Assembly: GCF_002022005.1 (NCBI RefSeq)
Contig: NZ_CP017258.1
Span: 372,001-436,000, forward strand
Direction of reading: 5' to 3'
Length of the DNA stretch: 64,000 bases
Source: Campylobacter pinnipediorum subsp. caledonicus
GTDB taxonomy: Bacteria; Campylobacterota; Campylobacteria; Campylobacterales; Campylobacteraceae
Part shown: piece after piece, positions 1 through 64,000 of the stretch
Layout of the letters: each line of letters begins with the position of its first letter
How positions within the stretch are numbered: the first letter of the stretch is position 1
Made by a program: the position numbers and the translations under genes
The notes under the pieces: model-generated
Seen by the model: the letters and a program-made list of their open reading frames with translations, nothing else
Database searches by the model: none
Told to the model about the DNA's origin: nothing

Positions 1-3000
1 ATTTTAAAGCTGATGGTGCTGATAAAAAAGTAGTAGAAGCATTAGGAGATAATGGAGCTATTGGTCAACAAAAAAAAGAAGCTGATAAAACAAAAGCAAA
101 GGCTTTATTAAGAGAAGCTATAAATGGTGTTTTAGAAGATAGTATAATAGAAAAATTAAAAACTTATGATACCAACCAAGATGCTGCCACAAAAGAAAAG
201 ATAAAAAATATCTTAACACTAGCTAAAAATGAAAAGCTTACTTTTTTGGATAATAATGGTATTAGTCACGAATTGCAATTGGATAACGGTAAAGCCAAAA
301 TTGTATTAAAGAGAACAAATAGCAATGTTGAATTTGATATAATTTATGATCATGATGAAGCTGGTGAATTACAAGAAACTGCTCAAAATACAAGTAAATT
401 TATACTAAATAATAACAGTATAGAATACACTCCAGCTCAAGAAGCAGGCGATAAACTAACAGATTTCGCTAAACTTGATCAAATTAAAGATAAAATTAAA
501 GCTGCTTTGAGTCAAGGAACTCATTTAAATTTAGATGAAGCTGCAATAACCAAAGCCAAAGCAAAAGCCAAACTCTATGAACTTCTAAAAAAAGACTTGC
601 CAACATTACTTTCTAAAGAAAAAATAGATAATCTTATAAATGCAGGAACTACTGGTATAGCAAATACAGAACTAAAAGCAATAGTAGATGAAGCAAAAAA
701 ATTACAAGAAGATGTAACTGCAACTATAAATGGTGTAAATAATGAAAATATCACACTAAAAATAAAAGCAGATAGCACTATAGAAATTTCAAAAGCAGAT
801 GGTAAAAAAGACACTATAACATTATTGGCTGATAATAAATTCAAAGTTGAGACCAATAGCAAAGTCGCAAAACCTGTTTTACAAGAATTAGCAGAAATTA
901 AAAACACATTAGGAGAAAATCCATTTAATGCTGCTATAGAAGAAGCAAAAAAGAAGATTGTAAAAGAGGGAGATCATGTTTTAACTTCAACAGAAATAGA
1001 TAACAGACAAGCATTTTTAGATGCTGTATATAAGAATGATAATGATAATGCTTTAAAAACTATTTTAGCGGCAATTAGTAATCAAGATCTTACAACAGCT
1101 AATACAGATGAAGCTATTTTAGCTAAAATTCAACAAGCTGGTCAAACTAAAATCAAAGATATCCTTACTAAAGCAAAAGATGTTGTTGAATATGTTAAGT
1201 CATTAGCACTTACTGCAACAATAGGTGGTGCAACTGTAAAACTAGAAATACTAGAAGGTAATAAACCTGCTTTAACTATAGAAAAAGATGGTAAAACAGA
1301 CACATTTAAGCTTTCAGATAATAACAATGGTCAATTAGAATATACTTCAGCTAAAACATCTACAAAAGACTCTGTATTACACCTATTATCAGGCTTTGAT
1401 CCTACAAACCTAAATGCTACACTTTCAGTTTTTATAGCTAAAAATGGTGGAGAAATAACAGCTAAAGAAATAACAGCTGGGAATATAGACAGAATAGAAG
1501 ATACAGCCGATGATAAAGAAAGAGACCTTAAAGTAGCACAAGCAACACTAGCAGCTATAAATGCAGGTGAAAAAGCTACTGAAGAAAAAGTAAAAACTTT
1601 AGAAACTAAAGTAGCAGCAGCAAACAAAGCTAAAGAAGCAGCAGAAGCAGCAGCTCAAAAAGCTAAAGAAACAGCAGATCAAGCAAATGCAACACAAGAA
1701 CAAAAAGCAGCAGCTCAAAAAGCAGCAGAAGCAGAAGCAGAAGCAGAACTAGCAGCAGAAGAAGCTAAAGCAGAATTAGAAATAGCTAAAGAAGCACAAA
1801 CAGCAGCTAAAGCAGAAGATGTAACAACACCAGAAAAAATAGCAAAAGCTAAAGAAAAAATAACAAAAGACATACAAGCTAAATCTAAACAAGTAGATGT
1901 ATTAAATGATGCTTTAGCAGAAACTAATGTTAATACAGTTAAAGCCGTTAATGAGCTAAAAGAAAAAGAAAAAACATTAAAAGCAAAAGAAACAGAATAT
2001 AAAAATGCAGCTGAAGCACAAAAAGCTGAGAAACTAAAAGCACTTAATGAAGCTAAAAAAGAAGTAGCAGAAGCTAAAGAAGAAGTAGGTGAAGCTAATG
2101 CTGATCGTGCTAAACGTGCAACTAGAAAGCTAGATAATACAAATAAAAGTATAGCAGAGTCTTTAGGTGATATATCAGCAGATAATGAAGTGTTAAATAA
2201 ACTATTCTTAGATGGTAATACTAAAAAAGAAGATATTGTTAATATAGTTAAAAATGTAACAAGCTCTGTAACAACATCAGTTGATTCAATGGCTAAAATA
2301 TCTAATGTAGATATCGTTAAGTTTAATACAGATCTTTCAACCTCTACAAGACTTGCAAGTCTAAGCAACCCATTCAATGCTGATTTAGCATTAGCAAGTG
2401 CTATCAGACATTTAAAAGATGATAGCTTTGCAAGTAGTGATGACAGTGCATTAAGCAACGTAGTAAGAGAATACACAGATAGATTTAACTATGACAATAA
2501 CCTATGGGGAAGTGTCTTAGGTGGTAAGACAAGTGTTAAAAATGGTGCAAGTCCAAAAATCTTTGGTGTAACTCTTGGTTATGATAAGAGATTTGATAAT
2601 ATGATAGTTGGTACAACTACAACTTATACTCAAACAAAAGCAGACAAAAGTGATGTTGAGTTAAAAGGTAAAAATATCCAATTAGGTCTTTATACAAGAG
2701 GATACTTTGATGAAAATGAAGTAGATGCAAGAATCAACTTTAACTTTGGAGATAACAAGGTAAAAAGAACAACTAGCATAGGTAAAACTGATGGTAAGTT
2801 TGATTCATTTGCAACATCTTTTGATCTAACTTATGGTCGCATATATCAGTTAGATAACGATGTAATGATCAAACCACTTGGTGGTGTTGGATATACATAT
2901 CTAAAAACAAAATCATTTGCTGAAAAAGGCGAGGGCGCTTTATCATATAACTCTATAACAACAAAAGTAGCTAACTTAAAAGCTGGTGTTGAGTTAAGAA

Positions 3001-3272
3001 AATATGTTGAATCTGGTAAATACTTCTATATAACTCCTGGCGTAGAAAGAGAGATATTTAAAAACGTTAAAGATCCTATAGTTAAATTTATAGGAGCAGA
3101 TAATGGCATTAAATTAGTAGGTGATGATAAGAAAAATACTTACTTTACTTTACAAACAGGTGCTAATTTCAACCTAACAGATAGCTTAAGCACAAATATA
3201 AACTTTGGAACAAAACTAGGTTCTAAAAATAAGTTCTATAACGGAACTATAGGTGTTAACTATAAGTTTTAA
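1..3272 (+). CDS. Autotransporter-like surface protein, copy 1 (5' end outside window)
   Basis: The reading frame is open from the first bases, so the gene starts upstream of the window; the first in-frame ATG at 246 is internal. What is visible (about 1,089 residues) is the second half of a passenger made of repeated helix-plus-strand modules. It is followed by an alanine/lysine/glutamate-rich coiled coil (about nt 1500-2110), a linker, and a C-terminal beta-barrel of about 260 residues (from about nt 2495) that ends in the aromatic residue typical of autotransporters (YKF at the stop). By family knowledge the barrel inserts in the outer membrane and the passenger is exposed. The last 1.3 kb is identical to copy 2. 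The passenger shares some blocks only with copy 3 (such as ATINGVNNENITLK) and others only with copy 2 (such as YKNDNDNALKTILAAISNQ). No specific adhesin is recognised. Confidence 0.85.
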   Translation, partial: FKADGADKKVVEALGDNGAIGQQKKEADKTKAKALLREAINGVLEDSIIEKLKTYDTNQDAATKEKIKNILTLAKNEKLTFLDNNGISHELQLDNGKAKIVLKRTNSNVEFDIIYDHDEAGELQETAQNTSKFILNNNSIEYTPAQEAGDKLTDFAKLDQIKDKIKAALSQGTHLNLDEAAITKAKAKAKLYELLKKDLPTLLSKEKIDNLINAGTTGIANTELKAIVDEAKKLQEDVTATINGVNNENITLKIKADSTIEISKADGKKDTITLLADNKFKVETNSKVAKPVLQELAEIKNTLGENPFNAAIEEAKKKIVKEGDHVLTSTEIDNRQAFLDAVYKNDNDNALKTILAAISNQDLTTANTDEAILAKIQQAGQTKIKDILTKAKDVVEYVKSLALTATIGGATVKLEILEGNKPALTIEKDGKTDTFKLSDNNNGQLEYTSAKTSTKDSVLHLLSGFDPTNLNATLSVFIAKNGGEITAKEITAGNIDRIEDTADDKERDLKVAQATLAAINAGEKATEEKVKTLETKVAAANKAKEAAEAAAQKAKETADQANATQEQKAAAQKAAEAEAEAELAAEEAKAELEIAKEAQTAAKAEDVTTPEKIAKAKEKITKDIQAKSKQVDVLNDALAETNVNTVKAVNELKEKEKTLKAKETEYKNAAEAQKAEKLKALNEAKKEVAEAKEEVGEANADRAKRATRKLDNTNKSIAESLGDISADNEVLNKLFLDGNTKKEDIVNIVKNVTSSVTTSVDSMAKISNVDIVKFNTDLSTSTRLASLSNPFNADLALASAIRHLKDDSFASSDDSALSNVVREYTDRFNYDNNLWGSVLGGKTSVKNGASPKIFGVTLGYDKRFDNMIVGTTTTYTQTKADKSDVELKGKNIQLGLYTRGYFDENEVDARINFNFGDNKVKRTTSIGKTDGKFDSFATSFDLTYGRIYQLDNDVMIKPLGGVGYTYLKTKSFAEKGEGALSYNSITTKVANLKAGVELRKYVESGKYFYITPGVEREIFKNVKDPIVKFIGADNGIKLVGDDKKNTYFTLQTGANFNLTDSLSTNINFGTKLGSKNKFYNGTIGVNYKF

Positions 3273-3292
3273 TTAGCTAAGTAACCACACAA

Positions 3293-3357
3293 AGATACTC
3301 AAACAAGTATCTAACCCCCCCCCTTTTTTTTTAAAAAGTAAAACTTAAAGGGGGTAT
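3293..3357 (+). terminator. Double hairpin with C9T9 tract after copy 1
   Basis: First hairpin AGATACT / AGTATCT (3293-3312). The second pairs the C/T tract (C9 at 3315-3323, T9 at 3324-3332) with AAAGGGGGT downstream. Copy 3 has a clean version (ACCCCTTTAA / TTAAAGGGGT), which supports a terminator role. No strong U-run follows the second stem, so efficiency is uncertain. Confidence 0.55.
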
Positions 3358-3461
3358 AACTATTGCTAGTTTAAAAATCAATGAATTTCTTAAAGATTAA
3401 GAACTTTTTAATATAACTGAATTTACAATAATCCTGCATTTATATTTTAAAAGGAGTAGAA

Positions 3462-6400
3462 ATGAAAATTTCAAAGATTGTAAGTACAGCTATACTTAGT
3501 GTAGCTGTAAGTGGTTTCGCTTTTGGTGCTGAAAATGGGGGGGGGGTAGCGACTAATCCTACACTTGATTTTTTTAATACCGTAAAGCAAAAATTAGCAG
3601 ATATAGCTAAAAATAAAGAAAGCTTAGCAAATGATATATCGTCTATACATGATGAGACTGTAAAAGGTGCATTTAAAGATATTTTAGTTAAAGCAAAAGG
3701 TTTAACAATTTCAGATGCTGGTTTTACTATTGAAAATTTTGCTACAGTTGGTGACAAACAAGTTGGTTTAAAGTTAACTAAGCAAGGTCAAGGAAATGCT
3801 TCTAAACCTATGCTTGAAATTTCATACGATGGCAAAAAAGACGTTTTAAGCTTAAATGATAGTGATGCTTTAACTTTTAACCCTAGAATATTAGATAGAG
3901 TAGATCCTAGTCTGAAGAATTTTAAGAATCAAGAAAATATAACTCATGATAATGGCATAGAAACTGATAGGGAAAATAATGCAAAAAATAAAGCAATGAT
4001 TGATTATTTAAATCTGATAGTTTCAGAAACTGATAATGTATTTGATGAATTAATCAAAAATAAAGCAAATGAAGAAACACCAAATGCAATAACACAAAAT
4101 GCTCACCCACATTTACAAAAAATAGCAAAAATACTTAAAGCTGCTAAAGAAGCAAAAGATGCAAAAAATGATAATGTAGATTTTACAGATATTGGTATAG
4201 GTGAAAATGATAAATTTAAAATATCTATTGATACAAAAACAGATCCTACTAAACCTAAGCTTATTATAAAAGACACTCAAACTACACAGGGAACAGATAC
4301 GTTGATATTGGATGGAACAACTTTAAAATATGAGAAAAATAAAACAAAAAATGTATATATCCCTATACTTCTGGATTTTAAAACTGATGATGCTACTCAA
4401 AAAGTAACAGAAGCTATCACACCAAAAAAAGCAGAAGCTGATGTAGCTAACGCAAAGGCTTTATTAAGAGAAGCTATAAATGGTGTTTTAGAAGAGGGTA
4501 TAATAACAGAATTAAAAACATATGATAATTCTCAAGAATCAAATGCAAAAACAAAAATAAAAGAAATATTAACAAAAGCTAAAGATGAAAAGCTTGATTT
4601 TTTAACCGGTAAAGGTATTGATAGTGGTGATTTAGCTTTGGATGAAGGACATGCTAAAATTATATTAAAGAGAAAAAGCACTAATAATATTGAGCTTGAT
4701 ATAATTTATGATCATGATGGGAATGTTTTAGAAGAAGGTAGTGAAAGTGTAAACAAATTTGTGCTTAACGGTGAAGAATTAACCTATACTGAAGCTTCCG
4801 AAGAAGGAGATAAGCTAAAAGATTTAGCAAATGTTGATGATATTAAAACTAAAATTGAAGGTGCTTTGAATAAAGAAGGTGGTAAATTAAAATTTACAAC
4901 CGACGAAATAGCCAAAGCCAAAGCCAAAGCTGATCTTTATCAGACTTTAGTAACTAATTTACCGAAAGTGCTTACTAAAGATAAAATAGATGAGCTTATA
5001 AAAGCAGGAACTACTGGTATAGCAAATACAGAACTAAAAGCAATAGTAGATGAAGCAAAAAAATTAGACACAGATGTATCTGAAAATATATCATTAGGAG
5101 ATAATAAAAATATCACTTTAACATTAAAAGCAGATGGCACTAAAATAGAAATTTCAGCATCGAATGGTAAAAAAGATACCATAACATTGAGTGGTAATAA
5201 ATTTAAACTTACTACAGATAACAAATTTAATTACAGTGTTTTAGAAGAGTTAGAAGAAATTAAAAACACATTAGGACAAGAACCATTTAAAAAAGCTATA
5301 GAAGCAGCAAGGAATAAGATTCCAAAAGAAAAAGGTCAAGTTTTAACTCAAGACGAAGTAAATAAAAGAAAAGCATTTTTAGATGCTGTATATAAGAATG
5401 ATAATGATAATGCTTTAAAAACTATTTTAGCGGCAATTAGTAATCAAGATCTTACAACAGCTAAAACAGATGCAGATATTTTAGGTAAAATTGGTGAAGA
5501 TGGTAAAACTAAAATCAAAGATATCCTTACTAAAGCAAAAGATGTTGTTGAATATGTTAAGTCATTAGCACTTACTGCAACAATAGGTGGTGCAACCGTA
5601 AAACTAGAAATAGTAGATGATAAACCTGCTTTAACTATAGAAAAAGATGGTAAAAAAGACACATTTAAGCTTTCAGGTGATAACAATGGTCAATTAGCAT
5701 ATGAATCAGCTAAAACACCTACAAAAGACTCTGTATTACACCTACTATCAGGCTTTGATCCTACAAACCTAAATGCTACACTTTCAGTTTTTATAGCTAA
5801 AAATGGTGGAGAAATAACAGCTAAAGAAATAACAGCTGGGAATATAGACAGAATAGAAGATACAGCCGATGATAAAGAAAGAGATCTTAAAGTAGCACAA
5901 GCAACACTAGCAGCTATAAATGCAGGTGAAAAAGCTACTGCAGAAAAAGTAAAAACTTTAGAAGAAAAAGTAAAAACTTTAGAAAAAGCTAAAGAAGATG
6001 CAACAAAAGCTAAAACAGAAGCAGAAAAAATAGTAACAGATGCAGGAGAAAAAGCAACACAAGAACAAAAAGCAGCAGCTCAAAAAGCAGCAGAAGCAGA
6101 AGCAGAAGCAGAACTAGCAGCAGAAGAAGCTAAAGCAGAATTAGAAATAGCTAAAGAAGCACAAACAGCAGCTAAAGCAGAAGATGTAACAACACCAGAA
6201 AAAATAGCAAAAGCTAAAGAAAAAATAACAAAAGACATACAAGCTAAATCTAAACAAGTAGATGTATTAAATGATGCTTTAGCAGAAACTAATGTTAACA
6301 CAGTTAAAGCTAATGATGCACTAAAAGAAAAAGAAAAAACGCTAAAAGAAAAAGAAACAGAATATAAAAATGCAGCTGAAGCACAAAAAGCTGAGAAACT

Positions 6401-7637
6401 AAAAGCACTTAATGAAGCTAAAAAAGAAGTAGCAGAAGCTAAAGAAGAAGTAGGTGAAGCTAATGCTGATCGTGCTAAACGTGCAACTAGAAAGCTAGAT
6501 AATACAAATAAAAGTATAGCAGAGTCTTTAGGTGATATATCAGCAGATAATGAAGTGTTAAATAAACTATTCTTAGATGGTAATACTAAAAAAGAAGATA
6601 TTGTTAATATAGTTAAAAATGTAACAAGCTCTGTAACAACATCAGTTGATTCAATGGCTAAAATATCTAATGTAGATATCGTTAAGTTTAATACAGATCT
6701 TTCAACCTCTACAAGACTTGCAAGTCTAAGCAACCCATTCAATGCTGATTTAGCATTAGCAAGTGCTATCAGACATTTAAAAGATGATAGCTTTGCAAGT
6801 AGTGATGACAGTGCATTAAGCAACGTAGTAAGAGAATACACAGATAGATTTAACTATGACAATAACCTATGGGGAAGTGTCTTAGGTGGTAAGACAAGTG
6901 TTAAAAATGGTGCAAGTCCAAAAATCTTTGGTGTAACTCTTGGTTATGATAAGAGATTTGATAATATGATAGTTGGTACAACTACAACTTATACTCAAAC
7001 AAAAGCAGACAAAAGTGATGTTGAGTTAAAAGGTAAAAATATCCAATTAGGTCTTTATACAAGAGGATACTTTGATGAAAATGAAGTAGATGCAAGAATC
7101 AACTTTAACTTTGGAGATAACAAGGTAAAAAGAACAACTAGCATAGGTAAAACTGATGGTAAGTTTGATTCATTTGCAACATCTTTTGATCTAACTTATG
7201 GTCGCATATATCAGTTAGATAACGATGTAATGATCAAACCACTTGGTGGTGTTGGATATACATATCTAAAAACAAAATCATTTGCTGAAAAAGGCGAGGG
7301 CGCTTTATCATATAACTCTATAACAACAAAAGTAGCTAACTTAAAAGCTGGTGTTGAGTTAAGAAAATATGTTGAATCTGGTAAATACTTCTATATAACT
7401 CCTGGCGTAGAAAGAGAGATATTTAAAAACGTTAAAGATCCTATAGTTAAATTTATAGGAGCAGATAATGGCATTAAATTAGTAGGTGATGATAAGAAAA
7501 ATACTTACTTTACTTTACAAACAGGTGCTAATTTCAACCTAACAGATAGCTTAAGCACAAATATAAACTTTGGAACAAAACTAGGTTCTAAAAATAAGTT
7601 CTATAACGGAACTATAGGTGTTAACTATAAGTTTTAA
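3462..7637 (+). CDS. Autotransporter-like surface protein, copy 2
   Basis: A 1,391-residue protein with a strong ribosome-binding site (AAAAGGAG) and a Sec signal peptide (MKISKIVSTAILSVAVSG, cleavage after about AFGA). Immediately after the signal peptide comes a G10 tract encoding Gly-Gly-Gly. The passenger has five imperfect modules of about 100-115 residues near residues 34-142, 177-291, 331-444, 490-587 and 637-750. Each has a helical part with an L-x-x-I-x-x-x-A-K core, then a strand part ending in a GKKDT-like turn. A conserved segment (755-800), an Ala/Lys/Glu coiled coil (about 800-1010) and the beta-barrel (about 1134-1391, final YKF) follow. Barrel type and architecture indicate outer-membrane insertion with surface exposure. 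The coiled coil is a different version from copies 1 and 3. Ligand and function are unknown. Confidence 0.9.
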   Translation: MKISKIVSTAILSVAVSGFAFGAENGGGVATNPTLDFFNTVKQKLADIAKNKESLANDISSIHDETVKGAFKDILVKAKGLTISDAGFTIENFATVGDKQVGLKLTKQGQGNASKPMLEISYDGKKDVLSLNDSDALTFNPRILDRVDPSLKNFKNQENITHDNGIETDRENNAKNKAMIDYLNLIVSETDNVFDELIKNKANEETPNAITQNAHPHLQKIAKILKAAKEAKDAKNDNVDFTDIGIGENDKFKISIDTKTDPTKPKLIIKDTQTTQGTDTLILDGTTLKYEKNKTKNVYIPILLDFKTDDATQKVTEAITPKKAEADVANAKALLREAINGVLEEGIITELKTYDNSQESNAKTKIKEILTKAKDEKLDFLTGKGIDSGDLALDEGHAKIILKRKSTNNIELDIIYDHDGNVLEEGSESVNKFVLNGEELTYTEASEEGDKLKDLANVDDIKTKIEGALNKEGGKLKFTTDEIAKAKAKADLYQTLVTNLPKVLTKDKIDELIKAGTTGIANTELKAIVDEAKKLDTDVSENISLGDNKNITLTLKADGTKIEISASNGKKDTITLSGNKFKLTTDNKFNYSVLEELEEIKNTLGQEPFKKAIEAARNKIPKEKGQVLTQDEVNKRKAFLDAVYKNDNDNALKTILAAISNQDLTTAKTDADILGKIGEDGKTKIKDILTKAKDVVEYVKSLALTATIGGATVKLEIVDDKPALTIEKDGKKDTFKLSGDNNGQLAYESAKTPTKDSVLHLLSGFDPTNLNATLSVFIAKNGGEITAKEITAGNIDRIEDTADDKERDLKVAQATLAAINAGEKATAEKVKTLEEKVKTLEKAKEDATKAKTEAEKIVTDAGEKATQEQKAAAQKAAEAEAEAELAAEEAKAELEIAKEAQTAAKAEDVTTPEKIAKAKEKITKDIQAKSKQVDVLNDALAETNVNTVKANDALKEKEKTLKEKETEYKNAAEAQKAEKLKALNEAKKEVAEAKEEVGEANADRAKRATRKLDNTNKSIAESLGDISADNEVLNKLFLDGNTKKEDIVNIVKNVTSSVTTSVDSMAKISNVDIVKFNTDLSTSTRLASLSNPFNADLALASAIRHLKDDSFASSDDSALSNVVREYTDRFNYDNNLWGSVLGGKTSVKNGASPKIFGVTLGYDKRFDNMIVGTTTTYTQTKADKSDVELKGKNIQLGLYTRGYFDENEVDARINFNFGDNKVKRTTSIGKTDGKFDSFATSFDLTYGRIYQLDNDVMIKPLGGVGYTYLKTKSFAEKGEGALSYNSITTKVANLKAGVELRKYVESGKYFYITPGVEREIFKNVKDPIVKFIGADNGIKLVGDDKKNTYFTLQTGANFNLTDSLSTNINFGTKLGSKNKFYNGTIGVNYKF
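3537..3546 (+). repeat. Poly-G tract (G10) in copy 2, putative phase-variation tract
   Basis: Ten consecutive G after GAAAAT in the codons following the signal peptide. G10 is in frame. Loss of one G puts TAG directly after the tract, and gain of one G gives AGC GAC TAA within three codons. Poly-G tracts of this length are the usual slippage tracts of Campylobacter contingency genes. Confidence 0.8.
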
Positions 7638-7657
7638 TTAGCTAAGTAACCACACAA

Positions 7658-7722
7658 AGATACTCAAACAAGTATCTAACCCCCCCCCTTTTTTTTTAAA
7701 AAGTAAAACTTAAAGGGGGTAT
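7658..7722 (+). terminator. Double hairpin with C9T9 tract after copy 2
   Basis: Same sequence as the element after copy 1, with C9 at 7680-7688 and T9 at 7689-7697. It lies in the 189-bp intergenic region that also carries the promoter and ribosome-binding site of copy 3. Confidence 0.55.
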
Positions 7723-7826
7723 AACTATTGCTAGTTTAAAAATCAATGAATTTCTTAAAGATTAAGAACTTTTTAATATAACTGAATTTACAATAATCCT
7801 GCATTTATATTTTAAAAGGAGTAGAA

Positions 7827-10800
7827 ATGAAAATTTCAAAGATTGTAAGTACAGCTATACTTAGTGTAGCTGTAAGTGGTTTCGCTTTTGGTGCTGAAAA
7901 TGGGGGGGGGGTAGCGACTAATCCTACACTTGATTTTTTTAATACCGTAAAGCAAAAATTAGCAGATATAGCTAAAAATAAAGAAAGCTTAGCAAATGAT
8001 ATATCGTCTATACATGATGAGACTGTAAAAGGTGCATTTAAAGATATTTTAGTTAAAGCAAAAGGTTTAACAATTTCAGATGCTGGTTTTACTATTGAAA
8101 ATTTTGCTACAGTTGGTGACAAACAAGTTGGTTTAAAGTTAACTAAGCAAGGTCAAGGAAATGCTTCTAAACCTATGCTTGAAATTTCATACGATGGCAA
8201 AAAAGACGTTTTAAGCTTAAATGATAGTGATGCTTTAACTTTTAACCCTAGAGAATTAGATAAATTAACACCTAGTCTTAAAAATTTTAAAGATCAAGAA
8301 AATATAACTCATGATGCTGGTATAGAAACTGATATAGCAAATAATACAAAAAATAAAACAATGTTTGATTATGTAAAATTGATAGGTTCAGGAACTAGTG
8401 AAGTATTTCAGTATTTAATTACAAACAATAATAATTTAACAAATGTATTACAAATAAATGATATATCAGATGCAACAACGCAAACAAACCACCCACATTT
8501 ACAAAAAATAGCAAAAATCCTTGATGCTGCAAAGAAAGCAAAAGAAGCAAAAAATAATAATGTGGATTTTACAGATATTGCTATAGGTGATAAATTTAAA
8601 ATATCTATTGATACAACAGATGAAAATAAACCTAAACTTAAGATAAAAGACACTCAAGATACGGCTGGAGAAGATACTTTTACATTAGATGGCACAACTT
8701 TAAAATATCAAAAAAATACAACAGAAAATGTATCTAGGCACATACTTCTAAATTTTGAAGTTGAGGGTGCTAGTGCTAAAGTAAATGAAGCTTTAAGGGA
8801 TGATGGAAGTATTGGAAGGCAAAAAAAAGCTGCTGAATTAACAGAAGCAAAGGCTTTATTAAGACAAGCTATAAATACTGTTTTAGAGAGTGATATAGAC
8901 AATTTGAAAACTTATACTTCTGCTCAAGAAAATACAGATGTAAAAGGTCGCATAAAAAATATCCTAAAACTAGCCAAAGATGAAAAACTTACTTTTTTAG
9001 ATAATGGTGGTCAAGGTATTAATAGCAAAGAGTTAACTTTAGATGGTGGTAAAAAAGCTAAAATTATATTAAAGAAAACAGCTAGCGGTGCTGAACTTGA
9101 TATAATTTATGATAGCACAGGAACTGATATAAGTAATCATACCGATCCTAAAAAACTAAATAAATTTGTGCTTACTGGTAATGATGTAACTTTTACTGAA
9201 GCTACCGAAGAAAATAATAAACTAAAAGCTTTAGCTGCTGTTGATGGTGTTAAAACTAAAATTGAAAGTGCTTTGAATGCCGGATCTAATTTAAATTTAA
9301 CTGTACCACAAATAACCAAAGCCAAAGTCAAAGTTGATCTTTATCAGACTTTAGTAACTAATTTACCGAAAGTGCTTACTAAAGATAAAATAGATGAGCT
9401 TATAAAAGCAGGAACTACTGGTATAGCAAATACAGAACTAAAAGCAATAGTAGATGAAGCAAAAAAATTACAAGAAGATGTAACTGCAACTATAAATGGT
9501 GTAAATAATGAAAATATCACACTAAAAATAAAAGCAGATAGCACTATAGAAATTTCAAAAGCAGGTGGTAAAAAAGACACCATAACATTGACTGGCGATA
9601 AATTTAAAATTACTACTGATAACAAAGTTGCTAAACCTGTTTTACAAGAATTAGCAGAAATTAAAAACACATTAGGAGAAAATCCATTTAATGCTGCTAT
9701 AGAAGAAGCAAAAAAGAAGATTGTAAAAGAGGGAGATCATGTTTTAACTTCAACAGAAATAGATAAAAGAAAAGAATTTTTAGATGCTGTATATACAGAT
9801 GAACAAAACAATGCTTTAAAAACTATTTTAGATGCAATTAAAACTAAAGATCTTACAACAGCTAATACAGATGCAGATATTTTAAGTAAAATTGGTGAAG
9901 CTGGTAAAGATAAAATCAAAACAATGCTTGAAAAAGCAAAAGAAGCTGGTAATGACTATATAACATCATTAGCACTTACTGCAACAATAGGTGGTGCAAC
10001 TGTAAAACTAGAAATACTAGAAGGTAATAAACCTGCTTTAACTATAGAAAAAGATGGTAAAAAAGACACATTTAAGCTTTCAGGTGATAACAATGGTCAA
10101 TTAGAATATACTTCAGCTAAAACATCTACAAAAGACTCTGTATTACACCTACTATCTAACTTTGATCCTACAAACCTAAATGCTACACTTTCAGTTTTTA
10201 TAGCTAAAAATGGTGGAGAAATAACAGCTAAAGAAATAACAGCTGGGAATATAGACAGAATAGAAGATACAGCCGATGATAAAGAAAGAGATCTTAAAGT
10301 AGCACAAGCAACACTAGCAGCTATAAATGCAGGTGAAAAAGCTACTGAAGAAAAAGTAAAAACTTTAGAAACTAAAGTAGCAGCAGCAAACAAAGCTAAA
10401 GAAGCAGCAGAAGCAGCAGCTCAAAAAGCTAAAGAAACAGCAGATCAAGCAAATGCAACACAAGAACAAAAAGCAGCAGCTCAAAAAGCAGCAGAAGCAG
10501 AAGCAGAAGCAGAACTAGCAGCAGAAGAAGCTAAAGCAGAATTAGAAATAGCTAAAGAAGCACAAACAGCAGCTAAAGCAGAAGATGTAACAACACCAGA
10601 AAAAATAGCAAAAGCTAAAGAAAAAATAACAAAAGACATACAAGCTAAATCTAAACAAGTAGATGTATTAAATGATGCTTTAGCAGAAACTAATGTTAAC
10701 ACAGTTAAAGCTAATGATGCACTAAAAGAAAAAGAAAAAACGCTAAAAGAAAAAGAAACAGAATATAAAAATGCTACCGAAGCACAAAAAGCTGAGAAAC

Positions 10801-12038
10801 TAAAAGCACTTAATGATGCCAAAAAAGAAGTAGCAGAAGCTAAAGAAGAAGTAGGTGAAGCTAATGCTGATCGTGCTAAACGTGCAACTAGAAAGCTAGA
10901 TAATACAAATAAAAGTATAGCAGAGTCTTTAGGTGATATATCAGCAGATAATGAAGTGTTAAATAAACTATTCTTAGATGGCAATACTAAAAAAGAAGAT
11001 ATTGTTAATATAGTTAAAAATGTAACAAGCTCTGTAACAACATCAGTTGATTCAATGGCTAAAATATCTAATGTAGATATCGTTAAGTTTAATACAGATC
11101 TTTCAACCTCTACAAGACTTGCAAGTCTAAGCAACCCATTCAATGCTGATTTAGCATTAGCAAGCGCTATCAGACATTTAAAAGATGATAGCTTTGCAAG
11201 TAGTGATGATATGGCATTAAGCAACGTAGTAAGAGAATACACAGATAGATTTAACTATGACAATAACCTATGGGGAAGTGTCTTAGGTGGTAAGACAAGT
11301 GTTAAAAATGGTGCAAGTCCAAAAATCTTTGGTGTAACTCTTGGTTATGATAAGAGATTTGATAATATGATAGTTGGTGCAACTACAACTTATACTCAAA
11401 CAAAAGCAGACAAAAGTGATGTTGAGTTAAAAGGTAAAAATATCCAATTAGGTCTTTATACAAGAGGATACTTTGATGAGAATGAAGTAGATGCAAGAAT
11501 CAACTTTAACTTTGGAGATAACAAGGTAAAAAGAACAACTAGTATAGGTAAAACTGATGGTAAGTTTGATTCATTTGCAACATCTTTTGATCTAACTTAT
11601 GGTCGCATATATCAGTTAGACAATGATGTAATGATTAAACCACTTGGTGGTGTTGGATATACATATCTAAAAACAAAATCATTTACTGAAAAAGGCGAGG
11701 GTGCTTTATCATATAACTCTATAACAACAAAAGTAGCTAACTTAAAAGCTGGTGTTGAGTTAAGAAAATATGTTGAATCTGGTAAATACTTCTATGTAAC
11801 TCCTGGTGTAGAAAGAGAGATATTTAAAAACGTTAAAGATCCTATAGTTAAATTTATAGGAGCAGATAATGGCATTAAACTAGTAGGTGATGATAAGAAA
11901 AATACTTACTTTACTTTACAAACAGGTGCTAATTTTAACATAACAGATAGCTTAAGCACAAATATAAACTTTGGAACAAAACTAGGTTCTAAAAACAAAT
12001 TCTATAACGGAACTATAGGTGTTAACTATAAGTTTTAA
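7827..12038 (+). CDS. Autotransporter-like surface protein, copy 3
   Basis: A 1,403-residue paralogue with the same upstream region, signal peptide, G10 tract and first 142 residues as copy 2. Identity stops abruptly at nt 8252 and the passenger then diverges. Its fourth module begins like copy 2 (YQTLVTNLPKVLTKDKI) and continues like copy 1 (LQEDVTATINGVNN). The fifth module is largely private (YTDEQNNALKTILDAIKT). The coiled coil matches copy 1. The barrel matches both others apart from scattered changes (for example ATTTYT and YFYVTPG). This is the last copy; the sequence after its terminator is unrelated. Same inferred topology as copy 2: signal peptide, exposed modular passenger, coiled-coil stalk, outer-membrane barrel. 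Confidence 0.9.
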   Translation: MKISKIVSTAILSVAVSGFAFGAENGGGVATNPTLDFFNTVKQKLADIAKNKESLANDISSIHDETVKGAFKDILVKAKGLTISDAGFTIENFATVGDKQVGLKLTKQGQGNASKPMLEISYDGKKDVLSLNDSDALTFNPRELDKLTPSLKNFKDQENITHDAGIETDIANNTKNKTMFDYVKLIGSGTSEVFQYLITNNNNLTNVLQINDISDATTQTNHPHLQKIAKILDAAKKAKEAKNNNVDFTDIAIGDKFKISIDTTDENKPKLKIKDTQDTAGEDTFTLDGTTLKYQKNTTENVSRHILLNFEVEGASAKVNEALRDDGSIGRQKKAAELTEAKALLRQAINTVLESDIDNLKTYTSAQENTDVKGRIKNILKLAKDEKLTFLDNGGQGINSKELTLDGGKKAKIILKKTASGAELDIIYDSTGTDISNHTDPKKLNKFVLTGNDVTFTEATEENNKLKALAAVDGVKTKIESALNAGSNLNLTVPQITKAKVKVDLYQTLVTNLPKVLTKDKIDELIKAGTTGIANTELKAIVDEAKKLQEDVTATINGVNNENITLKIKADSTIEISKAGGKKDTITLTGDKFKITTDNKVAKPVLQELAEIKNTLGENPFNAAIEEAKKKIVKEGDHVLTSTEIDKRKEFLDAVYTDEQNNALKTILDAIKTKDLTTANTDADILSKIGEAGKDKIKTMLEKAKEAGNDYITSLALTATIGGATVKLEILEGNKPALTIEKDGKKDTFKLSGDNNGQLEYTSAKTSTKDSVLHLLSNFDPTNLNATLSVFIAKNGGEITAKEITAGNIDRIEDTADDKERDLKVAQATLAAINAGEKATEEKVKTLETKVAAANKAKEAAEAAAQKAKETADQANATQEQKAAAQKAAEAEAEAELAAEEAKAELEIAKEAQTAAKAEDVTTPEKIAKAKEKITKDIQAKSKQVDVLNDALAETNVNTVKANDALKEKEKTLKEKETEYKNATEAQKAEKLKALNDAKKEVAEAKEEVGEANADRAKRATRKLDNTNKSIAESLGDISADNEVLNKLFLDGNTKKEDIVNIVKNVTSSVTTSVDSMAKISNVDIVKFNTDLSTSTRLASLSNPFNADLALASAIRHLKDDSFASSDDMALSNVVREYTDRFNYDNNLWGSVLGGKTSVKNGASPKIFGVTLGYDKRFDNMIVGATTTYTQTKADKSDVELKGKNIQLGLYTRGYFDENEVDARINFNFGDNKVKRTTSIGKTDGKFDSFATSFDLTYGRIYQLDNDVMIKPLGGVGYTYLKTKSFTEKGEGALSYNSITTKVANLKAGVELRKYVESGKYFYVTPGVEREIFKNVKDPIVKFIGADNGIKLVGDDKKNTYFTLQTGANFNITDSLSTNINFGTKLGSKNKFYNGTIGVNYKF
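7902..7911 (+). repeat. Poly-G tract (G10) in copy 3, putative phase-variation tract
   Basis: Identical position and context to the tract in copy 2. Each gene could therefore switch on and off independently while the DNA around the two tracts stays identical. Confidence 0.8.
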
Positions 12039-12057
12039 TTAGCTAAGTAACCACACA

Positions 12058-12112
12058 AAGATACTCAAACAAGTATCTCTATAACCCCTTTAAAAGTAAA
12101 ACTTAAAGGGGT
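12058..12112 (+). terminator. Double hairpin after copy 3 (no homopolymer)
   Basis: AGATACT / AGTATCT hairpin, then ACCCCTTTAA (12084-12093) / TTAAAGGGGT (12103-12112). It has only four C where the other two copies have nine, so the tract there looks like an expansion of this ancestral stem. Confidence 0.6.
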
Positions 12113-12133
12113 ATAATCTTACAAACATTATCC

Positions 12134-12289
12134 TTATCCTTGATATTTATCAATTACTAATTTTAAAAATTTTTCTATGAGTGAAGAATTAAAACCTTTA
12201 TCGGATATCATTATAGATACATAGTATCTAAAGTAGTCAAAATATATATAGCATTTTAAATATCGATAATTTTTATTTTTTAAAATCAT
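12134..12289 (-). other. Possible small ORF or gene remnant downstream of uvrA
   Basis: An uninterrupted minus-strand frame of 51 codons from ATG at 12289 (62 codons between stops). It is rich in Tyr, Phe, Ile and Lys, with no clear ribosome-binding site. It lies beyond the uvrA terminator hairpin. The composition looks coding-like, for example the C-terminal end of a lost gene, but no family is recognised. The rest of the 12113-12390 gap shows nothing apart from the uvrA terminator. Confidence 0.25.
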
Positions 12290-12339
12290 TTTAGCATACG
12301 GATAAAAACTATAAAGTAATGTTTGAAGTTATTTGTATA

Positions 12340-12376
12340 AAATATAAAGCCTAGTATCTTTATAAGTATACTAGGC
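12340..12376 (-). terminator. uvrA terminator
   Basis: Inverted repeat GCCTAGTAT (12349-12357) / ATACTAGGC (12368-12376), 15 bp past the uvrA stop on the minus strand and followed by a T-rich stretch in that direction. Confidence 0.65.
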
Positions 12377-12390
12377 ATAAGAAATTAGAT

Positions 12391-15222
12391 TTATTTTGAA
12401 GTTTTACTGGCTTTTAGCTCAGCTGCTAAAAACTCTCCGGTGTAGCTTTTTGTTTTTTTGTAGTTTTTTGCTATCTCTTTTACGCTGCCCTCTGCTATGA
12501 TTTTACCGCCTTTAGCTCCACCCTCAGGACCCATATCTACTATATAGTCGCAGTTTTTTATGATGTCCATATTATGCTCTATAACAAAGACAGAGTTTCC
12601 AAGCTCTACTAGATGGTGAAGCACCTTAGCTAGTCTATCCACATCTGCAAAGTGTAACCCAGTAGTAGGCTCATCAAGTATATAAAGGGTATTTCCAGTA
12701 TCGCTTCTACTTAGTTCTTTGGCTAGTTTTACACGTTGTGCTTCGCCCCCACTTAGGGTTGTTGCGTTTTGCCCAAGTGTAACATAGCCAAGCCCCACAT
12801 CAGATAATGTTTTTAGCTTTGTATAAATTTTTGGTATGGCTTTGAAAAACTCCAAAGCCTCATCTATACTCATATTTAACACATCCGCGATATTTTTACT
12901 CTTGTAATGTATCTGCAATGTCTGCGCATTGTATCTTGTGCCGTTACATGCATCACATACCACCATCACATCAGGCAAGAAGTGCATTTCTATCTTTATC
13001 TCGCCCTCTCCGCTACACTTTTCACATCTTCCACCCTTTACATTAAAGCTAAAACGACCTATCTTATATCCACGAAGCTTTGACTCTTTGGTCTGTGCAA
13101 ACAAAGTCCTTATCTCATCCATCACACCTGTATATGTAGCTGGGTTGCTTCTCGGTGTTCTTCCTATTGGGCTTTGATCAAGATATATGACCTTGTCTAA
13201 GTTTTCAAGTCCTTCTATCTTTGCACCGGCTACTTTTTTTATCTTTCTTGCGTTGTTTAGCTGTTCTTGTGCTACTGGTAGCAGGGTTTGAAGGATCAGT
13301 GAGCTTTTCCCACTCCCGCTTACCCCTGTTATGCCTACTAGGTTTCTAAGTGGAAATTTAGCCGATAGGTCTTTTATGTTGTTTATTGTTACATTTTTTA
13401 TCTCTATCCAAGTGCTTTGTTTTCTATTTTTTTGATACTCTATATTTTTAGTTCCATTTAGGTATTTTGCTGTTGTTGTGTCTGATTTCATTAGCTCATC
13501 GTATGAGCCGGCAAATATTATATTTCCACCAAATTTACCAGCACCTTCTCCTATATCCACGATAAAGTCAGCCTCTTCTATGGTCTTTTTGTCGTGTTCT
13601 ACTACTATTACAGAGTTGCCTTTGGTTTGTAGGTTTCTAAGAGTTTTTATAAGCTTTAGTGTATCTCTTTCGTGAAGCCCTATACTTGGCTCATCAAGTA
13701 CATACATAACTCCACTAAGCCCACTTCCTATCTGACTTGCTATCCTTATACGTTGAGCCTCTCCACCACTTATAGTCCTTGCATCACGACCTAGGCTAAG
13801 ATACCCAAGTCCTACATCATAAAGAAAATAAAGCCTTTCGTTTATCTCTTTTAGGATAGGTGTTGCTATCATCTTTTCTTGTTCGCTTAGATACTCAAAA
13901 TTCTTAGTATCTGAAAAAAACTTCACACACTCCTCTATACTCATATCAAGTATATCGCCTATGCCTTTTTGCGCTACCATTACGGCTAGGCTTTGTGGTT
14001 TTAGCCTGTAGCCATTACAGTTTGAACACACCTTTTCACTCATATAGTCATCTAAGTATTTTTCGTTGTTTAGTAGGTCATAAGATACCTTCACAGCACC
14101 CTCAAAAGTCCTTGATAGCTTATGTCTTTTCCATGTAAAGTTAACTTCATTTGCATTACCATAAAGCACGAGCCGCCTTTCATCATCTGTAAGCTCTGCA
14201 AATGCCTTTTTTGTATCTATACTGTTTTGTTCACAAAATGCGATAAGAAATTTATAATAATAGCTCATATTATACCCGTGTAAGGTTCTTATAGCACCGG
14301 CTTCTATGCTTTTTTGATCGTCTACTATCTTGCTCATGTCAAGGCTATATTTTATACCAAGACCATCGCAATGCTCACAAGCACCTTTTGGAGAGTTGAA
14401 GCTAAAGCTAAGTGGCTCAAGTGGCTGAAAAGATATCTTGCAATCAAAACAAGCCAGATGCTCGCTATAATGTATATGTTTTTGACTAAGTCCAACCTCT
14501 TCGGCATTTATGATCTCAACTTCAACCTCGCCAAAGCTCTCTTTTAGCGCTTTTTCTACATCTTGTCCTAGCCTTGTTTGATTTTCATCATTCACTACAA
14601 GTCTATCTATGACTACTTTTATCGTGTGTTTTTTTGTCTTTGAAAGCTCTATATCTTCATCAAGTCTTACGATAACACCATCTATCAAAGCTCTTACAAA
14701 GCCTTTGCTTCTTAGTCCTTCTATGAGATCAGCCCAGCTTCCCTTTTTTTCCCTAACCAAAGGCGCATACATGACTATCTTTGAGCCTTGAGGTAGTTTT
14801 GAAATTTCATTTATGATATCACTTGCTGACATCTTTGATATCGGTTGTTTGCATTTATGACAGTGTTGAGTTCCTACCCTTGCATACAAAAGTCTTAAGT
14901 AGTCATATATCTCGGTTATTGTTCCTACTGTTGAGCGTGGATTTTTTGATGTAGTCTTTTGATCTATGGCTATGGCTGGAGTTAAACCTTCTATCTTATC
15001 CACATCAGGTTTGCCGACTCTATCCAAAAACTGCCTTGCGTATGAGCTTAGGCTCTCTATATATCTTCTTTGCCCCTCTGCATATAGTGTATCAAAGGCT
15101 AGTGTGCTTTTACCACTTCCGCTAAGACCTGTAAAAACGACTAATTTATTTTTTGGAATTTCTAAGTTTATATTTTTTAAATTATGCTCTTTCGCACCTG
15201 TTATTTTTATAATGTCATTCAT
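12391..15222 (-). CDS. uvrA: Excinuclease ABC subunit A
   Basis: 943 residues, the usual length for UvrA, the DNA-damage-sensing ATPase that loads UvrB in nucleotide excision repair. Two ABC modules are visible: a first Walker A GLSGSGKST near residue 34 and a second, GVSGSGKSS, near 635, each with its own SGGEAQR signature and a DEP Walker B. Zinc-binding cysteine pairs are present (CHKC near residue 120, CEHC near 280, CEKC and CDAC in the second half). The gene stands alone, with a terminator on its 3' side and a hairpin separating it from dsbI. No SOS-type operator was seen upstream. Confidence 0.97.
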   Translation of the reverse strand: MNDIIKITGAKEHNLKNINLEIPKNKLVVFTGLSGSGKSTLAFDTLYAEGQRRYIESLSSYARQFLDRVGKPDVDKIEGLTPAIAIDQKTTSKNPRSTVGTITEIYDYLRLLYARVGTQHCHKCKQPISKMSASDIINEISKLPQGSKIVMYAPLVREKKGSWADLIEGLRSKGFVRALIDGVIVRLDEDIELSKTKKHTIKVVIDRLVVNDENQTRLGQDVEKALKESFGEVEVEIINAEEVGLSQKHIHYSEHLACFDCKISFQPLEPLSFSFNSPKGACEHCDGLGIKYSLDMSKIVDDQKSIEAGAIRTLHGYNMSYYYKFLIAFCEQNSIDTKKAFAELTDDERRLVLYGNANEVNFTWKRHKLSRTFEGAVKVSYDLLNNEKYLDDYMSEKVCSNCNGYRLKPQSLAVMVAQKGIGDILDMSIEECVKFFSDTKNFEYLSEQEKMIATPILKEINERLYFLYDVGLGYLSLGRDARTISGGEAQRIRIASQIGSGLSGVMYVLDEPSIGLHERDTLKLIKTLRNLQTKGNSVIVVEHDKKTIEEADFIVDIGEGAGKFGGNIIFAGSYDELMKSDTTTAKYLNGTKNIEYQKNRKQSTWIEIKNVTINNIKDLSAKFPLRNLVGITGVSGSGKSSLILQTLLPVAQEQLNNARKIKKVAGAKIEGLENLDKVIYLDQSPIGRTPRSNPATYTGVMDEIRTLFAQTKESKLRGYKIGRFSFNVKGGRCEKCSGEGEIKIEMHFLPDVMVVCDACNGTRYNAQTLQIHYKSKNIADVLNMSIDEALEFFKAIPKIYTKLKTLSDVGLGYVTLGQNATTLSGGEAQRVKLAKELSRSDTGNTLYILDEPTTGLHFADVDRLAKVLHHLVELGNSVFVIEHNMDIIKNCDYIVDMGPEGGAKGGKIIAEGSVKEIAKNYKKTKSYTGEFLAAELKASKTSK

Positions 15223-15290
15223 GCTTTAATTAACCTAACTTTTTATGTAATAAATTCGTTATTGTATTACAAAGCTATAAATATATGATA

Positions 15291-15322
15291 AATTTAAAGG
15301 TGGAATTAACCACCTTTAAATT
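15291..15322 (-). terminator. dsbI terminator (overlaps the stop codon)
   Basis: Perfect 13-bp inverted repeat AATTTAAAGGTGG / CCACCTTTAAATT with a 6-nt loop. One arm runs into the dsbI stop codon and A/T-rich sequence follows on the minus strand. Confidence 0.6.
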
Positions 15323-16835
15323 ATTCTAGTGTAAAAAGAATATTTTTGTTGTCTTGATAAGATAAGATATCAAATTTATTGTTATTTAAAATCAAGGCTC
15401 TAGCATTAGCTATCTCACTTGGGAAAGATATAGTTTTTACAACTTCTTGATTTTTTAAGTCAATCAATAAAATAACGTTGTGTTGCTTGCTTAGAGCATA
15501 AAGCAAACCATCTTTATATACCATAGATGTTATATATAAATCACCTAATGTTTTGTCTTGTTTTAAATCAGCATTAGGAGTAAATTCAGCAGATAATACT
15601 CTATCTTTTGTTGCGATTTTAGATATAACAAATTTATTTTTGTCTTTGTTGTTAGGAACAGTTGCTGTGTATAGATAATCGCCATCTGTTGCCATACTTG
15701 CTATATGATGAAACTTAGCTCTTACGGTATTTATCCTACCTCTTCCTAAGCCATCTCCTTGACCTTCAAATTTATCATTTCCTTTGATAAAATCAGCATA
15801 TTGCAAAAATTTATCAGCATTTGGATTTTTTGCAAATCTTAAGAATGATTTGTTTGAACCCATTAGTATAAATTTATCTTGCATATATGGAACAATGCCT
15901 ATGATAGGATCTACTGTAGCTGAGAAATATGGATCTAACTCAAACTCATCGTTTATCTCAAACTTATCATTCATAAAAAATACATTAAATTTTGAACTAC
16001 CAACATACTCATTGTTTATATAATTTAGTGAGTTTAAAGGTGCTTCGATGCTCAAATCTTTTTGGCTAACTATGCTTAGAGTTTCATCTATTTTAGTTGG
16101 TGCATTTTCTGGGTTGTTATCAAATTTTATACCTAATTTTTCACTTGCTGGTGCAAAAGCATAATCAGGGTTTCTTACATCACGTTTTCCTAAGAAAGAT
16201 ATGTTTTTCCAAAAACTACCCCAGCCACTTTTATCCCATACTATGTATTTTTTGTCAAAAGTAAATCTAACAGGATCTCCTTGACCATGATATGGTGGTA
16301 TACCTGTGCTGACAAAAGCTTGAAATACGTTTGAAGCTATGATAACTGAAACAATTATAAACATCGCGCTTGTAGCTTTTGTGAATTTTCTAGTTTTTTC
16401 GCCATTTAATTCTTTTTCAAAAGAGTCAAATCTAGGTGCAAAGAAAAAGATAACACCAAGCATCAAAACAACAACCCAAAAGACTATCTCAGCCCAAAAA
16501 TAAGTATGTATTCCAAAAATAGGTAATCCAAAACCTTGATCCAAGTCTCTTTCTGCGTGATTTCCAAAGTGTGCAAATGACTGCCATATAGCAAATGCGG
16601 CCATTACTAATAGAGTCGCTAAGTATTTGCCTTTTAAGCCATATCTAACTATAAATAGAGCCATTACGCCTATGAAAATCATAGCCTCTCTTTGTCCCCA
16701 GCAAAGTATGCAAGGACTATCGCCTAATACATATCCGAAGTAAAAATTTGCTATACCTACAGGCAGGGCTATTATCAAAAATCCTGCTAGGCACATTAAT
16801 GAATAAAAAAACTTTGTTTTGTTTAAATCGTTCAT
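15321..16835 (-). CDS. dsbI: Disulfide bond formation protein DsbI (DsbB-like membrane domain plus beta-propeller)
   Basis: 504 residues. The N-terminal third is a DsbB-type membrane domain with about five hydrophobic segments (near 10-32, 49-66, 70-88, 113-136, 152-172) and a CxxC (Cys42-Cys45, SPCILCWGQR) in the first periplasmic loop. The rest is a soluble domain rich in short beta repeats, matching the C-terminal propeller of Campylobacter DsbI. By family the enzyme reoxidises a periplasmic DsbA-type protein and passes electrons to quinone. The only other cysteine is Cys15 in the first membrane segment, so the second cysteine pair of classical DsbB is absent. The gene is 12 bp downstream of dba and probably cotranscribed with it. 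Confidence 0.92.
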   Translation of the reverse strand: MNDLNKTKFFYSLMCLAGFLIIALPVGIANFYFGYVLGDSPCILCWGQREAMIFIGVMALFIVRYGLKGKYLATLLVMAAFAIWQSFAHFGNHAERDLDQGFGLPIFGIHTYFWAEIVFWVVVLMLGVIFFFAPRFDSFEKELNGEKTRKFTKATSAMFIIVSVIIASNVFQAFVSTGIPPYHGQGDPVRFTFDKKYIVWDKSGWGSFWKNISFLGKRDVRNPDYAFAPASEKLGIKFDNNPENAPTKIDETLSIVSQKDLSIEAPLNSLNYINNEYVGSSKFNVFFMNDKFEINDEFELDPYFSATVDPIIGIVPYMQDKFILMGSNKSFLRFAKNPNADKFLQYADFIKGNDKFEGQGDGLGRGRINTVRAKFHHIASMATDGDYLYTATVPNNKDKNKFVISKIATKDRVLSAEFTPNADLKQDKTLGDLYITSMVYKDGLLYALSKQHNVILLIDLKNQEVVKTISFPSEIANARALILNNNKFDILSYQDNKNILFTLE

Positions 16836-16847
16836 ATTTTTACTTCC

Positions 16848-17015
16848 TTATAGGTTTATATGGGTAAGAAGATTTGTTGATTTGTCACCCATGTATAAAA
16901 AGATCATAAGTAGCCAAGATGCTACAACTAATGTAAACGCAAGTTTTTCTTTTTCTGGTTTTGCAATTATTATTATCATTGCTATTAAAACCATTAAAAG
17001 TTCTAAAAACTCCAT
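16848..17015 (-). CDS. dba: Dba-like small membrane protein
   Basis: A 55-residue protein from ATG at 17015 with ribosome-binding site AAGGAG. It has two hydrophobic segments (about residues 5-18 and 26-42) split by a charged PEKEKL turn and ends 12 bp before dsbI. In Campylobacter dsbI is preceded by the small gene dba, whose expression is coupled to dsbI. Size, topology, position and strand all agree. Small enough to be missed by length-limited gene finders. Confidence 0.85.
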   Translation of the reverse strand: MEFLELLMVLIAMIIIIAKPEKEKLAFTLVVASWLLMIFLYMGDKSTNLLTHINL

Positions 17016-17208
17016 TGTTTCTCCTTTTTTATTAAATTTTTATAGGTAATTTAAGATACATATTATAATTAATAAAGCTTAAATTATTGGCATATTGTAA
17101 ATTAAATATTAAGTGTAAAAATTTATTATTTTAATTTTTAAAAAATTTAATATCAATTTTAACTCTTTTTTGATATTCTGATATTTCAATTTATTCAAAG
17201 GAGAAAAA

Positions 17209-17493
17209 ATGGCAGTAAAAATTACAGATATTTGTATAAGCTGTGGTTCTTGTATAGATGAATGCCCAGTTGAGGCTATAGTAGATGATAGTTCAAACCC
17301 AGATGGACTAGATGCATATTATGTATATGCGGATAAATGTGTTGAGTGTGTTGGACATAACGATGAGCCAGCTTGTGCTAGTGCCTGTCCAACCGATGGT
17401 TGTATAGTATGGGATGCTCCATTTGCTGGACAACCATCACGTGATGAGATAGGCGCTGAGCTTAGAGATGGAACTACTCCAGTTATAGGCTAA
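17209..17493 (+). CDS. fdxA: 2[4Fe-4S] ferredoxin
   Basis: 94 residues with a first cluster motif CISCGSCIDECP and a second CVECVGHNDEPACASACP. The eight-residue spacing inside the second motif marks the ferredoxin class with an inserted loop and C-terminal extension common in Campylobacterota. It is a cytoplasmic low-potential electron carrier; its partner cannot be told from the sequence. Good ribosome-binding site (AAAGGAG), about 150 bp of A/T-rich leader, and an intrinsic terminator directly after the stop, so it is likely monocistronic. Confidence 0.93.
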   Translation: MAVKITDICISCGSCIDECPVEAIVDDSSNPDGLDAYYVYADKCVECVGHNDEPACASACPTDGCIVWDAPFAGQPSRDEIGAELRDGTTPVIG

Positions 17494-17498
17494 CCCTA

Positions 17499-17533
17499 AA
17501 AATAGGCTCTTTTGTGAGCCTATTTTGTTTTTT
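17499..17533 (+). terminator. fdxA intrinsic terminator
   Basis: AAAATAGGCTC / GAGCCTATTTT stem (11 bp), 6-nt loop, followed after one G by T6. Confidence 0.85.
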
Positions 17534-17546
17534 AAGTTTTTTTTGA

Positions 17547-17552
17547 TATAAT
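17547..17552 (+). promoter_or_regulatory. Probable -10 element for ndk
   Basis: TATAAT within a T-run context (TTTTGATATAAT), the usual Campylobacter sigma-70 form, 41 bp before the ndk start and after the fdxA terminator. Confidence 0.6.
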
Positions 17553-17592
17553 TTGCGATTTCTAAAATAACCCAAACTAATAAAGGATAAAT

Positions 17593-18006
17593 ATGCAAAG
17601 AACGCTCTCTATAATAAAACCAGATGCCGTAAAAAAAGGTGTTGTAGGTAAGATCGTTGATAGGTTTGAGACAAATGGCTTAAGGGTTGTGGCTATAAAG
17701 AGATTATTGCTTAGTGAGTATGATGCAAAAACATTTTATGCTGTTCATAAAGAAAGACCTTTTTTTGGGGAACTTGTTGAATTTATGACAAGTGGACCAG
17801 TTGTTGTTATGGTTCTTGAAGGTGATAATGCTGTGTCTAAAAATAGAGAACTTATGGGCGCAACAAATCCAAAAGAGGCAAAGCCTGGTACTATAAGAGC
17901 TGATTTTGCTGATAGTATAGATGCAAATGCTGTTCACGGAAGCGATAGTTTAGAAAATGCTAAAAATGAAATAAGCTTTTTCTTTTCAGATAGAGAAATT
18001 TTCTAA
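17593..18006 (+). CDS. ndk: Nucleoside diphosphate kinase
   Basis: 137 residues, full family length. It transfers the terminal phosphate from ATP to nucleoside diphosphates through a phosphohistidine. The active-site motif NAVHGSDS places the catalytic histidine at residue 115, and the N-terminal [10 protein letters not shown] is typical. It heads a likely operon with the YceD-like gene, rpmF, plsX and fabH, with very short gaps. Confidence 0.97.
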
Positions 18007-18017
18007 GGATTTTTCAG

Positions 18018-18374
18018 TTGAAAATAAATTTCCTAAAAATTTCAAACAATGGCTTTCCTTTTGATTTGGATAGTAATGGTTTAAAATTTTTTGGAAATCT
18101 AAGAAAAGCAGATAAAAATCTAGTCTTGTGTGAAGCCAAAATGACCGGCAAAACAGATGTTTTGTGCGATAGATGTGGTAAAGAAATGACTTTGGAACTA
18201 GATGAAGATATAAAAATTTTCATCAGTGATGGAGTTTATAATGATGAAGGCGAAGATTTGATGGATGTTATTGAATTTTTTAATAACGAAATAGACTTAG
18301 ATGAGGTTTTTGAAAGCGAATTACAAGCTTACAAAAGCGATTATTTTTATTGTAATGAATGTGAAAATTTATAA
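18018..18374 (+). CDS. YceD/DUF177-like protein
   Basis: 118 residues from a TTG start with AAGGA upstream. Acidic. Its place directly before rpmF is the conserved position of the YceD (DUF177) family, which in other bacteria is linked to 23S rRNA/ribosome metabolism. Two CxxC pairs (CDRCGKE near residue 53 and CNECE near the C-terminus) could bind a metal. Identification rests mainly on context, size and the CDRC motif. Confidence 0.75.
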   Translation: MKINFLKISNNGFPFDLDSNGLKFFGNLRKADKNLVLCEAKMTGKTDVLCDRCGKEMTLELDEDIKIFISDGVYNDEGEDLMDVIEFFNNEIDLDEVFESELQAYKSDYFYCNECENL

Positions 18375-18386
18375 AGGAGAATAACA

Positions 18387-18533
18387 ATGGCAGTACCTAA
18401 GAGAAGAGTTAGTCACACACGTGCAGCAAAGCGTAGAACTCATTATAAAGTGACACTTCCTATACCTGTAAAAGATAAAGACGGGTCTTGGAAGATGCCT
18501 CACCGTATAAATAAGACAACAGGCGAGTACTAA
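18387..18533 (+). CDS. rpmF: 50S ribosomal protein L32
   Basis: 48 residues beginning [17 protein letters not shown], the typical L32 start, with ribosome-binding site AAAGGAGA. It sits in the classical rpmF-plsX-fabH order. Stop codon and plsX start are separated by one base. Confidence 0.96.
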
Positions 18534-18534
18534 T

Positions 18535-19536
18535 ATGATACGCATTGCTATTGATGCTATGGGTGGAGATTTTGGTCCTGAGCCCATAGTTGCTGGTGTT
18601 GTTGAGGCTTTAAAAGAAGTCAGTTTTTCGGCAATACTTGTAGGAGATAGCAATGCACTAAAACATCTCATACCATCTAAATTTCAAAAATTTGTTCATT
18701 TTGTAGAAGCTAGCGAAGTTATTTCTATGTCCGATTCTGCTACAGATGCTTTAAAACGCAAAGACAGTAGTATATATATAGCTATAGAAATGCTTAGAAA
18801 CAAAGAGGTTGATGCTGTTGTGTCGGCAGGACATAGCGGTGCTACAATGAGCCTTGCAACTCTTAGAGTTGGGAGGATCAAGGGTATAGCTCGTCCAGCT
18901 ATTGCTACATTAATGCCAAATACTTCAGATAGTACAACACTTGTTTTAGATGTTGGTGCTAATGTTGATTGTAAGGCTGAGAATTTATTTCAGTTTGCCG
19001 TTATGGGCGAATCTTACGCAAAAGAGATATTGAATAGAAAAAGTCCTAGAGTTGGTTTGCTTTCAAACGGAGAAGAGAAATCAAAAGGCAATGAAGTCAC
19101 TAAAGAGGCCTTTGGTATGTTATCTCGTATGAAAAGTTTTGTTGGAAATGCAGAGGGAAATCAAGTCTTTGATGGAAGTGTAGATGTTGTTGTTTGTGAT
19201 GGTTTTATAGGAAATATCTTGTTGAAAACAAGTGAAGGTGTGGCGGATGCCATCGGAAAAATCATAAAAAAACATGCCAAAAAATCACCTTTAGCTATAG
19301 CAGGGTCTGTTTTAATGAAGAGGGTCTTTAAGGTACTCAAAAAACAGGTAAGCTATGATGAATATGGTGGAGCACCACTTCTTGGTGTAAATGGGTGTGT
19401 TATAGTAAGTCATGGAAAAAGCAATCCAAAAGCTATAAAAAATGCTATTTTCCAAGCAGTAAATTTTTCTCACTCTCATATAAATAAGCTTATAGAAGAA
19501 GAATTAAATAAATTTAAGACATTATCAGATGAATAA
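18535..19536 (+). CDS. plsX: Phosphate acyltransferase PlsX
   Basis: 333 residues, usual family length. It converts acyl-ACP to acyl-phosphate, the donor for glycerol-3-phosphate acylation in phospholipid synthesis. The N-terminal [12 protein letters not shown] and the [11 protein letters not shown] segment are characteristic. It starts one base after rpmF and overlaps fabH by 8 bp, implying translational coupling. Confidence 0.96.
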
Positions 19537-20536
19537 AGCCTCTTTACTATCAATAGCCTCTTATGTCCCAGAAAAAGTTTTAACAAACCTAGATCTAGAA
19601 AAAATGGTAGATACAAGTGATGAGTGGATCACAAAAAGAACAGGCATAAAAAAGCGCAGGATAGCACAAGAAGAGGTAACAAGCGATCTTGGAACTAAGG
19701 CGGCAGAGGTAGCTATCGCACGTTCTGGCATAAGCAAGGGCGATATAGATGCGGTTATCTGCGCTACTATCTCACCTGATCATTTTTGTATGCCATCAAC
19801 GGCTTGCAAGATTGCCTTAAATTTGGGATTAAATGTTGGGGTGACAGCATTTGATATCAGTGCTGCTTGTACTGGATTTATTTATTTATTAGAACTTGCA
19901 AAGTCTTTTGTTCAAAGTGGCATTAAAAAAAATGTTTTGATAGTTGGTGCCGAAAAGCTAAGTTCTATTGTTGATTATACTGACAGAGGCACTTGTATAT
20001 TATTTGGCGATGGTGCTGGTGCGGCTGTGGTTGGTGTAAGTGATGATAATGAGATAATAGACACACATACAGCAAGCGATGGAAGATATGGTAATTTGCT
20101 TTCAACTCCAGGATGTGGAAGTGTATATCCTGCAAATCAACTAACACTAGAAAAAAAACTTAACTACATACATATGGATGGCAAAGAAGTTTTTAAAGTT
20201 GCTGTTCAGACACTTACAAGTGATGTTGTAAATATATTGGCTAAAAACAATATAAAAAGTGAAGAAGTTGATTTTTTCATACCTCATCAAGCTAATTTTC
20301 GTATAATAGATGCTGTAAAAAACAAGCTTGAGTTTAAAGATGAACAATGTGTTTTAACTGTTCACAAATATGGAAACACGAGTTCGGCTTCTATACCTAT
20401 GGCTATGAATGATGCTTATGAAGACGGACGCATTAAAAATGGTTCTTTATTATTGCTCGATGCTTTTGGCGGTGGTTTTACATGGGGTTCAGCCTTGCTT
20501 AAATTCGGGGGCAAGGATTACAAAGCTACACTGTAA
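19529..20536 (+). CDS. fabH: 3-oxoacyl-ACP synthase III
   Basis: 335 residues. FabH starts fatty acid synthesis by condensing acetyl-CoA with malonyl-ACP. The Cys-His-Asn triad is visible: Cys114 in SAACTGF, His in FIPHQANFR and Asn in YGNTSSAS. Last gene of the ndk-rpmF-plsX-fabH run; an A/T-rich gap of 133 bp follows. Confidence 0.96.
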
Positions 20537-20571
20537 AATAATATAAATATATTATTAAATACACTTCTTTA

Positions 20572-20632
20572 ATCATTAAAAATGATAATAGCTTTTAAAT
20601 TTATCTTATTTTGAGTCAACTCAGCATATAAT
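20572..20632 (+). promoter_or_regulatory. Promoter region with two dyads before the oxidoreductase-hemH pair
   Basis: ATCATT-AAA-AATGAT inverted repeat (20572-20586), a GAGTCAACTC near-dyad (20613-20622) and a TATAAT (20627-20632). The first dyad loosely resembles half of a Fur box. Regulator identity is inference only. Confidence 0.35.
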
Positions 20633-20669
20633 ATATTAAAATATTTTTACGAATTTCAAAAGGTCTTTT

Positions 20670-21542
20670 ATGAAGCTAAAAGTTGGTATTGTTGGTTTTA
20701 CGGATATAGGTAAAGCACACTATAGTGAGCTTAGGCGTTTTGATAAAATTGAAGTTTGTGGAATTTTTGATGAAAAAGAACATAATGAGTATAGCAGGGT
20801 TGAGTTTTATAATGATTTTAAAAAATTTATCCAAGACTCCAGTCCCGAAGTATTGCTTATATGCGTAGACCAATCCGATGTTTTAGATGCTTTTTTGGAA
20901 TGTTTAAAACATGTAAAAACAATCATTATAGCTTCTCCGATTTGTAAAAAAACTGATGATTTAAGACAGATTAGATATAGCGCGAGTGTAAATAAAATAA
21001 ATTTAACCTTTTGCCTTAGTGATAGATTCAATCCAGTAATTTGTTCTTTGCGAAAAGCGCTTTGTAAAGAAGATGAAATTTATAGTATTGATATTTTTCA
21101 TTCAAAATCTATTTGTAGTGCTGATATGATAGATTTTTTAAGTGTTTTGGATATTGATTTGATAAAACATATAACAACAACTGATTTAGCTGACTTTATT
21201 AGCATGTCAAGAGTAATACAAGATGAAAAACACCCTAGCAATACTCAAATCACATTTAAGACTAAAACACAAATTTTAGTTAATATATTAAACTCTACTA
21301 CAAATCCGCTTGATCAATTTAATATAAGAATCTCTACAAATAACGGTATATATTTTGCTGATTTGTTAAATTTTAAACTTTATCAAACAAATATCAATGG
21401 TCAGATAAATCTTAAGGTAGATAAAGAAGAAAATGAGCTTAAAAAGTTTTATAATGAATTTTGTATCTGTTATGAAGATATAGAAAATAAAGAGGTCGTG
21501 AGTGTAGATGAGATTATAAAAATTAAGGAACTTTTTAAATGA
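20670..21542 (+). CDS. Gfo/Idh/MocA-type oxidoreductase
   Basis: 290 residues. The N-terminus KVGIVGFTDIGKAHYSEL is a Rossmann NAD(P)-binding start, and the sequence continues through a strand pattern like Gfo/Idh/MocA dehydrogenases (YNDFKKFIQ, VLLICVDQSD). Shorter than the 330-350 residues usual for the family and with a weakly conserved C-terminal half, so substrate and even catalytic competence are unclear. It ends in a 4-bp ATGA overlap with hemH. That suggests coexpression, not necessarily a shared pathway. Confidence 0.65.
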   Translation: MKLKVGIVGFTDIGKAHYSELRRFDKIEVCGIFDEKEHNEYSRVEFYNDFKKFIQDSSPEVLLICVDQSDVLDAFLECLKHVKTIIIASPICKKTDDLRQIRYSASVNKINLTFCLSDRFNPVICSLRKALCKEDEIYSIDIFHSKSICSADMIDFLSVLDIDLIKHITTTDLADFISMSRVIQDEKHPSNTQITFKTKTQILVNILNSTTNPLDQFNIRISTNNGIYFADLLNFKLYQTNINGQINLKVDKEENELKKFYNEFCICYEDIENKEVVSVDEIIKIKELFK

Positions 21543-22471
21543 AAAAAATGATTTTACTTTTAAATATGGGAGGTCCTCAAAATCTTGATGAGGTAAAAGT
21601 TTTTTTAAAAAATATGTTTAATGACCCTTATATACTAGGCATCAAATCCAATTTTATAAGAAAAACTTTAGCTTGTTTGATAACAAATTTAAGAGCCAAG
21701 ACAGCTATAAATAACTATAAACAAATAGGCTCAAAATCTCCAATTTGTGATATCACAAAAAGCCTTTGCGATAAAATGGTAGAGATTGATGATAGTTATA
21801 TTGTTGATTTTGCTATGAACTATACTCCACCTTTTGCAAAAGATGTCCTTGAAAAATATAGCGACTTAGATGAGATCATAGTTTTACCACTATATCCGCA
21901 TCATTCGGTCACTACTATAACTTCAAGTCTTGATGAGTTTTATAAGGCGTTTAATGAGCTTGGATTAAAATCAAAAGTAAAGGTTGTTGAGCCTTTTTAT
22001 AACGATGATATTTATAATAATATAATCATAAACGATATAAAAGAGCATGTAAAAGATAAAGATATTAGTGATATGATTATGATATTTTCAGCTCATTCTT
22101 TGCCCGAAAAAATAATTCAAAAAGGTGATAAATACGAACAACATATTGTTAAACATTTTGATTTATTAAAAGAAAAACTTTTGCAAAATGGTATGAAATT
22201 TAAGGATATAAAGCTAGCCTATCAGTCAAAACTTGGTCCTGTGAAATGGCTTGAGCCATCACTAAATGATGTCTTATCTTCAATTGATAGTAAACAAGCA
22301 TTAGTATATCCGATGTCTTTTTGTATAGACAACTCAGAGACTGTTTTTGAGCTTTGTATAGAGTATAAAGATATAGCAAAAAGTTTGGAATTTGAGTATT
22401 ATGATGTAGTAAAATGTCCAAACGACAGTGATGATTTTGCTAAGTTTTTATTTAAATTATCTGATATGTGA
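21539..22471 (+). CDS. hemH: Ferrochelatase
   Basis: 310 residues. It inserts Fe2+ into protoporphyrin IX, the last step of haem synthesis. The N-terminal LLLNMGGPQNLDEVKVFL and the metal-site segments IMIFSAHSLPEKI and YQSKLGPVKWLEP are ferrochelatase signatures. No membrane anchor. Coupled to the upstream oxidoreductase by ATGA. Strong haem demand is expected from the cytochrome genes in this window. Confidence 0.94.
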   Translation: MKKMILLLNMGGPQNLDEVKVFLKNMFNDPYILGIKSNFIRKTLACLITNLRAKTAINNYKQIGSKSPICDITKSLCDKMVEIDDSYIVDFAMNYTPPFAKDVLEKYSDLDEIIVLPLYPHHSVTTITSSLDEFYKAFNELGLKSKVKVVEPFYNDDIYNNIIINDIKEHVKDKDISDMIMIFSAHSLPEKIIQKGDKYEQHIVKHFDLLKEKLLQNGMKFKDIKLAYQSKLGPVKWLEPSLNDVLSSIDSKQALVYPMSFCIDNSETVFELCIEYKDIAKSLEFEYYDVVKCPNDSDDFAKFLFKLSDM

Positions 22472-22798
22472 AATTTATTATTGTTTTGTTGTAAATCACA
22501 ACTTTGATTTTATAAAAGTATTTATAAGTTCTAGGATACTGCTAAAGATAAAACAGCTCTAAGAATGGATTTTTAATGCCAACAAGTATTGCTATGGCAG
22601 CAATTCTCTTATTTTAAAAAATAAAGATGAAATTGTAAAAGTTATCATAAATATATTTGTTTTAAAAAATTTAAAATAGTAAAAATATTATAAAATAAAC
22701 ATAATTTATTTGTCCAAGAAAATATAAAAAATTTATCAAATTCAAAACCATTTTTGGATAAAATCATAGATAAATTTAAAATTCAAATAGGAAAAATG
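22472..22798 (+). other. Intergenic region hemH-alaS
   Basis: 327 bp of A/T-rich DNA. Short open stretches without starts are present, such as ANKYCYGSNSLILKNKDEI from about 22576 and a frame running into alaS with [12 protein letters not shown]. They look like worn coding fragments, but no family can be named. An AGGA site precedes the alaS start. No clear terminator seen. Confidence 0.3.
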
Positions 22799-25351
22799 AT
22801 GCAAAAAATAGATGTTAGAAGTGCTTATCTTGATTTTTTCAAATCAAAAGGACATGAGGTTATAGAGTCAGCACCACTTGTTCCAAATGATGCAACCCTG
22901 CTTTTTACAAATGCTGGTATGGTACCTTTTAAAAGTATTTTTACCGGAGAAATTCCTAGACCAAATCCACCTATAAGAACAAGCTGTCAAACATGTATAA
23001 GAGCTGGCGGAAAGCATAATGATCTTGATAATGTCGGATATACTGCACGCCATCATACTTTTTTTGAAATGCTTGGCAATTTTAGCTTTGGTGAGTATTT
23101 TAAACAAAATGCCATATCCTATGCTTGGGAGTTTGTAACAGAGGTGTTAAAACTACCAAAAGACAAGCTTTATGTTACTGTTCACGAAAAAGATGATGAA
23201 GCTTTTGAAATCTGGAAACAACATATAGAAGAAAGTAGAATCTATAAATTTGGAGATAAAGATAACTTTTGGGCTATGGGTGATACCGGACCTTGTGGGC
23301 CTTGTTCTGAGATATTTTATGACCAAGGCGAAGAGCATTTTAATACAGATGAGGACTATATGGGTGGAGATGGAGATCGTTTCTTGGAAATTTGGAACTT
23401 GGTATTTATGCAGTTTGAAAGATCAAGTGATGGAAAAATGACACCTTTACCAAAACCTAGTATAGATACAGGAATGGGACTTGAAAGAGTAAGTGCTATC
23501 ATGGAAGGTAAATTTAGCAACTATGATAGTAATTTATTTATGCCGTATATTGAGGAAGTTGCTAAGCTTTGCGGTAAGCCTTATGAGTATGAAAGTGGTG
23601 CTAGTTATAGGGTTATTAGTGATCATATTCGTTCGGTTACATTTTTGTTAGCACAAGGAACCACATTTGATAAAGAGGGCAGAGGCTATGTTTTAAGACG
23701 TATCTTGCGCCGTGCTGTTAGACATGGTTATTTGCTTGGCATCAAAAAACCTTTTATGCATAAGCTTGTTGATAAAGTATGCGAAATGATGGGATCTCAC
23801 TATACTTATCTAAACAATAAAAAAGATAGTATAAAAGAGCAAATTTTGCTTGAAGAAGAGAGATTTTTCTCAACAATATCATCAGGACTTGAGCTATTTA
23901 ATGAAGAGCTTAAAAATACAAAAGATGTATTTAGTGGCGATGTAGCTTTTAAGCTTTATGATACTTATGGATTTCCTTTGGACTTAACAGCTGATATGCT
24001 AAGAGATAAGGGAATGGTTGTTGATGAGGCTAGATTTGATGAGCTTATGAATGAGCAAAAAACTCGTGCAAAAGCTGCTTGGAAAGGTAGTGGAGATAAG
24101 AGTCAAAAAGGTGATTTTAAAGAGCTATTAGAACAATACAATCAGAATGAATTTATAGGTTATAGTACCTTAAGTTCCAAAAGCAAAATTTTAGCTATTT
24201 TAGATGATAACTTTAAAATAACAGATAAATTACAGCCAAATCAAGAAGGCTGGGTTATGTTTGATAAAACTCCATTTTATGCACAAAGTGGTGGACAGTG
24301 TGGAGATAGCGGTGTTATAAAAGATAAAGCCATTGTCCTTGATACACAAAAATTCCACGGACTAAACTTATCACTTGTTAAGACTAATGGCACTCTTGCA
24401 CAAAATGAAAGTGTTGTTTTGGAGGTTAGTGAAGATAGACACGAGATAGCAAGACATCATAGCGCTACACACCTTTTACACGCTGCATTGCGTAAGATTT
24501 TAGGTTCTCATATCACACAAGCCGGTTCTAGCGTAGAGGCTACAAAATTGCGTTTTGATTTTTCTCATCCAAAGGCGCTTACAGCCGATGAACTTACACA
24601 AATAGAAAATTATGTAAATCAAGCTATCATAAAAGGTGCTAATGCAAATGTTGAGATTATGGACTTGCAAAGCGCAAAAGATAGTGGTGCTATAGCTCTT
24701 TTTGGCGAAAAATATGAAGATGATGTAAGGGTTTTAAGCTTTGGAGATGTTAGCAAAGAGCTTTGTGGCGGAACTCACGTAAAAAATATAAATGAAATAG
24801 GTAGCTTTTTTATCACAAAAGAGAGTGGTGTAAGTGCCGGTGTTAGAAGAATAGAAGCTGTTTGTTCAAATGCGGCTACAAATTTTGCAAAAGAAATAAG
24901 AGCTGAATTAGAAGAAATAAGAGCTGAATTAAAAACAAATCAACCTATCGTTAATATCAAAAAATTAAAAGATGAAATAAGAAGCCTAAAAGATGAGCTT
25001 AAAAACTCAGGTAGATCAAAATCAATAAAGCTTGATGATGTAAATGGCATTAAATTTGGTGTTGAGGTTATAGAAAATGGCGATATCAAAAGCTTGATAG
25101 ATGATATAAAAAATGCAAATTCTAGTGTTGCTGTTATGCTTATCCAGCCAAAAGAGGATAAAATTTTAGTAGCTGCTGGCGTAAAAAATGCAAATATAAA
25201 AGCTGGAGAATGGGTAAAACAAGTAGCTCAAACACTTGGTGGAAATGGTGGCGGTAGGGATGATTTTGCTACTGCTGGAGGTAAAGATATCTCAAAAATA
25301 CCAGATGCCCAAAAAGTTGCAGTTGAGTTTGCGAAAGAGAAATTAAAATAA
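22799..25351 (+). CDS. alaS: Alanyl-tRNA synthetase
   Basis: 850 residues from the second of two adjacent ATG codons (22796 and 22799), chosen because AGGA lies 7 bp upstream and the protein then starts [14 protein letters not shown] like its relatives. An upstream ATG at 22754 would add a poor 15-residue extension. The catalytic core includes the [10 protein letters not shown] and [16 protein letters not shown] segments. The editing domain has HHSATHLLH and CGGTH zinc/active-site motifs. The C-terminal domain carries a 21-bp tandem duplication encoding two EEIRAEL-like heptads (24890-24931). It ends one base before the next start. Confidence 0.97.
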
Positions 25352-25842
25352 TGCAACCAGAAAATATCGCATTTGCAAGACTTGGTCAATTTTTACCATT
25401 TTTTCATATAACATCTGTGATTTTCTTTGTTGGTTTGCAAATCGGTTTTTGGTATGTTTTGAAATTTTTTCTAAAAGAGAACTCAACAAAGGAGTCATAT
25501 AACGATGTATTAAATGCTTTAAAAATATTTTGGTATATGATTTTGATTGGTTTGTTGCTTATAGTAGTAACTGGTTCTTTTGTTCAAGTTGCTGATATGA
25601 TGAAGTCAGCAGATCCAATGGCAAATGCCATACTTGGAACGAAATATACACTTTTTGGCTTTTTAACATTAAATGTTTTATATATGATTTATTGTTATAA
25701 AAAGTCAAAAAATGCATTTTTAGTTGATGAAATGATAGAGTGTTATGAAAATATAGTTGTTATAATAAAATATTTTATACCTTTAAATATTATTATATCA
25801 CTTGTTGCAACATATCTTGGTGTTGCATATAGAGGTTTTTGA
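25351..25842 (+). CDS. Small integral membrane protein of unknown function
   Basis: 163 residues with four hydrophobic segments (about 15-37, 58-80, 96-115, 136-158), no signal peptide and few charges in between. Its start overlaps the alaS stop and its stop overlaps the maf start, so it is part of the alaS-maf-pbpA run. The fold pattern is that of small four-helix membrane proteins. I do not recognise the family. Confidence 0.8.
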   Translation: MQPENIAFARLGQFLPFFHITSVIFFVGLQIGFWYVLKFFLKENSTKESYNDVLNALKIFWYMILIGLLLIVVTGSFVQVADMMKSADPMANAILGTKYTLFGFLTLNVLYMIYCYKKSKNAFLVDEMIECYENIVVIIKYFIPLNIIISLVATYLGVAYRGF

Positions 25843-26387
25843 TGATTATACTTGCTTCAAGTTCGCAAACAAGGGCCAAAATTTTACAAGAATACAACAT
25901 TGAATTTAAACAAATTTCATTTGACTTTGATGAAAGTATGATTAGTAGAGATTTGCAGCCACATACCTATGTTTTAAATGTTGTAAAAACCAAAAAAGAT
26001 CAATTTTTGTCAGCACATAAAGGGCTTAAAAATTTACTTTTTGCCGATAGTTGTGTTGTCTGTAATGGTAGAATTTTAGGCAAGGCTACAGATGAGCAAA
26101 ATGCTATACAAATGCTTGAAATGCAAAGCGGAAATTGTGCTAGTGTTGTTACTGCTATGACTTATTTGAGTGAGAAATTTGAACTTATATCAACTAGCGA
26201 AACTATATATAAATTCAAACAATTTGATAGACAAGATATGCTTGAATACATAAAAAGCAAAGAGTATATCGGTAAAGCTGGAGCCATGATGGTGGAGGGG
26301 TTTAATAAAAAATATATATTAACCCAAAATGGAACGACTGATAATGCTCGTGGTTTGAATGTAAGTATTTTAAAGGCTTTTTTATGA
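25842..26387 (+). CDS. maf: Maf-family nucleoside triphosphate pyrophosphatase
   Basis: 181 residues from ATG at 25842, which shares its A with the preceding TGA; a TTG at 25839 is less likely. MIILASSSQTRAKIL is the Maf signature, and FADSCVVCNGRILGKA corresponds to the conserved active-site region. Maf proteins hydrolyse non-canonical or pyrimidine nucleotides. In C. jejuni maf lies between alaS and pbpA, as here. Confidence 0.92.
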   Translation: MIILASSSQTRAKILQEYNIEFKQISFDFDESMISRDLQPHTYVLNVVKTKKDQFLSAHKGLKNLLFADSCVVCNGRILGKATDEQNAIQMLEMQSGNCASVVTAMTYLSEKFELISTSETIYKFKQFDRQDMLEYIKSKEYIGKAGAMMVEGFNKKYILTQNGTTDNARGLNVSILKAFL

Positions 26388-28312
26388 AATATATTTTGAC
26401 TTTTTTATTTTTGATAGTAGTTGCGTTTTGTGCTGGATTTTTTTATGTTTATTCTGAGGTTAGATTTAATGCTTATAATATTATTGATTATAAACCAAAA
26501 CTCACAACACAAATATTTGATGCGAACAATGAGCTTATAGCAAATGTATTTGAAGAAAATAGACTTTATGTTGCTTATGATGAGATACCGGCTAGGGTTA
26601 TAGAAGCTTTGGTAGCGATAGAGGATACTAGCTATTTTGAGCATGGTGGAGTTAACTTTGAAGCTATAGTAAGAGCTATAATAAAAGATATAAAAGTAGG
26701 AAGACTTGCAGAAGGGGCATCAACTCTTACTCAACAGCTTGTGAAAAATTTAGCTTTAACAAGTGAAAAAAAGATAGAGAGAAAGATAAAAGAGATGGTT
26801 CTTGCAATGAAGCTTGAAAATGAGCTTACAAAAGAACAAATAATAGAAAGATACCTAAATCATGTCTATTTTGGACATGGCTATTATGGTATAAAAACAG
26901 CAGCTCTTGGATACTTTAGAAAAGAGCTAAACGAGCTTAGTTTAAAAGAAATTTCAATGCTTGTAGGGCTTCCAAAAGCACCTAGCTCTTATGACCCTAC
27001 AAGACATCTTGACCTGTCTCTTAGCCGTGCAAATAGGGTTCTTGAACGTATGTATGATATAGGGTGGATAAATGAAGATGAGTATAGAAAAGGTTTGGTT
27101 GAAGAACCTGTTGTGTTTAATGATACGCTTAGTAAAAACAAAGCACCTTATGTTGTTGATGAGATACTAAAAGAGTTAAATAAAAAATACGATGACATAA
27201 AAACCGGTGGCTATGAGATCCAAAGCACGATTGATCTTGAAGTGCAAAATATGGCCAAAGAGGCTTTGAAGTTTGGATATAATGAAATACTAAGAAGAAA
27301 CAAAAAAGCAGATCCTAATATCTTAAATGGTGCAATGGTTGTTACAAAACCTCAAACCGGAGATGTGCTTGCGCTTGTTGGTGGAGTTGATTACTCAAAA
27401 AGTAGCTACAATAGAGCTACGCAAAGTAGAAGACAGCCTGGTTCTAGCTTCAAGCCTTTTATATATCAAATAGCTTTAAATAGCGGTTACTCTACTATGT
27501 CGCCAGTTGCTGACATATCTCGTAGTTTTGATATGGGAAATGGAAAAGAGTGGACACCTAAAAATTATGGCGGAGACTTTAGTGGTTATATTAGCTTAAA
27601 ACAAGCCTTAACAAAATCAAGAAACTTAGCTACTATAAATTTATTGAACGATTTGGGACTTAATTTTGTTAAAAAAGAGCTTATAAGAATGGGTTTTGGC
27701 GATATACCCGAAAATCTATCTATAGCGCTTGGTAGCTTTGGTATATCTCCTATAAATTTTGCTAGTCTTTATTCTATGTTTCCAAATGATGGAGAGGTTG
27801 TAAAAACTACTCTTATTAAAAGTATAAAAAATAGATACAAAAATCTTATCAAATTTGAATCAGAAAGAATAAGAGTTAATTCTCCTGAGCAGAGTTTTTT
27901 GATGACAACAATACTTACAAATGTCATTGAAAATGGAACCGGACGAAACGCAAGGGTAAAAGGCATACAAATAGCCGGAAAAACAGGCACAACAAATAAC
28001 AATATAGATGCTTGGTTTTGCGGCTTTACGCCAGATATAGAGGCTTTAGTTTGGTATGGAAATGATGACAATACCCCTATGAAAAAATTTGAAACAGGAG
28101 GTATTACAGCAGCTCCTGTATTTAAGAAATTTATACAAGCATATCTTAAGCAGTATCCAAATACTCAAAGAAATTTTATAAGACCAGATGGTGTTTATAG
28201 AGGTAAATATGAAGGGCATGATGAGTATTATACAAATCAATCTCCATTGCCCGATAACTCAGCTCAGCAAAATATTATGCAAGAAGTTGATGAAGGTGGA
28301 TTGATATTTTAG
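26384..28312 (+). CDS. pbpA: Class A penicillin-binding protein (PBP1A type)
   Basis: 642 residues. N-terminal membrane anchor (about 3-23), then a glycosyltransferase domain (EDTSYFEHGGVNFEAI near residue 84, ASTLTQQLVKNL) and a transpeptidase domain with SxxK in QPGSSFKPF, an SRN motif (KSRNLATIN) and KTGTT near residue 534. It polymerises and cross-links peptidoglycan in the periplasm. It overlaps maf by 4 bp. Confidence 0.96.
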   Translation: MKYILTFLFLIVVAFCAGFFYVYSEVRFNAYNIIDYKPKLTTQIFDANNELIANVFEENRLYVAYDEIPARVIEALVAIEDTSYFEHGGVNFEAIVRAIIKDIKVGRLAEGASTLTQQLVKNLALTSEKKIERKIKEMVLAMKLENELTKEQIIERYLNHVYFGHGYYGIKTAALGYFRKELNELSLKEISMLVGLPKAPSSYDPTRHLDLSLSRANRVLERMYDIGWINEDEYRKGLVEEPVVFNDTLSKNKAPYVVDEILKELNKKYDDIKTGGYEIQSTIDLEVQNMAKEALKFGYNEILRRNKKADPNILNGAMVVTKPQTGDVLALVGGVDYSKSSYNRATQSRRQPGSSFKPFIYQIALNSGYSTMSPVADISRSFDMGNGKEWTPKNYGGDFSGYISLKQALTKSRNLATINLLNDLGLNFVKKELIRMGFGDIPENLSIALGSFGISPINFASLYSMFPNDGEVVKTTLIKSIKNRYKNLIKFESERIRVNSPEQSFLMTTILTNVIENGTGRNARVKGIQIAGKTGTTNNNIDAWFCGFTPDIEALVWYGNDDNTPMKKFETGGITAAPVFKKFIQAYLKQYPNTQRNFIRPDGVYRGKYEGHDEYYTNQSPLPDNSAQQNIMQEVDEGGLIF

Positions 28313-28338
28313 ATATTTTGTCTTAAAATTAATAAAAA

Positions 28339-28374
28339 TATAAAGGTGTTTTTGGATACAGAATCACCTTTATA
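28339..28374. terminator. Bidirectional terminator between pbpA and pabC
   Basis: TATAAAGGTG (28339-28348) / CACCTTTATA (28365-28374), a perfect 10-bp stem between two convergent genes. The right arm overlaps the pabC stop codon. Confidence 0.75.
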
Positions 28375-28966
28375 TTGTTTTGATAATCTTAAAATCTTCA
28401 ATCTCGCAAAAATCAATTAAAGCATTCATTATAGCAAATCTTTTAGTATTCATAAGTCTATTTATAGATATGTTTTCTTGTCTTAAAAATCCATTTTCTA
28501 TAAGTCTAGCTCTGCATGTTCCTTTTAAAAGAGGTGTTTTTGGAGTTATCCAACCATTATCAAATATAGCAATATTTGCTATACTGGTATCAGTCACAAA
28601 GCCATCTTTGGTAATTATGATTTCTTCATAATTACTTTTTGCTTCATCTATAAGGCTTCTATCTAGGAATTTCTTACTATAGTCAAAGTCAGCACTAACT
28701 ATATAAAAACTCCTAAAATTTCTAGCCTTATATGGATAAAACTCAGATCTTATAAACTCGCCTTCTAGATTGTATATAATCTTAGCTCTAGCAGTACCAA
28801 GAGGAGCCTCGCTTGAAGTTTTTTCTAATATATCTTCAAATTCAAATTCCAATGATTTATCTATAGAGTTTTTAGCTCTTGATATATGGTATTTTAAATT
28901 TTGTGGCTTATGGTCAACTAATTTTATAGTTTCAAAAAGGAAAATAGACTTTTTTGATGAGCTCAT
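28370..28966 (-). CDS. pabC: Class IV aminotransferase, aminodeoxychorismate lyase-like
   Basis: 198 residues from the ATG at 28966, chosen because AAGGA lies 5 bp upstream. The reading frame also has ATG at 28969 and 28987. Fold-type IV PLP-enzyme features include FLFETIKLVDHKPQNLKYH at the start, the EEIIITKDGFVTDTSIANI segment and TPLLKGTCRARLIE. It would split aminodeoxychorismate to p-aminobenzoate for folate synthesis. It overlaps pabB by 35 bp in another frame. In relatives PabB and PabC domains are often one fused protein. Confidence 0.82.
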   Translation of the reverse strand: MSSSKKSIFLFETIKLVDHKPQNLKYHISRAKNSIDKSLEFEFEDILEKTSSEAPLGTARAKIIYNLEGEFIRSEFYPYKARNFRSFYIVSADFDYSKKFLDRSLIDEAKSNYEEIIITKDGFVTDTSIANIAIFDNGWITPKTPLLKGTCRARLIENGFLRQENISINRLMNTKRFAIMNALIDFCEIEDFKIIKTI

Positions 28967-29849
28967 CATATTCCTTTTTGGGATCACTTTGTTTTGTTAC
29001 GCCCCCACCGCTAAAAAAGCACAATCCATCTTGAGTTTGTTTTACAAATCTTATTAGGACAAAACTTTTACATATTTTTCCATCAAAATAGACAAAAACA
29101 CCTGTATAAAATCCTCGTTTTGAAATCTCGCATTCTTTTATTATTTCTATGGCTTTATCTCTTGGACTACCTGCTATTGAAGCTGCTGGAACAAGAGCTG
29201 AAAAAATATCTCCTAAGCTTAGCTTGGGTTTGATCTTGCCTTTTAAGTATGAACTTGTTTGGTATAAGTTTTTTACACGTTGTATATAGCGAAATTTTTC
29301 AACCTTAATATCTTCTGCAACTAAAGATAAATCATCTTTCATAAATCCTACCATTTTATATTGTTCATCTATCTCTTTTTTGTTATTTAAAAGTGTTTCT
29401 TTGGCATTTGGTAATGTTGCATCTATTGTCCCTTTCATTGGAAAGGTATGGATATGGCCATTTTTTATAGTTATAAATGGTTCCGGAGAAAAGCATACAA
29501 AATCATTTTTTTTATACACCAATGCCTTTGCTGTTGAGTATTGATATATTTCTTCTAGGCTTAAATTTGTTTTGATTTTAGTTGGAAAACATAAATTTAA
29601 AAGTTCATTTTGCTCGCTTTGTTGATATTTTGATAAAATATTAAAGCGTTCTAGATATTTTTCAAACTCTATAGGCTCTTTTTCAAGAGAGTAGTTAATT
29701 TTATTATAATTTTTAGCATTTATTTTGAATTTTATTCCGAATTTTTCAGCATCTTCAGGGGCACAGATAATATTATTTTCTGGCTCATCATAGCTTAAAA
29801 TAGCTATAAAAGGTTTGTTGCCATAAGAGTCTATTAGGTTTTTTACCAT
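28932..29849 (-). CDS. pabB: Aminodeoxychorismate synthase component I (PabB-like chorismate-binding enzyme)
   Basis: 305 residues, short compared with stand-alone PabB/TrpE (about 450) because it is mostly the chorismate-binding catalytic domain. The catalytic stretch is visible in FPMKGTIDATLPNAKETLLN, VAEDIKVEKF and SIAGSPRDKAIEIIKECE, followed by RGFYTGVFVYF. It makes 4-amino-4-deoxychorismate for folate. Ammonia is supplied by a PabA-type subunit not in this window. A perfect 26-bp palindrome lies 42 bp upstream. Confidence 0.88.
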   Translation of the reverse strand: MVKNLIDSYGNKPFIAILSYDEPENNIICAPEDAEKFGIKFKINAKNYNKINYSLEKEPIEFEKYLERFNILSKYQQSEQNELLNLCFPTKIKTNLSLEEIYQYSTAKALVYKKNDFVCFSPEPFITIKNGHIHTFPMKGTIDATLPNAKETLLNNKKEIDEQYKMVGFMKDDLSLVAEDIKVEKFRYIQRVKNLYQTSSYLKGKIKPKLSLGDIFSALVPAASIAGSPRDKAIEIIKECEISKRGFYTGVFVYFDGKICKSFVLIRFVKQTQDGLCFFSGGGVTKQSDPKKEYDELIKKVYFPF

Positions 29850-29890
29850 TGTTTTAATCCTTTGAAATTTTAAAAGCGAAATTATAGTAT

Positions 29891-29916
29891 ATATTTATTT
29901 ATTAATAAATAAATAT
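29891..29916. repeat. Perfect 26-bp A/T palindrome upstream of pabB
   Basis: ATATTTATTTATT followed directly by its exact reverse complement. It could be an operator for pabB or a simple A/T-rich cruciform. Confidence 0.6.
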
Positions 29917-30796
29917 TTATATTATTTAATGGATTAACGCAGAATTTGACTAATTTTTATTACATAATGCTAAGATTATCTAAAATTAATTGGCGGTAAT
30001 ATTTAATTTTTAAATATTAAATTACTAGAAATATTCAAAAAGGAACCTTAATAACAGGTTTATGTAGATATGAGGTGGTCTTATTTTATTGGTAGTGTTA
30101 GATCAAGCTTAAATGTGCCGTTGAGATTAAAAAACCATAAATATAATCCTAAAAAGAAAAAGCCAAAATTTTACTATATTTTTTAATATAAAATAGGATG
30201 ATATTAGAAACAATATAGATAATATAGAAGAATTTAAGGAATTGTTTTAAATGAATGTTTTTTAAGGAATTTAGAAAATTTGATATCAGATAAAAGATTA
30301 GAATCTTATAATAATATATACAACATACTAAAATTTTAATCTTATATCAAAACTCACTAGAATTATTGCTATGATAAAAATATCGTAGTAATAAATATAG
30401 TTGATTTTTATCTAGTTAAATTAAAGGGCTATGGCTGGATTGTTGATTCCGAAGATATAAAAAATTATTGAAAAAATATAAGATAAATAGAAGATTTCAT
30501 AATAATACACATAACCAATGCTTGTCAGATTTTAGTTTTGGAATAATTATATATCTTTAGAAAACATAATTTTATAAATTATATGGTTTTGATAGTCTTG
30601 ATAATTTAAATTTTTAAAGACTTTAGCGACAGTAATAGAATTTTTTATTTTTATGTTAACAATAAGAAATAGATTTTATCGGTTAGAAAACATATTGAAA
30701 TCTAGAAATAAAAATAAAATATATCCACGAATAACTTATAAATTACATGATACAAAGATTGCAATAATGCCTGAGTATTTTTAATAAAAGATTATT

Positions 30797-30831
30797 GTCA
30801 GGATAGATTATTTAGTTACCCTGACTTTTTT
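30797..30831 (+). terminator. Orphan rho-independent terminator
   Basis: GTCAGG (30797-30802) / CCTGAC (30820-30825) followed by T6. No intact gene precedes it on the plus strand, so it probably belonged to the decayed gene. Confidence 0.6.
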
Positions 30832-31011
30832 GAGTGTTGTCTCCGCTCCTCAAAGTAGATTTAGTTATATTAAAAACTTATATATAACTTATTATTTTTT
30901 TAATTATGCATAAAATATAACTATAAAAGGCTTTGTTTGGTTATAAAAAATACTTACAATAAATTATATAAAGTTATATTTTTGGTGGCTTCTAAAAGGT
31001 TTTAAATAAGG

Positions 31012-31088
31012 TGGTGTCCCCAACAGGATTCGAACCTGTGGCCTCAAAATTAGGAATTTTGCGCTCTATCCAGCTGAGCTATGAGGAC
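31012..31088 (-). tRNA. tRNA-Arg (anticodon CCT)
   Basis: On the minus strand the acceptor GTCCTCA pairs with TGGGGAC, the T-loop is TTCGAAT and the anticodon loop TTCCTAA is closed by CAAAA/TTTTG. CCA is encoded at the 3' end. It lies next to the decayed region and 2 bp from the frameshifted gene. Confidence 0.95.
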
Positions 31089-31089
31089 A

Positions 31090-31522
31090 TTATAAAATTG
31101 ATATATAAATTTCTACTTTATTATTATCAATGTATTTTTCAAAATCAGTAGTATAAGTTCTTTTTATGGTGCTATTTTCAAAAAAATGCCAAATTTCTTG
31201 CCATAGTTCTATAACAATTTCTGGAATTCTACCCTCTTTTTTAAAAACTAGATATTTTCCTTTTTTGTATCTCAACAGTGTCTAAAGTTTGCTTTTTTGA
31301 ATTTTTTGTTCCAACCAAGATATCATATTTTCCAAAATGTTTATCTTTGTAATTGAAATAAACTCCATATTTAACATTACTTTCGTTAGATACACCACTT
31401 TTAAAAAAATTATTCCATAATTTGTCTATTACGGAAGTTTTTAAATCAGATTCATCTTTATTGGTTGTGGTGGCTTTAAAACCAGTTATTTTAAAAGATT
31501 CATTTATACTAACTTCATTCAT
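31090..31522 (-). pseudogene. GyrI/AraC-effector-binding-like domain protein, frameshifted
   Basis: Two minus-strand frames (31241-31522 and 31090-31275) join into one protein of about 143 residues if one base is removed from a run of six T (plus strand 31261-31266). The join reads VEIQ-KGKYLVFKKEG. The C-terminal half (KGKYLVFKKEGRIPEIVIE, then an RTYTTDFE segment and VEIYI) is the typical core of small effector-binding proteins of the GyrI/Cass2 type. Shifted as written, the first frame stops soon after the tract. It may be a sequencing or assembly error, a slippage-controlled gene or a true pseudogene. Confidence 0.8.
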
Positions 31523-31538
31523 TGTTAAACTTTCAAAG

Positions 31539-31561
31539 TGCAGGGTAGTTTTTACCCTGCA
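31539..31561. terminator. Hairpin between fusA and the frameshifted gene
   Basis: TGCAGGGTA / TACCCTGCA, 9-bp perfect stem with 5-nt loop, 16 bp past the fusA stop. Only a short T stretch follows on the minus strand. Confidence 0.55.
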
Positions 31562-31576
31562 TTATAAGTAAACTAA

Positions 31577-33655
31577 TTAACCATTTCTCTTTTTAATGAT
31601 TTCATCGCTAACATTTTTAGGAACTTCTTCATAGTGATCAAATTCCATAGAGTATGTTGCGCGACCTTGAGTTTGGCTTCTTAGGTCTGTTGAGTATCCA
31701 AACATAGCAGCTAGTGGGCAAAATGCAGTTACTATTTTGTTTCCACTTCTGTCATCCATAGAGTTGATTTGTCCACGGCGTTTATTAAGATCGCCTATAA
31801 CATCACCCATATACTCTTCCGGAGTCTCAACTTCAACTTTCATCATAGGCTCAAGTATTACAGCGCCAGCTTTTCTAGCACCTTCCTTAAATCCCATAGA
31901 TGCAGCTAATTTAAATGCCATCTCAGAACTATCAACTTCGTGGTAGCTTCCATCAAATAATGTAACTTTTACATCTTCAACAGGGTATCCCGCTAAAACA
32001 CCGTTTTGTAAAGCTTCTTGACAACCTTTGTCTACTGCAGGTATGTATTCTTTAGGAACAACACCACCCTTGATATCATTAACAAATTCATATCCACTTC
32101 CTGGCTCTAAAGGCTCAAGACGTAAGAATACGTGTCCATACTGACCACGACCACCAGATTGTTTTGCATATTTGTATTCTTGCTCAACTGTTTTTCTTAT
32201 AGTTTCTCTGTAAGCAACTTGTGGTTGTCCTACTTCAGCATCAACTTTAAATTCTCTAAGCATACGATCAACAATAATTTCAAGGTGAAGCTCGCCCATA
32301 CCTGAAATAATAGTCTGTCCGCTTTCTTCATCTGTTCCAACTCTAAAGCTTGGATCTTCTTGTGCAAGTTTCTGTAAAGCAATGGCCATTTTTTCTTGGT
32401 CAGCTTTTGTTTTAGGTTCAACAGCAACGCTAATAACTGGATCTGGGAAATCCATTCTTTCAAGGATAACATGATCTTTATCGCTTGATAGTGTATCACC
32501 TGTTAGTGTATCTTTTAGTCCAACTACAGCGCCTATCTCACCTGCATGTAAAACACTAATTTCTTCTCTTTTGTTTGAGTGCATTTTAAGTAAACGGCCA
32601 ATTCTTTCTTTTTTACCTTTTACTGGGTTGTAGGCATAGCTTCCGCTCTCCAAACTACCACGATACACACGAACGAATGTAAGTTGTCCAACAAATGGAT
32701 CTGTCATGATTTTGAATGCAAGACCTGCAAACTCGCCATCATCTGTAGAATCAACCACAACCTCTGTGCCATCTTCATACTCGCCTTTTATTGCAGCAAC
32801 TTCATCAGGGGCAGGTAGATATTCAACAACAGCATCAAGTAGTGGTTGAACGCCTTTGTTTTTAAATGCTGTTCCACAAAGCATAGGTATGATTGCCATA
32901 GAAAGACAACCAGCTTTTAAACCTTTTTTGATTTCATCTGTTGTTAGCTCTTCACCACCAAAGAATTTTTCCATTAAAGCATCATCTGTTTCAGCGATAG
33001 ATTCTACCATTTTTGCTCTATACTCTTCTGCTTTTTCTTTTAGTTCCGCTGGAATTTCTTTTTCTACAAATGTAGTTGGTTTATTTTCATCTTCCCAAAC
33101 AAGAGTTTTCATAGTAACCAAATCAACTACACCTTTGAAGTTATCTTCAGAACCTATAGGAATTTGTATAGGCACAGGATTTGCTTTTAGTCTGTCTTTT
33201 ATTTGTTGCTCAACATTAAAAAAGTTAGCACCAGTTCTATCCATTTTGTTTACAAAAACCATTCTTGGAACACGGTATTTGTTTGCTTGTCTCCAAACTG
33301 TTTCAGATTGAGGTTGAACCCCACCAACAGCACAAAAAACAGCAACAGCACCATCTAGAACACGCATAGAACGCTCAACTTCAATAGTAAAATCAACGTG
33401 TCCCGGAGTGTCGATTAGGTTAATTTGGTGTTCTTTCCAAAAACAAGTTGTAGCAGCTGAAGTAATTGTTATACCTCTTTCTTTTTCTTGCTCCATCCAG
33501 TCCATTGTTGCAGCACCATCATGAACTTCACCTATTTTATGACTCATACCTGTAAAGTATAAAATTCTCTCACTAGTTGTTGTTTTACCAGCATCTATGT
33601 GTGCGGCAATACCAATGTTTCTAACCATATGTAATGGTGTTTTTCTGTTTGACAT
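31577..33655 (-). CDS. fusA: Elongation factor G
   Basis: 692 residues, normal for EF-G, the GTPase that drives translocation. G1 AHIDAGKTT near residue 18, the switch/G3 DTPGHVDF and G4 NKMD are all present. It follows rpsG by 18 bp in the str-operon order rpsL-rpsG-fusA. There is no tuf gene after it. Confidence 0.98.
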
Positions 33656-33673
33656 AAAATTCCTCTCTTAATC

Positions 33674-34153
<480 letters not shown>

Positions 34154-34216
34154 TCAAATTTAAAAATTTTACTCAAACTAGGCTAAAACTTGAGCTAGTC
34201 TGCATATATTATTATT

Positions 34217-34600
34217 TTACTTCTTAGCTTCTTTAGGGCGTTTAGCACCATATTTAGAGCGAGAAACTGTTCTTTTTGCTACACCAGCTGTGTCTAATGC
34301 ACCACGAACGATGTGATACTTAACACCCGGTAAGTCTTTAACCCTACCACCACGAACTAGAACTATTGAGTGTTCTTGTAGGTTGTGGCCTTCTCCGCCT
34401 ATATAGCTAATAACTTCAAAGCCACTAGTTAATCTAACTTTGGCAACTTTTCTAAGAGCTGAGTTTGGCTTTTTAGGAGTAGTTGTATAAACTCTCGTGC
34501 AAACTCCTCTTCTTTGAGGGCACTCTTTAAGTGCAGGTGATTTTGACTTGTAAGTCACCTTCTTACGTTCATTTCTGACCAATTGATTTATGGTTGGCAC
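34217..34600 (-). CDS. rpsL: 30S ribosomal protein S12
   Basis: 127 residues from a GTG start at 34600 ([13 protein letters not shown] follows), with AAGGAA 5 bp upstream. A TTG further upstream at 34615 would add five residues not found in the family. The conserved decoding-site segments [13 protein letters not shown] and [13 protein letters not shown] are intact; the classical streptomycin-site lysines are present. First gene of the str operon. Confidence 0.97.
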
Positions 34601-34934
34601 AGTAATTCCTTTCAACTAAATTTATAAAAAAGACCTAATTTTATTTAAAATTTCCTTAAATATAAGTAAAACACTATATAAAATAAAATTTTTCAAATTA
34701 TTTTTGATAATTTTTATATTGTGGATTTGTATTAAAATTCTTATTATAAAACTATAATCTATAAATATATTTTTATGTCTATAAATTTTGTTTTTATTTA
34801 TTTCTTAAAAACAGAAAATACACATTAATAATCTTGCATTTTGATTGAAATTTGATTTATAATAATTTTAATTTTTTTGATTAATTTGCAGATTATATAA
34901 AATATACACCTAATAAAAATAGGTGTATTTTATT
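34601..34934. other. Intergenic region rpsL-cmeR
   Basis: 334 bp, very A/T-rich, with no coding sequence seen. It holds the rpsL promoter region (minus strand) and, at its left end, the terminator of the TetR gene. Confidence 0.5.
34905..34930. terminator. Terminator after the TetR gene
   Basis: ATACACCTA / TAGGTGTAT stem with A/T-rich flanks on both sides; T-rich runs follow in either direction. Confidence 0.55.
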
Positions 34935-35597
34935 TTATTTTTTACATGCTCCATATAAAAAAATTTCAACTATGTTTTTAGCCATCATCTCTTTTCTTTT
35001 TTTTGTAGGGCTTTTTATCTCTTTATTTCCAAGCCAAAGTGTATGTGTGTAAAAAGGATCTCTTATTAATGCACAAAACTTATAAGCAAGTGTTTCGCTC
35101 TCTGTATAAGATTCTTTTTCTTCCGATATCGGAAGCTCTAGGTCTTTTAATTGTGATTTTATCTCTTCTCTTTCAAAGTATTGTATTAAAAGGTTTACAC
35201 TCTTTGATACAATGCTTTCATATAAAATTCTCCCAAGTCCAGGATTTTTATATGTTTCACTAATGACAATTCTAGAAAGTTCTATAACTTCTATCCTATA
35301 AAAAATTTCTATGTAGCTAATAGCAAATTTATATAAATATTCATCTAAATTATTAGTGTCTTTCAATTTTACACTTTTTTCAAGATTTTCTTGGAAGTCA
35401 CTAAATTTTTTATCTAGTATAGCCTCAAAAAGGCCTTCTTTGTTTGTAAAAAATTTATATATACTAGCAAGTGAACCACCACTTTTACGAACCAAGTCGT
35501 TTAAACTAGTTCTTTCATATCCGTTTTGTAAAAATAGTTCAAGCCCTACTTGTATGAAATTATCATATCTCTTCTGACCCTTGTTTGAAATGCTCAT
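34935..35597 (-). CDS. cmeR: TetR-family transcriptional repressor, CmeR-like
   Basis: 220 residues with an N-terminal TetR helix-turn-helix (about residues 10-55: GLELFLQNGYERTSLNDLV, then SIYKFFTNKEGLFEAIL) and an all-helical ligand domain. In C. jejuni cmeR lies next to the ccoG-like gene and rpsU, exactly the neighbours found here, and represses the cmeABC multidrug efflux operon. Here the efflux genes are not adjacent; rpsL follows instead. The name rests on synteny plus family, so the regulated target is inference. Confidence 0.7.
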   Translation of the reverse strand: MSISNKGQKRYDNFIQVGLELFLQNGYERTSLNDLVRKSGGSLASIYKFFTNKEGLFEAILDKKFSDFQENLEKSVKLKDTNNLDEYLYKFAISYIEIFYRIEVIELSRIVISETYKNPGLGRILYESIVSKSVNLLIQYFEREEIKSQLKDLELPISEEKESYTESETLAYKFCALIRDPFYTHTLWLGNKEIKSPTKKRKEMMAKNIVEIFLYGACKK

Positions 35598-35637
35598 ATT
35601 CTTATTGTACCTTCCTTAAAAATGTAAAATTATAATT

Positions 35638-36954
35638 TTACCGTATTTTTTTAGGATAAACAAATATCGTATCTCTATCTACATTTATCAAGTCTTTGCT
35701 GTCATCTGCAAATGCCTTTATTTTTATCTTTGTAGGAATGTCTTTTGTTGAATTTTGATTTAAATTTTCCGATGCTAATGTAACAATAATCTTTTTCTTG
35801 TAACCAGCCTTTATGCCAAATGGTTTTTTTGGAGATAGAATTTTGATATTTGTGTTGTTTGTGTCAAAAAAGTATGAGTGGTCTTTTTTGTCTGTATTTT
35901 GAAATAAAAATACATAGTAATTTTCTACGATATTATTATCTACAATCTTATAAAGTTCGCTTGTCCTATTTATATTTAAAAGCATGTTTTCTTTTTTTCC
36001 GCTCATTAAAAATAAAACAACACAAGCTATTGTTAAAACAACGCAGTAAGCGATAGTTCTAAAGCGAGCAAATTTTACTTTTGTATTGTTTTGAGTTGCA
36101 TTTTGACTTGTCCATGTTATTAAAGATGTTTTCCCTAGTTTTTGCATAACCGAAGAACAGGCATCTATACATTCTAAGCAGTTTATACAATCAAGTTGCA
36201 TACCTCTTCTTATGTCTATGTGCGTAGGGCATATCTTTACACAAGATTCACAGCCAGTGCATTCATCAATCTCATTTGGAGGTTTTTTCCATAGTTTTAC
36301 TGCTCCGTCAAATATCTTTCCGCCACGTTTTTCATTATATATAACTTGCATTGTATCGTTGTCAAACATGACAGATTGTATCCTTGCATAAGGACATATG
36401 TAAATACAAAATTTTTCAGCCAAGAAAGCGATGTCAAATACAAGCCATGATGTTATGATTGCTAAAATTCCAATTAAAACTTTATGTTCGGATGGATTTA
36501 ATAAGTAATCAAGAAAATAGTCACTAGGTATAAAATACAACATAAAATTACAGGCTATGATAAATGAAACACAAGTCCAAATAACAATAGCCACAATGCT
36601 CTTGATTCCGTTTTGCGTATCCTGTTGCTTGTTTTTTACATTTTTTCTGATTTTTAGAAGTTTGGTCTGTAATAAATCTCTATAAAATGTTCTAAAAATG
36701 GTTTGTGGACAACTCCAGCCACACCATACTCTACCACCAAGTGTTGTCATAAAAAATATAAATAAAAATAGTATTATAAAAACAAAAGGCATTAAATATA
36801 GTTCTTGCATATCAAACTTGATAAAAAATAGATTAAGCTCTTTTTGATCAAAATTTAATAAAAATAAGTGGTTATCGTTTACCTTAAAAAACGGTAAAAA
36901 CATGGCTATACAGGTAATTATAAAAAAACTCAAATACCTTTTTTTTGCATACAT
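35638..36954 (-). CDS. ccoG: Cytochrome c oxidase accessory protein CcoG (FixG-like ferredoxin)
   Basis: 438 residues with membrane segments near 10-28, 50-70, 118-140, 158-178 and 305-325. The GGRVWCGWSCPQTIF motif of the family is present, and two [4Fe-4S] motifs (CTGCESCVKICP and CINCLECIDACS) lie near residues 238-275. The C-terminal periplasmic domain is Ig-like. CcoG is needed for copper reduction during assembly of the cbb3-type oxidase. The oxidase genes are not in the window. Confidence 0.9.
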   Translation of the reverse strand: MYAKKRYLSFFIITCIAMFLPFFKVNDNHLFLLNFDQKELNLFFIKFDMQELYLMPFVFIILFLFIFFMTTLGGRVWCGWSCPQTIFRTFYRDLLQTKLLKIRKNVKNKQQDTQNGIKSIVAIVIWTCVSFIIACNFMLYFIPSDYFLDYLLNPSEHKVLIGILAIITSWLVFDIAFLAEKFCIYICPYARIQSVMFDNDTMQVIYNEKRGGKIFDGAVKLWKKPPNEIDECTGCESCVKICPTHIDIRRGMQLDCINCLECIDACSSVMQKLGKTSLITWTSQNATQNNTKVKFARFRTIAYCVVLTIACVVLFLMSGKKENMLLNINRTSELYKIVDNNIVENYYVFLFQNTDKKDHSYFFDTNNTNIKILSPKKPFGIKAGYKKKIIVTLASENLNQNSTKDIPTKIKIKAFADDSKDLINVDRDTIFVYPKKIR

Positions 36955-37068
36955 TTTAGCCCCTAATGTTAAAAATATTACTATTTAAGTTAAATAAATA
37001 TATTGTGTAGATTATAACCCTGTGCTGCTAAAATAATCTTTAAATTTGGAAAATTTAGCTTTTTAAGA

Positions 37069-37074
37069 TATAAT
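37069..37074 (+). promoter_or_regulatory. Probable -10 element for rpsU
   Basis: TATAAT in TTTTTAAGATATAAT, 36 bp before the GTG start of rpsU. Confidence 0.55.
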
Positions 37075-37110
37075 CGCCGACTAATCTTATTTTGAAAGGT
37101 GGTGAGGAGA

Positions 37111-37323
37111 GTGCCAGGAATTAAGGTACATCCTAATGAGTCTTTTGACGAGGCTTACAGGAAATTTAAAAAACAAGTTGACCGTAACCTTGTAGTAACA
37201 GAAGTAAGAGCTAGACGTTTTTTTGAACCTATGACAGAAATTCGTAAAAAGCAAAAAATTGCTGCTCGCAAAAAGATGCTTAAGCGTCTTTATATGCTTA
37301 GACGTTACGAGTCAAAACTCTAA
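37111..37323 (+). CDS. rpsU: 30S ribosomal protein S21
   Basis: 70 residues from GTG at 37111 ([19 protein letters not shown] follows), the normal S21 length. A GTG at 37099 would add four residues and lies inside the ribosome-binding region AAGGTGGTGAGGAG. C-terminal basic helix [13 protein letters not shown] is typical. A strong terminator follows. Confidence 0.96.
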
Positions 37324-37330
37324 CCAAAAT

Positions 37331-37368
37331 ATAGCTGATTGTTTTTTAGTAATCAGCTATCATTTTTT
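37331..37368 (+). terminator. rpsU intrinsic terminator
   Basis: ATAGCTGATT / AATCAGCTAT stem, 10-nt loop, then CA and T6. Confidence 0.85.
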
Positions 37369-37391
37369 ATGCTTTCTTTTTTGGAGATATA

Positions 37392-38066
37392 ATGCAAAAA
37401 ATGCTAGTAAGCGAGGCTGCAGATTTTTTAAACATCACAAAAGAAGCAGTTTATAATAGAATACGAAGAGGCTCTTTAAAATCAATTGAAGAAAATGGGC
37501 ATAAATTTGTTTTATTCGGCATAGACAATGATTCGGATTTAAATAAAAAAGAAGATAAAAAAACTACTAAAACCACCAAAAATACAAAAAAACAAAATGC
37601 AAAAGATAGTGATTTTGTAGAGTTTTTATTAAATGAGCTAGCAGAATTAAAAGAGAAAAATACTTTGTTGCAACAAGACAAGGAAGAGCTGTTTAGACAA
37701 AAAGAACAAATGCTTATAGAAGGTAAAAAAGAACTCATCTCTATATATAAAGATAGAGATGAAAAGCTCATGCAATTTTTAAATGCTATGCAAAAACCGC
37801 TTTTACAACATAAACAAAGTGATGGTTATGATATTGAAGAAGACAAAGAATCTGTAATAGATGCACAAGTAGATGAGATAAGTGATAAAAAATACATAAG
37901 CTTGGATGATTATTTAGACCAATTAAATTTAAGTTCTGTAAAAATTAAAAAAATAGAAAAAAAGATTATAAAACAAATAAATAAAAGTAAGTTTGTAAAG
38001 TTTAAAAATGGATTGGTTCTTGTTAGGAAAAATAAAACAATCAAGCAGATATTAGGAGAAATATGA
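37392..38066 (+). CDS. Helix-turn-helix/coiled-coil protein of unknown function
   Basis: 224 residues from ATG at 37392 with GGAG just upstream. The N-terminus (LVSEAADFLNITKEAVYNR, then IRRGSLKSIEENG) looks like a MerR/excisionase-type DNA-binding helix-turn-helix of about 45 residues. It is followed by a Lys/Thr-rich linker and a heptad-rich region (about 75-135), and a basic C-terminal tail. The architecture suggests an oligomeric DNA-binding protein. It lies between rpsU and the UPF0323 lipoprotein gene, which it overlaps by 4 bp. I know of no function. Confidence 0.8.
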   Translation: MQKMLVSEAADFLNITKEAVYNRIRRGSLKSIEENGHKFVLFGIDNDSDLNKKEDKKTTKTTKNTKKQNAKDSDFVEFLLNELAELKEKNTLLQQDKEELFRQKEQMLIEGKKELISIYKDRDEKLMQFLNAMQKPLLQHKQSDGYDIEEDKESVIDAQVDEISDKKYISLDDYLDQLNLSSVKIKKIEKKIIKQINKSKFVKFKNGLVLVRKNKTIKQILGEI

Positions 38067-38665
38067 AACACATAAAAAAGATAGCAACTTATGCAGCGAT
38101 TGGTGGTTTTGGAGCTTTGGTTATGGCTGGACTTAGTGGTTGTGGAAATGACAATAGCTTTGAACAATCATCAAAGTCCCAAGTTCAAAAGGGCGCTTTT
38201 GTGGTTATAGAAGAGACTGCTCCAGGAAAGTATAAGGTGAGAGAAGAGTATCCTAGTAGCGAAACAAGAGTTGTTTTAAAATCTCTTGATGGTAGCGAAA
38301 GAGTTCTTACAAAAGAAGAGATGGATGATCTTGTAGCAAGAGAAAATGCAAAAATTGATAATGGAACTTCAAACTTAACAAATCCAGATGCGCAGGTTTC
38401 AAATGGTGGAGCAGGCCTTGGTGAGATATTGCTTAGCTCGGCAGCCGGTGCTATTATCGGTAGCTGGATAGGAAATAAGCTTTTTGGAAATCAAAATTTT
38501 CAAAACCAAAGACAAACAGCATATAAAAGCCCTAGTGCTTATTCAAGAAGTGCTGATAGCTTTAAAAAAGCAAAAGCAACTTCTTCAAGAGCTGGTAGCG
38601 GAAAGAGTGGATTTTTTGGCGGTGGAAGTAAATCAAGTGGTTCAAAGCAAAGTTTTGGAGGGTGA
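38063..38665 (+). CDS. UPF0323 family lipoprotein
   Basis: 200 residues. N-terminal signal with lipobox GLSGC (Cys at about residue 27), so a predicted lipoprotein. A glycine-zipper-like stretch (AGLGEILLSSAAGAIIGSWIG, about 113-133) and a Ser/Gly/Lys-rich C-terminus follow. It matches the UPF0323 lipoprotein found after rpsU in Campylobacter (Cj0371 in C. jejuni). Function is not established. Only 5 bp separate it from the next gene. Confidence 0.88.
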   Translation: MKHIKKIATYAAIGGFGALVMAGLSGCGNDNSFEQSSKSQVQKGAFVVIEETAPGKYKVREEYPSSETRVVLKSLDGSERVLTKEEMDDLVARENAKIDNGTSNLTNPDAQVSNGGAGLGEILLSSAAGAIIGSWIGNKLFGNQNFQNQRQTAYKSPSAYSRSADSFKKAKATSSRAGSGKSGFFGGGSKSSGSKQSFGG

Positions 38666-38670
38666 TATAA

Positions 38671-39852
38671 ATGATAAAATTAAAAAAAATACAACCGCTA
38701 AATAATGAATTTTTAGAACAAATAGGCTTTACATGGCATACAGATGAAGATAACACATCTTATGTAAGTGATGAAATTATACAGGTTGAGCAATATGAAG
38801 CAGAAGCTTACTATGAAGCAACCAATGAGCTTTATGATATGTTTATAAATGCGGCTGAGTATGTAATTGAAAATAATTTATTTCACGAGGTTGGTATTCC
38901 TTTTAATCTTGTTGAATTGATAAAACAAAGCTGGGAAAATGATGTTCATTGGCATTTATACGGAAGATTTGATTTAGCTGGTGGTCTTGATGGTAAGCCG
39001 ATTAAACTTATTGAGTTTAATGCAGATACACCAACCGCTGTTTTTGAGACAGCTATTATCCAATGGGCTATGCTTAAGTTTAATAAAATGGATGAAGATT
39101 TACAATTTAATGATTTGTATGCTGGCTTGGTTGAAAATTTCAAAAGATTGGTGACTTTAAGCGAGGATACAAGTGAGTTTGATAAATTTTATGAGGGTTG
39201 GAAGATACTTTTTAGCAGTGTAGCTGGAAGTATTGAAGATGAAAATACAACAAAACTTCTTAAAAATGCAGCCACGGAGGCTGGGTTTCAGACAGAATTT
39301 GCTTATGTGGATGAGGTTAAATTTAGCGATGAAGATGGTATTTTTAAAGATGATGAAAGTTATGAGTATTGGTTTAAGCTAATTCCTTGGGAGGATATAG
39401 CTATACAAGAGGGTGAACTTGCTTTGATACTAAAAAATATTTTACAAAACCAAAAGGCTATTGTTTTAAATCCGGCTTATACTTTGCTATTTCAAAGCAA
39501 AGGGATACTTAAAATTTTATGGGATTTATATCCAAATCATCCTTTATTACTTCAAACAAGCGACAAGCCATTAGATGGTAAAAAATGTGTAAAAAAACCT
39601 ATCTTTGGTAGAGAAGGGGCTAATGTTTCTATTATAGAAGCAAATGGGGAAATAAGCAGTAAAAATGGTGGCGAATACGATGAAAGTAAGGCCATATATC
39701 AAGAATTTTATGAGTTTAATAAAGATGAAAAAGGTAGTAACTATCAAGCAGGTGTGTTTTTTGCGTATGAGGGTTGTGCTTTAGGATATAGAAAAGGTGG
39801 AGATATTTTAAACAATACATCCAAGTTTGTAGGACATTTCATAAAGGATTGA
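38671..39852 (+). CDS. Glutathionylspermidine synthase-like ATP-grasp ligase
   Basis: 393 residues, the size of the stand-alone synthetase domain. Characteristic segments include GRFDLAGGLDGKPIKLIEFNAD near residue 103, LNPAYTLLFQSKGILKILW and KKPIFGREGANVSI, typical of glutathionylspermidine synthase family ATP-grasp enzymes. The true substrate in Campylobacter is unknown. Strong ribosome-binding site GGAGGG. Same position as Cj0372. Confidence 0.9.
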   Translation: MIKLKKIQPLNNEFLEQIGFTWHTDEDNTSYVSDEIIQVEQYEAEAYYEATNELYDMFINAAEYVIENNLFHEVGIPFNLVELIKQSWENDVHWHLYGRFDLAGGLDGKPIKLIEFNADTPTAVFETAIIQWAMLKFNKMDEDLQFNDLYAGLVENFKRLVTLSEDTSEFDKFYEGWKILFSSVAGSIEDENTTKLLKNAATEAGFQTEFAYVDEVKFSDEDGIFKDDESYEYWFKLIPWEDIAIQEGELALILKNILQNQKAIVLNPAYTLLFQSKGILKILWDLYPNHPLLLQTSDKPLDGKKCVKKPIFGREGANVSIIEANGEISSKNGGEYDESKAIYQEFYEFNKDEKGSNYQAGVFFAYEGCALGYRKGGDILNNTSKFVGHFIKD

Positions 39853-39854
39853 TA

Positions 39855-40784
39855 ATGAAAATAGTTTGTCTTGATACACTTACTTTAGGCGATGTTGATT
39901 TAAGCATATTTAATCGTTTTGGTGAGTTTATAACTTATGAAAAAACTGATGCTTCTCAGACAATCCAAAGACTAAAAGGGGCAGATGTTGTTATAACAAA
40001 TAAGGTTTTAATAACAAAAGAGGTTATTGATGCTTGTGATTTAAAACTTATTTGTGTTAGTGCTACAGGCACAAACAATATAGACATGGAGTATGCAAAG
40101 CAAAAGCAAATTCCGGTTAAAAATGTTGCTGGATATTCTACAAATAGTGTTGCTCAACAAACATTTGCTTCAATTTTATATGTATTAAATGAAGTAAGAT
40201 ATTATGATGATTATGTTAAAGATGGTAGATGGGTAAAAAGTGATATTTTTACACATTTAGACAAAAGCATATTTGAATTAGCTGGTAAAAATTTTGGAAT
40301 TATAGGTCTTGGAGAAATCGGCAGAAATGTTGCAAAAGTCGCTTCAGCTTTTGGTGCTAATGTGAGTTATTATTCAACAAGTGGCAAAAACTCAAATCAA
40401 GAATATACCAAGCTTAGTCTAGAAGAACTTTTAAAAACTTGCGATATTGTAAGTATTCATGCCCCTTTAAATGAAAATACAAAGGGTTTAATAGGCGAAA
40501 AAGAGCTTGAGCTTATGAAAGATGGCGCTATCATAGCAAATTTTGGTAGAGGCGGTATTGTTGATGAGAGTGCTTTGGCGAAAGTTATAGACAGTAAGAA
40601 TATAAAAGCTTGCATTGATGTTTTGGTGCATGAACCCATAGAATCAGAAAATAAGCTTTTAGAAGTAAAAAATAAATCAAATTTAATAATAACACCTCAT
40701 GTGGCTTGGGCTAGTTTTGAAGCTAGAAAAAAACTAATAAGCTTGATGGTTAAAAATATAGAGGATTTTTTAGATGGCAAGTGA
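39855..40784 (+). CDS. D-isomer specific 2-hydroxyacid dehydrogenase
   Basis: 309 residues from ATG at 39855, which has AAGGA 7-8 bp upstream; a TTG at 39849 is less likely. The Rossmann [13 protein letters not shown] motif and the conserved catalytic region ([14 protein letters not shown], then DVLVHEP and TPHVAWAS) mark the D-lactate/hydroxypyruvate dehydrogenase family. The exact substrate cannot be assigned. Same order as Cj0373. Overlaps yajQ by 11 bp. Confidence 0.92.
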
Positions 40785-41271
40785 ACATAGCTTTGATGTA
40801 AGTGCAGAAGTAAATTTAATGGAAGTTAAAAATGCTATTGAGATAGCTAAAAAAGAGCTTGCGAGTAGATATGATTTTAAGGGTATTACCGCAGAAATAG
40901 AGTTAAATGAAAAAGATAAAATCATAACATTAACTTCCACAAGTGATAATAAGCTAGATGCTTTAAAAGATATAGTTGTTTCAAAACTCATAAAGCGAAA
41001 CATACCACCAGTGGCACTTAGTGAACAAAAAAGAGAGCCAGCAAGTGGTGCAAATATGAGAGCTTTGCTTAAATTAAATGATACCTTAGATGGCGATAAT
41101 GCAAAGAAAATTACAAAAGCTATCAAGGAATTAAAGCTTAAAGTTAATGCAACAATTAGAGGAGAAGAGGTAAGGATAGTTGGAAAAAGCATAGATGATT
41201 TACAAGAGTGTATAAAAGCGATAAAGGCATTGAATTTAGAATTGCCTATTAGCTTTAAAAATTTAAAATAA
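40774..41271 (+). CDS. yajQ: YajQ family nucleotide-binding protein
   Basis: 165 residues, usual length. The start [20 protein letters not shown] and ASRYDFKG are family signatures. Some YajQ proteins bind cyclic di-GMP and RNA; here the role is unproven. Translationally coupled to the dehydrogenase. Confidence 0.93.
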
Positions 41272-41362
41272 TTTTTTTTATTTCACTGTAAGTTTTATAT
41301 TAGTTGTTTTTGGTTATCCTATTAAATTATTTTTATCAAAATTAAAAAAAAAGGGTTTATAA

Positions 41363-42700
41363 ATGGGTCTTAAAAAAATAGTTGAAAGCTTGGCCGTTCG
41401 TTATGCTCATAATTCTATACAAAAGTCTCTTTATAGCGAATTTAATATAAAAATATTGAATCAGGATAACCAATATAGTAAAAAACCAAAAGAAGGCAAG
41501 AGTTATATGTTATATGCTCATGTGCCATTTTGTCATACATTCTGTCCATACTGTTCTTTTCATAAGTATCAATATGAAAAAGACCTAGCAAAAATATATT
41601 TTGAAAATTTACGCCTTGAGATGAGGCAAATGAAAGATGTTGGATTTAATTTTAACTCTTTGTATGTTGGCGGTGGAACTACTTTAATAAACGAAGAAGA
41701 GCTAGAAAAAACACTTATTTTAGCGAAAGATCTTTTTGATATAAAAGACATTTCTGCTGAAAGTGACCCAAATCACATATCTCCTGAAAGTTTGACAAGA
41801 TTTAAGGGGTTGATTGATAGATTAAGTGTTGGTGTTCAAAGCTTTGATGATGATATTTTAAAAAAAGTCGGAAGATACGAAAAATTTGGAAGTTCAAAAG
41901 ATGTTCAAGAAAAATTAAAAAAAGCTTTAGGGTTTTTCCCAGCTTTAAGCCTGGATCTTATTTTTAATCTTCCAAATCAAACAACTGAGCAATTATTAAA
42001 TGACATAAAAATAGCAAAACAGATAGCTCCTGAGCAAATCACTCTTTATCCTCTTATGAAGTCAAACTTAACAAGAGATTCTATAGCTAAATCGCTTGGT
42101 GTTTCAGATGTCGATAATGAACGCGAGTTTTATGATATTATATGTGAGAATTTCAAAGACTATTACCAAAGTAATGCATGGGCATTTTCTAAAGAAAAGA
42201 TGAATTTAAAAGATGAATATGTCGGTTCAAACGATGAATATGTCGGCATAGGAAGTGGTGCTTTTAGCTTTTTAAATGGCGAGCTTGTAATTAATGCATT
42301 TAATTTGTTTGATTATGGAAGAAAAGTTAAAAATGGAGATAGTGCTATTATAGCAAAGTGTGGATTTGATAAAAAAGAGACATTAAAATATAGACTTTTG
42401 ATAAAACTTTTTGATGGTATGCTTGATGTAAAATCTTATAACACACAAAATAATGCAAATTTATATAAAGATTTGGCATTTGAGGTTAATATGTTAAAGC
42501 TTATAGGTGCTATACGAGAAGAAAACGGAGTTATTTATCCTAGTGATTTTGGAAGATATATATGTCTTACTCTTATGCGTGATTTTTATGCTGGGATGGA
42601 TAGGGTTCGTGCTATTTTTAAAGATGATGCAAAGATTAAAAGCTCAAAAATGCTTAGAATTATGAGCAAAGAGCATGATGTTGTAAATCAAGATAGTTAA
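41363..42700 (+). CDS. HemN-family radical SAM protein (coproporphyrinogen III oxidase-like)
   Basis: 445 residues. The radical-SAM cluster motif CHTFCPYC has cysteines at 57, 61 and 64, preceded by YAHVPF as in HemN/HemW proteins. GGGTT (SAM binding), the SVGVQSFDDDILKKVGR segment and LDLIFNLPNQT follow. Family members act in oxygen-independent haem synthesis, haem transfer (HemW) or haem breakdown; the sequence does not decide between them. It stands alone with a 91-bp leader. Confidence 0.85.
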   Translation: MGLKKIVESLAVRYAHNSIQKSLYSEFNIKILNQDNQYSKKPKEGKSYMLYAHVPFCHTFCPYCSFHKYQYEKDLAKIYFENLRLEMRQMKDVGFNFNSLYVGGGTTLINEEELEKTLILAKDLFDIKDISAESDPNHISPESLTRFKGLIDRLSVGVQSFDDDILKKVGRYEKFGSSKDVQEKLKKALGFFPALSLDLIFNLPNQTTEQLLNDIKIAKQIAPEQITLYPLMKSNLTRDSIAKSLGVSDVDNEREFYDIICENFKDYYQSNAWAFSKEKMNLKDEYVGSNDEYVGIGSGAFSFLNGELVINAFNLFDYGRKVKNGDSAIIAKCGFDKKETLKYRLLIKLFDGMLDVKSYNTQNNANLYKDLAFEVNMLKLIGAIREENGVIYPSDFGRYICLTLMRDFYAGMDRVRAIFKDDAKIKSSKMLRIMSKEHDVVNQDS

Positions 42701-42798
42701 AAGTTTTATTTAATTTATTTATTGTTTTATTTGTATAAAATTTATTTTTCTATTGACTTATTTCTTATTTTATTGTAAGATGTTGTCTTTAAAATTTT

Positions 42799-42872
42799 GG
42801 CGACATGGCCAAGCGGTAAGGCATGAGCCTGCAAAGCTTTGATCCCCGGTTCGAATCCGGGTGTCGCCTCCA
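42799..42872 (+). tRNA. tRNA-Cys (anticodon GCA)
   Basis: Acceptor GGCGACA / TGTCGCC, anticodon loop CTGCAAA, T-arm CCCGGTTCGAATCCGGG, CCA encoded at the end. Confidence 0.95.
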
Positions 42873-42894
42873 TAAAATTTTAAAAGGTTTTTAT

Positions 42895-43050
42895 ATGAAA
42901 AATGCTTTATTTATATTTTTTGTTTCTTTGTTTTTTGTAGCATGTTCTAGCACATGGAATGGTGTTAAAGATGATGCCAAAGGTGCTAAAGAGTGGACAA
43001 AAGAGAAGGTAAATAAAGGCGCAACATATATTAAAGAAAAAACTGAATAA
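42895..43050 (+). CDS. Small entericidin-like lipoprotein
   Basis: 51 residues with AAAAGG upstream of ATG at 42895. A hydrophobic signal of 16 residues ends in a VAC lipobox (Cys17), then Ser-Ser. The mature part is a short charged amphipathic segment with repeated KDDAKGAKEWTKEKVNKG-type helix. Length and composition resemble the tiny entericidin-type lipoproteins. It lies between two tRNA genes. Confidence 0.75.
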   Translation: MKNALFIFFVSLFFVACSSTWNGVKDDAKGAKEWTKEKVNKGATYIKEKTE

Positions 43051-43076
43051 ATTAGGAAAATTTAAGATTTTTCTGG

Positions 43077-43082
43077 TATAAT
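43077..43082 (+). promoter_or_regulatory. Probable -10 element for tRNA-Ser
   Basis: TATAAT with an upstream TGG (extended -10), 17 bp before the tRNA. Confidence 0.6.
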
Positions 43083-43099
43083 TCAACTTCTTTATTAGT

Positions 43100-43187
43100 C
43101 GGGAGATGGCTGAGCGGTCGAAAGCGGCGGTCTTGAAAACCGTTGAGGGTAACACCTCCTGGGGTTCGAATCCCTATCTCCCGGCCA
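43100..43187 (+). tRNA. tRNA-Ser (anticodon TGA)
   Basis: 88-nt class II tRNA with long variable arm (GAGGGTAACACCTC), anticodon loop CTTGAAA, acceptor CGGGAGA / TCTCCCG, discriminator G and encoded CCA. Confidence 0.95.
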
Positions 43188-43301
43188 TTTTAATTTACTT
43201 TTGTCTTATATTTATTATCTATCAATACCTTATCTTTCTAATTAAATTATCTTTTGGTAAAATATTTGAAATTTGTATAATTTTTACTAAAAAGGACTTA
43301 A

Positions 43302-43745
43302 ATGAAAAAAATTGTTTTATCTAGTTTGGTTCTTGTTGGCTTATTACAAGCTCAGATGATTGAAGTTTATAAATCTCCTAGTTGTGGATGTTGTTCTAAT
43401 TGGGAAAAAAATATGAATCAAAATGGTTTTGAAACTAAAGAGATAAAAACAGATGAAATAATATCTATAAAATCTAAATACAAAGTTCCATTAGAACTAT
43501 CATCTTGCCACACAGCTGTTGTTGATGGTTATGTTGTTGAGGGACATGTTCCTGCCGATGAGATAAAATCTCTTTTAGCAAAAAAACCAAAAGATGTTTT
43601 AGGAATTAGTGTTCCTGGAATGCCACTTGAAAGTCTTGGTATGGAGCAAGGAAGTGTGCCAGAAACTTATGATGTAGTTGCTTTTAAAGAGGACGGTTCA
43701 AGGGAAGTTGTTGCTACATATATAGGAAGTAAAAAAATTAAATAA
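43302..43745 (+). CDS. DUF411 family periplasmic metal-binding protein
   Basis: 147 residues with a signal peptide (cleavage near residue 18, LLQAQ). The metal-site pattern SPSCGCC (Cys28, 30, 31) and a second SSCHTAVVDGYVVEGHVP are the hallmark of DUF411. Members are often found with copper genes; here it is monocistronic, so copper handling is inference. Confidence 0.9.
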   Translation: MKKIVLSSLVLVGLLQAQMIEVYKSPSCGCCSNWEKNMNQNGFETKEIKTDEIISIKSKYKVPLELSSCHTAVVDGYVVEGHVPADEIKSLLAKKPKDVLGISVPGMPLESLGMEQGSVPETYDVVAFKEDGSREVVATYIGSKKIK

Positions 43746-43758
43746 ATTATTCTTATTT

Positions 43759-43781
43759 AAAGTATGGTTAATCCATACTTT
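43759..43781 (+). terminator. Hairpin after the DUF411 gene
   Basis: AAAGTATGG / CCATACTTT, 9-bp stem, 5-nt loop; only weak T-richness follows. Confidence 0.5.
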
Positions 43782-43849
43782 ATGTTATACTGTCTTATAT
43801 AAATTATACTTATGTTTTTTAATGCTTTTAATTCCATAGTTTAAATTAA

Positions 43850-43863
43850 TTGATTTGTATCAA
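43850..43863 (+). promoter_or_regulatory. FNR/CRP-family operator upstream of napA
   Basis: TTGAT-TTGT-ATCAA is a perfect match to the classical FNR consensus (TTGAT-N4-ATCAA). Its centre is about 35 bp from the centre of the TATAAT at 43889-43894, the spacing of a class II activator site near -41.5. Confidence 0.65.
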
Positions 43864-43888
43864 GGTGTTTTAAATAAAAATTAAATAT

Positions 43889-43894
43889 TATAAT
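43889..43894 (+). promoter_or_regulatory. Probable -10 element for the nap operon
   Basis: TATAAT 31 bp before the napA start codon, correctly spaced from the FNR-type site. Confidence 0.55.
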
Positions 43895-43924
43895 AAAATT
43901 GATTTTAGTCTTAAAGGAGAAAAT

Positions 43925-46702
43925 ATGAACAGAAGAGATTTTATAAAATCAGCTGCTGCTTCTGCTGCCTGTGCTAGTGCTGGCATAAGTGTGCCTAGCG
44001 GTTTGTCAGCAAATGAGGGTGAAAAAGGTTGGCGATGGGACAAGGCAGCTTGTCGTTTCTGTGGGACTGGTTGTGGTATTATGGTTGCTACAAAGGGTGG
44101 CAAGATAGTTGCTGTAAAAGGGGACCCAGAAGCACCTGTAAATCGTGGCTTAAATTGTATTAAGGGTTATTTTAATGCAAAAATTATGTATGGTGAAGAT
44201 CGTATAATTCATCCACTTTTGAGAGTAAACGAAAAAGGTGAGTTTGATAAAAAAGGTAAGTTTAAACAAGTTAGTTGGCAACAAGCTTTTGATGTTATGC
44301 AAACTCAGTTTAAAAAAGCATACGATGAGCTTGGACCTCACGGTATAGGTATATTTGGCTCAGGTCAATATACTATCCAAGAAGGATACGCTGCTGCTAA
44401 GCTTATGAAAGCTGGTTTTAGAAGTAACAATATAGATCCAAATGCTCGTCACTGTATGGCTTCTGCTGTTGTGGCTTTTATGCAAGTTTTTGGTGTTGAT
44501 GAACCATCTGGCTGTTTTGATGATATAGAGCTAACAGATACTATAGTTACTTGGGGAGCAAATATGGCAGAAATGCACCCTATACTTTGGTCTAGGGTTA
44601 GCGATAGAAAGCTTAGTGACCCTGAAAAAGTAAAGGTCGTAAACTTAACCACTTACTCTACAAGAACTTCAAATTTAGCAGATATAGAGATAGTTTTCTC
44701 TCCATCTACTGACTTAGCTATTTGGAACTATATAGCAAGAGAGATAGTTTATAACCACCCTGAGATGATAGATATGGATTTTGTGCAAAAGCACTGCGTA
44801 TTTACAACAGGTCCGGCTGATATAGGTTATGGTTTAAGAGATGATATAAAACACAAAAAATACTCTCCAAGTGAGCTAGATATAGCTTCAAAAGAAAAAT
44901 CAAAAATAGTAAGTGAAGCTGAGGGTGTTACTCTTTCTTATCTTGGTTTAAAAGCTGGAGATACACTTGAAAATAAAAATACTAAAAAAGCTGGTAGTCA
45001 CTGGCATATAACATTTGATGAGTTTAAAAAAGCACTTGAGCCTTATACGCTTGATTTTGTGGCTAAACTTGCAAAAGGAAATCCAAATGAAAGCATTGAA
45101 GAATTTAAAGAAAAGCTAAAAACTTTAGCTGATTTATATATAGAACAAAATCGTAAAGTTGTAAGCTTTTGGACTATGGGATTTAACCAACACCAAAGAG
45201 GCACTTGGGTAAATGAACAAGCCTATATGGTGCATTTCTTACTTGGCAAACAAGCCCTTCCTGGTTCTGGTGCATTTTCTCTTACAGGACAACCAAGTGC
45301 TTGTGGAACAGCTCGTGAGGTTGGAACATTTGTTCATAGGCTTCCCGCTGATATGGTTGTAGGAAATCCTAAGCATAGAGAGATCGCTGAAAAAATATGG
45401 AAACTTCCAAAAGGCACTATAAATAGTGTTGTTGGCTCTCACTATGTTAAGCTAATGAGAGATTTGGAAGATAGCAAGGTTAAGTTTGTATGGGTTCAGG
45501 TAAATAACCCTTGGCAAAATACAGCAAATGCAAACCACTGGATAAAAGCAGCAAGGGAAATGGATAACTTTATAGTTGTTTCTGACCCTTATCCTGGTAT
45601 ATCTGCTAAGGTTGCTGACCTTATCTTACCTACTGCGATGATATATGAAAAATGGGGTGCTTACGGTAACGCTGAGCGTAGAACGCAGCATTGGAGACAG
45701 CAAGTATTACCTGTAGGTGAAGCGATGCCTGATATTTGGCAAATACTTGAGTTTTCAAAGAGATTTAAAATAAAAGATTTTTGGAAAGAGACAAAGTTAA
45801 ATGACAAAGTAACTCTTCCTGATGTTTTAAGCGAAGCAAAAAGCATGGGTTATAGCGAAGATGATACATTGTTTGATGTATTGTTTGCAAACGAAGAGGC
45901 AAAAAGCTTTAGTGCTGATGATGATATCATGCAAGGCTTTGACAATACAGAAGTTTTTGGAGATAGTAGAAAAGTTATTGGTTCTGATGGTAAAGAATTT
46001 AAAGGCTATGGATTTTTCATTCAAAAATATCTTTGGGAAGAGTATAGAAAATTTGGCTTAGGTCATGGGCATGACCTCGCTGATTTTGATACTTATCATA
46101 GGGTTAGAGGTCTTAGATGGCCTGTTGTTGATGGTAAAGAAACTCAGTGGAGATTTAATACAAAATTTGACCCTTATGCTAAAAAAGCTGCTCCAGATGA
46201 GAAATTTGCATTTTATGGAAACAAAGCAGCTGCACTTTCTAGTGGAAATTTAACAGGTGTAACAGATAAAGATAAAAAATCACTTGCAAACAAGGCTAAA
46301 ATTTTCTTTAGACCTTATATGGAACCTTGCGAAATGCCAAGCGAAGAGTATCCATTCTGGCTATGTACTGGCCGTGTTTTAGAGCATTGGCATTCAGGTA
46401 CTATGACTATGCGTGTTCCTGAGCTTTACCGTGCTGTTCCTGAGGCACTTTGCTATATGAGCGAAGAGGATGCTAACAAACTTGGCGTAGAGAAAAATGA
46501 TATAGTTTGGGTAGAATCAAGAAGAGGCAAAGTAAAAGCTAAGGTTGAGCTAAATGGTAGAAACAAGCCACCTATGGGGCTTGTTTATGTGCCTTGGTTT
46601 GATGAAAATGTATTTATAAATAAAGTTACATTAGATTCAACTTGCCCACTTTCAAAAGAAACTGATTATAAAAAATGTGCAGTTAAAATTTACAAGGCTT
46701 AA
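43925..46702 (+). CDS. napA: Periplasmic nitrate reductase catalytic subunit
   Basis: 925 residues, the long form typical of Campylobacterota. Twin-arginine signal [11 protein letters not shown]. [4Fe-4S] motif C-x2-C-x3-C (CRFCGTGC) near residue 46 with the fourth cysteine in GLNCIKGYF. Molybdopterin-guanine dinucleotide oxidoreductase domains follow, including the conserved [10 protein letters not shown]-type segment ([10 protein letters not shown]) whose Cys ligates molybdenum. It reduces nitrate to nitrite in the periplasm. First gene of napAGHBFLD, with ribosome-binding site AAAGGAG. Confidence 0.98.
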
Positions 46703-46704
46703 TC

Positions 46705-47457
46705 TTGCTAGATAGACGAGAAGTTTTAAAATTTACAGCAAAAGGCATAGCGCTTGGTGTTGCTGGTGGATTTATCTTTAAAGAAGTAGCTAGTGCCAAA
46801 AGCACTACTCTTCTTCGCCCACCAGGAGCAAAGCAAGAAAGCGAGTTTTTAAAAAGCTGTATTCGTTGTGGGCTTTGTGTTGTTGAATGCCCATTTGATA
46901 CATTAAAACTAGCAGATATAAAAGATGGCATTGCGGTCGGCACTCCATTTTTTGAACCAAGAAAGACACCTTGTTATATGTGTACTTCATTGCCTTGTGT
47001 TACCGCCTGTCCTACAAGTGCTTTAGATACTAGTTTGGTTAGTACTAAGGGTAAATTAGATGCGAGTAAATCAAAAATAGGTGTAGCTGTTGTTGATATG
47101 AAGCATTGTGTTGCTTACTGGGGTATTCAGTGTGATGCCTGTTATAGAGCCTGTCCATATATAGACAAGGCTTTATATCTTGAATACAAAAGAAATGACA
47201 GAACTCAAAAACACGCATTTTTACTTCCTGTTGTTGATAGTGATATTTGCACCGGATGTGGGCTTTGTGAAAGGGTTTGTATCACACAAGATCCAGCCAT
47301 TGTGGTAATGCCACGAAATAAAGTCGTTGGTAAAGTAGGTGATAATTATATAAAAGGTTGGGATAGCAAAGATGAAAATAGACTTAATAATACAAGCACA
47401 GATATAAAACTTGATAGCAAAAAAGCAATTGATTATTTAAATGATGAGGAATTTTGA
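46705..47457 (+). CDS. napG: Nap ferredoxin-type protein NapG
   Basis: 250 residues from a TTG start 2 bp after napA, with AAGG upstream. Twin-arginine signal (DRREVLKF) and four [4Fe-4S] motifs (CIRCGLCVVECP, CYMCTSLPCVTACP, CDACYRACP, CTGCGLCERVC). With NapH it takes electrons from menaquinol towards NapB/NapA. Overlaps napH by 4 bp. Confidence 0.96.
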   Translation: MLDRREVLKFTAKGIALGVAGGFIFKEVASAKSTTLLRPPGAKQESEFLKSCIRCGLCVVECPFDTLKLADIKDGIAVGTPFFEPRKTPCYMCTSLPCVTACPTSALDTSLVSTKGKLDASKSKIGVAVVDMKHCVAYWGIQCDACYRACPYIDKALYLEYKRNDRTQKHAFLLPVVDSDICTGCGLCERVCITQDPAIVVMPRNKVVGKVGDNYIKGWDSKDENRLNNTSTDIKLDSKKAIDYLNDEEF

Positions 47458-48257
47458 TGAAAGTTTTATTTTTTAGAAGATTTATTCAAATTTCCTTACT
47501 TGTCTTGTTTATATCTAGCAACTACTATGGACTAAGTCTTTTAAAAGGCGATTTTAGTTCATCTTTGATTTTAAACACAATACCTTTAAGTGACCCTTTT
47601 GCTGTTTTACAGCTAAGTTTGGCTGGTTTTAGTGTAGGGTTTAGTGCTATTTTTGGAGCTTTTATTGTATTTATGTTTTATGCTTTGATAGCACCAAGAG
47701 CTTTTTGTTCGTGGGTTTGTCCTGTCAATTTATTTGTTGACATGGCTTTTAAGCTTAGAGAAAAATTTGGCTTTAATAAAGAAAAAAAGTTATTAAATTT
47801 AAGCAAAAAAACTAGATATTTTCTGCTTTTATTTACTCTTATCTTTTCTTTTATGCTATCTTTTGCCGCTTTTGAAAGTGTGAGTTATATAGGTTTATTA
47901 GCTAGAGCTATTATATTTTTAAACTCTTCTGTTTTTGGCATTATTTTATGCATTATTGTTTTTGAGATGTTTATAATGCAAAGAGGAATTTGTTCGCACT
48001 TATGCCCCCTTGGAGCATTTTATGCAATTATCTCTAGATTTTCGTTTATTCGTATTGCTCATGACTTAGACCATTGCACAAAATGCAATAAATGCAAGAT
48101 AGTATGTCCTGAAGTTCAGGTTTTAGATATGATAGGTAGGCGTAGTGATTTTGTCAAAAACACAGAGTGTATAAGCTGTGGGCGTTGTATAGATGTTTGT
48201 GATGACAACGCTTTGAAATTTAGTATTAGAAATTTAAGGAGAAAAAATGAAAATTAA
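47454..48257 (+). CDS. napH: Nap quinol dehydrogenase membrane component NapH
   Basis: 267 residues with four membrane segments (about 11-28, 62-83, 121-143, 152-175), cytoplasmic CxxxCP motifs (FCSWVCPVN and ICSHLCPLG), and two C-terminal [4Fe-4S] motifs (CTKCNKCKIVCP and CISCGRCIDVC). It forms the quinol-oxidising complex with NapG in place of NapC. Overlaps napB by 11 bp. Confidence 0.96.
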   Translation: MMKVLFFRRFIQISLLVLFISSNYYGLSLLKGDFSSSLILNTIPLSDPFAVLQLSLAGFSVGFSAIFGAFIVFMFYALIAPRAFCSWVCPVNLFVDMAFKLREKFGFNKEKKLLNLSKKTRYFLLLFTLIFSFMLSFAAFESVSYIGLLARAIIFLNSSVFGIILCIIVFEMFIMQRGICSHLCPLGAFYAIISRFSFIRIAHDLDHCTKCNKCKIVCPEVQVLDMIGRRSDFVKNTECISCGRCIDVCDDNALKFSIRNLRRKNEN

Positions 48258-48768
48258 AATAATATCATCAGCTATTTTAGTTTTTTTGATGGCTGCTTGT
48301 GATATGCCTTCAAAAACTGTTAGCGATACAGAAATAGGCATTAGGAAGGTTGAGCTTTCTAATGAAAAAGATGTGGTATTAAAAGATATTAATTGGACGG
48401 CTGCTCCAGCTGGGGAATCAAAAAAGTTTGATCGTTCTTTTGAAAATGCACCACCTTTTATACCTCATGATACGGAGGGTTTAGTGCCTATTACAAAAGA
48501 TATGAATATGTGTGTTACTTGTCATATGCCTGAGTTTGCAGCTGATAGCGGAGCTACAGCTATACCAGCTTCTCACCTTTATGATATAAGAAATAAAAAA
48601 GATTTGCAGGGTGTGTTAGATGATGAGAGATTTGTTTGCACAACTTGCCATGTGCCACAAGCAAATACGGATACGCCTTTTAAAAATAATTTCAAAGCTG
48701 ATTTTAGAAATCCAGATTCAAAAACAAAGTCAAACTTGCTTGAAATTTTAAATGATGGCGTTCGCTAA
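48247..48768 (+). CDS. napB: Periplasmic nitrate reductase dihaem cytochrome NapB
   Basis: 173 residues with two haem-binding motifs CVTCH (near residue 96) and CTTCH (near 136). It passes electrons from NapGH to NapA. The signal region ends LMAAC-DMPS, which reads as a possible lipobox, whereas NapB is usually a soluble periplasmic protein. Strong operon context. Confidence 0.95.
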   Translation: MKIKIISSAILVFLMAACDMPSKTVSDTEIGIRKVELSNEKDVVLKDINWTAAPAGESKKFDRSFENAPPFIPHDTEGLVPITKDMNMCVTCHMPEFAADSGATAIPASHLYDIRNKKDLQGVLDDERFVCTTCHVPQANTDTPFKNNFKADFRNPDSKTKSNLLEILNDGVR

Positions 48769-48770
48769 AA

Positions 48771-49238
48771 GTGCAGCGCAGAGAGCTATTTGGTAAATTT
48801 TTGGGTGCAAATAAAAATGCGCCCAAATTTATAACCCCACCTTATTTTAGTGGAGAGTTTGATTGTAAAGATTGTTTAGCACCTTGCGTTGATAGCTGCG
48901 ATAGAGAGCTACTTAGCTTAAAAGAAGATAGGATTGTTTTTGAAGTTAAAGAGCTTGGTTGTAATTTTTGTAAAGATTGTGCCTTGGCTTGTGAGCAAAA
49001 TCAAACAAATGTATTAAATATAAACAATCCTTCAAAAATAATAGCAAAAACAAGTATAGATACAAGCACTTGCTTAGCTTGGAATGGGGTTATTTGTTAT
49101 AATTGCCAAGATGTTTGTAGATTTAATGCGATAAACTTTTTTGGTGTATTTAGACCTATGATAAATGATAAATGTGTAAATTGTGGCGAGTGTTTTTATG
49201 TATGTTTTAAGAGATCAATATCAATGAGGGCAGTATGA
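48771..49238 (+). CDS. napF: Nap accessory ferredoxin NapF
   Basis: 155 residues from GTG at 48771, 2 bp after napB, starting MQRRELFGKFLG like NapF. Cysteine-rich with several [4Fe-4S] motifs (CKDCLAPCVDSC, CNFCKDCALAC, a longer-spaced CLAWNGVICYNCQDVC, and CVNCGECFYVC). Cytoplasmic; in other bacteria NapF helps mature NapA. Not all Campylobacter nap operons have it. Confidence 0.88.
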   Translation: MQRRELFGKFLGANKNAPKFITPPYFSGEFDCKDCLAPCVDSCDRELLSLKEDRIVFEVKELGCNFCKDCALACEQNQTNVLNINNPSKIIAKTSIDTSTCLAWNGVICYNCQDVCRFNAINFFGVFRPMINDKCVNCGECFYVCFKRSISMRAV

Positions 49239-50170
49239 AGATTGTTTTTTGTATTTGTATGTCTATGATTTTTGCTTTTTGTGATGTTTTGAAAGTTCCT
49301 TATAAAACGGTAGAACTAAATGCAAATGTTTTAAATGTAGCTTTTGTAAATGATAATCTTTATATAGCTACGGATGATGGCTTGGTAATGGATTATGATA
49401 TCAAAAATGATAAATCTACAAATATACTAACTTTAAAAAAGATAAAGAATTTTTTTAATGATAACAATAATCCCAAGGTCTTAAGCATAGATGAGCTTAA
49501 TGGCAAAGTGATTGTTTTGGCAGAAGGTGATTTTGGTGATAGGATTATTTATCTTGTAAAAAATGGTATAGCTACTAAACAAAAACTTCAAAACCAGTCT
49601 ATAAAAAAAGCCTATTTTTTAGATGATGCAAATGTAGTTTTGGGTTCGCTTAGTAATGAGCTTTATTTTTTGAGCTTGAATGATAATAAAATTTATAAAA
49701 ATACCAAACTATCCACAGCCTCTATGTCAGATATGAAGTTAAGTATTGACAAAAAAATGCTTTGTGTTGCAACTGAGGGTGGTAAGGTTTATTTTTATGA
49801 CATCTTAAAGGATAAGATTATAAATACACTAGATATTCATAAAGATAAAATATATAGTATTGATTTTAAAGAAAATACCTTGATAAGCGGTAGTGTTGAT
49901 AAGTTTGCGGGTGTTTATAAAGATGGAAAAATAGATAAAATAAAGACTGAATTTTTAGTTTATGCCGTTGGCTTAAGCCCTGATTCTAATATCGGTGCTT
50001 TTGTGAATGGAGAGTTAAATGATGTTGATATAATAAACACAAGAAATTTATCAAAAATAACCACTTTAAATACAAAGCAAGATGCTATAAATGATATTAT
50101 TTTTATAAGCAACAATAAGCTTATAACTACCGCTTACGACAAAAAATTATTATTTTGGAGGATAGATTGA
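49235..50170 (+). CDS. napL: NapL-like beta-propeller protein
   Basis: 311 residues with an N-terminal signal (MKIVFCICMSMIFAFC) and repeated WD40-like blades (for example LSIDKKMLCVATEGGKVYFY). Its place between napF and napD matches napL of epsilonproteobacterial nap operons, a periplasmic protein of unclear role. Overlaps both neighbours by 4 bp. Confidence 0.9.
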   Translation: MKIVFCICMSMIFAFCDVLKVPYKTVELNANVLNVAFVNDNLYIATDDGLVMDYDIKNDKSTNILTLKKIKNFFNDNNNPKVLSIDELNGKVIVLAEGDFGDRIIYLVKNGIATKQKLQNQSIKKAYFLDDANVVLGSLSNELYFLSLNDNKIYKNTKLSTASMSDMKLSIDKKMLCVATEGGKVYFYDILKDKIINTLDIHKDKIYSIDFKENTLISGSVDKFAGVYKDGKIDKIKTEFLVYAVGLSPDSNIGAFVNGELNDVDIINTRNLSKITTLNTKQDAINDIIFISNNKLITTAYDKKLLFWRID

Positions 50171-50502
50171 ATATTTCAAGTGTGATTATATATGTAGATA
50201 AGCCTGATTTGGTTGATGAGGTTTTGGCTAGAGCAAAAGAGGTAAAAGATTGTGAGATTATAACTCATGAAGGGATTAAAATAGTAGCCGTTATAACTGT
50301 AGATAGTGTAAATGAAGAGGTTAAGAAATTTAAAGAGTTAGAAGCTATAAGCGGTGTTAGCTCTGTTGCTATGGCTTATACCTATCAAGAAGATATAGAG
50401 TTTGATAAAGACAAGATAGATATAAGTGATATGCTTAAAAACGATGATATAAAAGCAGAGGATATAGTCTATAATGGAAGTGTAGGGTATAAGATAAAAT
50501 AA
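50167..50502 (+). CDS. napD: Nap chaperone NapD
   Basis: 111 residues from TTG at 50167, chosen because GGAGG lies 6 bp upstream and the protein then begins MNISSVIIYVDKP like the family. NapD binds the NapA twin-arginine signal. The C-terminal tail (about residues 80-111) is acidic and longer than in E. coli NapD. Last gene of the operon. Confidence 0.93.
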   Translation: MNISSVIIYVDKPDLVDEVLARAKEVKDCEIITHEGIKIVAVITVDSVNEEVKKFKELEAISGVSSVAMAYTYQEDIEFDKDKIDISDMLKNDDIKAEDIVYNGSVGYKIK

Positions 50503-50562
50503 TTAATTTTATTAATCAATAATTTTTATTATTTAGTTTATGATGTATTAAATATTTTGTGA

Positions 50563-50568
50563 TATAAT
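50563..50568 (+). promoter_or_regulatory. Probable -10 element for dps
   Basis: TATAAT in TTTTGTGATATAAT, 34 bp before the dps start. Confidence 0.6.
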
Positions 50569-50601
50569 TTTAATAATTTATAAAGATATAAAGGAGACAA
50601 A

Positions 50602-51036
50602 ATGTCAAAAGTAATCGCTCAATTAAATCAAATACAAGCTGATACTCATGCTTTATATATAAAACTTCATGATTTGCATTGGAATGTAAAAGGAATTCAG
50701 TTTTATAGCATACACGAGTATACAGAACAAGCTTATGAAGATATGCATGATATGTTTGATGATATTGCTGAAAGAGCTATAATGCTAGGCGGTAAAGCTA
50801 TAGTAAAAGGTGATGAACTATTAAAGATGTCTCATATAACACATACTCCAAAAGATAGCTATGCTCCAACAGAAGTATTAGAATTAGTATTAGCTGATTA
50901 TAAACACCTATTAGGTGAGTTTAAAAAATTAGATGAATTAGCTGAGGGTGATACTACAACTCAAGCTTATGCTCAAGAAAAGATAGCTAAATATGAAAAA
51001 AGCATTTGGATGCTTGAATCTAGTTTAAACAAATAA
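50602..51036 (+). CDS. dps: Dps-type ferritin-like DNA/iron protein
   Basis: 144 residues. The ferroxidase-site pattern LHDLHWNVKG and DDIAERAIMLGG is typical of Dps dodecamers that store iron and detoxify peroxide. Ribosome-binding site AAAGGAG and a clear terminator point to a single-gene transcript. Confidence 0.94.
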   Translation: MSKVIAQLNQIQADTHALYIKLHDLHWNVKGIQFYSIHEYTEQAYEDMHDMFDDIAERAIMLGGKAIVKGDELLKMSHITHTPKDSYAPTEVLELVLADYKHLLGEFKKLDELAEGDTTTQAYAQEKIAKYEKSIWMLESSLNK

Positions 51037-51060
51037 TACAAACACAACAAAAAATAAAAT

Positions 51061-51089
51061 AAAAGATAGAGAAAAACTCTCTATCTTTT
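51061..51089 (+). terminator. dps terminator
   Basis: AAAAGATAGAG / CTCTATCTTTT, 11-bp stem with 7-nt loop, ending in T4. Confidence 0.8.
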
Positions 51090-51232
51090 AACTAATTATT
51101 CTCTTTATTTATAATATTTTAAGAAATTTAAATTCTTTTTTTATTTTTGTTTTTCATTATGTTTTTTTGATATTATATCACTTTAGAAATTTTAAACTTA
51201 CAAAATATGCTTTTTTATTTAATGTGCTTAAG

Positions 51233-51238
51233 TATAAT
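51233..51238 (+). promoter_or_regulatory. Probable -10 element for yedF-selD
   Basis: TATAAT 36 bp before yedF with a T-rich stretch about 20 bp further upstream. Confidence 0.45.
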
Positions 51239-51273
51239 TTTGAAATGAAATTTATAATAAAATAGGAGATAAA

Positions 51274-51870
51274 ATGCAATTGGATTGTAGAGGGCTTGTA
51301 TGTCCTGAACCTGTTATAAGAACAAAACAACAACTAGAGCAGATAAAAGATGGCGATAAGCTTGAAATTTTAGTAAATGAAAAAGCACCGTTTGAAAACA
51401 TCTCTCGTTTTTTAAACTCTCAACAACAAGAATTTGTTGTGGAAAACTTAAACGGTGATGAGAAAAAGATAGTTTTAAATAAAAAAGCAAAAATTACAGA
51501 TATAAATATATCTGATTATGATTGTAATTTATCTTTAAAAAATAAAAAAGTAATATATCTAAATGAAGATAGGGCTGGAAGTGGAGTTGTTGGAGAGGTG
51601 CTTTTATCGAAACTACTTGGTGCTTTTTTGCAAGTAGATAATAAACCTTATGCTGTTTTATGTGTAAACAATGCCGTTAAAATGACTACAAATAGAGCAT
51701 CAGCTTCGTTTGAAGTTTTGAAGAAATTTCAAAGTATAGGTGTTGAAGTGCTTAGTTGCGGAAGTTGCTTGGAGGCTTATGGTTTGGTTGATAAGCTTGG
51801 AGTCGGTAAGATTAGTAATGCTTATGAGATAGCTGATTTGCTAAGTAATTACGAGATGATTAAATTATGA
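51274..51870 (+). CDS. yedF: Sulfurtransferase-like selenium metabolism protein YedF
   Basis: 198 residues. The N-terminal domain is TusA-like (LDCRGLVCPEPVIRTKQQL with the catalytic CPxP), and the C-terminal half is a DsrE-like domain with SCGSCLEAYGL. Fusions of this type are typically next to selD and are linked to selenium delivery. It overlaps selD by ATGA, a 4-bp translational coupling. Confidence 0.92.
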   Translation: MQLDCRGLVCPEPVIRTKQQLEQIKDGDKLEILVNEKAPFENISRFLNSQQQEFVVENLNGDEKKIVLNKKAKITDINISDYDCNLSLKNKKVIYLNEDRAGSGVVGEVLLSKLLGAFLQVDNKPYAVLCVNNAVKMTTNRASASFEVLKKFQSIGVEVLSCGSCLEAYGLVDKLGVGKISNAYEIADLLSNYEMIKL

Positions 51871-52889
51871 TATATGATAACAAAAAACTAACAAAATTTG
51901 TTCGTTCTGCGGGCTGAGCTGCCAAGCTTGACCCGTCGGGTCTAAACAAAAGCATAGATAAGCTAAGTCTTGGAAATGAAAAATTGTTAACAGGTATTAA
52001 AAACAACGAAGATGCAAGTGTCTTTTTGATAAATGATGAACTTGCTCTTGTACAAACTTTGGATTTTATAACGCCTGTTGTAGATGATCCGTTTTTGTAT
52101 GGTCAGATAGCAGCAGCAAATTCACTAAGTGATATTTTTGCTATGGGAGCTAGGGTTACAAATGCTCTTAATATAGTTGGCTTTGATAGTTGCAACTTTG
52201 ATACAGGTGTGCTTGATGAAATAATGCAAGGCGGACTTGATAAGGTAAAAGAGTGCGGTGGTGTGATTGTTGGTGGGCATAGTGTTCAGACAACTGAGAT
52301 GTATTATGGTCTTAGTGTCCTTGGGGTAAGTCATCCTTTGAAATTCTGGGCTAACAACACTGCAAAAAATGGAGATGTTTTAATACTAACAAAGCCACTT
52401 GGAACAGGAGTTTTAAGCACTTGTATAAAAGCAGATATGCTAAATGAAGCTCAGATAAAAGAGGCTGTAGATGTCATGTCCAAGCTTAATTGTTATGCAG
52501 TGGATGCTATGTGTGATATAAGAGTAAATGCTTGCACTGATGTTACTGGTTTTGGATTTTTAGGACATCTTAGCGAAATGGGAAGAGATGATATATCGTT
52601 TGAAATTTTTGAAAAAGAAATTCCTGTAATTGAATATGCTAAAGAGATGGCTGATATGGGTTTTGTTCCAGCTGGGAGTTATAAAAATAGAGATTTTTGC
52701 TCTAAGTTTATAAACAAAGATGTTGATATTTTATTTTTTGATGCCCAAACATCAGGAGGACTTATATTAGCTATTGATGAAAAAGATTGTAAAAAAGCTC
52801 TGCAAAGACTTATTGATTGCGGTTACGAGGACTCTAGAATAATTGGGGTTGTAAAACAACGCAATAATAGACTTATTGATATAGTTTGA
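51867..52889 (+). CDS. selD: Selenophosphate synthase, selenocysteine-containing
   Basis: 340 residues if the in-frame TGA at 51915-51917 is read as selenocysteine (residue 17, in RSAG-U-AAKLDP). The frame is open from ATG at 51867 apart from that TGA and continues into the full SelD protein. SelD enzymes have Cys or Sec at exactly this catalytic place, before the conserved lysine. A hairpin GACCC / GGGTC (51930-51942) sits 12 nt after the UGA, where a bacterial SECIS is expected. The enzyme makes selenophosphate from selenide and ATP. A gene finder would start it wrongly at 51984. Confidence 0.95.
51915..51942 (+). promoter_or_regulatory. UGA-Sec codon with SECIS-like hairpin in selD
   Basis: TGA at 51915-51917, then stem GACCC (51930-51934), loop GTC, stem GGGTC (51938-51942). 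The apical GU and the distance of about 17 nt from UGA to loop fit SelB-binding bacterial SECIS elements. Confidence 0.85.
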
Positions 52890-52935
52890 TTTGTATTGTT
52901 AATTTAATCCAAATAATTTATTTACAATTTTTTGA

Positions 52936-52941
52936 TATAAT
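52936..52941 (+). promoter_or_regulatory. Probable -10 element for the CadF-like gene
   Basis: TATAAT in TTTTTTGATATAAT, 43 bp before the start codon. Confidence 0.6.
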
Positions 52942-52983
52942 TTATACTTAAACAAAAATTACAATTTATTGAAAGGCTTTAAT

Positions 52984-54042
52984 ATGAAAAAGATCGCTTT
53001 AGCTTTAGTTTCTGCAAGTGCTATTTTTGCAGCTGACATGGCTTATAATTATGAGGTAACTCCTACAGTTGGCGGAGTTAGATCAGAGGGAAATTTAGAT
53101 TTAACAAGAGATCAGTTTAATATTGGAATTACAGCGGCTAGAAATTTAGAAGATATGTTTTTTGATCAAATTCAAGTAGGAATGAATTATACTCGTAATA
53201 TCAAAGAAACTATAATGGATTCTAAAACAAAAGAAAATGTGACAAGAAAAGGTCACGCTACAAGATATCATGCTGATGTTGTTAAGAATTTAATTGATTT
53301 TAGTGATAATGTTGGTGCTTATGGTCTTGTTGGTGCTGGATATGAAGATATATCTCAAAAATTTATTGCAAATGAAAGAGGCGGTTTTGGTGAGTATGGT
53401 CTAGGACTTAGATTTCAAGTTACAGACAATTTTGCTTTAAAGGCAGAAGCTAAAGATGCTATCAAATTTGATCATGGTGATCACAACTGGTTTTATACAC
53501 TTGGATTTGCAATCGGCTTAGATGCTAAAAACACTCCGGCACCTATGGTTAAGCCTGAGCCTATCGTGGTTGAACAAATGCCTATAGTTGAACCTGAGCC
53601 TGTTTCTATGGATGATGACAACGATGGTGTTATAAATGAATTAGACAGATGTCCAAACACTCCAGCAGGTGTTGTTGTTGATGAAAATGGTTGCGAAAAA
53701 GTTATAATACTTAGAGATTTGGATGTAAACTTTGCATTTGACAGCTATAAAGTTAGTGTATCTTATGCAGAAGAGATTAGAAAAGTAGCTGAGTTTATGT
53801 CTGAAAATCCAGCTTATAGAGTATTATTAAAAGGTCATACTGATAGCGTTGGCGCAGAAGCTTATAACCAAAAACTATCTGAAAAAAGAGCAAATGCTGT
53901 TTCACAAGCACTTCAATACTTTGGTGTAGATGCTAGTAAAATCAAAACAGTTGGTTTTGGTGAGACACGCCCAGTAGCTCCTAATAACACAAAAGAAGGA
54001 CGCGCTGAAAATAGACGCGTTGAAGCTACTTTTAGTAAGTAA
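52984..54042 (+). CDS. cadF: CadF-like OmpA-family outer-membrane protein
   Basis: 352 residues from ATG at 52984 with AAAGG upstream. Signal peptide cut after AIFA (residue 16). N-terminal eight-strand-type barrel, a proline/glutamate linker, a short calcium-binding-like DDDNDGVINELDRCPNTPAG segment (about 203-222), and a C-terminal OmpA peptidoglycan-binding domain (GHTDSVGAEAYNQKLSEKRA). Barrel sequence and the neighbouring HAD phosphatase match the cadF locus, whose product binds fibronectin in C. jejuni. The fibronectin motif itself is not evident, so adhesin function is inferred. Confidence 0.85.
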   Translation: MKKIALALVSASAIFAADMAYNYEVTPTVGGVRSEGNLDLTRDQFNIGITAARNLEDMFFDQIQVGMNYTRNIKETIMDSKTKENVTRKGHATRYHADVVKNLIDFSDNVGAYGLVGAGYEDISQKFIANERGGFGEYGLGLRFQVTDNFALKAEAKDAIKFDHGDHNWFYTLGFAIGLDAKNTPAPMVKPEPIVVEQMPIVEPEPVSMDDDNDGVINELDRCPNTPAGVVVDENGCEKVIILRDLDVNFAFDSYKVSVSYAEEIRKVAEFMSENPAYRVLLKGHTDSVGAEAYNQKLSEKRANAVSQALQYFGVDASKIKTVGFGETRPVAPNNTKEGRAENRRVEATFSK

Positions 54043-54046
54043 TTCT

Positions 54047-54072
54047 TAAGGTTGCTATTTGGCAACCTTTTT
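54047..54072 (+). terminator. Terminator of the CadF-like gene
   Basis: AAGGTTGC / GCAACCTT stem with 6-nt loop directly followed by T-run (TTTTTT). This rules out a TTG at 54059 as the next start. Confidence 0.85.
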
Positions 54073-54079
54073 TAATCAC

Positions 54080-54730
54080 ATGAAAAAAACTATATTATTT
54101 GATTTAGATGGGACTTTGATAGACTCTACTCCGGCTATACTTGAAAGTTTTAAAGTTGCTTTTGATTTTTATGGCGAGATGAAGTTGGATGAAGAAAAAG
54201 CAAAGTCGCTTATAGGATATACTCTAGAAGACATATTTTTAGGCCTTGGCGTTAAACAGGATATGGTGCAAAATTATTTTAATGTTTATAGAGACCATTA
54301 TAAAAATGTCTATCTACCAAAGACAACACTTTTGCCTTATGCGAAACAAGCTGTTATGAAAGCATATGAATTTGCTGATTTGGGTGTAGTTACGACAAAA
54401 AGTTCTAAATTTTTATCACCTCTCTTAAATAATCTTGAAATAGGAAAATACTTTTCTGTATTTGTTGGTAGAAATGATGTTATAAATCCTAAGCCAAATG
54501 CAGAGCCTGTTGAATTAGCACTTACAAAACTTAATAAAAATAGCCCTGAGTATAAAAAAATATCATTTATGGTAGGCGATACTCCTCTTGATACGGGTGC
54601 TGCCATTAATGCAGGCGTGATACCTTTAAGTCTTACTTGTGGTTATGGTACTTATGAAATTTTATCACAAACAAATGATAAAATATTTGACAATCCTCTT
54701 GAAGCTGTTTTGTTCGCTGAGAAATTTTAA
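54080..54730 (+). CDS. HAD-family phosphatase (phosphoglycolate phosphatase-like)
   Basis: 216 residues from ATG at 54080. HAD motif I FDLDGTLIDSTP, motif II VVTTKSS and motif IV GDTPLDTGAA are intact; the helical cap suits Gph-like hydrolases. Same place next to cadF as Cj1477c. The substrate is not defined. No strong ribosome-binding site in front. Confidence 0.88.
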   Translation: MKKTILFDLDGTLIDSTPAILESFKVAFDFYGEMKLDEEKAKSLIGYTLEDIFLGLGVKQDMVQNYFNVYRDHYKNVYLPKTTLLPYAKQAVMKAYEFADLGVVTTKSSKFLSPLLNNLEIGKYFSVFVGRNDVINPKPNAEPVELALTKLNKNSPEYKKISFMVGDTPLDTGAAINAGVIPLSLTCGYGTYEILSQTNDKIFDNPLEAVLFAEKF

Positions 54731-54797
54731 TAATTAAATATTTTTCCTAATTTATATTATATTGATAAAATTTAGATTATTTTAAAAAGGTGTTTTT

Positions 54798-55230
54798 ATG
54801 AAAAAAATATTTATACTGGCATTGTTTGCTTGTTTGTCTTTTTCTAACTCAAATTTAATGAAATTACAAACAAATTTAAGTGTTGATGAGGCTACAAAAA
54901 AAAGCTGTTGAAATTTTAAAAAGTAAACAATTAAAAGTTTTTGATATTATAGAGCATTCAAAACTAGCAAAAGATGTTGGCCTTGATATGGGTGATACAA
55001 CTGTTGTGATTTTTGGATCGCCAAAGGTTGGAACGCTATTAATGCAATGTTCAAACGAGATAGCCATAGAACTACCTCTTAAGTTTTTGATATACAAAAA
55101 CCAAGATAAGACAATCTTAGCCTATGAAGATATTAAACAAATAGCAAAAAGATATAATGCTCAAGACTGCAAAATAGTATCAAAGATAAGCGAAGTTCAA
55201 AATAAACTTTCACATGCGATAGCGAACTAA
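54798..55230 (+). pseudogene. DUF302 family protein, frameshifted in A8
   Basis: ATG at 54798 (AAAAAGG upstream) begins a signal peptide (KKIFILALFACLSFSNS) and reaches VDEATKK, where a run of eight A (54896-54903) shifts the frame to an early stop. Removing one A gives VDEATKKAVEILKSKQLKVF and continues to 55230. The downstream part has the DUF302 core (VFDIIEHSKLAK, TTVVIFGSPKVGTLLMQ, LPLKFLIY). Restored length is about 143 residues. It may be slippage-controlled, a pseudogene or an assembly error. Confidence 0.85.
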
Positions 55231-55239
55231 AATAATAAA

Positions 55240-55264
55240 TGGCATAAATTATATTTTTATGCCA
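55240..55264. terminator. Bidirectional terminator between DUF302 gene and epimerase
   Basis: TGGCATAAA / TTTATGCCA, 9-bp stem between convergent genes; T-run in the loop side and A-rich flanks. Confidence 0.65.
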
Positions 55265-56307
55265 TAAAACTCACAATACCAATCTATAAAATTTCTAACT
55301 CCATCGTTTATGCTGGTATCTGGCTTATATTCAAAATCATCAACCAAATCTTTAACATCAGCAAATGTAGCAGGAACATCTCCAGCTTGTAAAGGTAGAA
55401 AATTTTTCTTAATCCCTTTATTTAATCTTATTTCTATAGCTTTTATATACTCCATAAGTTCTACCGGATTATTATTGCCTATATTGTATATTTTAAATGG
55501 CGCACTTGATGTTGCTGGGTCTGGATTGTTGCTATCCCAAGATGGATTTGGTTTTGCTGGATTGTCTACACATTTTACTATACCTTTTACTATATCATCT
55601 ATGTATGTAAAATCCCTTTTCATTTTTCCGTGATTAAAGACATCTATAGCCTTTCCTTCAATGGCTGATTTTACAAACATAAAAAGAGCCATATCAGGTC
55701 TTCCCCAAGGACCATAAACAGTAAAAAACCTAAGTCCAGTCGTAGGTAATCCAAACAAATGGCTATAAGTATGCGCCATCATTTCATTGCTTTTTTTACT
55801 TGCAGCGTATAAGCTTATAGGATGATTTACAGCTTCGTGAGTAGAAAAAGGCATATTTGTATTTAGTCCATATACAGAACTAGAGCTTGCATATACCAAG
55901 TTCTTAACTTCATTGTGTCTGCAACACTCTAAAATATTTACAAATCCAGTTATATTGCTATCTATATATGCCTTTGGATTTATAAGCGAATACCTAACTC
56001 CAGCCTGTGCTGCTAGGTTTACAACACAATCAAATTTTTCTTTTTCAAACAATATTTTTAGTGTATCAAGATCGCATAAATCAGCTTTTATAAATTTCAA
56101 ATTTTGTTTTGTTTTTGATATTATTAGCTTGTTTTCTTTTATCCCATCTGTATCAAAACCAGCATTTTTTAGCCTTGCGAGTTTTAAGTTTACATCATAA
56201 TAGTCATTTATGTTATCAATCCCAAATACTTCATCGCCTCTTAAAGATAAGAAATTAGCCAGATGAAATCCTATAAAGCCTGCTGTTCCTGTTATTAAAA
56301 TTTTCAT
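55249..56307 (-). CDS. NAD-dependent nucleotide-sugar epimerase (UDP-glucuronate 4-epimerase type)
   Basis: 352 residues from the ATG at 56307 (AAGG 8 bp upstream); an ATG two codons earlier is too close to the ribosome-binding site. Extended short-chain dehydrogenase motifs: [11 protein letters not shown] near the N-terminus, the SSSVYG segment and YAASKK (catalytic Tyr-Lys). The [19 protein letters not shown] stretch is typical of UDP-glucuronate/galacturonate 4-epimerases. It probably supplies a uronic acid for capsule or lipopolysaccharide. No sugar-transferase genes are nearby. Confidence 0.88.
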
Positions 56308-56471
56308 TATCATTGCCTTATTTTTTATTTTTAAAATTTTATCAAATATACGGTTAAATATATATAATTTAAAAATTTTATTTGCATTTGAATTATCTTT
56401 ATTTGGCGATTTTAAAAAATATTTAATTTTTGCTACTAAAATTCATATAAAAGCTAGCAAAAGAGGAAAAA

Positions 56472-57638
56472 ATGAAAAAATTATTTAAAATCATGATAAT
56501 TTGTATATTATTATCAGGCATTGGCTTTTGGGTATATAAAAACTACTTTCAAAAAGATGAAAAGATAGTTTATATCACACAAAAAGCAGAGCTAGGAACA
56601 CTTACAAAAAGAGTTGAAGCTAGTGGAGAGATATTTGCAACAGAGTTAATTGATGTTGGCGCGCAAGTTGGTGGACAGATAAAAAAGCTATATGTAAAGC
56701 TTGGCGACAATGTAAAGCAGGGTGATTTGATAGCCGAGATAGATAGCTCTACACAGCAAAATATGGTGGATAATAGAAAAGCTCAGCTTTTTATATATGA
56801 AGCCCAGCTAAATAGCGCAAAGGTAGAAAAACAAACGATAGGATATAAGCTAAATCGTATAAAATCACTCTTTGAAAAGGGTGCTAGTAGCAAGCAAAAC
56901 CTAGAAGACATACAATCAGCCTACGCCTCTATAAATGCAAAAGTAGCTGAGCTTGAAGCTCAGATAAGACAAGCCAAAATAGCCCTAAACACAGCCCGGA
57001 TAGACCTAGGCTACACAAAGATAATAGCACCAAAAGATGGAACTATAATTTTTGTCGCGGTAGAGGAAGGGCAGACATTAAATAGTGTCCAATCGGCCCC
57101 AACTATCGTAAACATAGCTGATTTAAGTCGCGTAAAAATGAAAATTCAAATAGCAGAGGGCGATATAACAAAAATAAAAGTTGGTGCAAATGTAAGCTAT
57201 ACCATACTAAGTGAGCCAAATAAAACTTTTAGCGCAAAAATAAGCTCTATAGATCCAGCCCTTACCACACTTAGCAACGGTAGATACTCAACAAATGGAT
57301 CAAGCTTGGAAAATGCCGTTTATTACTATGCTCAAAGCATAGTTGATAACCCATCAGGACTTCTTAGGATAGGTATGAGTACTCAAAATAGTATAGATGT
57401 AGCACAAGTAAAAGATGCTGTGATAGTTCCAGCTCTTGCGATAAAGCAAAAAGGAGATAAGAAATTCATAAGCATTTTAAAGCAGGGCGATGTAGTAGAG
57501 GAGAGAGAGGTTAAAGTAGGTATAAGTAACAACCTAAGCACTCAGATAATAAGTGGTATAGATGTAGGCGATAATGTTATAACAAGCTCAGGCTCAGAGT
57601 CTGAAATAAACTCTATGGTTCAAGATATAAAAAGGTAA
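56472..57638 (+). CDS. macA: MacA-like efflux adaptor (membrane fusion protein)
   Basis: 388 residues. N-terminal membrane anchor (about 6-23), lipoyl-like/barrel-sandwich halves (GAQVGGQIKKLYVKLGDNVKQGDLIAEID and IIAPKDGTIIFVAVEEGQ), an alpha-helical hairpin between, and beta-barrel and membrane-proximal domains. It joins MacB to an outer-membrane channel. 4 bp before macB. Confidence 0.92.
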   Translation: MKKLFKIMIICILLSGIGFWVYKNYFQKDEKIVYITQKAELGTLTKRVEASGEIFATELIDVGAQVGGQIKKLYVKLGDNVKQGDLIAEIDSSTQQNMVDNRKAQLFIYEAQLNSAKVEKQTIGYKLNRIKSLFEKGASSKQNLEDIQSAYASINAKVAELEAQIRQAKIALNTARIDLGYTKIIAPKDGTIIFVAVEEGQTLNSVQSAPTIVNIADLSRVKMKIQIAEGDITKIKVGANVSYTILSEPNKTFSAKISSIDPALTTLSNGRYSTNGSSLENAVYYYAQSIVDNPSGLLRIGMSTQNSIDVAQVKDAVIVPALAIKQKGDKKFISILKQGDVVEEREVKVGISNNLSTQIISGIDVGDNVITSSGSESEINSMVQDIKR

Positions 57639-57642
57639 TCAC

Positions 57643-59565
57643 TTGATAAAACTAGAAAATATACACAAAAGCTTTAAAATAGGCGATAATGAGTTTGAAG
57701 CCTTAAAAGGTGTAAGTGTTGAGATAAAACAAGGTGAGATGGTGGCTATCATAGGTCAATCAGGTAGCGGTAAATCAACACTTATGAATATACTAGGCTG
57801 TCTTGATAGCCCTACAAGCGGTGTTTACAAGCTTGATAATGCTGATATTTCTAGTTTTAGTAAAGATGAATTAGCACGATTAAGAAGAAAGAAGTTTGGC
57901 TTTATCTTTCAGCAGTATAATCTTCTTGGAAGTTTAAATGTACTTGAAAATGTAGCACTTCCTAGCATATATGCAGGAGAGAGTAAGCAAAGTAGAGAAG
58001 AAAGAGCGCTAAAAAATTTACAAACACTAGGACTTAGTGAAAAATCTCAAAATGCTATAAATAAGCTATCAGGCGGACAGCAACAGCGTGTGAGTATAGC
58101 AAGGGCTTTGCAAAATGGTGGTGAGATCATACTAGCAGATGAGCCAACAGGGGCTTTAGATAGCAAAAGCGGACTGGTAGTTATGGATATACTTACTAAG
58201 CTACATGAACAGGGTCATACGATAATAATAGTAACCCACGACCCCAAAATAGCACAATATGCAAGTCGTGTTATTGAGATAAAAGACGGGCTTATTATAT
58301 CAGATACCACAAAAGATGAAAAAATATCTGAGTATAAAAAACAAGATATAAAATCAAAACCATCTTTTTTAGCCTTCAAAGATAGGATTATTGAGAGTTT
58401 TAAGATGTCTATATCAGCAATGCTTACAAACAAAATGCGAAGTATTTTAACTATGCTTGGTATCATCATAGGTATAACAGCTGTCATAAGTGTGGTAGCA
58501 CTTGGAAAAGGCTCTCAGGAGGAGATACTGGCTGGAATTCGTAAAATAGGCACTAATACGATAGACATATATCCGGGTAAGGGCTTTGGAGATCTGCGTT
58601 CAAACCGAGTTAGAAGTCTAACTATAAGCGATGTTGAGGTGCTAAAGCAACAAGCTTTTTTAGATGCCGTTACCCCAAACACATACACAAGCGGAGTTAT
58701 AACCTATGGCTCGGTTTCGCTTACTGCTAGTTTGAGCGGTGGTGGAGATCAAGGACTTGAAGTAAATGGTCTAAAACTAAAAAGAGGAAGAGTTTTTACA
58801 CCAGAAGAGGTAAAAGAATCAGCTCCAGTTATAGTCATAGATCAAAACAGCGTAAAAGAGCTTTTTAAAGGCAAAGATCCGATAGGGCAAAAGGTGCTTT
58901 TTAACAGACAACCTTTTGTCGTTATAGGTATTTTAGACGAAGATGATGGTTATAGGGATAATAGCATTTTGCGAATTTATGCCCCTTATACAAGTGTTAT
59001 AAATCGCTTAACAGGAAGTAGATATATAAACTCAATAACCGTTCGCGTAAAAGATGATGTAAATGCCCAAATAGCGGAAAAAAATATCATAGCATTGCTT
59101 AGCGCAAAACACGGCAAAAAAAACTTTTTTACAAGAAATAGCGATACTATAAAAAAAGCCGTAGAAGAGACTATACAAACAATGCAAATCCTAATCTCAG
59201 GCATAGCGCTTATAAGCCTTATTGTTGGTGGTATAGGTGTTATGAATATTATGCTAGTTTCGGTTACTGAAAGGACAAAAGAGATAGGTATAAAAATGGC
59301 AATAGGGGCTTATGCAAGAGATATACTTCAACAGTTTTTGATAGAAGCTGTGATTTTGTGTATAGTGGGAGGAAGTATAGGTATAGGCTTTTCTTATTTT
59401 GTAGGATATGTGGCTGATGATTTGCTTGGCTATAAGATGATATTTTCAAATGAGTCTATCGTGATAGCACTTTTTACATCTACAGCTATCGGTGTTATTT
59501 TTGGTTATATGCCAGCTAAAAATGCCTCAAAACTAAATCCAATAGATGCATTAAATAGGACATAA
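57643..59565 (+). CDS. macB: MacB-like macrolide/peptide ABC exporter
   Basis: 640 residues from TTG. ABC domain with Walker A GQSGSGKST, signature LSGGQQQRV and Walker B ILADEPTGALD. The membrane half has a first helix near residue 275, a large periplasmic domain, and a FtsX-type three-helix end. With MacA it exports macrolides, toxins or peptides. The usual TolC-type gene does not follow. Confidence 0.94.
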   Translation: MIKLENIHKSFKIGDNEFEALKGVSVEIKQGEMVAIIGQSGSGKSTLMNILGCLDSPTSGVYKLDNADISSFSKDELARLRRKKFGFIFQQYNLLGSLNVLENVALPSIYAGESKQSREERALKNLQTLGLSEKSQNAINKLSGGQQQRVSIARALQNGGEIILADEPTGALDSKSGLVVMDILTKLHEQGHTIIIVTHDPKIAQYASRVIEIKDGLIISDTTKDEKISEYKKQDIKSKPSFLAFKDRIIESFKMSISAMLTNKMRSILTMLGIIIGITAVISVVALGKGSQEEILAGIRKIGTNTIDIYPGKGFGDLRSNRVRSLTISDVEVLKQQAFLDAVTPNTYTSGVITYGSVSLTASLSGGGDQGLEVNGLKLKRGRVFTPEEVKESAPVIVIDQNSVKELFKGKDPIGQKVLFNRQPFVVIGILDEDDGYRDNSILRIYAPYTSVINRLTGSRYINSITVRVKDDVNAQIAEKNIIALLSAKHGKKNFFTRNSDTIKKAVEETIQTMQILISGIALISLIVGGIGVMNIMLVSVTERTKEIGIKMAIGAYARDILQQFLIEAVILCIVGGSIGIGFSYFVGYVADDLLGYKMIFSNESIVIALFTSTAIGVIFGYMPAKNASKLNPIDALNRT

Positions 59566-60064
59566 GCTTGATTATATTAAGAGCAATGGCTAGGAGTTTT
59601 GTTTATAATAAATTTGTTAGACAATGAAATCACAAGATTTAAAACATTTTGGATACAACGAAACAAAAGGAGACTTTACTTTATACATAAATTTAAGTGA
59701 TAATGGAACCTTGTGTATACATATAGATAGACTAAAACTCTACCAAATTTTTAAAATTATAAAATATTAAACTGCTTTGCTTATTTGGGTTTTTTGTAAA
59801 TACAGCATTTATAAGGTCTCCTATAGCTATGTCATATTTTCTATTTTATTGATATCAAAAGTATAAATATGTATTTTGGCTTTAGCACTATTTTATAAAA
59901 TATTTTTTGTGGTTTGTCTATCATATTAAAGGCATTTAGGTAACCAAAGATATGTAATATAATATTTAAAATTAATAATATTTTAATAATTCATTAGTAT
60001 AATTCGCCAAATGCTTTATATAAATGTATATAGGGTATTATATATTTTTACAAAAGGAGAAACC
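59566..60064. other. Intergenic decayed region macB-pilin
   Basis: About 500 bp. It contains a 48-codon plus-strand ORF (59624-59770, starting MKSQDLKHFGYNETKGDF, no ribosome-binding site) and, on the minus strand between 59924 and 59732, two frames that read like one worn gene (MIDKPQKIFYKIVLK, then IAIGDLINAVFTKNPNKQ, frameshifted between them). Neither matches a family I know. No outer-membrane channel remnant is visible. Confidence 0.4.
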
Positions 60065-60535
60065 ATGAAAAAAGGTTTTACTATGATCGAGTTGATCTTC
60101 GTGATCGTTATATTAGGAATTCTAGCAGCTGTTGCTGTACCAAGGCTAACAGCTACAAGAGATGATGCTGAGGTAGCAAAAGCAGCTACAAACCTAACTA
60201 CACTTGTAAGTGATATCACATCTTACTATACATCACAAGGTGATTTAGCCAGTAAAATAAAAGATATGACAAATGTTCAAGTAGATGAAAACCCTGATTT
60301 AACCGCTGAGTTAATTTCAGCAGGAAAAAAATGCATAAAAGTGGAAGGTAAAAAAGCAACAGATGCAACAGGAGCAACAGGAGCAACAGGAGCAACATTG
60401 ACTATATCAAAAGGAGATGACAAAGACAAGGCTATATGTTCTAAACTTTATAAGATGAGAAGTATATCTGACCTTCTAGGCACCGACGATAAAGGCAAAG
60501 AGATACAACTTGGTGGAACAGGAATAAATTACTAA
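60065..60535 (+). CDS. Type IV pilin-like / type II secretion pseudopilin protein 1
   Basis: 156 residues from ATG at 60065 (AAAAGGAG upstream). Short leader MKKG, then FTMIELIFVIVILGILAAVA, the prepilin-peptidase site and N-methyl-Phe helix with Glu5. The C-terminal half has two cysteines (KKCIKVE and AICSKL) bracketing a Gly-Ala-Thr repeat coded by 9-bp units (60362-60397). Campylobacter uses such proteins in natural transformation and secretion. The specific pseudopilin is not assignable. Confidence 0.85.
   Translation: MKKGFTMIELIFVIVILGILAAVAVPRLTATRDDAEVAKAATNLTTLVSDITSYYTSQGDLASKIKDMTNVQVDENPDLTAELISAGKKCIKVEGKKATDATGATGATGATLTISKGDDKDKAICSKLYKMRSISDLLGTDDKGKEIQLGGTGINY
60362..60397 (+). 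repeat. 9-bp tandem repeat in pilin-like gene 1
   Basis: One degenerate unit GATGCAACA followed by three exact GGAGCAACA units. Each unit adds Gly-Ala-Thr, so copy number changes would alter the loop length without a frameshift. Confidence 0.85.
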
Positions 60536-60543
60536 TAAAATTT

Positions 60544-60570
60544 AACCTAGTTTTTAACTAGGTTATAAAA
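60544..60570 (+). terminator. Terminator after pilin-like gene 1
   Basis: AACCTAG / CTAGGTT, 7-bp stem and 7-nt loop; weak A/T tail. Confidence 0.5.
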
Positions 60571-60735
60571 CTCACTCAATGTGTTGTGCTTAATATTTTT
60601 TTTATATATCTTAATGAGAATCAATCAATTAAATCTTATTTAAACTTTTGAATATCAAAATTTATATCATTGTTTATATAAATTATGCTAAGATAAAAGC
60701 TTATATAAACATAATTTTACTAAGCTAAGGGATTT

Positions 60736-61287
60736 ATGAAAAAAGCTTTTACTATGATAGAGCTCATATTTGTTATAGTCATACTAGGTATACTAGTAGC
60801 TATTGCAATTCCTAAACTAATAGCAACTAGAAATGAAGCCGAGATAGTAAATGCAGCCAAAAACCTAAGCACCTTTGTAAGTGATATAGGTATGCACTAT
60901 ACATCCCGAGTAAGTTTATCTGATAACCTAGAAGATATGACAAATGTCCGTGCTATAAGGAAAAATGAATATAATGGCTACTACTATCTTATGACTAATG
61001 GCAAAGAGTGCATAAAAATACGACTTATATCAGAAGATAAGATAAATAGCACACCTCCATATCTAGAGATAACACAAAACGAAGCGACTAAGCATGATCC
61101 TTTATGTCAAAAGATAATACAATACAAAAGCATTCAAAATATAATGAGTACGCAGTTTAAATACATACAAAAAACAAATAAAATAGTAGCTCAAGATAGA
61201 GGTTCGGCAACTCCTGTTTTTATCACAGAATACACACCTGAAGTAATAACAGGCATACCTCTTGGTATGTCAAACATTAAGTGGTGA
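60736..61287 (+). CDS. Type IV pilin-like / pseudopilin protein 2
   Basis: 183 residues starting MKKAFTMIELIFVIVILGI with the same cleavage site and methylated-Phe helix as the upstream gene. The proteins share the start of the globular part (NAAKNLSTFVSDI and DMTNVR), so they are paralogues, but the C-terminal half is different. 200 bp separate the two genes. Ribosome-binding site AAGGG. Confidence 0.85.
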   Translation: MKKAFTMIELIFVIVILGILVAIAIPKLIATRNEAEIVNAAKNLSTFVSDIGMHYTSRVSLSDNLEDMTNVRAIRKNEYNGYYYLMTNGKECIKIRLISEDKINSTPPYLEITQNEATKHDPLCQKIIQYKSIQNIMSTQFKYIQKTNKIVAQDRGSATPVFITEYTPEVITGIPLGMSNIKW

Positions 61288-61416
61288 TACCCACTCCCTA
61301 AACATAGCCATCAAAACTATGTTTTTGCTATATGTTAGAATAAATTTTATAAGAGATTTAAAAGACATTTAAAAGAATAAAATATAATAAATTTAAAATT
61401 TTTAAAAAGGAAAAAA

Positions 61417-62133
61417 ATGAAAAAAGTTTTGATGACAAGCTTGGTCGCGGCTAGTTTTGCATTTGGTGCTAATGACACACAAATAATTGAGTTTTATGGT
61501 AATGTTTTACCAGAAAACCTTAAAGCTACTGTGCAAGAAAGAAAAGCACTAGATAGTTCATCGGGTGTAGAAAGTGTTATTGTAAATATAAGCGATGGTA
61601 AGGTTACTCAAAGCGATGTGATTTTTACAAAAGGGGATTATGTGTTTCCTGATGTGATAGATGTCAAAAAAGGTATGAGTTATAAGGCATCTTTTGGTGA
61701 ACAAATGCTAGAAAAAAATCTTTCAAAAGTCTATAAAGAAGAGGATAAAAAATACATAATATCACTAGGAAAAGATAAGAAAAATCCTACAAAAGTTATG
61801 TTTAGTGATCCTGAATGCCCTTATTGTAGAGCTGAATTAAAAGAGATAGAAAAAACACTAAAAGATACAAACCTAAAGATCATCATAACACCAGTGCATG
61901 ATAAAAGCTCTCTTCAAAAAGCACATCTTATATACAAAGATATAGCAAAAGCAAAATCAGATAGTGATAAGGTCAAGATACTAAGAAAATACTTTGATGA
62001 AAAATACGAAGTTAAAGATGGCTTGGTCAGCGATAAAGAGGTTGAAAGTATCGATAAACTTAGACAAAAATACTTCGCTACAGGTGTAAGAAGTGTGCCT
62101 AAGTTTGTAGATGAGGCTAAGTTATTAAAATAA
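61417..62133 (+). CDS. DsbC/DsbG-like thiol:disulfide interchange protein
   Basis: 238 residues with a signal peptide (cut near FAFGA, residue 18), an N-terminal dimerisation-like domain and a thioredoxin fold with CPYC (Cys134-Cys137) and cis-proline loop VRSVPKF. Isomerase or reductase of periplasmic disulfides. It lies beside pilin-like genes that contain cysteines, so these may be substrates (inference). Confidence 0.88.
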   Translation: MKKVLMTSLVAASFAFGANDTQIIEFYGNVLPENLKATVQERKALDSSSGVESVIVNISDGKVTQSDVIFTKGDYVFPDVIDVKKGMSYKASFGEQMLEKNLSKVYKEEDKKYIISLGKDKKNPTKVMFSDPECPYCRAELKEIEKTLKDTNLKIIITPVHDKSSLQKAHLIYKDIAKAKSDSDKVKILRKYFDEKYEVKDGLVSDKEVESIDKLRQKYFATGVRSVPKFVDEAKLLK

Positions 62134-62140
62134 TTCAAAT

Positions 62141-62163
62141 AAAGTTAGGATTTTCCTAACTTT
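62141..62163 (+). terminator. Terminator after the DsbC/G-like gene
   Basis: AAAGTTAGGA / TCCTAACTTT, 10-bp stem with 3-nt loop; only weak T-richness follows. Confidence 0.65.
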
Positions 62164-62179
62164 AGCCTTTAAAATATCC

Positions 62180-62335
62180 ATAAATCCGACTAATACCCGA
62201 TCTTAAAATCCCAAATATTGTCTGTAACTTTTAAACCAGTCTATACTAGAAAAGTATATTTATATCTTTTATACCTTATCCGAAATCTTGTATTTTATTT
62301 TGAGTTTTTGCTTTGAGTTTTGACTGTATTAGATT
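62180..62335 (-). pseudogene. Relic of a second histidine kinase ATPase domain
   Basis: On the minus strand the sequence reads IQDFG-stop-GIKDIN, matching IQDFGYGIKDTN of the neighbouring kinase with TAT changed to TAA. It is flanked by AATACAGTCAAAACTCAAAG (kinase: AATACAGTCC-type N-box region) and a TTTAAAAG segment similar to FKRYE. Several small deletions are evident. It looks like a truncated duplicate. Confidence 0.6.
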
Positions 62336-63432
62336 TTAAATGTATAAGTAAAAATACTACCTTCATTTGGCTTTGAAACTACATTGTATTTTATATCATA
62401 TTTTAAGCAAATTTCTCTTACTATATTTAGCCCAAGCCCGAAACCACCCTGAACCAAATCCTCTCTTTCATATCTTTTAAATACACGATTTGTATCTTTT
62501 ATACCATATCCAAAATCTTGTATCTTAAAAACCGCCAAACCATTTTCTTTTATCAAACTAACTACTACTTTTGAGTTTTTTGGACTGTATTTTATAGCAT
62601 TTATGATATTGTTATCTATAATTCTTTGCAAGGCTAATTTACTCATCAAGACAGATATATCACTATCTATATTTTTATCAATCATAATATCCTTAGTGTC
62701 AGCAATGGAGAGCAAAAACAAAACCCTACGCTCCAAATACTCACTAAAATTTATACTCTCTACTGGAAATTTAATATGCCCTTTTTTTATATAATACTCA
62801 ACATCTTCGTAAGCTATCTGCATTTGCTTTAAAGCATTTTGTATACGTTTTGTGTGTTTGTTTGTAATTCCTATCATTTCTAAGTTTATACTAGCTACAC
62901 TAAGCGGTGTTTTTAGCTCGTGCATAGCATCATTAAAAAAATTATTCATATATTTTTGTGCTTGTTTGTATGGTCTAACACTTGCTATATAAAATGTATA
63001 AAATATAAAAACAACCAAGACAAGAGTAAAAACTAGCATTATAAGAAATATAAATAGATTGTGCTTGTTTGAAATTTCTTGAGATATGACTATAAAATAA
63101 GGAACCTTGTTTTTAAAAAAGAAATTCTTATAAAAAAGATAACCATCTTCTTGCATTGTAACAAATTTAAAATCACTTGGTTGTTTTGATAGGTTTGAAA
63201 ATACCGGCTTTAAGCTTGTATCATAAATAGCATAGTTGTATATAACTGAATTTGGTAATGTCTTATCTGAGATAAAATTGTAAGTTACCTTTTCTTCAAA
63301 ACGCATAATTGAAAAGATATTTTTTAAAATTTCATCTTGGTTGATTATACTTAAGGTATTAAAACCCTTAAAGACAAACAAAAGCATTATTAGTAAAGAT
63401 GCAAGTATTGGTATCTTAAGCTTTTTTAGCAT
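62329..63432 (-). CDS. Sensor histidine kinase
   Basis: 367 residues: membrane segment near 9-28, periplasmic sensor of about 95 residues, second segment (127-151), then HisKA with phospho-acceptor His171 in NDAMHELKTPLS. The ATPase domain has N-box IDNNIINAIKYS, G1 DFGYGI and G2 QGGFGLGL. It pairs with the response regulator, overlapping it by 17 bp. The signal is unknown. Confidence 0.93.
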   Translation of the reverse strand: MLKKLKIPILASLLIMLLFVFKGFNTLSIINQDEILKNIFSIMRFEEKVTYNFISDKTLPNSVIYNYAIYDTSLKPVFSNLSKQPSDFKFVTMQEDGYLFYKNFFFKNKVPYFIVISQEISNKHNLFIFLIMLVFTLVLVVFIFYTFYIASVRPYKQAQKYMNNFFNDAMHELKTPLSVASINLEMIGITNKHTKRIQNALKQMQIAYEDVEYYIKKGHIKFPVESINFSEYLERRVLFLLSIADTKDIMIDKNIDSDISVLMSKLALQRIIDNNIINAIKYSPKNSKVVVSLIKENGLAVFKIQDFGYGIKDTNRVFKRYEREDLVQGGFGLGLNIVREICLKYDIKYNVVSKPNEGSIFTYTFKI

Positions 63433-64000
63433 CTATTTTATATCCTATACGCCTTTTTGATGATATAAAACTACTAGATGTTTTATTTCTTATCTTTAAT
63501 ATATGCATACGGATATCTGCTTCTTCTATGTTTTTATTTTCCCATACATTTTCTATCAAGTCCGCAATGCTAACATAAACATTTAAGTGTGATATAAGAT
63601 ACTCTACAAGTTGTAACTCTTTTGCACTTAAATCTATTGCGTTGTTATTCTTGTCAGATAGAGTTCTTTTATGTATATTAAAACTAAAATCCTCGTTTAG
63701 ATAGACAATATTTCTATCATCAACATTGTAATATTTTCTTAAAAGCTCTGCGACTCTAAGCTTGAGCTCTGCTAACTCAAATGGTTTTTTAAGATACTCG
63801 TTACAGCCTAACTCATAGCAAATAGCCATATCGTTTATATCAACAAGAGAGGTCATAATCATAATAGGGGTTTGGATATCTAGGTTTTTTATATATTTCA
63901 TAACTTCAAAGCCATTTATATTTGGAACTTTGATATCAAGTATAAAAAGATGGTAAAAGCCATTTGCTATCTTATCACAAGCTAAAGCTCCATCAGCAAC
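63416..64000 (-). CDS. OmpR-type response regulator (N-terminus outside window)
   Basis: The minus-strand frame is open to the window edge, so an ATG at 63901 is internal. Visible part: receiver with phospho-acceptor Asp in LFILDIKVPNINGFEV, the switch Thr in MIMTSL and the conserved Lys in YLKKPFE, followed by a winged-helix DNA-binding domain (LSAKELQLVEYLI and ADIRMHILKIRNK). It probably regulates genes with its cotranscribed kinase. Confidence 0.93.
   Translation of the reverse strand, partial: VADGALACDKIANGFYHLFILDIKVPNINGFEVMKYIKNLDIQTPIMIMTSLVDINDMAICYELGCNEYLKKPFELAELKLRVAELLRKYYNVDDRNIVYLNEDFSFNIHKRTLSDKNNNAIDLSAKELQLVEYLISHLNVYVSIADLIENVWENKNIEEADIRMHILKIRNKTSSSFISSKRRIGYKIDAKKA

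Follow-up and report, generated by a model that had tools for sequence, protein, structure and literature searches.

How is the single in-frame UGA near the start of the selD gene of Campylobacter pinnipediorum subsp. caledonicus read: as a stop, as an ordinary amino acid or as selenocysteine (Sec)? The gene lies in a stretch of 64,000 nucleotides (hereafter the window, whose numbering is used except where a contig or locus is named), and the first-pass annotation had proposed that a complete SelD at 51867-52889 is hidden by this codon, that the UGA occupies the catalytic Cys/Sec position and that automatic annotation would drop 39 codons, all of which is borne out, the last for a listing of standard-code reading frames. 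On the forward strand, selD (selenide, water dikinase, or selenophosphate synthetase; 51867-52889, 340 aa) forms one frame whose single internal TGA, at 51915-51917, is codon 17 counted from the ATG at 51867, and beyond it the frame stays open for 323 codons to the terminal TGA at 52887-52889. Read through with TGA as U, the product gives a full-length match to the SelD family TIGR00476 (profile positions 1-309 of 311), with 331.8 bits against a curated cut-off of 125, and it matches the Aquifex aeolicus SelD structure 2yye with an E-value of 1.4e-61. Residue 17, within the segment RSAGUAAK, aligns with the catalytic Cys in RSSGCAAK of the Aquifex protein, and the listed SelD motif UxxK (PMC13188914), a catalytic Cys/Sec followed by Lys, is present as G-U17-A-A-K20. 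The open reading frames listed under the standard code include only a 301-aa selD frame starting at an internal TTG (51984), which accounts for the 39 lost codons as far as such a listing goes, and selD is a gene to correct wherever an annotation begins at that TTG. Judged from its sequence, the product is almost certainly a canonical Sec-containing selenophosphate synthetase.

The conservation of the codon was surveyed in 120 genomes, including that of C. pinnipediorum itself, and a SelD with exactly one UGA was found in 76 of them. All 47 complete genes from the same genus contain one in-frame UGA, which falls at the Sec17 codon in every same-genus SelD whose DNA was read; the only named relative in a scan of genome contigs was Campylobacter majalis (68% identical). 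Other relatives have TGT or TGC at this codon, the position being conserved as UGA or Cys. SelA occurs in 75 of the 76 genomes with a UGA-containing SelD, the exception (G052) being a 57% complete genome that has a tRNA-Sec, while a long SelD match without TGA was found in 14 relatives, seven of which have SelA (co-occurrence counts obtained by comparing two listings by eye). A Cys-containing SelD can thus coexist with the Sec machinery.

The first-pass annotation had also pointed to a GACCC/GGGTC hairpin at the distance expected of a selenocysteine insertion element (SECIS), and this claim is upheld by the comparison with relatives. The apical hairpin GACCC-GUC-GGGUC (51930-51942, forward strand) has a loop that starts with G and begins 17 nt after the UGA. 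Taken singly it is a weak signal: by the same scoring rule, an equally good hairpin follows 1.2% of the 2180 TGA triplets that the window contains on its two strands. The selD TGA is unique in the window when a hairpin score of at least 7.5 is combined with an open frame of no fewer than 40 codons after the TGA and no fewer than 12 before it. When the 49-nt stretch is folded as a single sequence, a different pairing is favoured and the stability is not significant (z -0.88), so that support for the SECIS comes from covariation in relatives and not from folding energy. A search of the window with Rfam at gathering scores reported no SECIS family, which may reflect only a limit of the library.

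Stem pairing holds in 95.8% of the cells from 24 distinct Sec sequences, against 79.1% after shuffling, and stem positions changed on both sides number 25 against 7.2 in the shuffles; none of 500 shuffles reached the observed value for either measure. When the stem was slid along the alignment as a control, pairing was at most 59.2% and both-side changes at most 5, and RNAalifold recovered the identical helix unprompted. Whole arms are exchanged among relatives (GACCC/GGGUC, GGUCC/GGACC, GCUCC/GGAGC), and every one of the 39 distinct Sec sequences opens its loop with G. A downstream hairpin, a G in its loop and compensatory changes in its stem, the features that define a SECIS here, are therefore all found in selD.

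The machinery that such an element calls for is encoded in the same genome, which is a single contig (C1) of 1.758 Mb and 99.97% complete. The genes selA (C1:1328100-1329158, 443.7 bits) and selB (C1:1326236-1328041, 320.4 bits against a cut-off of 242.25) adjoin each other, a tRNA-Sec with anticodon TCA lies at C1:829529-829623, and the tRNA 2-selenouridine synthase MnmH is encoded as well. SelA, SelB and tRNA-Sec, the set expected to accompany a bacterial selenoprotein gene, had been predicted for this cell, and the absence of selA, selB and selC had been named as what would speak against the prediction; the genome search found all three, and the claim stands.

Against this background two other readings of the UGA can be weighed. 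Decoding as Trp or Cys by near-cognate read-through, independent of the Sec machinery, can draw on the Cys-SelD of relatives, several of which also have SelA, since the existence of these proteins means that Cys at the Sec17 position presumably works. It is nevertheless highly improbable in view of the covarying SECIS-type hairpin, which lies at the expected distance and has an invariant G in its loop, the complete set of SelA, SelB and tRNA-Sec, and the use of TGA as a normal stop elsewhere, for instance at the ends of selD and yedF, although low-level insertion of Cys at UGA 51915 under selenium shortage could still occur. That the UGA is a true stop, leaving selD as a pseudogene or its product to start at TTG 51984 without the catalytic segment, agrees with the 301-aa frame being the only one listed under the standard code, but there is hardly any likelihood of it given that 76 genomes share a single in-frame UGA in an otherwise intact frame, that the residues encoded ahead of the UGA are conserved and the stem shows covariation, that the internal TTG sits where the protein sequence is variable and that the Sec machinery is complete.

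If the UGA is read as Sec, established bacterial Sec biology suggests how the gene would operate. SelB carrying Sec-tRNA-Sec would bind the hairpin and insert Sec at UGA 51915, and the completed SelD would make selenophosphate from selenide and ATP. This would in turn supply SelA, and through it Sec for the formate dehydrogenases, a SelW-like protein and SelD itself, as well as MnmH for 2-selenouridine in tRNA. Because SelD needs Sec for its own completion, the supply would loop on itself; that selenophosphate supply is autocatalytic follows logically from the pathway, and the loop could be relaxed by occasional insertion of Cys. The genome is confirmed as one that uses selenocysteine, with a SelD that would depend on its own product.

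Further UGA-containing genes occur in this genome. The suggested check for a Sec-containing formate dehydrogenase returned four formate-dehydrogenase-type molybdopterin genes (L056-L059; C1:211906-213192, 349435-350733, 1111910-1113259 and 1528444-1529874), each with one in-frame UGA at an R-[IL]-U-H site followed by a hairpin with G starting the loop. Two of them are short (~760 aa) and two long (about 940-985 aa), and the group may usually have fewer than four such genes. A SelW-like (Rdx) protein of 81 aa (L103:1498-1743), with the N-terminus MQVKITYCNSUN and its UGA in CNSU, is by its sequence probably another selenoprotein, so that at least six genes appear to use UGA for Sec, counting selD, the four formate dehydrogenases and the SelW-like gene. 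The genome has no match to DUF466 (Sel_put), a family whose members are selenoproteins in some epsilonproteobacteria.

The bases of the hairpin arms are at the same time codons of selD, and for this reason the residues at positions +5 and +8 after Sec switch as a pair: among the Sec loci they are D/G in 42, A/E in 6, G/D in 6 and D/D in 1. The SECIS stem may accordingly dictate part of the SelD protein, RNA covariation driving coupled residue changes near the active site, and a stem kept by some Cys-SelD genes may be a relic that marks a recent change from Sec to Cys; we consider the chances of this proposal to be evenly balanced. In a small sample of eight Cys-SelD loci, several keep all or part of the stem, one keeps none and another has only a shifted one. 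Three Cys-SelD genes (L069, L070 and L088) can still form a stem of six pairs where the SECIS would lie, and their genomes (G055, G064 and G068) retain SelA; these stems are possibly relics of a recent Sec-to-Cys change.

The Campylobacter Sec-SelD is ordinary in that a SelD of this kind with such a SECIS has already been published. In epsilonproteobacteria, Campylobacter included, SelD has been described as both part of the Sel machinery and a selenoprotein, the SECIS elements sharing a common 5/6-bp hairpin with a guanosine that is invariant in the loop, and the authors report having found a SelD that the annotation of C. curvus lacked (Cravedi et al., 2015; PMC4607533); that of C. jejuni had been counted as a known selenoprotein (PMC1242214). 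The C. pinnipediorum gene resembles this published system (PMC4607533) in its catalytic Sec, in a 5/6-bp apical hairpin a few nt past the UGA with the invariant loop G, and in its setting of complete Sel machinery, Sec formate dehydrogenase and SelW, and a yedF linked to sel genes. It differs in its start, an ATG overlapping the yedF stop here and a rare CUG in C. jejuni (PMC4607533), and in the four formate-dehydrogenase-type Sec genes of its genome, but nothing essential sets it apart. The Aquifex aeolicus protein (2yye, 2zod) belongs to the same family and shares the N-terminal segment, deposited as RSSGCAAK, although it comes from a different phylum and has G-P-G-D at the stem positions where C. 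pinnipediorum has D-P-S-G. In Campylobacter and related bacteria SelD normally contains Sec, as already published, and the present analysis adds clean covariation evidence for its SECIS while leaving the known picture unchanged.

Directly upstream lies a yedF-type gene (51274-51870, forward strand) for a sulfurtransferase-like selenium metabolism protein (TIGR03527, 155.9 bits, cut-off 110) with a TusA domain and a DsrE-like part, whose stop overlaps the selD start in the sequence ATGA. In most same-genus loci selD is immediately preceded by a TusA-like gene. Seven relatives seemed to lack the TusA motif there, and no Sec-containing YedF was found among them, since five of the loci (L027, L032, L034, L035 and L036) have CPQP in place of CPEP/CPKP and at the other two (L028 and L055) the gene just before selD is not yedF. 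Farther upstream of yedF-selD, the window holds a periplasmic nitrate reductase cluster (43925-50502). Its napA (43925-46702), whose frame has no in-frame UGA, is followed by genes named by inspection, among them ferredoxin-like genes of napG/napH type and a cytochrome-c-like gene of napB type.
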